This document shows positions 1 to 29,876 of a stretch of 29,876 nt of DNA, one piece after another. The notes beneath the pieces were generated by a model. It made no database searches, was not told where the DNA came from, and worked only from the letters and a program-made list of their open reading frames with translations. Made by a program: the position numbers and the translations under genes. The first letter of the stretch is position 1. Every line of letters starts with the position of its first letter. Origin of the DNA: a virus; the IMG/VR virus record IMGVR_UViG_3300032157_000365, positions 1 to 29,876 of that record. One strand, given 5' to 3'.

Positions 1-792
1 TTATATCCCATAGTTGGCCGTCAGCACTTCAACCTTCCGCTTCATGTATCCGCTCTTCGCTGCCACGCTCACACCAGTCTCCAGGCTCCACTGACTACAC
101 TTGTGTTCCTTGGCAAAGCGCATCAGCAGCTTTGAAGGATAGCTGCTCAGCAGAAACTTCCCTTTGATCTTCGCCAGCGTCTCCAGCAATTTCTCAAAGT
201 CACCTTCAGTGTAGCCGTCATAGTGGCCACAATCGCTGTTAAAGTATGGAGGATCACAATAGAAGAAGCTCCGCTCAGTATCACGGCTGTTGATAATGTA
301 TATCGCATCAGCACATTCAATCTGAACATCCTGAAGCCTGCTCGCGATCTCCTCCGTGAAGTTCTCCCGCTTGTTCCTGATCTTCGTGGTAGTGGTGTGC
401 ACGCTCTTGTCATATCCCCAGGAGCCATCGAGCATCGAGCTGAAGCTCTGGGCGCTCAGCACCCACACAGCCCAAGCCCTTTGAACATCATTAAAAAGGT
501 GTGGATTAGCATAGATCACGTTCGCATCCTGGTGAGCCTTTCGGCTGTGCAGAGTAACCCGAACCATTGTTTGCAGGTCAACAAACTTCTCCTTGCAAAC
601 CCGGTAGAAGTTTATCAGCTCCTTGTTGGTGTCATTGATCACTTCAATGGCGCTGCGTTGCTTGCCAAAGAATACAGCAGCTCCGCCAATGAATGGTTCA
701 CAATACAAGTTGTGTTCCGGCATTCTGGTAAGGATAGCGGTGAGCAACTTTTGCTTGCCGCCATAGTAGGTAATGGGTGTTTTTAAATTCAT
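1..792 (-). CDS. dam: Dam-type (D12 class) DNA adenine N6-methyltransferase
   Basis: This 263-residue protein should transfer a methyl group from S-adenosylmethionine to adenine N6 in DNA. The N-terminal PITYYGGKQKLL segment and FIGGAAVFF (residues 34-42) form the SAM-binding motif of the D12 class. The catalytic DPPY lies at 180-183. Its length is normal for Dam (about 260-280), and both start and stop are inside the window. It is the last gene of the tail cluster, separated from the fibre gene by about 50 bases. This is comparable to the position of the mom DNA modification genes in Mu, so a role in shielding phage DNA from host restriction is likely. The recognition site cannot be read from the sequence. 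Confidence 0.93.
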   Translation of the reverse strand: MNLKTPITYYGGKQKLLTAILTRMPEHNLYCEPFIGGAAVFFGKQRSAIEVINDTNKELINFYRVCKEKFVDLQTMVRVTLHSRKAHQDANVIYANPHLFNDVQRAWAVWVLSAQSFSSMLDGSWGYDKSVHTTTTKIRNKRENFTEEIASRLQDVQIECADAIYIINSRDTERSFFYCDPPYFNSDCGHYDGYTEGDFEKLLETLAKIKGKFLLSSYPSKLLMRFAKEHKCSQWSLETGVSVAAKSGYMKRKVEVLTANYGI

Positions 793-845
793 GAAGTATT
801 GGTTGGATGCTTATTTCCCCAATACCTTTCATTGAACTAAGTGGT

Positions 846-1670
846 TTAATAATCCGCATCGAGCGGAATCATCACACTGATATTATAAAGTTTAGATGTT
901 GCGTAGCCTGTCGATATCTGTAATGTTGAAGGGCTTCCACCCGAAAGAACCATATTAGCAAATATGCTATCGCTGGCCTGTGTAACAACAAAACCAATTT
1001 CGTGAGATGAGGCAAGCGTCCCATTCGGTAAGTTAGCGAATACCTGGTTGGTCGCTGAGGCTGAACTTAGCTGTCCTCGTATATGAAGAATGCCTTGATC
1101 CGTTATACGATAGGCTGCTGCATTCAAACCGGAGCTAGTCCAGCCGTTGATCAATGTTAAATTCGTCCAGGCAGGATTCGCCTTGTCTGATTTAGCAACC
1201 AGCGCTGCCGTTATCTGCCCCGACACATCCAGCATCGAGTTAACAACATCGCTCAAAGAGACAACCGCGCTAAAATCAACCAGCCCGGTTCCGGTTGTGC
1301 CAAACACCCAGGCAAAAGTTCTCGTGTTGAGTGTGTCCCTGTTGGTATTGTCTGAATACTGTAATTGAACCTTGGTCTCAACCAACTCCAGCCTGGGAAC
1401 ATCTCCTCCGCTCGCAGTGCCGCTAAAGGCAGGCACACTGTAAATCTCTCCCGATTTCAGAATAGCCCCTGCGCTGATAGTGTATGTGCTGCCGCTTCCA
1501 CTGTTCACACAACCCCGCAGCACAATATAACTGGAAGAGCTGTCCACAAGTCCTTTAGTTATATCGGACAATGCATCCACGTAAGCAGCCTCGATATGCT
1601 CATAGAGCGCTTTCACATTGCCAAGCTTGCGCACACCAGCTTGAATATCCGTGAGAATTAGTTTTTTCAT
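846..1670 (-). CDS. Putative tail fibre protein
   Basis: A 274-residue protein at the downstream end of the tail cluster. The first 45 residues are charged and helical. The rest is rich in Ser, Thr, Gly and Ala with short beta-prone stretches (for example SYIVLRGCV and TYTISAGAIL), as in phage fibres. The C-terminal half (from about residue 175, LTLINGWTSSGLNAAAYRIT) resembles the last domain of phage fibre or tail-spike proteins. Its ATG overlaps the stop of the upstream gene by four bases (ATGA), so translation is coupled. The position after the baseplate genes fits a distal fibre. No specific family is recognised with certainty. Confidence 0.65.
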   Translation of the reverse strand: MKKLILTDIQAGVRKLGNVKALYEHIEAAYVDALSDITKGLVDSSSSYIVLRGCVNSGSGSTYTISAGAILKSGEIYSVPAFSGTASGGDVPRLELVETKVQLQYSDNTNRDTLNTRTFAWVFGTTGTGLVDFSAVVSLSDVVNSMLDVSGQITAALVAKSDKANPAWTNLTLINGWTSSGLNAAAYRITDQGILHIRGQLSSASATNQVFANLPNGTLASSHEIGFVVTQASDSIFANMVLSGGSPSTLQISTGYATSKLYNISVMIPLDADY

Positions 1671-2131
1671 ACAATAACTATGTTAAAATTGTTTGAGTTG
1701 TACTTTCTTATCCAGGCCTCCATTTCACTCTCAACGAAAGTGATTGTGTTGGGCACGTTCACAGTAAAATCATTTATCACTACTGTGTAGGTTTCACCAA
1801 TGCCGCCATTGAAGTCGCTGCCGCTTCCAATGCTGTCGCTCCAATCGCTTCCATCGCCAATAACGTTGCTGTCATCATTGCCCAGGTTGTTCGTTATGGT
1901 TATGCCTGCCCCGAACCGGGCAATAAGCATTTGCTCTAAAATGAAAGTCTGCCCGTTATACTTCATCTCCTCCCACTTCGCATTCGAGAACTCCAGCCAC
2001 CGGTTATGTATCTGTTCGAGTGGCTTTAGAATGGCCTTCAACCAGGCCACACGCACTGACTTTCTGTGGATGCCTCCAAGAAGTTGCTGGATCAGTTTAG
2101 GGAAATCAATATTGTAACTTACTAAAGGCAT
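1667..2131 (-). CDS. Baseplate-distal tail protein (gp48/tail protein I-like position)
   Basis: A 154-residue protein placed immediately after the large baseplate protein and before the fibre. Residues 1-75 are helical and include KLIQQLLGGIHRKS, VRVAWLKAILKPLEQ and YNGQTFILEQML, the pattern of the short tail proteins that join baseplate and fibres. Residues 80-112 form a low-complexity Gly/Asp/Ser/Asn-rich segment (GDGSDWSDSIGSGSDFNGG). A short beta-rich end follows (ETYTVVINDFTVNVP). The gene shares one base with the stop/start junction upstream and four with the fibre gene downstream. The function is inferred from gene order; the family call is tentative. Confidence 0.6.
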   Translation of the reverse strand: MPLVSYNIDFPKLIQQLLGGIHRKSVRVAWLKAILKPLEQIHNRWLEFSNAKWEEMKYNGQTFILEQMLIARFGAGITITNNLGNDDSNVIGDGSDWSDSIGSGSDFNGGIGETYTVVINDFTVNVPNTITFVESEMEAWIRKYNSNNFNIVIV

Positions 2132-2985
2132 CAGGCTGCTACATAGGTTATCATGTCATCAAAATCAATGGCAGAGTCCTTCTCAATATATCCCGCAACA
2201 GGTGTGTAAACCCGGTTCACATCAGCATACGAACCGGCATCAGTCTTGGCTTCCACCACACCCATGATCACTTCTTTTATAACCCGCGAGTCATACTCTT
2301 CTATCCAGTCTCCGTGTTTGTTAATGCTGTACTCACCATTAAATGGCAGGTTCGCCAAGTAATCAACAAAGGCAGGTTCAACTATGGCCTTCACATCATC
2401 CAGCGGAATCGTTCCATCGTAATACACGGTCATAGGTGCATTCAGCTTGTCGCTGTTAAAGCTGGTTGGTGTGGCTATGCGCGATCCGGCCCACTGAATC
2501 TGATTCACATAAGTAATAAAGGCCGTGAGCTCAGGGGCGCTTAGAGCCACCGGTGTGTCTCCGCTCAGCTTGGCAACTTTTACGAATGTTGTGCCGCCAT
2601 TCCTGGGCACCGCGCAGCGCTTAATTATCTGCTTGGTCTCATCGATAGTGGCATAGTAATACTTGCCGATCTCCTCATCCCAAAGAAGTGCATCGCCATA
2701 TTGAAACTTCAAACATTCACGGTGCAGCCACCGGTCAGGCATAGGAATAAAGCTGTCGATCTTCTCCTGTATGGCCTTCTCCCTGTCCTCCCACAGGCTG
2801 TCCATGATCATGGCCACACCGGCACCGATCCACATCCACAGGTTATACTCAGCCGTTTTGCTCGTGCTGGTTAGTCCATCGAGCGTGGCGTCAGCATCCT
2901 TCGCTCCATAGATCAGGGCATAATACTCATTCACCCTTTCCTTGAAGGTCTGCCATTGGGTTAATATGTCATTGGTAGAGATCAT
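2131..2985 (-). CDS. Baseplate protein (gpJ/gp47-like by position)
   Basis: A 284-residue protein of the kind found in Bacteroidota Mu-like phages where Mu gp47 (baseplate J) would stand. The N-terminus is helical (residues 1-45). WMWIGAGVAMIMDSLWED lies near 50-67, and a beta-rich middle contains YYATIDETKQIIKRCAVP. The C-terminal part, with LPLDDV-like and AFVDYLANLPFNGEY (about 210-225), recalls the C-terminal J domain that docks the next subunit. It overlaps the upstream gene by four bases and the downstream gene by one, inside a tightly packed operon. The assignment rests mainly on position and size, so an alternative tail role is possible. Confidence 0.6.
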   Translation of the reverse strand: MISTNDILTQWQTFKERVNEYYALIYGAKDADATLDGLTSTSKTAEYNLWMWIGAGVAMIMDSLWEDREKAIQEKIDSFIPMPDRWLHRECLKFQYGDALLWDEEIGKYYYATIDETKQIIKRCAVPRNGGTTFVKVAKLSGDTPVALSAPELTAFITYVNQIQWAGSRIATPTSFNSDKLNAPMTVYYDGTIPLDDVKAIVEPAFVDYLANLPFNGEYSINKHGDWIEEYDSRVIKEVIMGVVEAKTDAGSYADVNRVYTPVAGYIEKDSAIDFDDMITYVAA

Positions 2986-3428
2986 GATAACATCGATAAA
3001 TATTTGTCTTTACGCTCCTGCGTGAAAATTTTATCCGGTGGCGTCTGGCTGAGGAGCGATTGAGCTAATGTAATTGCCCCAACCTCCAGCAATGTCTTTA
3101 TCGTTGCAAACTTCGATAGCTGATCGAGGCTCTCCGCGCTGGTGATGTCCAGTTTTTTATTATCGAGCAAGTAAGACTCGATAATAATTTTGCCCTTGGC
3201 TATCTGTTCCTGTAGAAGCTGCTGGTCGCTGTCCAACCCACTCAACTCTTCTTTTGTGAAAAACTGCTCGTAACCATCAAGCACCGGCACAAGCCAAAAC
3301 TCTGTGTGCTCCGGGTCGCAATAGTTATTGGTGCCATTTTGCCAAATGCCCTCCGCAAGGCAATCTTTTGTTACTCGCTCATTCAGAGCAATCGCATCTG
3401 CTTCAGTGGTGAGTTTAATATATCGCAT
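2982..3428 (-). CDS. Small phage tail protein of unknown function
   Basis: About 148 residues from the ATG at 3428 (MRYIKLTTEADA). A longer reading from 3458 would overlap the upstream adhesin gene by some 40 bases, so the later start is preferred. The protein has a conserved-looking front (ALNERVTKDCLAEGIW), a Trp- and Tyr-containing middle (EHTEFWLVPVLDGYEQF) and a helical C-terminus with ITLAQSLLSQTPPDK. It lies between a LamG-like adhesin and the baseplate protein, and shares four bases with the latter. It may be a fibre chaperone or an attachment protein. I do not recognise a family. Confidence 0.65.
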   Translation of the reverse strand: MRYIKLTTEADAIALNERVTKDCLAEGIWQNGTNNYCDPEHTEFWLVPVLDGYEQFFTKEELSGLDSDQQLLQEQIAKGKIIIESYLLDNKKLDITSAESLDQLSKFATIKTLLEVGAITLAQSLLSQTPPDKIFTQERKDKYLSMLS

Positions 3429-4170
3429 ATTTGTCGTTAAGGCCATCTGATATTTCAATGCACTCAGCTTGGCTGCATGATCTGTTCCAGATTACAACCT
3501 CTGCCACCTGAATAACCCCATTTGAATTGCTACCTCCTTCTCCGCTTATATAAGAAAATTCAAATGATGCCCACGGATAACTTCCACTCGGAGTAACTGC
3601 CGCTCCATCGCTAATGAAGTTTGCTCCCGATAAAACAACTATGTGGGGGTTTGCATCCCCAATTCCATTATCAGAATAGACGGCTGTGTTGTTACTTCCA
3701 CCTATGCCAACAGTTTCGGTAAAAGACACGTTCGTAGTTCCATGTTCAGCTATAAAACAATTACCGCTCGAACTACCCAGTAGTGCTGTTAAGTGGGCAT
3801 TTGTACCAGCAGCATTAGATTGTTTTCTAAATACTATGGCAAGAGTTTGATTTCGGTTCACACCAATGCTACTGCCGCTTAAAGCAAGTCTCTTATTGGC
3901 ATTAAAAAAATCAACGCTTGGTTTGTTATTGAAGTTGGCGTCATTCAGAATAAGTCTCGGCTGATTGCCTGCGGTAGTCTGCGCAAAAATTATTCCCCTG
4001 GTTTTCTCAACCCATTTGCTTATCGCACCTAAGTTAGTTTGCGTATCCAGGCCAGCGCAGGCATCAAGCCAAAAAGTGCATCCACTAAAGCTATACGCTT
4101 CGTTGTTCATCTGAAAATTCAGAGAGGGGAATCCCCTGAACATTGGCCCTTTTGGAAATCCTTTAAACAT
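3415..4170 (-). CDS. LamG/concanavalin-like adhesin, putative receptor-binding protein
   Basis: A 251-residue protein with the pattern of the laminin-G/concanavalin-like fold. It has SGCTFWLDACAGLD near residue 30, the frequent 'W.DA..g.' opening of this family in Bacteroidota phages. This is followed by ISKWVEKTRG, QPRLILNDANFNNKPSVDF and a C-terminal strand QVAEVVIWNRS preceding ISDGLNDKYAIY. Such domains bind glycans, so it is a likely host-recognition subunit on the tail. There is no signal peptide, as expected for a virion protein. It overlaps the next gene or leaves a ten-base gap, depending on that gene's start. The binding target cannot be told. Confidence 0.75.
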   Translation of the reverse strand: MFKGFPKGPMFRGFPSLNFQMNNEAYSFSGCTFWLDACAGLDTQTNLGAISKWVEKTRGIIFAQTTAGNQPRLILNDANFNNKPSVDFFNANKRLALSGSSIGVNRNQTLAIVFRKQSNAAGTNAHLTALLGSSSGNCFIAEHGTTNVSFTETVGIGGSNNTAVYSDNGIGDANPHIVVLSGANFISDGAAVTPSGSYPWASFEFSYISGEGGSNSNGVIQVAEVVIWNRSCSQAECIEISDGLNDKYAIY

Positions 4171-4171
4171 A

Positions 4172-4576
4172 TCAGCTTAATTCTCCTATCGATGCCGTCA
4201 CATGAATGTTGCTGCTCACCACGGTTGCACCAACCTGTATCTTCTGTCCAGACTTTAGCTGGAGATCGTTGAACGAAATCGTTACCTCAGCAGTGGCAAC
4301 GGTTGTGCTGCTCGTTACTGCACTGTAAGATGCTTCCGCCAGCAATGTAGGGTTGGCTCCGGAGGTATCGGTAACCCACACCAGTGCGAGACCAGCAGCG
4401 CTGTTGCCAGCATGCTTAAACTTGATCTGCGTTACCTTGGTGCCATCCGTTGCTGCTGTAACCAGGTCTTTTATGTTGGTTGTGGTAGCTCCACTTTTAT
4501 CAGTAGTGGTGGCGGTAATTAGTGCCAGTTTGGTCTCTGGCTTCAGTGCGAAAACGGGTGATGTATTTTGTGACAT
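4172..4576 (-). CDS. Beta-rich virion protein, probable fibre accessory
   Basis: A 134-residue protein very rich in Thr, Ala, Val and Ser with alternating beta-strand patterns (PETKLALITATTTDKSG, VTQIKFKHAGNSAAG, LALVWVTDTSG, QKIQVGATVVSSN). Similar small beta proteins occur between fibre genes of many phages and are probably structural parts of the fibre or its tip. It lies one base from the adhesin gene downstream and eight bases from the large tail fibre gene upstream. There is no signal peptide or membrane segment. The exact function is unknown. Confidence 0.65.
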   Translation of the reverse strand: MSQNTSPVFALKPETKLALITATTTDKSGATTTNIKDLVTAATDGTKVTQIKFKHAGNSAAGLALVWVTDTSGANPTLLAEASYSAVTSSTTVATAEVTISFNDLQLKSGQKIQVGATVVSSNIHVTASIGELS

Positions 4577-4584
4577 AAAATATT

Positions 4585-6060
4585 TTAATAAGCGTTGAAC
4601 ATATAAAGTTTAGCCCCTGCGTTGGCAATGGTGGCCGCGTTTAATACCTCTTGCCGCACTGCCGCCATTGTGGCGATTTGTGTAGTGTTCGTTCCTAACG
4701 CTGCTGTGGGTGCAGCAGGCGTTCCAGTGAATGTTGGAGAAGCCAGGGGTGCCTTCAAAGCCAGTAGCGAGGTAATAGTAGCGGCAAAATTGGCATCATC
4801 GCCAAGAGCCGCAGCTAACTCGTCCAGTGTGTCGAGAGCCCCCGGAGCAGCACTGATCAATGCGTTGATAGCCGCCACAACAAAAGCCGTGGTGGCGAGC
4901 TGCGTGCTGTTAGTACCCTGGCTGGCCGTTGGCGCTGTGGGCGTTCCGGTTAAACCAGGTGAAGCAAGTGGAGCCTTCAGCGCCAGCTCGTTAGTCAATG
5001 TGTTTTGGTCAACCGCACCATCCGTGTTCGATCCCAGTGCAGTGTATAGTTTAACAATTCCAGCAATCAGGGCTGTGGCTGCTGCAACACTGCCACCCAC
5101 GATCTGGAAGTTGGTTCCATCATAAGCCAGGTTCAATACTTGCCCTGCTGCAATGTCACCTGATACCAACGCACCGCTCACGTTCTTCTTTATGGCTTTC
5201 GCTCCCAGTCCGTTCACGTTAATCGTACTGGCACCGGTGTTGGCATTAGTGAACTTCACCTGGAATATCTGTCCGGCTGTATAAGCTGTTGGTGCAGGTG
5301 AGAGCGTGATGGCATACGTATCCGTGCCGGTGGCTGTTGCAGATACCGCAAGTGAATCCTGGATGGTACGTGTTACTACATTCTGATTGATGGCTCCATC
5401 CGTTCCGCTTCCCAGGGCAGTGAATAGTTTAGCCTTGCCCTTTGTGGTAGGTGTAGCATCGGGAATGGTTGAGCTGATCTGCCTCCAAAGTATATCGGTG
5501 GTCTCCAGTGTAATATCTATCGAGTACTGAGTCCATGCTGTTCCAATGTTTACCGTTCCCTCCGCTACCTGCACAAGGGCTCCTTGCAATTCTATACCTG
5601 TGTCAGCATCAGTTGTTCTTGTCCAGTCTCCTGCATCAACCAGGTACAATCCATTCTCACTCACGGTTGATTGATCTTTCACCAGCACCCGGTCTCCTGT
5701 CACCACGGCAACTCCATCAATGGTCTGCTCACCGGAAAGCGTGATGTCGGCTGTAGTGGCCGCACGTGCATCGCTCTTGGGCTTCAAACCGTCAATAGCT
5801 GCATTGAGCTGCTCAAACGTTACAGCCTCACCATTCTCTGTGGCAGCGAGCAATTGCTTGATACGGTTGCCATTCATATCAATGTCACCCTCCATCGCCT
5901 GGCTACCATCTTTCTTGAAGAACTCTACACCTAACAATGCCGAGATGAAAGTCTTCAATTGATCGGGATTGGTGGCTTTGTTACCATCCACTCCCAACGG
6001 AATCTTCTCACTGCCCGTTAGGACTGAAATAATTTCGCGCTCTGATATTCTTTGGCTCAT
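4585..6060 (-). CDS. Tail fibre protein with tandem tail repeats
   Basis: About 491 residues from the ATG at 6060 (MSQRISEREIISVLTG), just two bases after the stop of the LysM-like gene. The upstream in-frame start at 6105 would overlap that gene by 44 bases. The N-terminal part has GDIDMNGNRIKQL, followed by the fibre shaft segment with TADITLSGEQTIDG and NGLYLVDAGDWTRT, a module widespread in phage fibres. The C-terminal part holds two copies of ALKAPLASP..TGTP.APTA..GTN, typical tail-fibre repeats, and two copies of a TALGS.TDGA..QN unit. It probably forms a trimeric fibre shaft attached to the baseplate, with the adhesins downstream at its tip. Confidence 0.85.
   Translation of the reverse strand: MSQRISEREIISVLTGSEKIPLGVDGNKATNPDQLKTFISALLGVEFFKKDGSQAMEGDIDMNGNRIKQLLAATENGEAVTFEQLNAAIDGLKPKSDARAATTADITLSGEQTIDGVAVVTGDRVLVKDQSTVSENGLYLVDAGDWTRTTDADTGIELQGALVQVAEGTVNIGTAWTQYSIDITLETTDILWRQISSTIPDATPTTKGKAKLFTALGSGTDGAINQNVVTRTIQDSLAVSATATGTDTYAITLSPAPTAYTAGQIFQVKFTNANTGASTINVNGLGAKAIKKNVSGALVSGDIAAGQVLNLAYDGTNFQIVGGSVAAATALIAGIVKLYTALGSNTDGAVDQNTLTNELALKAPLASPGLTGTPTAPTASQGTNSTQLATTAFVVAAINALISAAPGALDTLDELAAALGDDANFAATITSLLALKAPLASPTFTGTPAAPTAALGTNTTQIATMAAVRQEVLNAATIANAGAKLYMFNAY
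4650..4990 (-). repeat. Two diverged tandem copies of a tail-fibre repeat
   Basis: Within the fibre gene two stretches, roughly 4652-4765 and 4876-4990, encode matching segments starting ALKAPLASP and containing TGTP.APTA and GTN.TQ.AT. The DNA copies have diverged, so this looks like an old duplication of a shaft unit rather than a recent slippage product. Boundaries are approximate. Confidence 0.75.
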
Positions 6061-6061
6061 G

Positions 6062-6583
6062 TTAGTTCTCCAGTAAAATGAATCCTGAACCTCCTTCCAA
6101 TACAATAAATCCTTCGTCTCCTTCCATCAATACAAATTCACCAATCTCTCCCCCTGTGTTTACTTTGTGCCTGAGCGCCCTGTAGTATTGAACCACATCC
6201 AGGTTGGCGATATCATTTGTGTTCACATTGATCACCGCGCCAGTCACAGGTTCATCTTCAAGGCCAATTCCGTTTTCCTTCAGCAACGCCACCAGCCCTG
6301 CAATGTCTCCTGTCTCCTGCAATGCCAGGTCAATAATATTCTGATCACTATCCACAACTGTATCCTGAACTTTGATAACAACAGCAGGAGGAAAGAGAGG
6401 TCTTACCTGCTTCAGCTCCAGCACACGCTCGTCATTCACATCCCGCTCAACCGCATCCGTCTCCACAGCATCTATTGCCAGCCCGTTATCACGTGCCAGG
6501 TCGGGCAACCCTTCTATGTGGCCATAAGATCGAATGGCAACATCCACCAGGCTCTCGTCTTTATATGTTGTGATCTTGCTCAT
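6062..6583 (-). CDS. LysM-like baseplate/tail protein
   Basis: A 173-residue acidic protein with two copies of a LysM-like unit: ESLVDVAIRSYGHIEGLPDLA (residues about 10-30) and QNIIDLALQETGDIAGLVALL (about 82-102). Each is followed by a residue pattern of the kind that closes LysM. LysM-like domains in phage baseplates usually mediate assembly contacts in the hub rather than peptidoglycan binding. The C-terminus carries a repeated short phrase (FVLMEGDEGFIVLEGGSGFILLEN). It lies between the gp46-like gene (one shared base) and the fibre gene. A wedge or hub connector role is inferred. Confidence 0.7.
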   Translation of the reverse strand: MSKITTYKDESLVDVAIRSYGHIEGLPDLARDNGLAIDAVETDAVERDVNDERVLELKQVRPLFPPAVVIKVQDTVVDSDQNIIDLALQETGDIAGLVALLKENGIGLEDEPVTGAVINVNTNDIANLDVVQYYRALRHKVNTGGEIGEFVLMEGDEGFIVLEGGSGFILLEN

Positions 6584-6873
6584 TATTCATAAAACGCTTC
6601 AACCTGTACCTTGCCATCCTGGGTAACCACCACTTTCCTCACGGTCATACCATCAGCTCTAAACTGGGTATTGATCTCTCCATACAGGTCGCCCAATAAA
6701 TCATCATTCAAAAACCCAACTACACCCACTCCTGTTTTTGGGAATTGCCTCAGCTCCCCCTTGTTCAACATCATGAGTAAGTCCTGGTGCTGCGTGGTGC
6801 TCTCACCAGAAATAAAATCCCCGTCTTCAATGCGCAGGTCAAAATCTTCATCGAGTAAATAATCCGCTGTCAT
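6583..6873 (-). CDS. Baseplate wedge protein, gp46/gp25-like
   Basis: A 96-residue protein with the opening DFDLRIEDGDFISGESTTQH, which is characteristic of Mu gp46-like proteins and the related gp25/W wedge family. QHQDLLMMLNKGELRQFPKTG follows. It should form part of the baseplate wedge around the hub. It shares single bases with both neighbours, in the order spike-like, gp46-like, LysM-like, which parallels Mu gp45-gp46. The call is supported by sequence pattern and position. Confidence 0.8.
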   Translation of the reverse strand: MTADYLLDEDFDLRIEDGDFISGESTTQHQDLLMMLNKGELRQFPKTGVGVVGFLNDDLLGDLYGEINTQFRADGMTVRKVVVTQDGKVQVEAFYE

Positions 6874-7385
6874 CAGTGAAGTATTTTGTCATCCTGTTTA
6901 TCCTCATAGTTGCCAACAGCCTTGCCGCTCAATTGAGATGTAGCATAAGCTTTCAATGCTGCCCCTCCATCATTCGCTACTGGTGTCCACCCTGTTAATG
7001 AATCTGCCAGGGCTTGCACCACCTCGTTGGTTTTATCTAGCTCCGCTTTTATTGCTGGCCAGTCCACTATGGGGCGAGCCCCACCAAAGAATACAACCTT
7101 GGTCACCACAGTAAAGAGCATGACGAACCTGGTGCTTAGATCATTCCCAATAAGGCCAACCACCACGGAGGAACCCACACCAGGAATTTGCACCAGGCCA
7201 TCATGCATATCTTCATCAATGGAAGCCTTCAGCCTCACATCTTCAATTTCAGTTCCATCAGCCAGCGTCACCACACAGCTCGCCTTGTCTTCATCCACAC
7301 TCTCCACAGTAGCGATCTCACACTGCACCGGTGCGCCAAAGCGTGCTTTCAAAGCTTCATTCAGTTTCTCCTGGTCTTTGGTCAT
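6873..7385 (-). CDS. Baseplate spike/gpV-like (gp45-like) protein
   Basis: A 170-residue protein. Residues 18-90 read as an OB-fold typical of tail spikes and baseplate gp45: QCEIATVESVDEDKASCVV, then a DGTEIEDVRL strand, then VQIPGVGSSVVVGLIGND with the usual 'P..Gs.V.Vg' motif. The rest contains a short helical segment and an Ala/Gly-rich tail. It should cap or puncture at the tip of the tail tube. It overlaps the hub gene by four bases (ATGA) and the gp46-like gene by one. Confidence 0.8.
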   Translation of the reverse strand: MTKDQEKLNEALKARFGAPVQCEIATVESVDEDKASCVVTLADGTEIEDVRLKASIDEDMHDGLVQIPGVGSSVVVGLIGNDLSTRFVMLFTVVTKVVFFGGARPIVDWPAIKAELDKTNEVVQALADSLTGWTPVANDGGAALKAYATSQLSGKAVGNYEDKQDDKILH

Positions 7386-8413
7386 ACACTGGTTTTAATT
7401 CCAAGTTCAATCTCCCGCCTGGCTCCACGATAGCCGAAAGTCGTAGTCACACTGTCAATAATGTAGCTGCCATCACGGGCACCATTGTAGATCGGGTCTT
7501 GCAGATCGCAGATCATGAGTGGCTCCGCAAACGGGTAAAGGAAAGTTTCAATGCCCCCTTCAAAACCCTCGAACTTATATTTCTGCAAATCATTCTTGGC
7601 CAGCTTCACCAGCTCCGCCTCACTCGAAACATTGTAGTAATGAACGGTCTTCTGTTCACCATCCTTGTCTCCAATGATCTGCTCCGTTTCTATTTTCGTA
7701 TTGTTCAACCGAAACCCGATCGGCTTTATCCTGATCCTGGTGTCATCATCCTTCCGGTAAGAGAGATTGCTCTCGATCACGTTCCAGGCAAGGCTGTGCT
7801 TCACTCTTCCATAAGTGAGCTGATAGCTCAACCCGGTGAACAGCTCCCTGCCCCGCAGGTAACTGGCCAGCCCAAAGCTTTCCCTTATCTTCTCCAGGGC
7901 TGTGGCGGCATTGTTCCCGGCAGGCATGGTAAATCCTTTCTCATTGGTAAAGTTTACATCGGGCAGCTTGTTGCTCAGCGTGAGCTGCGCCTGCGGATGT
8001 TGGGTATTCACCTGGTCAACGATATACTTCACCACCGTTTTCAAAGTGGCCTTGTCTTCCTTCTTCCAGGTCTTCACAATGGGCGTGCGCTTCATCCAAT
8101 ACACAACATCCTCACACTCGATCTCAAATGGAATATTCGGCTTCAACTTGCTCACGTAGCCATTAAACTCTTCGTGTTCGGTAAGGCCGAGGTATTTTAA
8201 CTTCACGCTCACCGCGTCACCAGTGGCCAGCACATCCTCAATGCTCTTGGTCTCCAACTGTGGCGTGCGAACATGGCGCGGAAGTTTGATCACGCACTTG
8301 CTCCCGATCTCCCGCCAGCCCTTTTCAATACGCACCTCGTTCACCTGGCGAAACCGGTAGTTGCCAATAGTGATATCACAGAACAGCGCAAAGCTCATAA
8401 TCAGTAGTCTCAT
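7382..8413 (-). CDS. Baseplate hub protein (gp44/gpD-like)
   Basis: A 343-residue protein with the hub fold expected at this place. The N-terminal strands include CDITIGNYRFRQVNEVRIEKG. The middle part has DAVSVKLKYLG and FNGYVSKLKPNIPFEIECED. The C-terminal part has GSYIIDSVTTTFGYRGARRE, the conserved closing strand-turn of gpD/gp44 hubs. It forms the centre of the baseplate through which the tube ends. The start at 8413 overlaps the preceding stop by four bases. A second Met five codons on (MSFALFCDI) is an equally possible start. Confidence 0.82.
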   Translation of the reverse strand: MRLLIMSFALFCDITIGNYRFRQVNEVRIEKGWREIGSKCVIKLPRHVRTPQLETKSIEDVLATGDAVSVKLKYLGLTEHEEFNGYVSKLKPNIPFEIECEDVVYWMKRTPIVKTWKKEDKATLKTVVKYIVDQVNTQHPQAQLTLSNKLPDVNFTNEKGFTMPAGNNAATALEKIRESFGLASYLRGRELFTGLSYQLTYGRVKHSLAWNVIESNLSYRKDDDTRIRIKPIGFRLNNTKIETEQIIGDKDGEQKTVHYYNVSSEAELVKLAKNDLQKYKFEGFEGGIETFLYPFAEPLMICDLQDPIYNGARDGSYIIDSVTTTFGYRGARREIELGIKTSV

Positions 8414-9066
8414 GCATTCGTTTCTACAACTTCCAGTTCAAATACTTCATCGCTATAACCGATCAGTATGTAAGGCTGAAAGGCTACGTTGCCCTTCACC
8501 GCAGGAAAATCAAAATCCTCCAGCGCAATGTTTTGTATGCCCCACATGGTAGTGATGGCATTGTCAATACTCTTCGGCCCAGATGCCAAACAGATATCGC
8601 GCAGCCTGATCAACTGCTCCTCCGGGTAGTCCTCCGGATTCTCTTCATTGACCAGCACACCCTGAATCCTGATTCGGAACAGGTTAAGGTTTATCTCTTC
8701 CAGCACGTTCTGCCGGTTCAGTTGTCCATTCACATCAAGCCGGGTAAGCTTGGTCTCGATCAAATTGTTTCCCCCGTTGATGCTCACCGTTGGCTCGTTG
8801 GGCAATTGAAACCATCCCGGATCATTAGGCGCTGCGCTTACTTTAGAGATCAGCCTGGTGGGAAGCGTGAACTCAGTTCCCAGGCCGCTACTGAATTTGA
8901 AAGCCCCACGAAGCGCCTTCAATCCACCAAGAGGATTAATGCCAAGTTCCCTGCTTTGAAGCAGTACTGTTGGGTATGGCGCACGCACATGGCCAAAGGC
9001 TTTTTGATAAACCTCATTCAGGTCATACTTCCTGCCATGCTCTCCTGGTGTTTTTATGTCAGCCAT
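8410..9066 (-). CDS. DUF6046-like tail protein between tape measure and hub
   Basis: A 218-residue protein of the Bacteroidota phage family annotated DUF6046, always found between tape measure and hub genes. Recognisable parts include an alternating beta stretch with FTLPTRLISKVSAAP, NLIETKLTRLDVNGQ and EEINLNLFRIRIQGV, followed by a helical IRLRDICLASGPKSIDNAI and a C-terminal strand pair. The position equals that of Mu gp43 or the LysM/XkdP proteins that join the tube to the hub. The family call is from pattern memory; the neighbourhood is clear. Confidence 0.75.
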   Translation of the reverse strand: MADIKTPGEHGRKYDLNEVYQKAFGHVRAPYPTVLLQSRELGINPLGGLKALRGAFKFSSGLGTEFTLPTRLISKVSAAPNDPGWFQLPNEPTVSINGGNNLIETKLTRLDVNGQLNRQNVLEEINLNLFRIRIQGVLVNEENPEDYPEEQLIRLRDICLASGPKSIDNAITTMWGIQNIALEDFDFPAVKGNVAFQPYILIGYSDEVFELEVVETNA

Positions 9067-9068
9067 TT

Positions 9069-10676
9069 TTATTGTGCCTGTGCGTAGTTAGCGGAGTTCA
9101 CTGCCCTGGTCACAGCTTCCACAGCCGTGCGCTCAACGGTCTTCATTAAACTCTTTATTTCTATTTCACCATTCACTTCTCCAACGGTCTCAATGCCGTT
9201 CAGCCTTTCAATGTTTATCGTTACGTTTATCGCTTGCTTCCCTCCTCCGGTTATCTTGTCCACACCATCAATGGCGTTGGCGTCCTTGCCGCCCATGATC
9301 TGGTCTTTTACTCCGCTCCAGTCATCACCCTTCAATTTCTTCTCGCGGATGTAAGCCATAACTTCATCATTGCGAAGTTTTGATAGCTGTGCTTTGAGCT
9401 TGGTTTCTTCTTCCGATAAATTCTTGAGTGCTGTTACACCGGTGCCGTTATCCTTGCCAACTCCCCGGTTCATTAATTGTTGAGCCAGTGTTCGTTGAGT
9501 CACAACCCTTTGAAGCTGACTGCGCACTTCATCTTGTGCTTTCCGATTCTGAAGTTTAAATAGATCTTCCTGCTCCTTGATAAACACCCCTGCGGAGACC
9601 ACATTGATCTTCATGATATTCCCTGCACTACCAACTTTATCAACCGATGCGGGGATAGCCGTTCCGATCTGCTCCGTCAGCTTCAGGAGTTTGGCATTCT
9701 CTTCGGTGGTTCGTTTGGTCTGATCCCGGAGCCTGATGTATTCATCAATCAACGGGCGAATCTCTGTTTGCAAATTTCTGAATACACTGGTCTGCTTATC
9801 AGAATCCTTGCGGAGTTTGCCGCCCTTGTCCATGATCTCATCGAGCTTGTCAATGGCCACGTCCAGGATTGGAGAAAGGAAACTATTAATAGTATCACCA
9901 ACGCCACGCATGGCGATCTCCCACTTCTCACTGATGGCACTCAACCGTCCCTCCATTGTCTGGCTCTGCTTGTCCATCATATTAAAGAAGCGTCCGCCTT
10001 GTTCGGTGGCACTTCGGAAAGCCATCTCCACGAGCTGCGCACTTATCGCACCATCCTCCATTCGTTTCTTCAACACGCCAATGCTGATGCCCGTCTTCTC
10101 GCTTATAGTTTGCAATGGGTTAAACCCTGCATTCACCATCTGCAATAAATCCTGTCCCATCAATCGTCCGGCAGCCTGTGTCTGGGCATAGGCCAGCGAC
10201 AGGAAGTGAAGCTTCTCCGCATTGCCTCCGGAGATATCGCCAAGCATTTTTAAGGTGGGCAAAATCTTTTGAGCACTCACACCATAGCCCAGCAGCAGCT
10301 TGCCACTCGATTGCAAATCACTCGATTTGAACGGTGTTTGAACGGCCATCTGCTCGATGCCGCTCAGGAGAGAGCGGCCTTGGGCAACGCTCCCGATCAT
10401 CGTTTCAAAACTGATCCGGGTTTGTTCAAACTCTCGCGAGAGTGCGCTGGCCTTGGTCACTCCCAGCGAAAGTGCTCCGATAAGAGCTGCTGGGCCGAGG
10501 AACCTGGTGAGCATGCCGAGCGATCCAGAGAACATGCCTACTTGCTTATCCGTCTGGGCTAAACTGGAACCCAGTTTATCCACGCTCCCTTTGCCAGTGC
10601 CAACAGCACGGGCAAACCGGCTCACCTTGTCAGAAGCCTGGTCTTTGATCCGCAGTATGTATTCGTAAATCTTCAA
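9069..10676 (-). CDS. Tail tape measure protein
   Basis: A 535-residue protein that sets tail length and is ejected ahead of DNA. The N-terminus (YILRIKDQASDKVSRFARAV) and the block GKLLLGYGVSAQKILPTLKM to MVNAGFNPLQTISEKTG (about 125-210) are the typical TP901/Mu tape-measure core. A helical stretch follows, with strong heptad character between about 290 and 345. The start codon appears to be TTG at 10676, since no ATG exists between the last in-frame stop and the core. This TTG overlaps the stop of the frameshifted chaperone extension (TTGA, 10673-10676), which supports it. The length suggests a short contractile tail. Confidence 0.9.
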   Translation of the reverse strand: MKIYEYILRIKDQASDKVSRFARAVGTGKGSVDKLGSSLAQTDKQVGMFSGSLGMLTRFLGPAALIGALSLGVTKASALSREFEQTRISFETMIGSVAQGRSLLSGIEQMAVQTPFKSSDLQSSGKLLLGYGVSAQKILPTLKMLGDISGGNAEKLHFLSLAYAQTQAAGRLMGQDLLQMVNAGFNPLQTISEKTGISIGVLKKRMEDGAISAQLVEMAFRSATEQGGRFFNMMDKQSQTMEGRLSAISEKWEIAMRGVGDTINSFLSPILDVAIDKLDEIMDKGGKLRKDSDKQTSVFRNLQTEIRPLIDEYIRLRDQTKRTTEENAKLLKLTEQIGTAIPASVDKVGSAGNIMKINVVSAGVFIKEQEDLFKLQNRKAQDEVRSQLQRVVTQRTLAQQLMNRGVGKDNGTGVTALKNLSEEETKLKAQLSKLRNDEVMAYIREKKLKGDDWSGVKDQIMGGKDANAIDGVDKITGGGKQAINVTINIERLNGIETVGEVNGEIEIKSLMKTVERTAVEAVTRAVNSANYAQAQ

Positions 10677-10860
10677 GAGCCTGTTAGTGGTTTCAAACTT
10701 CTTTTGCGTTCATCCTCGCGCACCCATTCAATCATCCTCCCGTAACGCGCCCAGTCATCATCACTCAGGTCATTTGGGTCGCGACCCAGGTAGTAAAGAA
10801 TGCATGCGTCATATTGCAAGTCTGGAGAGTTGGGTATTCGCTTCGCCCACTCTCCTAAAA
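10673..10860 (-). CDS. -1 frame extension of the tail assembly chaperone (frameshift product)
   Basis: This frame has no start codon of its own but is open from the slippery heptamer at 10861-10867 to a TGA at 10673-10675. It adds 62 residues beginning VLGEWAKRIPNSPDLQ and ending RKRSLKPLTGS. The composition is clearly protein-like (LQYDACILYYLGRDP, WARYGRMIEWVREDE). It fills the otherwise empty 180 bases between chaperone and tape measure genes. A -1 shift gives a 245-residue long form alongside the 184-residue short form, the two-product arrangement (G and GT) seen in many long-tailed phages. The long form is expected to bridge tail tube and tape measure during assembly. Confidence 0.88.
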
Positions 10861-10867
10861 CTTTTTT
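10824..10867 (-). promoter_or_regulatory. Programmed -1 frameshift signal (A AAA AAG plus hairpin)
   Basis: The zero frame reads TTA AAA AAG TTT TAG, so the heptamer A AAA AAG (10867 down to 10861) is in the correct register. Five bases (TTTTA) separate it from GGAGAGTGGG (10855-10846). That segment pairs with CCCAACTCTCC (10834-10824) through ten base pairs with one bulged A and an 11-base loop. Slippery site, spacer and hairpin are all canonical. Confidence 0.85.
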
Positions 10868-11409
10868 AATTCAACATCCTTCATCGCCTTCAGCTCCATC
10901 ACCATCAGCAGCATGGAGAAGTAAACACGGGCGTCCTTTTTTACTGCTTCCAGTTTGCTCTCGTCAACAGCAATCCGGTCGAGCAGGTAAACTCGCTTCA
11001 TCAATGTTTCAGCATTGCGCTCATCAACAAAGCGTATATCCTGGCGTGTCACTTGTCTTACCTCCAGCTCAACCTCGCCAACCTTGAGCAGGTAATTTCC
11101 GCTGTCCATTTCCTCCTTAACAGCTTCAGGAATGTCGAGCATGTTATCCACCTGATCCTCAATGCCAAGCTTAAACTCGTCATCAGTTCTCAGGTCTTTG
11201 TCTCCGTCCAGCCAGCAATTGTTCAAAACTGCGTCAACCATGTGGCCAACACTTTTTTGCCGGGCAGTGTAAATGATTTTGATTTTCTTGAAGTCGATGC
11301 AGGGATCAAAAACAAAAACCGATTTTCCATCGGCTTTAAGCTCACGCAGGTTGCCTACGCCATACTTTTCCTGCCATTCTTTTTTCTTCTCCTCTAAGGT
11401 TTTGCTCAT
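10855..11409 (-). CDS. Tail assembly chaperone, short form
   Basis: A 184-residue protein between the tail tube and tape measure genes, the universal place of tail assembly chaperones. It starts with a charged helix (MSKTLEEKKKEWQEKYG) and has a compact alpha/beta middle (KKIKIIYTARQKSVGHMVDA). It ends in a helical region containing ARVYFSMLLMVMELKAM. The last codons are the slippery TTA AAA AAG followed by TTT TAG. It is expected to coat and protect the tape measure during assembly and is not part of the mature virion. A REP-like hairpin lies between it and the tube gene, which may lower its expression relative to the tube. Confidence 0.85.
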   Translation of the reverse strand: MSKTLEEKKKEWQEKYGVGNLRELKADGKSVFVFDPCIDFKKIKIIYTARQKSVGHMVDAVLNNCWLDGDKDLRTDDEFKLGIEDQVDNMLDIPEAVKEEMDSGNYLLKVGEVELEVRQVTRQDIRFVDERNAETLMKRVYLLDRIAVDESKLEAVKKDARVYFSMLLMVMELKAMKDVELKKF

Positions 11410-11435
11410 GGTGGTGGTTGTTTAATTTTAATTTT

Positions 11436-11470
11436 CCCCCCTCCACCCGGAGGGGGATTTAAGGGGAGGC
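11436..11470. repeat. REP-like hairpin between tube and chaperone genes
   Basis: A perfect eight-pair stem, CCCCCTCC (11437-11444) with GGAGGGGG (11449-11456) around an ACCC loop, is followed by ATTTAAGGGGAGG. The element ends right before the stop codon of the tube gene. No U-tract follows on the transcribed (minus) strand, so it is not a classical terminator. The same hairpin plus G-rich tail design recurs at 11925-11967 in the same orientation. Similar palindromes are known as intergenic repeats in Bacteroidota genomes. Confidence 0.75.
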
Positions 11471-11908
11471 CTAAGTATTGAACTCAATGTTTCCAATAAC
11501 GATGGGTAGCGTTACCTCAAACATCTGGTCACCTTGGTTCATATCAATAGAGCACTCAGTAAATTCACAATACTTCAGGATGTCGGTGGTAACAGTCTCA
11601 CCGATCTCCGGAGCCAGTGCGCAGATTACATCAAACGGTTGGATCGCAATCACGCCTTTGGCAGGATTGCCCTGGCTCACCAGCAGCGCACGCAGCTCAC
11701 TCATTAAAATTTTCACCTCTCCTTCATAGGTAACATTGCCGCGAGAACGGGCTATGGGTTGCTTGCCAGCTCCATAAATGTTGCTCTTCTCCTGCTTCAC
11801 GGTGTATTTAATGCCACGCAAACCAACAATAGGCCTGCCAAGCATTACCACTTGCAAGTCCTTGTAAGCGTACTCTTCTGAATTGAATGAGGTTAGTGTC
11901 TCTGCCAT
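11471..11908 (-). CDS. Tail tube protein
   Basis: A 145-residue protein following the sheath gene, as in Mu (sheath L, tube M). Characteristic stretches are VMLGRPIVGLRGIKYTVKQEK, GKQPIARSRGNVTYEGEVKI and DQMFEVTLPIVIGNIEFN, matching the beta-barrel hexameric tube proteins of Bacteroidota myophages. It polymerises inside the sheath to form the DNA channel. The gene is bracketed on both sides by REP-like hairpins, unlike the surrounding genes, which abut or overlap. As a very abundant virion protein it may depend on these elements for its own transcript level. Confidence 0.85.
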   Translation of the reverse strand: MAETLTSFNSEEYAYKDLQVVMLGRPIVGLRGIKYTVKQEKSNIYGAGKQPIARSRGNVTYEGEVKILMSELRALLVSQGNPAKGVIAIQPFDVICALAPEIGETVTTDILKYCEFTECSIDMNQGDQMFEVTLPIVIGNIEFNT

Positions 11909-11924
11909 TGTCTAAATTGTTTTA

Positions 11925-11967
11925 GACCTTATCCTCCCTCTCCTTCGGAGAGGGTTGGGGTGAGGTC
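11925..11967. repeat. REP-like hairpin between sheath and tube genes
   Basis: A perfect eight-pair stem, CCCTCTCC (11936-11943) with GGAGAGGG (11947-11954) and a TTC loop, is followed by the G-rich tail TTGGGGTGAGG. An outer pair GACCT (11925-11929) / AGGTC (11963-11967) closes the element. It fills the gap between sheath stop and tube start almost completely. It has the same architecture and orientation as the element at 11436-11470. Confidence 0.8.
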
Positions 11968-11969
11968 GG

Positions 11970-13166
11970 TTAAGCGGCTACAGCCGGGTTCTCAAATCCT
12001 AAAGTCACTTCGATCTCCTTGGCGTATCCCACAGGAATGATGAACACGTTCACGGATATCTTATTCGTGCTCAAAATATTTTGCTTCGGGTCTACCACCA
12101 CGCGGCAAGAGCTGATCTCGCTATTCACGGTCATGTTCTGGTCGATGGAATTTTTAACCAGCGCCTGGAAGTTCTTGGCTACAGCCGCCAGCATAAAGCC
12201 GTCAGTGTCAAGTTGCACTTCATCGTTCAGCTCATTAATGTAAGCCTGGTAGGTGAGCACAATAGCCTTGTCAATCACACGGCCACGAGCCAGGGAGCTG
12301 TAGTCATCCGATACCGGAGCCGCAGTCGGGTCATCGTTAAGGAAGTATCCATTCAGTCCCTGGTACTTTCTCAGGAAGATATATCCCTTATCATGAATCG
12401 AATCGATCTGGCCAAGGGTGAAAGTTTTAACGTCAGTGGTTTGTCCGGTCAGGAATGCTTGCTGCACACCTACATCACCATCCTTCACTCGCCCTATGTT
12501 TCGTTGAACCGGGTTCGCGGCAAGCTTGCCAAGCACCAGGCCAACATGAGCATTCTTGCTTCCGCTCACATCTGTGCTCAGCACAATGCCAACTTCATTA
12601 TTGGCGCTCGCTCTGAAATCCGTCAGTGAACCAATGGTTCCCTGGAAGTCACGGCCATCCAGCACCGTTCTAAACGGTCTGAACTCAGCCACCATTGCTG
12701 CATAGAGCTGCGTGATCTTGGCCGCAGCAGCCGACACATCCGGGTCGAGCTGCCCCGCGTAGGTAGGCGAGTATGCTCCATCAGGAACGCGAGTCACTCC
12801 CACGAGCTTGATCACCCCTTGGGCATCGTTCAGCAACTTCTTCAACAGAGAGCTGGCCGTGTCGCAAATGGTGGCCATCGTGGTGGTCTTCGCCACGATC
12901 ATGATCCACAACTCTTTACCGGTTCCAGCCATCGAGTAGAAGTCCACAATGCTCTTGTAAACATTCAGCGTGTTGGTGGTATCGTATGCAGCAGTAATAC
13001 CCAAAGCCTCCGCATCTTCAACGGAGAATATCTGGGCGCTCGTGCTCAATGCAAGTCCGGTGGCAGCAATGCCCGTACACACCAGGCCGGCAACTCCATC
13101 GTTGGTGTTCTCGGTTTGACCAAGTGCTCCATTTGTTACTTCAATTGATACCTTCGGTGCGGACAT
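11970..13166 (-). CDS. Contractile tail sheath protein (DUF2586-like)
   Basis: A 398-residue protein corresponding to Mu gpL, of the Bacteroidota sheath family annotated DUF2586. Typical segments are TNDGVAGLVCTGIAATGL, FYSMAGTGKELWIMIVAKTT, FRTVLDGRDFQGTIGSLTDF, GLVLGKLAANPVQRNIGRV and the closing IPVGYAKEIEVTLGFENPA. The last strand is the piece that donates to neighbouring subunits in sheath assembly. It surrounds the tail tube and contracts at infection. Its presence establishes a myovirus-type virion. It is preceded by the SAP-like gene and followed by a REP-like hairpin and the tube gene. Confidence 0.92.
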   Translation of the reverse strand: MSAPKVSIEVTNGALGQTENTNDGVAGLVCTGIAATGLALSTSAQIFSVEDAEALGITAAYDTTNTLNVYKSIVDFYSMAGTGKELWIMIVAKTTTMATICDTASSLLKKLLNDAQGVIKLVGVTRVPDGAYSPTYAGQLDPDVSAAAAKITQLYAAMVAEFRPFRTVLDGRDFQGTIGSLTDFRASANNEVGIVLSTDVSGSKNAHVGLVLGKLAANPVQRNIGRVKDGDVGVQQAFLTGQTTDVKTFTLGQIDSIHDKGYIFLRKYQGLNGYFLNDDPTAAPVSDDYSSLARGRVIDKAIVLTYQAYINELNDEVQLDTDGFMLAAVAKNFQALVKNSIDQNMTVNSEISSCRVVVDPKQNILSTNKISVNVFIIPVGYAKEIEVTLGFENPAVAA

Positions 13167-13191
13167 ACCTTAAAAATTTAATCGTTAAACT

Positions 13192-13644
13192 TTATTCTTG
13201 AGTGTCTCCTTTTGGCTTGAGTGCTTCAGCAACTTTCTCCAGCAGAGCAGCCTTGTTGGGCTGGCCTTCAATCGTAACTCCGCGCTCAACCAGCCATGCC
13301 GCGATGTCGGCATTTTTCCAGCTCTCATCCGGATTCTTTTCCCCTTCACCAGGAGGGGGCGGAGGTGGGTTGCTGTCACCGTTTTCTGGTTTCAGCTCAA
13401 CCGTTTTGCCACCCTTACCTTCTTCTTCAGCAAGCTCCTCATCGGTTGGCTCATCAAGCTGCTTCTTGTGGTAGCTGCTCAATTTGGCCGATGCATCCAC
13501 CTTGGTCAATGTTACCTGGTGGTTTACAGCATCATTGTAGTTGCTCTGTAAAAAAATCTGGCCATCGCTGGTCTCGTGGATCACGGTGGCGTCAGGATAC
13601 GATTTGAAATATTCTTTGGCTTTAGCCTTCTGTGCTTTTGTCAT
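13192..13644 (-). CDS. Two-domain protein with Pro-rich linker and SAP/HeH-like C-terminus
   Basis: A 150-residue protein. The N-terminal 55 residues (KAKEYFKSYPDATVIHETSD, then a strand QIFLQSNYNDAV) resemble a small domain seen in Bacteroidota Mu-like phages. Residues 65-107 are acidic and proline-rich with a run of six prolines. The C-terminal 40 residues (WKNADIAAWLVERGVTIEG, KAALLEKVAEALK) have the helix-extension-helix pattern of SAP/HeH domains, which often bind DNA or proteins. The place just before the sheath matches small head-tail genes of Mu-like phages. The function is unknown. Confidence 0.7.
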   Translation of the reverse strand: MTKAQKAKAKEYFKSYPDATVIHETSDGQIFLQSNYNDAVNHQVTLTKVDASAKLSSYHKKQLDEPTDEELAEEEGKGGKTVELKPENGDSNPPPPPPGEGEKNPDESWKNADIAAWLVERGVTIEGQPNKAALLEKVAEALKPKGDTQE

Positions 13645-13647
13645 GGT

Positions 13648-14139
13648 CTAAGCAATTTTGTTGATTTTATAAATAACATATCCTACAATAACAAGTATGC
13701 TCACACCGGTGAAGGGTCTGCAAAACTTGTCAATGCTATAAGTCTTATATTGAACTACTGTTTCAGTTTTGGTTTCTTGGGTCTCTTCTTTCCTGAAGTG
13801 ATCAATAATTCTGTCCTTCACTTCCAGCTCAGCCTTCAGGCTGTCGCATCCTCCGGAGGCTGTTAGAACTCCGTTCGAATCAATGTTTACATGCACAAAT
13901 CCGCCACCATCTGTGGCTTCAATTTCTTTCGGTTTTGGTTTTCTGGTTGCTGAATCGCATTCAACCAGGAGAGTGACATCAACCTTCCTTCCAGGTAGAT
14001 TAATATCAACCATGCGCGAAACTTCAGAGACGTGTGTAGAGTCAGTTACCTTTGAGGTGGTGGAAGACACAACCTTACGGCTGCATCCCGCCACCACCAG
14101 CAAAAGCACTAAACCTAAACCAATCAATTTTTCGCGCAT
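13648..14139 (-). CDS. Unimolecular spanin (u-spanin), outer-membrane lipoprotein with C-terminal TM
   Basis: A 163-residue protein that has both a lipoprotein signal (LGLVLLLVVAGC, lipid-modified Cys19) and a hydrophobic C-terminal segment (about 143-157, FTGVSILVIVGYVIYK). In between are a beta-rich part and a helical, charged stretch (LKAELEVKDRIIDHFRKEET). This topology, with lipid in the outer membrane and a helix in the inner membrane, is that of u-spanins, which fuse the two membranes in the last step of lysis of Gram-negative hosts. It follows the endolysin gene directly, completing the lysis cassette. The alternative is a plain lipoprotein with a C-terminal anchor. Confidence 0.8.
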   Translation of the reverse strand: MREKLIGLGLVLLLVVAGCSRKVVSSTTSKVTDSTHVSEVSRMVDINLPGRKVDVTLLVECDSATRKPKPKEIEATDGGGFVHVNIDSNGVLTASGGCDSLKAELEVKDRIIDHFRKEETQETKTETVVQYKTYSIDKFCRPFTGVSILVIVGYVIYKINKIA

Positions 14140-14161
14140 GGTTTTAAATATCTTTTATGGA

Positions 14162-14758
14162 TTAACTAAGTGGTGGCTTGTCTGTAACCCACCGGCTCAC
14201 TTTATAAATGTTGGCCTTCACTCTTCGGTTGCGTGATACCTGGCCTCCCCAGTTGCCCTCCACGGTTATACAGTAATCCCCGTCTCGTGGCCACTGATCT
14301 ATAAATCCAACATGCCCGATGTATCCTTTGTCTGCATACCAGAGTCCGAAAACGTCTGCCTTTTTTGGAGTGAGATTGTTTGGCTTGCCCTTGGTGTAAA
14401 CAACATTTTTGCTGAACCAACTGGGTGCCCAGGCGTTTCGCAAAGCTGTCACATCGGCTTTCAGAAAAGTCCAACTGACAAATGCAGCGCACCATTCATA
14501 GCCCTTGCCGCTCTTTCGGATGTAAGCCTCATTATCTAACCAGGTAACAGCGAGCACTTCGTTTACGAATGCCCCGTCATTTTTTCCTGTGAGTTCCTTT
14601 ACTCCAATCTTAGCGGTGTAGATTTCAGCCACCAATTCTATGGAAGCCTTATTCATTGCCGGTTGCCCGGTGTCCTGTTTTACAGGACTTGCATAGCTAG
14701 CAGTAAGCCCAATAAATAGAAGGCAAATACTGCAAAAGAGAGTTTTAATTTTTCCCAT
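14162..14758 (-). CDS. Secreted CHAP-type endolysin
   Basis: A 198-residue peptidoglycan hydrolase. An N-terminal signal (KIKTLFCSICLLFIGLTASYA, cleavage likely near 23) indicates export by the Sec system. The CHAP domain follows, with the nucleophile in EWCAAFVSW (Cys90), the His in YIGHVGFID (His149) and the polar third member in ITVEGNWGG (Glu167/Asn169). It should act as an amidase or endopeptidase in the periplasm. The start overlaps the end of the holin gene by 79 bases, so the signal peptide is encoded across the holin C-terminus in another frame. Export by the host means the holin may be needed mainly for timing. Confidence 0.9.
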   Translation of the reverse strand: MGKIKTLFCSICLLFIGLTASYASPVKQDTGQPAMNKASIELVAEIYTAKIGVKELTGKNDGAFVNEVLAVTWLDNEAYIRKSGKGYEWCAAFVSWTFLKADVTALRNAWAPSWFSKNVVYTKGKPNNLTPKKADVFGLWYADKGYIGHVGFIDQWPRDGDYCITVEGNWGGQVSRNRRVKANIYKVSRWVTDKPPLS

Positions 14759-15042
14759 CGTTTATCTTCGGTTAGTGTTACGAAGTCCCTATCAAAATCA
14801 TCAACCAGGTACTTGAATAATCCTGGGTTAGTGAAGCTCATGATCACCTTTGCGCTGAAGCTGCAAACACAGAATACCACATGTCCGAAAATCAACTTCT
14901 GCCAAACGGCAGAATCATACGTGGCGGCTGTAGGATCGATCCAATGAATGAGCTGCGGACTTAACCCCCAGAGTAAAACTCCAAGTGGCCCAAGCCATAA
15001 TTCGTTGTATCGTTTTAAAAATTTCATCATTGCTCTTTTCAT
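14680..15042 (-). CDS. Holin-like membrane protein
   Basis: A 120-residue protein with about three hydrophobic segments: LWLGPLGVLLWGLSPQLIHW (15-34), LIFGHVVFCVCSFSAKVIM (50-68) and LKLSFAVFAFYLLGLLLAM (99-117). A charged loop (DDFDRDFVTLTEDKRWEK) lies before the last segment. Together with its place directly upstream of the endolysin this makes it the probable holin or lysis regulator. It starts one base after the stop of the coiled-coil membrane gene. No named holin family is recognised. Confidence 0.75.
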   Translation of the reverse strand: MKRAMMKFLKRYNELWLGPLGVLLWGLSPQLIHWIDPTAATYDSAVWQKLIFGHVVFCVCSFSAKVIMSFTNPGLFKYLVDDFDRDFVTLTEDKRWEKLKLSFAVFAFYLLGLLLAMQVL

Positions 15043-15043
15043 T

Positions 15044-15313
15044 TTACTTGGCCACGAAGGCCGCGATTATTCCGCTGATCATTCCACTCACAAAACCTCC
15101 AACACCTCCCCACACTTTGCTTTTTGTCTCCAGCGTGTTCACCTTCAAACTCATGTCGTGCAGCTCCTCCTTCACATCTTTATGCTCCTGGCGCTGCTCC
15201 TCCTGGTAGGCCATCCAGTTCCTCTCCATATCCTCCTGCTTGGTAGCCACCACGATCAACAGCTCGCGTGCAGTAAGCTTGTTTAAATCTATGGGCTCTC
15301 TGTCCTCGGCCAT
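15044..15313 (-). CDS. XhlA-like coiled-coil membrane protein of the lysis cassette
   Basis: An 89-residue protein. Residues 1-30 are polar, 30-68 are a charged coiled coil (EEQRQEHKDVKEELHDMSLK) and 69-89 are a single Gly-rich membrane helix (GGVGGFVSGMISGIIAAFVA). This architecture is that of XhlA-type proteins, which accompany holins in several phages. It is the first gene of the lysis cassette, after the hairpin that follows the capsid gene. A holin partner or antiholin role is inferred from architecture and neighbours. Confidence 0.7.
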   Translation of the reverse strand: MAEDREPIDLNKLTARELLIVVATKQEDMERNWMAYQEEQRQEHKDVKEELHDMSLKVNTLETKSKVWGGVGGFVSGMISGIIAAFVAK

Positions 15314-15326
15314 TCATGTTGCAGGT

Positions 15327-15392
15327 TAGGTAATCACCTGGTGAGACTCGTGCCGGTTTAAGGGCAGCGCTCACCAGGCGCTCGTGTACCTA
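15327..15392. repeat. Large inverted repeat between capsid and lysis genes
   Basis: CCTGGTGAG (15337-15345) and CTCACCAGG (15370-15378) are perfect inverted repeats. They are nested inside TAGGTA (15327-15332) and TACCTA (15387-15392). The direct repeat CTCGTG also occurs on both sides (15347-15352 and 15381-15386). The element fills the only real gap (83 bases) between the major capsid gene and the lysis cassette. No U-tract follows it on the minus strand. It may be an RNA processing or attenuation structure, or a protein-binding site. Confidence 0.65.
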
Positions 15393-15396
15393 GTTC

Positions 15397-16326
15397 TTAG
15401 TTGTCTTCTACAAGAGCTGCAACTCCTTTCTCGCTGAGGCGGCTCATGGTTCCACCACCGCGCATCATGATGTTCATGCTCTGTCCACCGGCATAGTCAG
15501 GACGTGGAGCCGGGTCCATATTCACCAGGGCAGTGCCCTTGATGTAGCGAACATGCTTGGTGTGGTAGAAAATTGCTGAAAGGTTATCAGTTGTAGCCGT
15601 AGCAGCTCCGATTGCTTTCTTCGCTGGAGTAGAAGCCTCTGTGAATACTTGCGTCTCAGAGCGCAAGAAGATGTCAAAGCTGAATATCTTCATTATCGCA
15701 CCCTTGGCCAGCAACTGGTTGTTCTCATCACTGCCTTGTCCGTATGCTTTTTTAAGAGCGATCAGGTCTTCCAGGAAGTAAGGGTTTACTACAGCTCGCC
15801 TGTTTTCAACAGGAATGTTAAGGCTGTTGAACAAAGTGAATGCCCACATCCAGTCAGCCTCAATCGAAACCTTGCGGGTGCCGGTGGCACCAGGTGCATG
15901 AGCTGCACGGGTCGTGCCGCCAGTAGTCTGGCGGATAAAGTTTGCCCCTGCTGTAGCTGAAGGTGCCCAGCCATACATGATCCGGTTCGCTAGATTTTTG
16001 TCAAGCGAGTTCGTGTGCTTCTCCAGCTTCTTCGCCCGCTTATCATAGCTCACCAGCAACTGGTTATTATAGGTAACCAGGGTCGGCTTGGTGATGAGGA
16101 GGTCGGCACCATACTCTTTCTTGGTGTCCTCCTCGATGTTGATGGGCAACGGAAGTTGGGTTGGGTTTACAACCACCTCAGCTTCTCCATCCTCATCTTG
16201 AGGAATTTCGATTGTCTCCACGTCAACAGCGGCCTCATCCACCTGGCATCCAGCGTAGAATGAATTGTCCGGATACAGCTTCATCTGAACATCGCTGCTA
16301 AAAAGTTTCTTTAATACTTCGGCCAT
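15397..16326 (-). CDS. Major capsid protein
   Basis: A 309-residue protein starting at the ATG at 16326 (MAEVLKKLFSSD). An earlier start at 16389 would overlap the decoration-like gene, so it is rejected. It follows protease and decoration-like genes in the order of Mu gpI-gpT. Features consistent with a Mu-T/HK97-like head protein are ITKPTLVTYNNQLLVSYDKR near 80-100, ANRIMYGWAPSATAGANFI and a C-terminal strand with HTKHVRYIKGTALVNMDP. The protein is probably cleaved or scaffolded by the upstream ClpP-like protease. A hairpin follows its stop. Confidence is from gene order, size and pattern. Confidence 0.85.
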   Translation of the reverse strand: MAEVLKKLFSSDVQMKLYPDNSFYAGCQVDEAAVDVETIEIPQDEDGEAEVVVNPTQLPLPINIEEDTKKEYGADLLITKPTLVTYNNQLLVSYDKRAKKLEKHTNSLDKNLANRIMYGWAPSATAGANFIRQTTGGTTRAAHAPGATGTRKVSIEADWMWAFTLFNSLNIPVENRRAVVNPYFLEDLIALKKAYGQGSDENNQLLAKGAIMKIFSFDIFLRSETQVFTEASTPAKKAIGAATATTDNLSAIFYHTKHVRYIKGTALVNMDPAPRPDYAGGQSMNIMMRGGGTMSRLSEKGVAALVEDN

Positions 16327-16339
16327 AAATTTTAAATGG

Positions 16340-16681
16340 TTAGTTGATTTGAGCTGAGGTTCCAAACGGTTTGAATGATGTGCCGTCATAGAAGAAGCTT
16401 TGCGTCTTCGTCTTGGCGGTCACGCCCACAATGGCTGGCCCGTCTATGCCGGTGCCAAGTGTGAGATCGAAACCATTGGTTTGAGCAGGCACTATCAAGT
16501 GAACGATAGCACCCTCCCGAACTTGACTGTCAATGGTCAGGTCAAGAGTTGCGTCTGCCGTAAGTTGAGCCAGTGTAAGAATGGTCAACATGTTGGTAAT
16601 GGTGGCCGCGATTGTGGTGGCGAAAGCCAGGGTCTGCTCATCAGCAGCTCCTTGTGGCCAGTTTATTTTTTCTATACTCAT
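16340..16681 (-). CDS. Head decoration-like protein, copy B
   Basis: A 113-residue beta-rich protein starting MSIEKINWPQGAADEQTL. It shares with its neighbour (16694-17035) the phrases ATIAATI.NM.TILTL, LTIDSQVREGAI and LGTGIDGPAIVGV, and the end YDGT.F.P.G. These proteins stand between head protease and capsid, the place of decoration proteins (Mu gp33/D-like) in related phages. It probably binds the capsid surface. The pair arose by tandem duplication and has diverged in the middle (VPAQTNGFDL against VPATSDADDV). Confidence 0.7.
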   Translation of the reverse strand: MSIEKINWPQGAADEQTLAFATTIAATITNMLTILTLAQLTADATLDLTIDSQVREGAIVHLIVPAQTNGFDLTLGTGIDGPAIVGVTAKTKTQSFFYDGTSFKPFGTSAQIN

Positions 16682-16693
16682 TTGAGTTATTGA

Positions 16694-17035
16694 TTAATCG
16701 ATTTGAACATAAGCGCCCATCGGCCTGAAGGCAGTGCCGTCATACATAAATCCTTGTGTGTTAGTCTTTCCAGCCACGCCAACAATCGCGGGGCCGTCAA
16801 TGCCGGTGCCAAGTGTCACGTCATCGGCATCACTCGTGGCAGGTACTTTAATCGCCAGGATCGCGCCCTCACGCACCTGGCTGTCAATAGTCAGGTTGAG
16901 TGTGGCTACACCTTCGAGAACTTCCAAGGTCAGTATGGTGAACATATTGACAATGGTGGCCGCAATAGTAGCACCGTACTCAAGCGTCTGCTTGTCTGCT
17001 GCTCCGAAGGGCCAGTTTACTTTCTCGATTGTCAT
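16694..17035 (-). CDS. Head decoration-like protein, copy A
   Basis: A 113-residue paralogue of the downstream gene, with exactly the same length and no internal gaps in a by-eye alignment. It starts MTIEKVNWPFGAADKQTL. It lies three bases after the protease/scaffold gene and about twelve before copy B. Two retained copies suggest that they occupy different sites on the capsid or that a high dose is needed. The decoration role is inferred from position; the fold appears to be all-beta. Confidence 0.7.
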   Translation of the reverse strand: MTIEKVNWPFGAADKQTLEYGATIAATIVNMFTILTLEVLEGVATLNLTIDSQVREGAILAIKVPATSDADDVTLGTGIDGPAIVGVAGKTNTQGFMYDGTAFRPMGAYVQID

Positions 17036-17038
17036 GGT

Positions 17039-18220
17039 TTAAGCGCCTGCCAGTTTTTGGATTTCGTCAGTCGTTGGCTTGTAGCCATGCGCCTTCTCGA
17101 AGAGCGTGGCATACTGTTCTGGTTTGGCTTGAGCCATTGCCAGCAAGCCAGCAGAATCTTTCTCCTGCCAGTTAGCAAGAGTCCAGTCCTTCCGGTCTGT
17201 GGTTCCTTCACCACCTTTCAGAGCTGCAACCAGTTCGGTAATGCTCAAAGGCTTCGGTACTTCTGCTGCCGCAGTCGCTTCAACCTTTGCATTAGGATCA
17301 GGAGGCAGCATCTCAATCGCGAGCTGCGCATCGATGGCAGCAAGCTTCTTAATGCTGGCGATTTTCGTTTCATCCGTAACTCCTCTTGCCTTCGCCAGGG
17401 CAACTACGCTGTTCACTATTACATCGTTCACAGGTGCAGTGGTCGGAGCTGCCGGTGCTGAAGTTGCAGTCGCAACCGGAGCCGGAGTCGAAGCGGGAGC
17501 TTTTGCCGCAGTCGCAGCCGCTAAAATTTCTGCATCAGTAGCTTCTGCCTTCAGGCTATAAAGCTTGATAAGAGCATCACGTGTTTCTTTATTCATTGCG
17601 TTGTCAGTTGTGTCGAGTTGTGATTGATAATGAGCAGCCATCTCCAGGAGTGTGGCCTCTTCTTTTTCCAATGGCTTGAGTTTGCCTTCAACGATCTCAT
17701 CGATAAGTCCTTCCTTCAGTGCTTGCTCAGCAGTAAACCAGGTGTCTTTTCCTTCAGCCATCCAGTTGTCAAGAATCCACTTCGAGTCGCGTTTGGTTTT
17801 CTTGGCGTAGATATCCGCCAGTGTTTTGTTGAGGCTGGTGAGTAAGTCCGCATAATCACGGATGTAGTTGGCCGATCCAAACACGCCACCAGTTCCCTGG
17901 TGAACCATCAGGCGCGAGCCTTTAACCATTCTGCGCTTGTGGCAACCTTGCAGCATAGCGCTGGCCATGCTGGCGGCAATGCCTTCCACAGTTCCGACAA
18001 TGATGATGTCTTGTTGAGACATCTGGCTCATGCAGGCTATGCCTTCAAAGATGGAGCCACCGGGTGAGTTGATCTTCAGGTTTACACTTTCATAACCTTT
18101 GGCTTTAGCGTCACCGATTTTGTTGAACAAATCTTCAGCGCGAACACGTCCCCACTCGCTTATACTTCCGTACAGCAGAATGTCTGTTTCTTTTTCCGAC
18201 TTGGCGCGCAGTTCAAACAT
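17039..18220 (-). CDS. ClpP-like head maturation protease fused to a scaffold domain
   Basis: About 393 residues from the ATG at 18220 (MFELRAKSEKE). The 18253 start is TTG and gives an extra 11 residues. Residues 10-180 are a ClpP-type fold: ILLYGSISEWG, NLKINSPGGSIFEGIA, the nucleophile in EGIAASMASAM (Ser84), the His in RLMVHQGT (His107) and a likely Asp in GKDTWFTAEQALKEGLIDE (Asp159). Residues 205-393 are helical and Ala/Pro-rich, as in scaffold domains, with an Ala-Pro-Thr linker near 240-270. It should guide head assembly and then cleave the scaffold. An internal ATG (17596, MNKETRDALIKLYSL) could give a separate scaffold, as Mu gene Z lies inside gene I. Confidence 0.88.
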   Translation of the reverse strand: MFELRAKSEKETDILLYGSISEWGRVRAEDLFNKIGDAKAKGYESVNLKINSPGGSIFEGIACMSQMSQQDIIIVGTVEGIAASMASAMLQGCHKRRMVKGSRLMVHQGTGGVFGSANYIRDYADLLTSLNKTLADIYAKKTKRDSKWILDNWMAEGKDTWFTAEQALKEGLIDEIVEGKLKPLEKEEATLLEMAAHYQSQLDTTDNAMNKETRDALIKLYSLKAEATDAEILAAATAAKAPASTPAPVATATSAPAAPTTAPVNDVIVNSVVALAKARGVTDETKIASIKKLAAIDAQLAIEMLPPDPNAKVEATAAAEVPKPLSITELVAALKGGEGTTDRKDWTLANWQEKDSAGLLAMAQAKPEQYATLFEKAHGYKPTTDEIQKLAGA

Positions 18221-18415
18221 TTTTTTTCGGTCGTGTGAAATATTGAAGCCCAAAAATGTTCTACCTTTCCCGCGACTGCAACTACACCTGGTGGTGTCCT
18301 CCTCTTATTCACTAGGTCACCTTACTCATTTCGCCAGGTCACCTTATTCTCACCCCTTCACTCCCAAACAATTCAAGTAAATCCAAACCATTTTTGCGTG
18401 AGTTAACAGCACGCA
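18221..18415. promoter_or_regulatory. Divergent late promoter region
   Basis: This is the only place from which both late blocks diverge. The element CATTTTTG occurs on the plus strand at 18389-18396, 20 bases before the terminase start. It also occurs on the minus strand at 18258-18251, about 30 bases before the protease ATG. It matches the Bacteroidota -7 consensus TAnnTTTG at all but one fixed position. No convincing -33 element is seen for either, which would fit activator-dependent late promoters. The direct repeats between them are the likely activator site. Confidence 0.45.
18314..18346 (+). promoter_or_regulatory. Two direct repeats AGGTCACCTTA, candidate activator operator
   Basis: Identical 11-base copies lie at 18314-18324 and 18336-18346, 22 bases apart (about two helical turns), so a dimeric or tandem regulator could bind one DNA face. 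Each contains the near-palindrome GGTCACC. They lie roughly midway between the two candidate -7 elements. A late activator of the Mu C/Mor kind is a plausible ligand but is not in this window. Confidence 0.5.
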
Positions 18416-18886
18416 ATGGCCAAGAACGATAAGACTTCAGCAGCGCAGGATTTGTATAATGCCGGTTGGGAACAAAACCGGATCGCGATCATCCTGGAAT
18501 TGAGTGAGCAAACAATTTCCAACTGGAAAACTAAATACAGTTGGGAGGAAAAGCGTGCCACCAAAAACATGAGTCGCGAAGTGGCTGAAGAGCGTGTGTG
18601 GAAACTGATCAACTTCCAACTCAAGGTGCTCGATCTTCAGGTCGATGATCAGGAAGAGAAGCTGAAGAAGAAAGAGATCACCGATTTGAAACCCCTCGAT
18701 AAAGGCGATGTCGATGCCTTGCAAAAACTGTGGACAACCGTTAAGACCAAGCAGCTCGATTGGACGGTAGTGGTAACCAACATCAAAGACCTGGTCGCCT
18801 TCATTGCCGAGCGTGACAACGAGCTGGCCAAAGCCCTGCTCAATCATTCCGATGACTTCCTGAACTACAAACGCAAGAACTTATGA
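18416..18886 (+). CDS. Terminase small subunit / gp27-like DNA-binding protein
   Basis: A 156-residue protein. Residues 5-45 contain a helix-turn-helix (AQDLYNAGWEQNRIAIILEL then SEQTISNWKTKYSWEEKRA). This is the classic opening of small terminases that recognise packaging sites. A long charged helical region follows (residues 55-115), likely for oligomerisation. The ATG is the first gene of the plus-strand late block, and its end overlaps the large terminase by four bases (ATGA). It probably recognises the phage end and activates the large terminase. Confidence 0.85.
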   Translation: MAKNDKTSAAQDLYNAGWEQNRIAIILELSEQTISNWKTKYSWEEKRATKNMSREVAEERVWKLINFQLKVLDLQVDDQEEKLKKKEITDLKPLDKGDVDALQKLWTTVKTKQLDWTVVVTNIKDLVAFIAERDNELAKALLNHSDDFLNYKRKNL

Positions 18887-20496
18887 GTTGGAAGGTCACC
18901 GATAAAACATACAAGGAATGGCTCGACCTCTGCATGAGAGTTCGAAGTGCAACCGGCCAGCTCGCCCAGGAGCGATTTGAAACAGCTCAGCAAAAGGCCG
19001 ACCGGATCAAGGATTTACTCAAGCCTGGCAACTTCGAAAAGTTCTGCCGATACTACTTCGGCCACTACATGGATGCCGAGTTCGCTTGGTTCCACAAAAA
19101 GGCTGGTAAGGATATCCTGGCCAATGAAGATATCATGATCGGCCTGGAGTGGCCACGCGAGCACGCTAAGTCGGTTCTGGTAGATGTGTTTATCCCCATG
19201 CGGCTCAAAGCATCAAACGAACTCACCGGCATGATCCTGGCCAGCGAAACGGATTTGAAGGCTGCTGTCCTCCTGGGCGATCTCCAGGCAGAGCTGATGG
19301 AGAACAAACTCTTCATTGCAGACTTTGGAGAGCAGCGCACAATCGGCAACTGGAGCGAAGGCCACTTCGTCACCACCGATGGAATTGGCTTCTGGAGTTT
19401 TGGTATCGGGCAAAACCCTGCCGGTGTTCGCAAAGCTGCAAGACGACCGAACTATGGTGCTATTGATGACGCGGCCAACAAGCGCAGGTCAAAGAACCAG
19501 GAGCGCATTAAAGCTGATGTCGATTGGGTGCTGGGCGATTTCCTCGGCTGCTTGGCAATCAAATCTTCGCGCATTGTATTCGCCAATAACCGGACGTGCA
19601 AGAATGATCTGATGGCTCACCTGGTTGGCGATCTGAACGAAGGTGATCCCATCCGTGAGAACCTGGTGCACATCAAAGTTTACGCAACGGAAGACCCTCG
19701 AACACACAAGATGCTGCGCATCGAGGATGGTGGTGTACCGGCATGGAAAGAACGCTACACCGTAGAACAACTGGAAGCACGAATGGCCAAGATGGGTTAT
19801 CGCAATGCCATGCGAAACTTCTATCACATCGACATTCAGGATGGTAACGTATTCAAAGAAGAACACCTTCCCTGGCTGGATATCCTTCCGCTCGATAAGT
19901 ACGAAGCGCTCATCACATACAATGACCCCAGCTACAAAGACAATGGCGACACCAAGGCCATCGTGTTGGTGGGTAAGAACGGCTCATACTACGATGTCAT
20001 TTGGGCTTGGGTACGCCACGCTTCACGATTGGCAATGGTCAAGGCTCACTATCTCATCGATGATATATTGAAGAGCAAGACACGCAACGAGGGAATTGTG
20101 CATGGCAAAAACGAAGTCATTTGTCCGCACTACATCGAAGCCAACCTATTGCAGGAGGAGCTCTTCATGAAAGAGTATCACAACGAAGGCGACCGAAGAG
20201 GTGTGAGGCTACGCATCCGGCCAGACAAACGAGCCAAGGGCGATAAGCGAGGACGCATTGAAGACCTATCACCAATCGCGGAGAGTGGTTGTTTGCGATT
20301 TAATAAACGATTACAGAAAGACCCGGACATGATCAATCTGCGCGATCAGTTCCTGGCTTTTCCCAGTGGGCATGATGACGGCCCAGACGCAGTCGAAGGC
20401 GGCATCTTTATTCTAAACAAAAAATTCAAGCACAATGGAGGAGAAAGAAAACCCCGCACCGGAGTCTACAAGAGATCGCTTGCGCGATCTGGATAG
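18883..20496 (+). CDS. Terminase large subunit (gp28-like)
   Basis: A 537-residue packaging motor protein. The ATPase part shows a Walker A-like EWPREHAKSV (89-98, Arg-rich variant as common in terminases) and a Walker B-like YGAIDDA (191-197). Residues around 345-360 (ITYNDPSYKDNGDTKAIVLV) form the first acidic cluster of the RNase H-like nuclease. A late acidic group is in AFPSGHDDGPDAVEGG. It translocates DNA into the prohead and cuts it. Translation is coupled to the small subunit. The length is normal for Mu-like terminases. Confidence 0.93.
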   Translation: MSWKVTDKTYKEWLDLCMRVRSATGQLAQERFETAQQKADRIKDLLKPGNFEKFCRYYFGHYMDAEFAWFHKKAGKDILANEDIMIGLEWPREHAKSVLVDVFIPMRLKASNELTGMILASETDLKAAVLLGDLQAELMENKLFIADFGEQRTIGNWSEGHFVTTDGIGFWSFGIGQNPAGVRKAARRPNYGAIDDAANKRRSKNQERIKADVDWVLGDFLGCLAIKSSRIVFANNRTCKNDLMAHLVGDLNEGDPIRENLVHIKVYATEDPRTHKMLRIEDGGVPAWKERYTVEQLEARMAKMGYRNAMRNFYHIDIQDGNVFKEEHLPWLDILPLDKYEALITYNDPSYKDNGDTKAIVLVGKNGSYYDVIWAWVRHASRLAMVKAHYLIDDILKSKTRNEGIVHGKNEVICPHYIEANLLQEELFMKEYHNEGDRRGVRLRIRPDKRAKGDKRGRIEDLSPIAESGCLRFNKRLQKDPDMINLRDQFLAFPSGHDDGPDAVEGGIFILNKKFKHNGGERKPRTGVYKRSLARSG

Positions 20497-20626
20497 GCGT
20501 TACTTCTGCTTTTACAAGCGCAGGGCTGTGTTGGTGATGCGCTCAAGAATTGTGATCCAAATGCGGGAGCAGATAGACTGCTGCTGCCCGAATCACAACA
20601 TCCGATTCACTTACTTATTCAACTAG
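20435..20626 (+). CDS. Small hypothetical protein overlapping the terminase end
   Basis: A 63-residue reading frame that starts inside the last codons of the terminase gene (62-base overlap) and ends two bases before the gp36-like gene. The N-terminus is charged (MEEKENPAPESTRDRLRDLD) and the second half is basic with three consecutive Cys. It would fill the 132-base gap between two otherwise tightly spaced genes, which is the main reason for listing it. No family is recognised. It could be a chance frame. Confidence 0.4.
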   Translation: MEEKENPAPESTRDRLRDLDRRYFCFYKRRAVLVMRSRIVIQMREQIDCCCPNHNIRFTYLFN

Positions 20627-20628
20627 CT

Positions 20629-21111
20629 ATGGCTGACAGTGCTTACATATCAAAACCCGACTACAAATACATGATGCGCACCAATCGGCTCGACCAGATT
20701 CTGGAAGCTGCCGATGAAGATGAAGACGCAATCCTGGACAGTGCCGAGAACGATGCGCTGGGTCTCATTCGAAACTCGTTAAGCCCCCGTTACAACATGG
20801 AGATTGAGTTTGGTAAAACGGGTGACGACCGCAACAGGTATGTGTTTCGAATGGCCAAGCTGCTGGTGATCTATTTTATTTACGAGCGTGTGCCCGATGA
20901 GATGCGCCCGGAGAGTGTCACGGCCAACTACGAGTGGGTGTTGAAAGAACTTCAAAGAATTGAAGAAGGTAAAAAGCAGGTGGTCGGCCTCACGGACGTC
21001 ACAGTAACCGATGACAACACAGGCGAATCGGTGCCCAAGACAACCAGGCGCTGGGGAAGTATCCCGAAGCGCAGCAACGATGGAGGATCACCCGCATACC
21101 GAAACCGATAA
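20629..21111 (+). CDS. Head-tail connector-type protein, gp36/DUF1320-like
   Basis: A 160-residue protein with AYISKPDYKYMMRTNRLDQI at the front, EDAILDSAENDALGLIRNSLSPRY, and a central hydrophobic helix (MAKLLVIYFIYERVP). This is the pattern of Mu gp36-like (DUF1320) proteins, which belong to the gp6-type connectors that form a ring below the portal. The C-terminus is polar and Arg-rich (PKTTRRWGSIPKRS). Here it precedes the portal gene rather than following the capsid gene as in Mu, a rearranged order. Confidence 0.82.
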   Translation: MADSAYISKPDYKYMMRTNRLDQILEAADEDEDAILDSAENDALGLIRNSLSPRYNMEIEFGKTGDDRNRYVFRMAKLLVIYFIYERVPDEMRPESVTANYEWVLKELQRIEEGKKQVVGLTDVTVTDDNTGESVPKTTRRWGSIPKRSNDGGSPAYRNR

Positions 21112-21117
21112 CTATTT

Positions 21118-22356
21118 ATGGCAAACCTATTAGAGAAAATTTTACCAACTAAGTGGCGCAGCGATTCCCGCGCTCTGGATAAGTTCCGGGCGGAGATGGA
21201 GAAGATGAAGGCCAAGAATCCGAAGCGGATCAGCGAGTCACTAACATTGCGCAGACCGTTCCTGGCCACCATGCAACAGGATGAGCTGAAGATGGCGGTT
21301 GAATTGGCAAAGAACCCTGAACGGCCTCGCAGGGATTTACTCTATGCCATGTATGAGGAGCCCTGGGAGAATGACGGCCACACCATTGGTGAAACCCGCA
21401 AGGCAATCCTCAAAGTAGTGGGATCACCTTTTGGCGTATTCAATAAGGGTAGCGAGGAGATTGACGAAACAGCTACACGGTTGCTCCAGCGCAAGTGGTT
21501 TGAAGACTATCGGAAGTTCCATGATCAGGCACTCTTCTGGGGGCACTCACTCATTCAATTCGTGGAGATGGTTCCCAGCCAGGAGAAAGGCCTTCCATTC
21601 GAGTTTAAGAAAGTGGAGTTGATTGATCGCTACCACGTTCGCCCGGAGGAGGGTTTCATTGTAATGGATACGTCACACGATACGGGCATCCCTTTCCGCG
21701 ATGAGAAATTTAAAAAAGGGTTGTGGTTGATGGAGTGCGGTGAAGAAAAGTACCTCGGCCTCTTGCGCATGGCTACCAAAGAATACATCTGGAAGAATTA
21801 CGCTCGTGGTGATTGGAGCCGCCACTCCGAAAAGTTTGGCATGCCCATGCTGGCCATCAAGGCAGACACCACCAACGATAAAGAGTTGAATGAGCTGGAA
21901 GACATGGCCAAGAATTTCGGCAACAATCTCTGGATGATACTGAAGCCGGACGATGAGGTGGATATTAAAGAGCCAACCTTCAAGGACAGTTACCAGATTT
22001 ACAAAGAGCTGGTGATTATGTCTAACCAGGAGATCAGCAAAGGCATGAGTGGTGGCACCGGCACCAGCGATGAGAAATCATTTGTGGGCAGTGCCGAGGT
22101 GCATGAGAATATCCTCAATGAATTTACTGAAGCCAACAAGCGCGCACAGACTTACCACATCAATGAAGAACTTTTCCCATTCTTGATGGAACATGGTTAC
22201 CCGTTCGAAGGCAAGGAATTTCGTTACCTAGATTATCAATCTAACCAGGAGGAGGATGACCCTGAGCCTTCCGACAAAAGACCCGGGTCGGGCGCTGGAG
22301 GTCGCCCCGCAAAAAAGTCCAGAGCTTCCGCTCGATTTACGCTGCGCATGCAATAG
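21118..22356 (+). CDS. Portal protein, gp29/DUF935-like
   Basis: A 412-residue protein resembling Mu gp29 (DUF935). Segments include RDLLYAMYEEPWENDGHTIG, AILKVVGSPFGVFN, FHDQALFWGHSLIQFVEM, WLMECGEEKYLGLLRMATKE, FGMPMLAIKADTT and ISKGMSGGTGTSDEKS (about 302-317). It forms the dodecameric gate at one capsid vertex for DNA entry and exit. It ends with a low-complexity tail (PEPSDKRPGSGAGGRPAKK) that contains an A AAA AAG slippery site 14 codons before the stop. The zero-frame end (SRASARFTLRMQ) looks non-conserved. A -1 shift would fuse it to the MuF frame. Confidence 0.9.
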   Translation: MANLLEKILPTKWRSDSRALDKFRAEMEKMKAKNPKRISESLTLRRPFLATMQQDELKMAVELAKNPERPRRDLLYAMYEEPWENDGHTIGETRKAILKVVGSPFGVFNKGSEEIDETATRLLQRKWFEDYRKFHDQALFWGHSLIQFVEMVPSQEKGLPFEFKKVELIDRYHVRPEEGFIVMDTSHDTGIPFRDEKFKKGLWLMECGEEKYLGLLRMATKEYIWKNYARGDWSRHSEKFGMPMLAIKADTTNDKELNELEDMAKNFGNNLWMILKPDDEVDIKEPTFKDSYQIYKELVIMSNQEISKGMSGGTGTSDEKSFVGSAEVHENILNEFTEANKRAQTYHINEELFPFLMEHGYPFEGKEFRYLDYQSNQEEDDPEPSDKRPGSGAGGRPAKKSRASARFTLRMQ

Positions 22357-22359
22357 AGC
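22297..22359 (+). promoter_or_regulatory. Candidate -1 frameshift signal joining portal to MuF
   Basis: The portal frame reads GCA AAA AAG, so A AAA AAG (22311-22317) is in register. A GGAGG sequence (22297-22301) lies nine bases upstream, at the distance of the stimulatory Shine-Dalgarno element in E. coli dnaX. Downstream, GCTCGATT (22330-22337) can pair with AATAGAGC (22352-22359) with one mismatch. After the shift the frame is open straight into the MuF protein. Bacteroidota ribosomes use Shine-Dalgarno pairing weakly, so that part is uncertain. Confidence 0.6.
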
Positions 22360-22409
22360 AGGACGTAGATCACCTCTACAGTCTCTGCTCACATTTTCAC
22401 GTCCATGAG

Positions 22410-23678
22410 TTGTTATTAGCTGTTGCTGATCTCGACAATTACATTCAGCGTGCTATCAATAAAATTTACAAAGGCAGGCTCGAACCTGGTCAACCTGATC
22501 CGGGATTGGTAAAGGCCACAGCGGATGAACTATGGAAAGGAATTCTCCAGGGCTGGAAGTCAGACCCCGCCAACGCAAAGTTTGGAAGCCAGGAACAGCG
22601 CCTTCTCATTCAGCTTCGCTTCAATACATACATCACCAGTGTGTTTAAGCACCACCACAGCAGCTTGGCCATGTCGCGTGAATTGTTCGATGCCGGTGGA
22701 AAGCTTCGCTCGTTCAAAGAGTTTCAGAACGCAGTTAAAACGCAGGTCGATCCAAAGTATAACCAGCAATGGTTGAAGACTGAATACAACACTGCCATCG
22801 CTTCAGCTCAGCAAGCTCGCAAGTGGACAACCTATGAGCGAAAGGGCGGTTCAATTACTTATGTGGCTGTACTTGACTCACGCACACGTCCGGATCATGC
22901 TGGCTGGCATGGTGTCACGCTTCCGGTAGATAATGTATGGTGGAACTATCACTTTCCTCCCAATGGTTTCAATTGCCGGTGCACCACCAGGTGGGCAGGC
23001 ACTGAAGCGAAAGATGTTTCACCAAAAACTAATGAAGATGTGCCTGCTCAGTTTAAAAACAATGTCGGCAAAACCGGCCAGGCTTTTACTGATGCAATGC
23101 CATACTTCACGGTCGAAGGCGCATTCGCGGATGAAGCGGCCAGGCTATTTGGTTTTAAACCTCCGGTGAATCCGGTTAAATATTCGAATAACATGCGGCT
23201 GTTCGAAACCTTGACTACTGATCCGCACTATTCCCAGGTGTTTACAGATAACCTGACTGGCGGCTATGTGTTCGCACACTCGCTGGCCGATCAAAAACAC
23301 CTGGCCACCAATTTACGAGCCGCAAAACGTTTGGCAATGAATGGTGAGTCTGTGATCATCAGGGAACATCTCGAAGGCATAAAGAATCCGGAGTACCTCA
23401 TCAATGGGAATTTACTGAGCGATCTGAAAACACCATTAACATCCAGTGGCATAAACAATCGATTCAAGAGTGCAGCCGCCCAGATGTTGAATCACCTGGT
23501 GCTGGATGCTGAAAGCTTAACAATCGACAAGGTCGTGGAAGGCATTAATCGCGGCTTCAGGAACAATCGCTCCATTGATAGCCTTATACTGATATATGGC
23601 AAGCGGGTTATTGAGTTAAACCGCGAACAGTTTCAACGAGGAATGATTAAACGGGAGATACTGGATGCCCTGAAATAA
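22410..23678 (+). CDS. MuF head-morphogenesis protein fused to a CdiA-CT-like nuclease domain
   Basis: From the TTG at 22410 the protein has 422 residues, but the frame is open back to 22266 without any ATG or GTG. It probably starts as a frameshift product of the portal gene (453 residues after the shift). Residues about 110-200 are the MuF domain: WLKTEYNTAIASAQQARKW, LDSRTRPDHAGWHGVTLP and FPPNGFNCRCTTRW. MuF joins the portal and is injected with DNA in some phages. Residues about 255-420 are an extra domain, with YVFAHSLADQKHLATNLRAA, MNGESVIIREH, NPEYLINGNLLSDLKTP and FKSAAAQMLNHLVLD. It resembles CdiA-CT/BECR-type RNases used as contact-dependent or phage-borne toxins. No immunity gene is evident. 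Confidence 0.82.
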   Translation: MLLAVADLDNYIQRAINKIYKGRLEPGQPDPGLVKATADELWKGILQGWKSDPANAKFGSQEQRLLIQLRFNTYITSVFKHHHSSLAMSRELFDAGGKLRSFKEFQNAVKTQVDPKYNQQWLKTEYNTAIASAQQARKWTTYERKGGSITYVAVLDSRTRPDHAGWHGVTLPVDNVWWNYHFPPNGFNCRCTTRWAGTEAKDVSPKTNEDVPAQFKNNVGKTGQAFTDAMPYFTVEGAFADEAARLFGFKPPVNPVKYSNNMRLFETLTTDPHYSQVFTDNLTGGYVFAHSLADQKHLATNLRAAKRLAMNGESVIIREHLEGIKNPEYLINGNLLSDLKTPLTSSGINNRFKSAAAQMLNHLVLDAESLTIDKVVEGINRGFRNNRSIDSLILIYGKRVIELNREQFQRGMIKREILDALK

Positions 23679-23683
23679 AAAGA

Positions 23684-23714
23684 CCCGGCACTGGACAATT
23701 GTCCCGGCACCGGG
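23684..23714. repeat. Palindrome between MuF and gpG genes
   Basis: GGACAATTGTCC (23693-23704) is a perfect 12-base palindrome. It is enclosed by CCCGG (23684-23688) and CCGGG (23710-23714), and CCCGGCAC is present twice as a direct repeat. It lies in the 63-base gap after the MuF-toxin stop. No U-tract follows, so it is either a weak attenuator or a protein-binding site. Confidence 0.55.
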
Positions 23715-23741
23715 GGGCGTTCGTAAGAACAGAACAAAGAT

Positions 23742-24209
23742 ATGGCAATGTTTCGGAATATTAAAAACGGTAAGGAATTCAGCAGGGAAATGGCCGAAAG
23801 CCTTCAAAAATTTACGCTGCTGGCCGGTAAGCGCCTGCCTGAAAAGGTAGCCGTAGAGCTGGAGAAGAATATACACGAGAGCTTCGAGGTAGAAGCATAC
23901 CAGGATGGCAAGAACAATAAGTGGCAAGGGCGTAAGAAATTAGCAAAGCCACAACGAAAGATATTGATCGGCCAACAGGGTGGAACGCTGCACCGAAGTA
24001 TTGAAGTAGAGCACAATGGCAATGAGATCAGAGCCTCAACCGATGTGGTCTACGCATCAGTGCACAACGAAGGAGAGAAAGCCGGTCGTGGCGCAGGCTT
24101 CACCATGCCCAAGCGGCAATTCATGCCAGCACCAGGTGAGGCTAACCAAAAGCTCGACAAGCAAGTGGAGAAGTGGCTCGATAGCGAGATGGACAAAATT
24201 TTTAATTAA
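23742..24209 (+). CDS. Phage virion morphogenesis protein (Mu gpG-like)
   Basis: A 155-residue protein of the phage tail completion / virion morphogenesis family (Mu gpG, P2 gpS type). Indicators are the helical opening (FSREMAESLQKFTLLAGKRLP), KWQGRKKLAKPQRKILIGQQG and GTLHRSIEV. These are followed by VVYASVHNEGEKAGRG and the signature MPKRQFMPAP. It acts in joining heads to tails. Its place after the MuF gene is exactly as in Mu (F then G). The call is firm from these motifs. Confidence 0.9.
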   Translation: MAMFRNIKNGKEFSREMAESLQKFTLLAGKRLPEKVAVELEKNIHESFEVEAYQDGKNNKWQGRKKLAKPQRKILIGQQGGTLHRSIEVEHNGNEIRASTDVVYASVHNEGEKAGRGAGFTMPKRQFMPAPGEANQKLDKQVEKWLDSEMDKIFN

Positions 24210-24243
24210 CCGGGAAACAGCGTAATCTGAATGGAACAAAAGT

Positions 24244-24504
24244 ATGGGAACTTTCAAAATTGAAATTATTGCGGTTGGTGGTCACGGTGTTGACCGCAGC
24301 AAAAAAGATGGAGAGCAAGTTGACTTCAACGAAGGAGGAGACTCTACTCCAGATTCATTGGCAAAAGAATTCGTAGAGTTGCTAAAATCAAAAGGCTGCT
24401 CATTTGACTATGAAGGTCATGGTGCAACTATCACGCATTGGCCTGGTCAAGAATCAGAAGTTAAAGACGACTTACTGACTGGTGTTCGAACCGGCAACTT
24501 CTAA
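24244..24504 (+). CDS. Small conserved-looking protein of unknown function
   Basis: An 86-residue protein beginning GTFKIEIIAVGGHGVDR, with a polar stretch (KKDGEQVDFNEGGDSTPDSL) and an alpha/beta end (LAKEFVELLKSKGCSFDYEG, ATITHWPGQ). Codon use looks like that of its neighbours, although the gene sits between short gaps instead of overlapping. Similar small proteins occur in Bacteroidota phages and host genomes without known function. There is no signal peptide or membrane segment. Confidence 0.7.
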   Translation: MGTFKIEIIAVGGHGVDRSKKDGEQVDFNEGGDSTPDSLAKEFVELLKSKGCSFDYEGHGATITHWPGQESEVKDDLLTGVRTGNF

Positions 24505-24570
24505 CATTCCAATTGCCTGGGCAAGCAGGCAATTTTAAACTCCTTTAATCACCAATTAAAATAAAATCCC

Positions 24571-25128
24571 ATGTTCACATACCCATTCGAAATACTAAAG
24601 AAGCGCCTCACCGACCAGGTCACTGAGCTACGCGAGATTGATTGGTACATGAACCAGGATGATCTCAAGGACAAGAACGCGCTGCTCGTGGCGGCTCCGG
24701 CATTGTATATACAATTCCTCCCAGTCCAGTTGGAAGACCTTGGCTACGGCATGCAAAAAGGTGAAGCTGATTTTGATATCATACTCCTCACCGAAACAAT
24801 GCACACCACCGGCAGCAAGCGGTTGAAGAAAGAGCAGCCGCAGGATCACATGCGCCTGTTCGATAAGGTTTACAAAAACATTGCTGGCTTCAGTTCGTTG
24901 ATCAGCTACCTGCCGGAGTTTGCCGCACTGGAAGACACGGCCAATGATCTGCGCATCATGAATACCATCAGGCGCCTGGGCGTTCCAACCCCACCACATG
25001 GCACACTCAAAGGCATCATGAAAAGCGTTCAACGATTCCGCACCATCATCTGGGATCACGTCAAGCTCCCGGCTCTCACGGTGCAGTCTCCCACACCACC
25101 GGTGGAGATCGTTCCAGGCATCGAATAA
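24571..25128 (+). CDS. Mu gp37-like tail/connector protein
   Basis: A 185-residue protein starting MFTYPFEILKKRLTDQVTEL. It has a hydrophobic-polar core (LVAAPALYIQFLPVQLEDLG, ADFDIILLTETMH) and a later HMRLFDKVYKNIAGF. The general alpha/beta pattern fits the gp37/tail-terminator type proteins that follow gpG and gp36 in Mu-like phages. The C-terminus is proline-rich (SPTPPVEIVPG). A tail terminator or completion role is inferred from order and size; the identity is not certain. Confidence 0.65.
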   Translation: MFTYPFEILKKRLTDQVTELREIDWYMNQDDLKDKNALLVAAPALYIQFLPVQLEDLGYGMQKGEADFDIILLTETMHTTGSKRLKKEQPQDHMRLFDKVYKNIAGFSSLISYLPEFAALEDTANDLRIMNTIRRLGVPTPPHGTLKGIMKSVQRFRTIIWDHVKLPALTVQSPTPPVEIVPGIE

Positions 25129-25182
25129 CCCCGGTGGAACGTTCTGGCGATTGACTCCGTTTTATAAGAAACCACCAAGCAA

Positions 25183-25470
25183 ATGGAGTCAAAAGCATTA
25201 ACTCCCAGCATTTCGGGTATTCCCCTGGGCAACCTGCAACAAGCAACCCTGTTCGTTATGCCAGAGATCAAGAAGCCAACACGAGAGGAAGTAAACAAGC
25301 GGGTCAACACCATTAAGGCGGCTAACCTGGAACGCAGGAACGAGACAATCAAAAGTCGGTTCGATGTACTTTACAACGAAGAGCGTCTCCGGTATGACGA
25401 TGTTATAAAAAAATTGGCCGAGGAGTTCTCCCTGGCCAATAGCACCATTGAATCGGTGTTGAAGGGTTAG
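25183..25470 (+). CDS. Small helical DNA-binding-like protein
   Basis: Up to 95 residues from the ATG at 25183. An alternative start at 25258 (MPEIKKPTREEVNKR) gives about 70 residues and covers the whole conserved-looking part. The C-terminal half (SRFDVLYNEERLRYDDVIKK, LAEEFSLANSTIESVLKG) reads like a helix-turn-helix of the kind seen in small Bacteroidota phage regulators. It is the last plus-strand gene. Its stop overlaps the stop of the converging lipoprotein gene (25467-25470). A regulatory role is inferred only from the helix pattern. Confidence 0.6.
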   Translation: MESKALTPSISGIPLGNLQQATLFVMPEIKKPTREEVNKRVNTIKAANLERRNETIKSRFDVLYNEERLRYDDVIKKLAEEFSLANSTIESVLKG

Positions 25471-25865
25471 TTGTTCGCCTGGCTCCTGATGGAGTCCATG
25501 TGTGCATCCCATCGTTTACCCTCCGCAGCAAGTGAATCGCTTACCTGTTTGGCTTTAGCCTCAAGTTCACTCTGTAGTCCTAAAATATCTTCCTTAGTCA
25601 TGGCTTTAGATACAGCCAGCACGGTGGTATCCATAAATGAAATCTGTGCAGTGTCGTAAATAAACAACGCGCCTCCGGGCATGTCATAAATCTTGTCTGG
25701 CTCACCCAGCTTGGCAATCACAACAGACTTTCCCATGCCCTGGTGAATCATAGAAACATCAGTCTTGCTGAAGCATGAATTCAGTCCGGCAATGATTGAA
25801 GCCACAACGATTATAATAGCGCCCAACTTAATTTGACCTCCATAGATAAACTGGTACTCTTTCAT
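25467..25865 (-). CDS. Lipoprotein with SmpA/BamE-like fold, possible moron
   Basis: A 132-residue protein with an N-terminal export helix (LGAIIIVVASIIAGLNSC) ending in a lipobox-like LNSC (Cys31). The next 45 residues (MIHQGMGKSVVIAKLGEPDK followed by a Gly-Gly turn and LFIYD) have the pattern of the small SmpA/OmlA/BamE domain. A helical tail with EDILGLQSELEAKAKQ follows. It would reside in the periplasm, attached to a membrane. It has its own -7-like promoter element and converges on the late genes, as prophage moron genes often do. Superinfection exclusion or host envelope change is a possible role but is unproven. Confidence 0.7.
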   Translation of the reverse strand: MKEYQFIYGGQIKLGAIIIVVASIIAGLNSCFSKTDVSMIHQGMGKSVVIAKLGEPDKIYDMPGGALFIYDTAQISFMDTTVLAVSKAMTKEDILGLQSELEAKAKQVSDSLAAEGKRWDAHMDSIRSQANN

Positions 25866-25882
25866 GATTTTTTCTTTTTATT

Positions 25883-25890
25883 CAAAGTTA
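25883..25890 (-). promoter_or_regulatory. TAACTTTG, candidate -7 element for the lipoprotein gene
   Basis: On the minus strand TAACTTTG matches the Bacteroidota -7 consensus TAnnTTTG at every fixed position and ends 17 bases before the lipoprotein ATG. It includes the stop codon of the upstream gene. No clear -33 TTG is found at the usual distance, so confidence is moderate. Confidence 0.4.
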
Positions 25891-26184
25891 AGTAAACTCG
25901 TAATACTCGTTCGTATTAACAATCGTTGTTTCAAACGGGAACCCATCACGAGGCACCAACTTAATTTGATTCATCAGCGGATTTGACCCAGTAAACACTA
26001 CCCGTTTGTCACTGTCCTTTTCAATCTGCAAGGTCATGAAGTCAGTGCCAGGCTTCTTTTTTGATGGCTCGATCTTGAACTCCAGCACTTTGATTGACAC
26101 ATTCAGTATCTTCCTAATGGATATACTCTCGCCTATGAACCTCCTGTCCACAGGCTTGATATTGAAGTCCTTAAAAGTTTTCAT
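25888..26184 (-). CDS. 98-residue protein coupled to the DGR reverse transcriptase
   Basis: A protein of 98 residues whose ATG overlaps the stop of the reverse transcriptase (ATGA, 26181-26184), so the two are almost certainly co-translated. It is basic and beta-rich: FIGESISIRKILNVSIKVLE, FKIEPSKKKPGTDFMTLQIE, RVVFTGSNPLMNQIKLVP and a short end EYYEFT. Alternating strands with Lys/Arg and aromatic residues recall small OB-fold single-strand binding proteins, but no signature is certain. Similar small genes occur in Bacteroidota phages. Given its coupling, a role in the DGR reaction is worth testing. I do not recognise a family. Confidence 0.7.
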   Translation of the reverse strand: MKTFKDFNIKPVDRRFIGESISIRKILNVSIKVLEFKIEPSKKKPGTDFMTLQIEKDSDKRVVFTGSNPLMNQIKLVPRDGFPFETTIVNTNEYYEFT

Positions 26185-27134
26185 TGGCTCAACAGTTTTT
26201 TGGTTAAATGATTGCAGTCAGCATGCCCCAACCAACCGCGATAAGATGGTATTGAAACATGATTCGGGTTATTGGATAGCTTTCTGGCGAATGCCTGTTT
26301 AATGCTCTTCCTGATTTTGATGTGGTCGTGACGGGAAACATAGCCCACATAATCGATGCCGCGAGCTGCCACAGGAAACACCTGGTGATTCTCTTTCACT
26401 TCCAACTTCAGAGCGCTCAGGTATTGCTTAATCTCTACCAGCAAAGTATGCAGCCTGTCTTTGTCAGAGTCCAGGATCACAACATCATCGGCATATCGGT
26501 AGTAATATGGCTTTCGCTTCTCCTGTTTTATCCACTTGTCGAAATCCGACAAGTAGAAGTTTGCCAGGTACTGGCTTAGATAGTTTCCAATGGGCAGACC
26601 GGGAGCGCTGGCAATGATCTCATCCAGCAGCCAGAGCAAGTCATTGTCTTTGAACTTTCTCCGGAGGAGCATCTTCAGTACATCGTGATCAACGCTCGGA
26701 TAGAATTTCTTTATATCAAACTTCAGGCAATAGCGTGTGCCCTCAGTGTCTTGTAAGTCTGTTTTGAGTTTGTGCAGCAAGGCGTGAATGCCGCGCTGTT
26801 TAATGCAGCTATAAGTATCCACCGTGAACGACCTGACCAATATTGGCTCCAGCACATTCATAATGGCGTGGTGAGCGATCCGGTCAGGGAAATACGGAAG
26901 CCTGTAAACTTCCCGCTCCTTCGGTTCAAACACTTTGAAAATATCGTAAGGTGATGTTTTATATGTCTTAGATTCGAGCATGTCCTGCAACATCAACAGG
27001 TTACCCTCTTTGTTTCGGTTGTGCAGTCGCACACCGTATTGATTGGCTTTACCCTGCTGAGCCTTTCTATCGGCCTCTTGCAGATTAGCCTGGCTTGTGA
27101 TCAGGTGATATAGGTTACCGATGCGTTTCATCAC
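26181..27134 (-). CDS. Diversity-generating retroelement reverse transcriptase
   Basis: A 317-residue reverse transcriptase that makes mutated cDNA from the template repeat RNA. It opens with the typical RIGNLYHLIT. The motifs are in order: CLKFDIKKFYPSVDH (motif A, Asp140), GLPIGNYLSQYLANFYL with the DGR-specific IGxxxSQ (182-188), and YRYADDVVIL (catalytic YADD, 214-217). DYVGYVSRHDHIKIRK follows near 261-276. The size and the lack of maturase or endonuclease domains fit DGR enzymes and exclude group II intron RTs, which carry QGxxxSP. It lies downstream of the template and two target genes on the same strand, coupled by ATGA to genes on both sides. The TR and VR evidence makes the assignment nearly certain. 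Confidence 0.97.
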   Translation of the reverse strand: MMKRIGNLYHLITSQANLQEADRKAQQGKANQYGVRLHNRNKEGNLLMLQDMLESKTYKTSPYDIFKVFEPKEREVYRLPYFPDRIAHHAIMNVLEPILVRSFTVDTYSCIKQRGIHALLHKLKTDLQDTEGTRYCLKFDIKKFYPSVDHDVLKMLLRRKFKDNDLLWLLDEIIASAPGLPIGNYLSQYLANFYLSDFDKWIKQEKRKPYYYRYADDVVILDSDKDRLHTLLVEIKQYLSALKLEVKENHQVFPVAARGIDYVGYVSRHDHIKIRKSIKQAFARKLSNNPNHVSIPSYRGWLGHADCNHLTKKLLSQ

Positions 27135-27334
27135 TGTATAAATTCCGTCCTCTCGTCATTCAGCATCCATGTAATACCGTTGCCTCCTGGGCCACTCCGA
27201 TAAAACTCACCAGTAACGATTACGCGAATTCGCTCGGCTCTGTATAGTTTATAGTGACCGCATCGGGTGCATTTCTTCGGATAGCCCTTCTTGCTTTCAT
27301 TCGCTCCATTACATCTTACGCATCGATAGTACAT
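27131..27334 (-). CDS. Small zinc-ribbon protein between TR and RT
   Basis: A 67-residue protein with two CxxC pairs (Cys5/Cys8 in YRCVRCNG and Cys22/Cys25 in KKCTRCGHY), which together form a zinc ribbon. The rest is basic (KLYRAERIRVIVTGEF) and ends in a Gly-rich part. Its stop overlaps the RT start by four bases (ATGA). In well-known DGRs this place near the TR and RT is taken by the accessory gene avd, a helical protein; this one is clearly different. A nucleic-acid-binding accessory role is an inference from the zinc ribbon, basic charge and coupling. Confidence 0.8.
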   Translation of the reverse strand: MYYRCVRCNGANESKKGYPKKCTRCGHYKLYRAERIRVIVTGEFYRSGPGGNGITWMLNDERTEFIQ

Positions 27335-27367
27335 AGATTAATAGTTTTAATTCCACTTTGCTTGTCG

Positions 27368-27400
27368 TGACTTGCCTTCGCTCGCGCTACCAACAAGTCA
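27368..27400 (-). repeat. Hairpin in the spacer downstream of the template repeat
   Basis: TGACTTG (27368-27374) and CAAGTCA (27394-27400) form a seven-pair stem around a 19-base loop containing CGCTCGCG. It lies about 58 bases after the end of TR in the transcribed direction, in the spacer needed for cDNA priming in the Bordetella phage DGR. Confidence 0.55.
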
Positions 27401-27457
27401 GATTTTAACTACGTGATTTTTTGCCAAGAGGCACGGCCTGCAACAGTTATTATCTTC

Positions 27458-27535
27458 AGCATAGGTGCGAGCTGACATTCGAATTCGAGTTCCAGTTATC
27501 GTAGTCGTTATACTGAAAGCCGGAAGAACCGCCCA
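27458..27535 (-). repeat. DGR template repeat (TR)
   Basis: This 78-base segment aligns without gaps to 27656-27733 and 28036-28113. On the minus strand it carries 18 adenines between the GGCGGTTCTTCCGG start and the CTATGCT end. Read in the frame of the targets it encodes an Asn-rich version of the variable segment, with five AAC/AAT codons at positions that differ in the targets. Such AAY codons are the mark of DGR templates, because adenine mutagenesis reaches many amino acids but never a stop codon. Confidence 0.96.
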
Positions 27536-27560
27536 AACCATCGCACAGCCTGTTTTCATT

Positions 27561-27965
27561 TTACTTCTTCTTTCCCTTCTTAGTATAGTACGTTTTGTAC
27601 AGCTTCAAGAAGTTCTTGTTCTTCACCACATGCATCATGGTAGGGTGATCAATAAAGCAAAGGCGCGAGCCGACACACGAACCCGAGACCCGGTAACCGA
27701 AGTCGCTATACCGAAAGCCGGAAGAACCGCCCACGAAGTATGGTTCATACTTTACCTGGTCTGGATCATCATGGTCAGCTATCCACTCCTTACCTCCGTT
27801 GGCAATGCGGTTGGCAGCGCTAATAACGATCACTAACATAGCATGAGCCTTCTCAGCCTCTCTATCTTTCTCAGGAAAGAACTTAAAGTCAGGGATCACC
27901 TTCTTTGAGTCGAGCCCCTCAACCTTGCAAGCGGCTTCGAACGATTTTAGTTGTGAGAGTTTCAT
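27561..27965 (-). CDS. DGR target protein 1 (variable C-terminal lectin-like domain)
   Basis: About 134 residues from the ATG at 27965, whose ATGA overlaps the stop of target 2; a longer start at 27989 is less likely. The N-terminus is helical (MKLSQLKSFEAACKVEGLD, then EKAHAMLVIVISAANRIANG). From residue 66 it matches target 2 (DQVKYEPYFVGGSSGFRY). The variable segment (residues 78-104) ends GSRLCF, the closing pattern of the C-type-lectin/FGE-like fold used by DGR targets. About 30 residues follow VR, ending lysine-rich. There is no signal peptide. The varied surface probably binds a changing ligand; whether it is virion-borne or intracellular cannot be told. Confidence 0.9.
   Translation of the reverse strand: MKLSQLKSFEAACKVEGLDSKKVIPDFKFFPEKDREAEKAHAMLVIVISAANRIANGGKEWIADHDDPDQVKYEPYFVGGSSGFRYSDFGYRVSGSCVGSRLCFIDHPTMMHVVKNKNFLKLYKTYYTKKGKKK
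27656..27733 (-). repeat. DGR variable repeat 1 (VR1)
   Basis: A 78-base gap-free match to the TR. On the coding strand 15 positions differ, 14 of them adenine in TR. The exception is TGG to CGG, a T to C change. The first 22 bases, which contain no adenine, are identical to TR. Confidence 0.95.
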
Positions 27966-28417
27966 TGTACGATTATTGTTTTGTACCACTTCGTGAAAGT
28001 CTGCCCGGCATGAATAGCATCATCCGGCTCCAGGAAGCAAAGGCGCGAGCCGACATGCGAATACGAGTACCAGACATCGTAGACGTAATACCGAAAGCCG
28101 GAAGAACCGCCCACGAAACGAGGCTCATACTTCACCTGGTCTGAGTTGTCAAAGTCAAGGGCTACATCGCCATTGAGTGACTTTTGGAGCAACTCAATGA
28201 AACGTGTGGCGCGTTCATGCGGCCTTAAGCCTTCGCACCACTTCTCGAAGCTTTCCCATGTGTAGCCGTTGTCAGTCAGCACAGCTTCATCGGTGTTGAG
28301 CCGCTCACGCTTGGCTTTTTCTTTGTACGTTCCTTGTCCGGTAGATTTATCGAACGAGTCGATAAGGCATCCATCCGGAATGTCAATTTTGAAAGTGTTC
28401 TGTTGTTTTGTTTGCAT
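27962..28417 (-). CDS. DGR target protein 2 (variable C-terminal lectin-like domain)
   Basis: A 151-residue protein starting MQTKQQNTFKIDIPDGCLID. The front has an 'I.IP.G..ID' phrase common in Bacteroidota phage proteins. A helical part follows (WESFEKWCEGLRPHERATRF, IELLQKSLNGDVALDF), then DQVKYEPRFVGGSSGFRY. The variable segment spans residues 102-128, with hydrophobic and aromatic residues at positions that are Asn in the template, and closes with GSRLCF. Some 23 residues follow it. There is no signal peptide or membrane segment. Target 1 is coupled to it by ATGA, so both are made from one transcript ahead of the TR and RT. Confidence 0.9.
   Translation of the reverse strand: MQTKQQNTFKIDIPDGCLIDSFDKSTGQGTYKEKAKRERLNTDEAVLTDNGYTWESFEKWCEGLRPHERATRFIELLQKSLNGDVALDFDNSDQVKYEPRFVGGSSGFRYYVYDVWYSYSHVGSRLCFLEPDDAIHAGQTFTKWYKTIIVQ
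28036..28113 (-). repeat. DGR variable repeat 2 (VR2)
   Basis: A 78-base gap-free match to the TR. All 11 coding-strand differences fall at TR adenines (to G, T or C), with no change at the other 60 positions. This is the diagnostic pattern of adenine-directed mutagenic retrohoming. Confidence 0.96.
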
Positions 28418-28422
28418 ATAAA

Positions 28423-28845
28423 TTATTGGTTTAAAGTTTGAAATAGTTTCAGTTGATGTTTCCTGTTGTGGTTTCTGCCATACTTACGGTTCATGATGTG
28501 ATGACCTATATCATGGTTGAGATGACACTTTTGACAAAGCGCAGCGAGGTTGGAGAAAATATTTTTCGTTTTATCTCCATTCAAATGTGCTACTGTTAAA
28601 ACAATCTTTGTGAACCCATGATACTTCAGGCTCTCAGTCATATTGCTGTGTGAGTATTTAATTCTACAGTGAATCATATCCCACTCCTGGTGACCTGGCC
28701 TTCTGTACGTTCCATCAGGCAACCTCTTAATGACCGCACCATTCTCAATGCCACACCACTCGCACTTATTGCCAGCACGCTTCGAGCGGATCAATCGACT
28801 AATCAGTGTCCACTTCGGGTGATATTCGCGATAGTCAATGGGCAT
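28423..28845 (-). CDS. HNH endonuclease
   Basis: A 140-residue protein of the HNH family. A zinc knuckle is formed by CEWC (Cys28, Cys31) and CQKC (Cys104, Cys107). The HNH core is VAHLNGDKTKNIFSNLAALC (His87, Asn95/Asn99) followed by HLNHD (His108, His111). It would nick or cleave DNA using a metal ion. It lies five bases upstream of target 2 on the same strand. It may be a homing or packaging-type nuclease, or may support DGR retrohoming by cutting near the target, as HNH genes are found beside some DGRs. The first is the safer reading. Confidence 0.88.
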   Translation of the reverse strand: MPIDYREYHPKWTLISRLIRSKRAGNKCEWCGIENGAVIKRLPDGTYRRPGHQEWDMIHCRIKYSHSNMTESLKYHGFTKIVLTVAHLNGDKTKNIFSNLAALCQKCHLNHDIGHHIMNRKYGRNHNRKHQLKLFQTLNQ

Positions 28846-28848
28846 GAT

Positions 28849-29034
28849 CTACTTTTCTTTTTGTTTTCTCAACAATCTGGCGAGCACATTCACACGCTCA
28901 CCGTTTTCAAACTGAACTAACATATTAGAGTTCTTACCACGAATACACTTACCGTTTTTTGTAACAGCCATGCAAAGCGCTCCACGTAATTCAGGTCTGG
29001 TCATTTTATCTCCTAGGTATCGGTAATATTTCAT
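28849..29034 (-). CDS. Small hypothetical protein (SH3-like)
   Basis: A 61-residue basic protein (KYYRYLGDKMTRPELRGALC, then ENGERVNVLARLLRKQKEK). The middle reads as short strands with Gly-Lys turns (AVTKNGKCIRGKNSNMLVQF), as in small SH3-like folds. It overlaps the upstream gene by 29 bases and ends three bases before the HNH gene. The overlap and shared strand support a real early-type gene. The start could also be the inner ATG (MTRPELRG). The function is unknown. Confidence 0.65.
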   Translation of the reverse strand: MKYYRYLGDKMTRPELRGALCMAVTKNGKCIRGKNSNMLVQFENGERVNVLARLLRKQKEK

Positions 29035-29224
29035 CGAAGTAATCGAATGGATGTCCGTTAATCGTCATGGCAATCAAATCAACCTTCTCACCTCCCTGAA
29101 TAAAAGTTTGCACCATCTGCTTAGTGAGATAGATAGGCCTCACTTCAATTCTGGGGATGTTCTGCTTCCTCATTATCTCCATAGCCTTCTCAAGGTCATT
29201 TATCGAAATTGTTTTCCTATCCAT
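29006..29224 (-). CDS. Small hypothetical protein of the early block
   Basis: A 72-residue protein (DRKTISINDLEKAMEIMRKQ, then a beta stretch RIEVRPIYLTKQMVQTFIQG and an end NGHPFDYFDEILPIPRR). It overlaps the genes on both sides (eight bases upstream, 29 downstream), a sign of compact phage coding. No motif or family is recognised. Its place between an early-type protein and the HNH/DGR set suggests expression with the early or accessory genes. Confidence 0.65.
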   Translation of the reverse strand: MDRKTISINDLEKAMEIMRKQNIPRIEVRPIYLTKQMVQTFIQGGEKVDLIAMTINGHPFDYFDEILPIPRR

Positions 29225-29876
29225 TCATCAACTCTTTAATCCGCTTCGTCTCCCTGGCATTAATATCGTTGGCTCGTTCTGCCATGTATGCATGGTGATC
29301 GAAATCCTTCTGCCGGTTCAAATCAACCAGCCTCCACGGGTGGCTGTCTTTCCACACACCCGTCTTATCATTGTTGGCAATACGCTGGTTGCGCTCCATG
29401 CCAATCTCCTGCATGTCTTTCTGGTAATCGTGCAGCCATATCATGATCACAGCAGCGTCCACACGGTTGTAAACTTTGCCCCGTGTGCCATTCTTTACCT
29501 GGTGGAAGCATAAGGCCACATCCTCCAGGGTAAGGCCACCAAATTGATATAATAGCCTCAGTGCTACTTCGTCAATCATGTCAGGGCTCATTACCTCGCT
29601 GGTGGTGTGGTAGAGCACAACATTGGCCACAAGCAGCTTCAACAAACGCAGGGCTTCATTTTCATCCTTCAACCGCAGCTCGCACAGTAGCGGATATTCT
29701 GGCACCTCGGCCATTTGCTCTTTTAGTTCAGTAGCCAGTGCAGTGATTTCGTTGAGGCACTTCTTTCTCTCCATCCTGTTGCCCAGGCGTGGAGGAGTCT
29801 TCTTAAAAAAACGGTAACTGTTGCGCAGGCTCTCCAGCTCAAACTCCAGGTTCAGGCGCAACTCTCGCGAGTCCAT
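29217..29876 (-). CDS. Helical early-type phage protein of unknown function
   Basis: A 219-residue, almost fully helical protein whose apparent ATG is the last codon of the window, so it may extend further. It has coiled-coil character at the front (ELRLNLEFELESLRNSYRFF, KKCLNEITALATELKEQMAE). The second half contains LTLEDVALCFHQVKNGTRGK, YNRVDAAVIMIWLHDYQKD and a basic end ERANDINARETKRIKELM. The phrase 'tleDva.cf...k.g..G..y.r.d...i..wl..Y' is familiar from Bacteroidota phage and plasmid proteins acting in early or replication regions. Its function is unknown to me. Confidence 0.7.
   Translation of the reverse strand: MDSRELRLNLEFELESLRNSYRFFKKTPPRLGNRMERKKCLNEITALATELKEQMAEVPEYPLLCELRLKDENEALRLLKLLVANVVLYHTTSEVMSPDMIDEVALRLLYQFGGLTLEDVALCFHQVKNGTRGKVYNRVDAAVIMIWLHDYQKDMQEIGMERNQRIANNDKTGVWKDSHPWRLVDLNRQKDFDHHAYMAERANDINARETKRIKELMNG

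Follow-up and report, generated by a model that had tools for sequence, protein, structure and literature searches.

In the DGR of the Bordetella phage BPP-1, cDNA synthesis is primed within IMH* by a spacer adenine and yields an RNA-cDNA hybrid (PMC12875486). The route of the cDNA into the variable repeat (VR) and the sparing of the template repeat (TR) were described as unknown in that 2026 paper, through which we also know the Okazaki-like intermediate proposed by Naorem et al. (as relayed in PMC12875486). The IMH sets the direction of retrohoming (PMC3240598). In Hankyphage and in the archaeal virus ANMV-1, a small ORF was named as the accessory "Avd" on account of its size and charge (PMC6199706, PMC4372165). 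HRDC and MSL are other named accessory proteins (PMC10053308), and about a quarter of DGRs were reported without an accessory gene (PMC7290462). Lineage-3 DGRs without Avd are known from the account of Wu et al. (2018) cited in PMC7290462. DGRs in Mu-like phages of Bacteroidota are already known, and so is the arrangement of two targets per TR, since about 13% of DGRs carry two (PMC10743442).

The DNA analysed here, called the window, is a linear IMG/VR entry of 29,876 bases and is probably a fragment. Mu-type head genes were found in it (Portal_Mu, Phage_Mu_F, Mu Gp36 and Phage_tail_S, the Mu G family; PF06074, PF04233, PF07030 and PF05069). The Mu transposase C-domain (PF09299) is absent from the window fragment and present in the records of 4 of 11 relatives, and the nearest cellular loci lie in MAGs of Cyclobacteriaceae and Chryseobacterium. 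A sequence-only reading of the window had proposed a Mu-like phage of a Bacteroidota host, and these findings agree with it. The neighbours of the DGR cassette, which sits past the head and portal genes, are an HNH endonuclease gene and small genes; the tail-fibre gene (4585-6105) is not among them. In the head region, the C-terminal domain of the Mu F-like head protein (22410-23678, plus strand) matches CdiA_C (PF18451, E 5e-6), and extra length hints at the same fusion. Between the capsid gene (15397-16389) and the protease gene are two similar tandem 113-aa genes (16340-16681 and 16694-17035), possibly duplicates of a decoration protein.

All features of the cassette are on the minus strand. 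A repeat search of the window recovered three gap-free 78-nt copies, which start at 27458, 27656 and 28036 and are exactly the one TR and two VRs of the earlier reading. The repeat search and base comparison identified the TR (27458-27535), whose 3' end is IMH* (CTATGCTG at 27457-27464). VR-A (28036-28113) differs from the TR at 11 positions on the minus strand, all of them TR adenines (hypergeometric p = 4e-9), and VR-B (27656-27733) at 15 positions, 14 of them TR adenines (p = 4e-11); the adenine bias of the earlier reading was thus reproduced count for count. Between the two VRs there are 14 differences, 13 of them at TR adenines. In the reading frame of the targets the TR is stop-free and codes for a stretch rich in N/D/Y/W/S. 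When 46 VRs of relatives were compared with 21 TRs, three or all four bases were seen at the interior TR adenines (26-57), whereas every VR (46/46) had G at A62 and A69 and T at A73, with the A kept in 20-21 of the 21 TRs. Since these mismatches are invariant, three of the adenine mismatches of each VR are fixed differences between IMH and IMH* at TR positions 62, 69 and 73 and not products of mutagenesis. The pairing site of the IMH reads CTTTGCTT in both VR-A (28035-28042) and VR-B (27655-27662).

The gene order and coupled starts noted before also hold, with ATGA between target genes A and B, TGATG between a zinc-ribbon-like ORF and the reverse transcriptase (RT), and ATGA between the RT and a 98-aa gene (P98). 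The RT (26181-27134, likely start ATG at 27131) matches phrog_1423 (E 1e-114) and PF00078 (E 5e-20), carries the motifs GLPIGNYLSQ and YADD, and aligns to the RTs of BPP-1 and Hankyphage, with G..xSQ and Y.DD in common. The cassette is a genuine DGR. The earlier description of a complete DGR stands as to one TR and two targets, but it missed the conserved OB-fold gene that overlaps the RT. The comparison set comprised about 300 relatives overall, including 45 viral RT relatives, and 236 DGR loci for a census of accessory genes. About 31 of the 45 RT relatives share the whole module, namely two or three paralogous targets, the TR, the RT and the 98-aa gene overlapping the RT stop. Hence two targets per TR are the normal state of this lineage, and the arrangement, previously singled out as noteworthy, is ordinary.

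Like the window, the Hankyphage p00 DGR of Bacteroides (PMC6199706, PMC12135933) belongs to a Mu-like phage of a Bacteroidota host and shows adenine-specific TR/VR differences. It has one VR in a tail-fibre gene and a TR of 116-117 nt, whereas the window has two small paralogous targets (134-151 aa) and a TR of 78 nt. BPP-1 shares the target-TR-RT order, adenine mutagenesis and a structured spacer RNA, but has Avd (PF22296), no OB protein, a single target with a C-terminal VR, and an RT only 33% identical. As far as PMC7290462 relays Wu et al. (2018), the lineage-3 DGR of the crAssphage LMMB likewise has no Avd, the target-TR-RT order and a VR of the SRLC/A-motif class; crAss RTs were among the nearest RTs in phage records. 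Unlike the window, crAss-like DGRs have one tail-collar target and no accessory factor reported in that account (PMC7290462), and the sole crAss locus examined (L118) gave no OB match. Two-target phage DGRs with tentaclins also have one TR and two target genes, but the two targets there are dissimilar proteins bearing C-lec domains (PMC10743442), whereas those of the window are small adjacent paralogues.

The 3' element of the spacer, AAGCAAAG (27356-27363), is complementary to both IMHs at 8/8 positions and to IMH* at 6/8. It is the exact complement of CTTTGCTT at both VR ends, where the TR instead has CTATGCTG. In the window alone, this 8-bp match ties with a rival 8-bp match at chance level, GCGCGAGC. 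Across 68 lineage representatives, the spacer-IMH helix ranked first among all 7-bp helices that VR ends and spacers could form, with 89% paired against a mean of 26% (sd 8.5%); the best unrelated 7-bp helix reached 65%, and 0/2000 row shuffles reached the spacer-IMH value. The match was kept with different letters in L132 (CTGGCTTT/AAAGCCAG), L178 (TTCGCTTT/AAAGCGAA), L034 (TGGTTTGTT/AACAAACCA), L041 (CCACCTTT/AAAGGTGG), L043 (CGCCTTCAGG/CCTGAAGGCG) and L120 (TTGTGCCGTT/AACGGCACAA). Because IMH and spacer are nearly identical among most clade 0 loci, only a minority of loci supports the covariation. BPP-1 is also like the window in that its spacer complements the IMH better than IMH*, the VR TGACCACCT matching the spacer AGGTGGTCA at 9/9 positions and the TR at 6/9. 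Spacer adenine 56 of BPP-1 is the primer and TR G117 the base copied first, and the match ends exactly at this place. We show here that the preference of the spacer for VR over TR, with covariation, occurs in several clades including that of BPP-1.

The pairing was not evident in four of the ten RT clades at 50% identity (L116, L117, BalMu-like and L112/L231, which are small clades) or in L028 and L035. A universal spacer-IMH pairing was not supported, given the four clades without a match. A clade-level permutation placed the pairing about 2.7 sd above the null, a modest excess, and part of the IMH conservation could come from the protein motif GSRLCF. The spacer-IMH match seems to have been under-described so far; our literature search had the key BPP-1 papers outside its scope, and an earlier report may exist.

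The complementarity may be a mere by-product of the spacer priming itself on the IMH* of the TR, combined with the likeness of VR to TR, and then it would have no role in the choice of target. An internal spacer adenine of BPP-1 does prime at IMH* (PMC12875486), and the spacer element of the window does pair in part with the TR. However, the better helix partner of the spacer was the VR in 98 of 119 representatives and the TR in 6 (Wilcoxon p 7e-17), and the TR mismatches are fixed in the comparison of 46 VRs with 21 TRs. In most BPP-1-type relatives the VR keeps TGACCAC and the TR departs from it in a variety of ways, although selection for priming alone should favour the opposite. We therefore regard self-priming alone as possible but doubtful. 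It is quite improbable that the element serves the next gene as a Shine-Dalgarno-like signal and matches the IMH by chance. In most loci AAAGCAAAGG does lie 1-12 nt before the RT start, but where a gene has been inserted (the window and L009) the element has remained with the RNA, and 24-26 nt separate it from the start that follows. It also covaries with the IMH (L132, L178, L034, L171, L140 and L041), and in BPP-1-type loci its distance to the RT is about 90 nt.

The spacer itself (27357-27438) resembles the Rfam family RT-17, which it matches over the full length with 29.9 bits (E 4.8e-4), below the gathering score of 40.4. Three close relatives (L007, L026 and L030) exceed that score, and compensatory changes on both sides were seen among relatives for 10 of the 13 predicted pairs. 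The full-length match and the relatives above threshold indicate that the spacer RNA is of a catalogued kind. In Rfam terms the BPP-1 spacer is Phage_DGR, and that of Hankyphage is RT-3, again an RNA of the RT-# series but a different one. RF03020 (RT-17) and RF03068 (RT-3) fall exactly on the DGR spacer between TR and RT. Judging from this placement, both are probably DGR RNAs; RT-17 may have been reported as such before.

The 98-aa gene (25888-26184) overlaps the RT with ATGA, and its product had no Pfam match. Its AlphaFold model (pLDDT 89) gave Z scores of 5-7 against the OB folds of SSB, PriB and RuvBL DII, values within the range of common small barrels and below the level that would prove kinship, and no Foldseek E value was below 0.07. 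With a profile of the protein, a separate gene was found directly after the RT in close relatives, in ANMV-1 and in the Methanosarcinales virus vir525. In Hankyphage and its kin, unlike the window, the same domain is fused to the C-terminus of the RT (residues ~330-425). All 23 matches of the OB protein in phage records (23/23) adjoin or fall inside a DGR RT. When viral contigs were searched with the 98-aa protein alone, each of the 80 loci found had a DGR RT just upstream (80/80, 76 of them within ~22 nt), and no Avd was found beside any of them.

In the census of 236 DGR loci, 137 had the OB protein (101 separate and downstream of the RT, 36 fused), 72 had Avd, none had both and 27 had neither. 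The Pfam bAvd model (PF22296) matched 6/6 BPP-1-type controls and 0/29 OB-type or unassigned records; it had no match in the window record, itself a fragment. Taken together, the gene neighbourhoods reported here show that the linkage of the OB protein to the RT is obligate and that OB and Avd are mutually exclusive. The loci without either match (27/236) include L034, L035, L118 and L120; some are truncated, and others may have a third partner. Hankyphage and ANMV-1 (L115 and L116), published with Avd, gave no bAvd match and have the OB domain instead. Avd users group into a single clade (99/88) of the unrooted RT tree and are surrounded by OB users, which would fit a replacement of OB by Avd. 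We propose that the 98-aa OB protein acts as an accessory factor in place of Avd, a biochemical role that we infer. No mention of an OB partner of DGR RTs was found in the literature searched, which did not extend to key primary BPP-1/DGR papers, and an earlier report may exist; such a partner seems under-described so far.

The zinc-ribbon-like ORF (27131-27334, 67 aa) between the spacer and the RT is another candidate accessory, and if it were the analogue of Avd the 98-aa gene would be an unrelated phage gene of an ordinary DGR. Its position between TR and RT and its translational coupling to the RT resemble the "Avd" ORFs called by size in Hankyphage and ANMV-1 (PMC6199706, PMC4372165). However, none of the 45 RT relatives has a homologue (0/45) and the ORF occurs only in the window, whereas the 98-aa gene is in all ~31 close ones; other loci have no gene between spacer and RT, or unrelated inserts in the same place. 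The zinc ribbon was thus rejected as an accessory factor, and that reading is very unlikely. The sequence-only reading had counted the ORF as part of the cassette, and it is probably a local insertion instead. Varied small genes occupy the interval between spacer RNA and RT in L004, L009, L010 and L018, apparently a repeated insertion point.

Adenine-specific TR/VR differences were seen in nearly all complete relatives. Variation at adenines among related phages had been named beforehand as the check on the DGR, and the comparison was run on pairs with an identical TR and RTs at least 90% identical. The VRs of these pairs differ at 494/1558 adenine sites and at 49/4828 other sites; the pairs overlap, and the counts are not independent. 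L018 and L019, whose RTs are 100% identical, show 6 differences at adenine sites and 0 elsewhere. L131, L132 and L133 have the same TR and RTs sharing 99.9-100%, and one comparison reveals differences in the first VR while another reveals them in the second, showing that both targets change independently. Since the VRs of same-TR relatives differ almost only at adenines, and in both targets, the DGR family is active, and VR diversification in nature holds, on this sequence comparison, for close relatives of the window phage. That the window holds a decayed DGR with persisting repeats is scarcely credible, because the reading frames of the RT, the 98-aa protein and both targets are open, with their motifs complete, and adenine variation occurs among near-identical relatives, even though the record is a fragment and the variation was seen in relatives.

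Target gene A (27962-28417, 151 aa) holds VR-A. Target gene B (27561-27965, about 134 aa) holds VR-B; its ATG overlaps the stop of gene A, and a longer reading would start at a GTG at 27989. The two proteins are paralogues with 37% identity; the VR lies in the interior of each, and behind it come a conserved GSRLCF motif and a C-terminal helix. No homologues were found in annotated phages by tblastn, no Pfam, NCBIfam or useful PHROG name was obtained, and sequence searches gave no solved structural relative for the targets or for the 98-aa OB protein. In the target model the confidence was under 50 at VR residues 107-118 and fold matches were weak; against 103 PDB chains nothing exceeded Z 2.2 and no C-type lectin was listed, the VR region being modelled with low confidence. 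An SRLC motif occurs in CLec3 VRs (PMC7290462), and its presence in the targets is only a lead toward a CLec fold. The usual guess would be a binding surface, perhaps for host recognition, though the targets lie away from the tail genes.

We consider it highly probable that the window carries an Avd-less, phage-borne DGR in which the RT, with the OB protein as partner, copies the TR, with miscopying of adenines, for transfer into two targets; pairing of the spacer with the IMH may steer this transfer. Assisted by the 98-aa OB protein instead of Avd, the RT would copy a transcript with the TR and the RT-17-like spacer RNA, and the TR adenines at about positions 26-57 of 78 would be miscopied. 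The cDNA would replace the matching stretch in either paralogous target, so that both could be diversified independently from a single template. The spacer element AAGCAAAG would act as primer at or close to IMH* and, while remaining attached to the cDNA, would pair perfectly with the sense strand at each VR IMH. Pairing with the TR would be imperfect because of the fixed mismatches, and the VRs would therefore be the preferred recipients and the TR would be preserved. Such pairing fits the Okazaki-like proposal, in that the spacer and cDNA would be continuous with the VR complement through the IMH and the TR less well matched. It would also explain why the IMH sets direction and why positions 62-73 are invariant.

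More broadly, DGRs may have two accessory types, Avd and an overlooked OB-fold protein, separate or fused to the RT, that excludes Avd, and in both types a spacer guide matching the IMH and not IMH* may set target and direction by RNA-DNA pairing. This general model is tentative, and we judge it slightly more apt to need revision than to stand as a whole. The spacer-IMH match that is broken in the TR, across unrelated clades, makes the direction of retrohoming open to a swap-and-rescue experiment. The OB partner, for which no occurrence apart from a DGR RT was found, would supply the missing accessory of Avd-less DGRs, and an OB-type DGR would give a second laboratory system for targeted mutagenesis. 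With two paralogous targets that vary independently on one TR, this lineage offers a compact example from nature of how several targets are diversified together.
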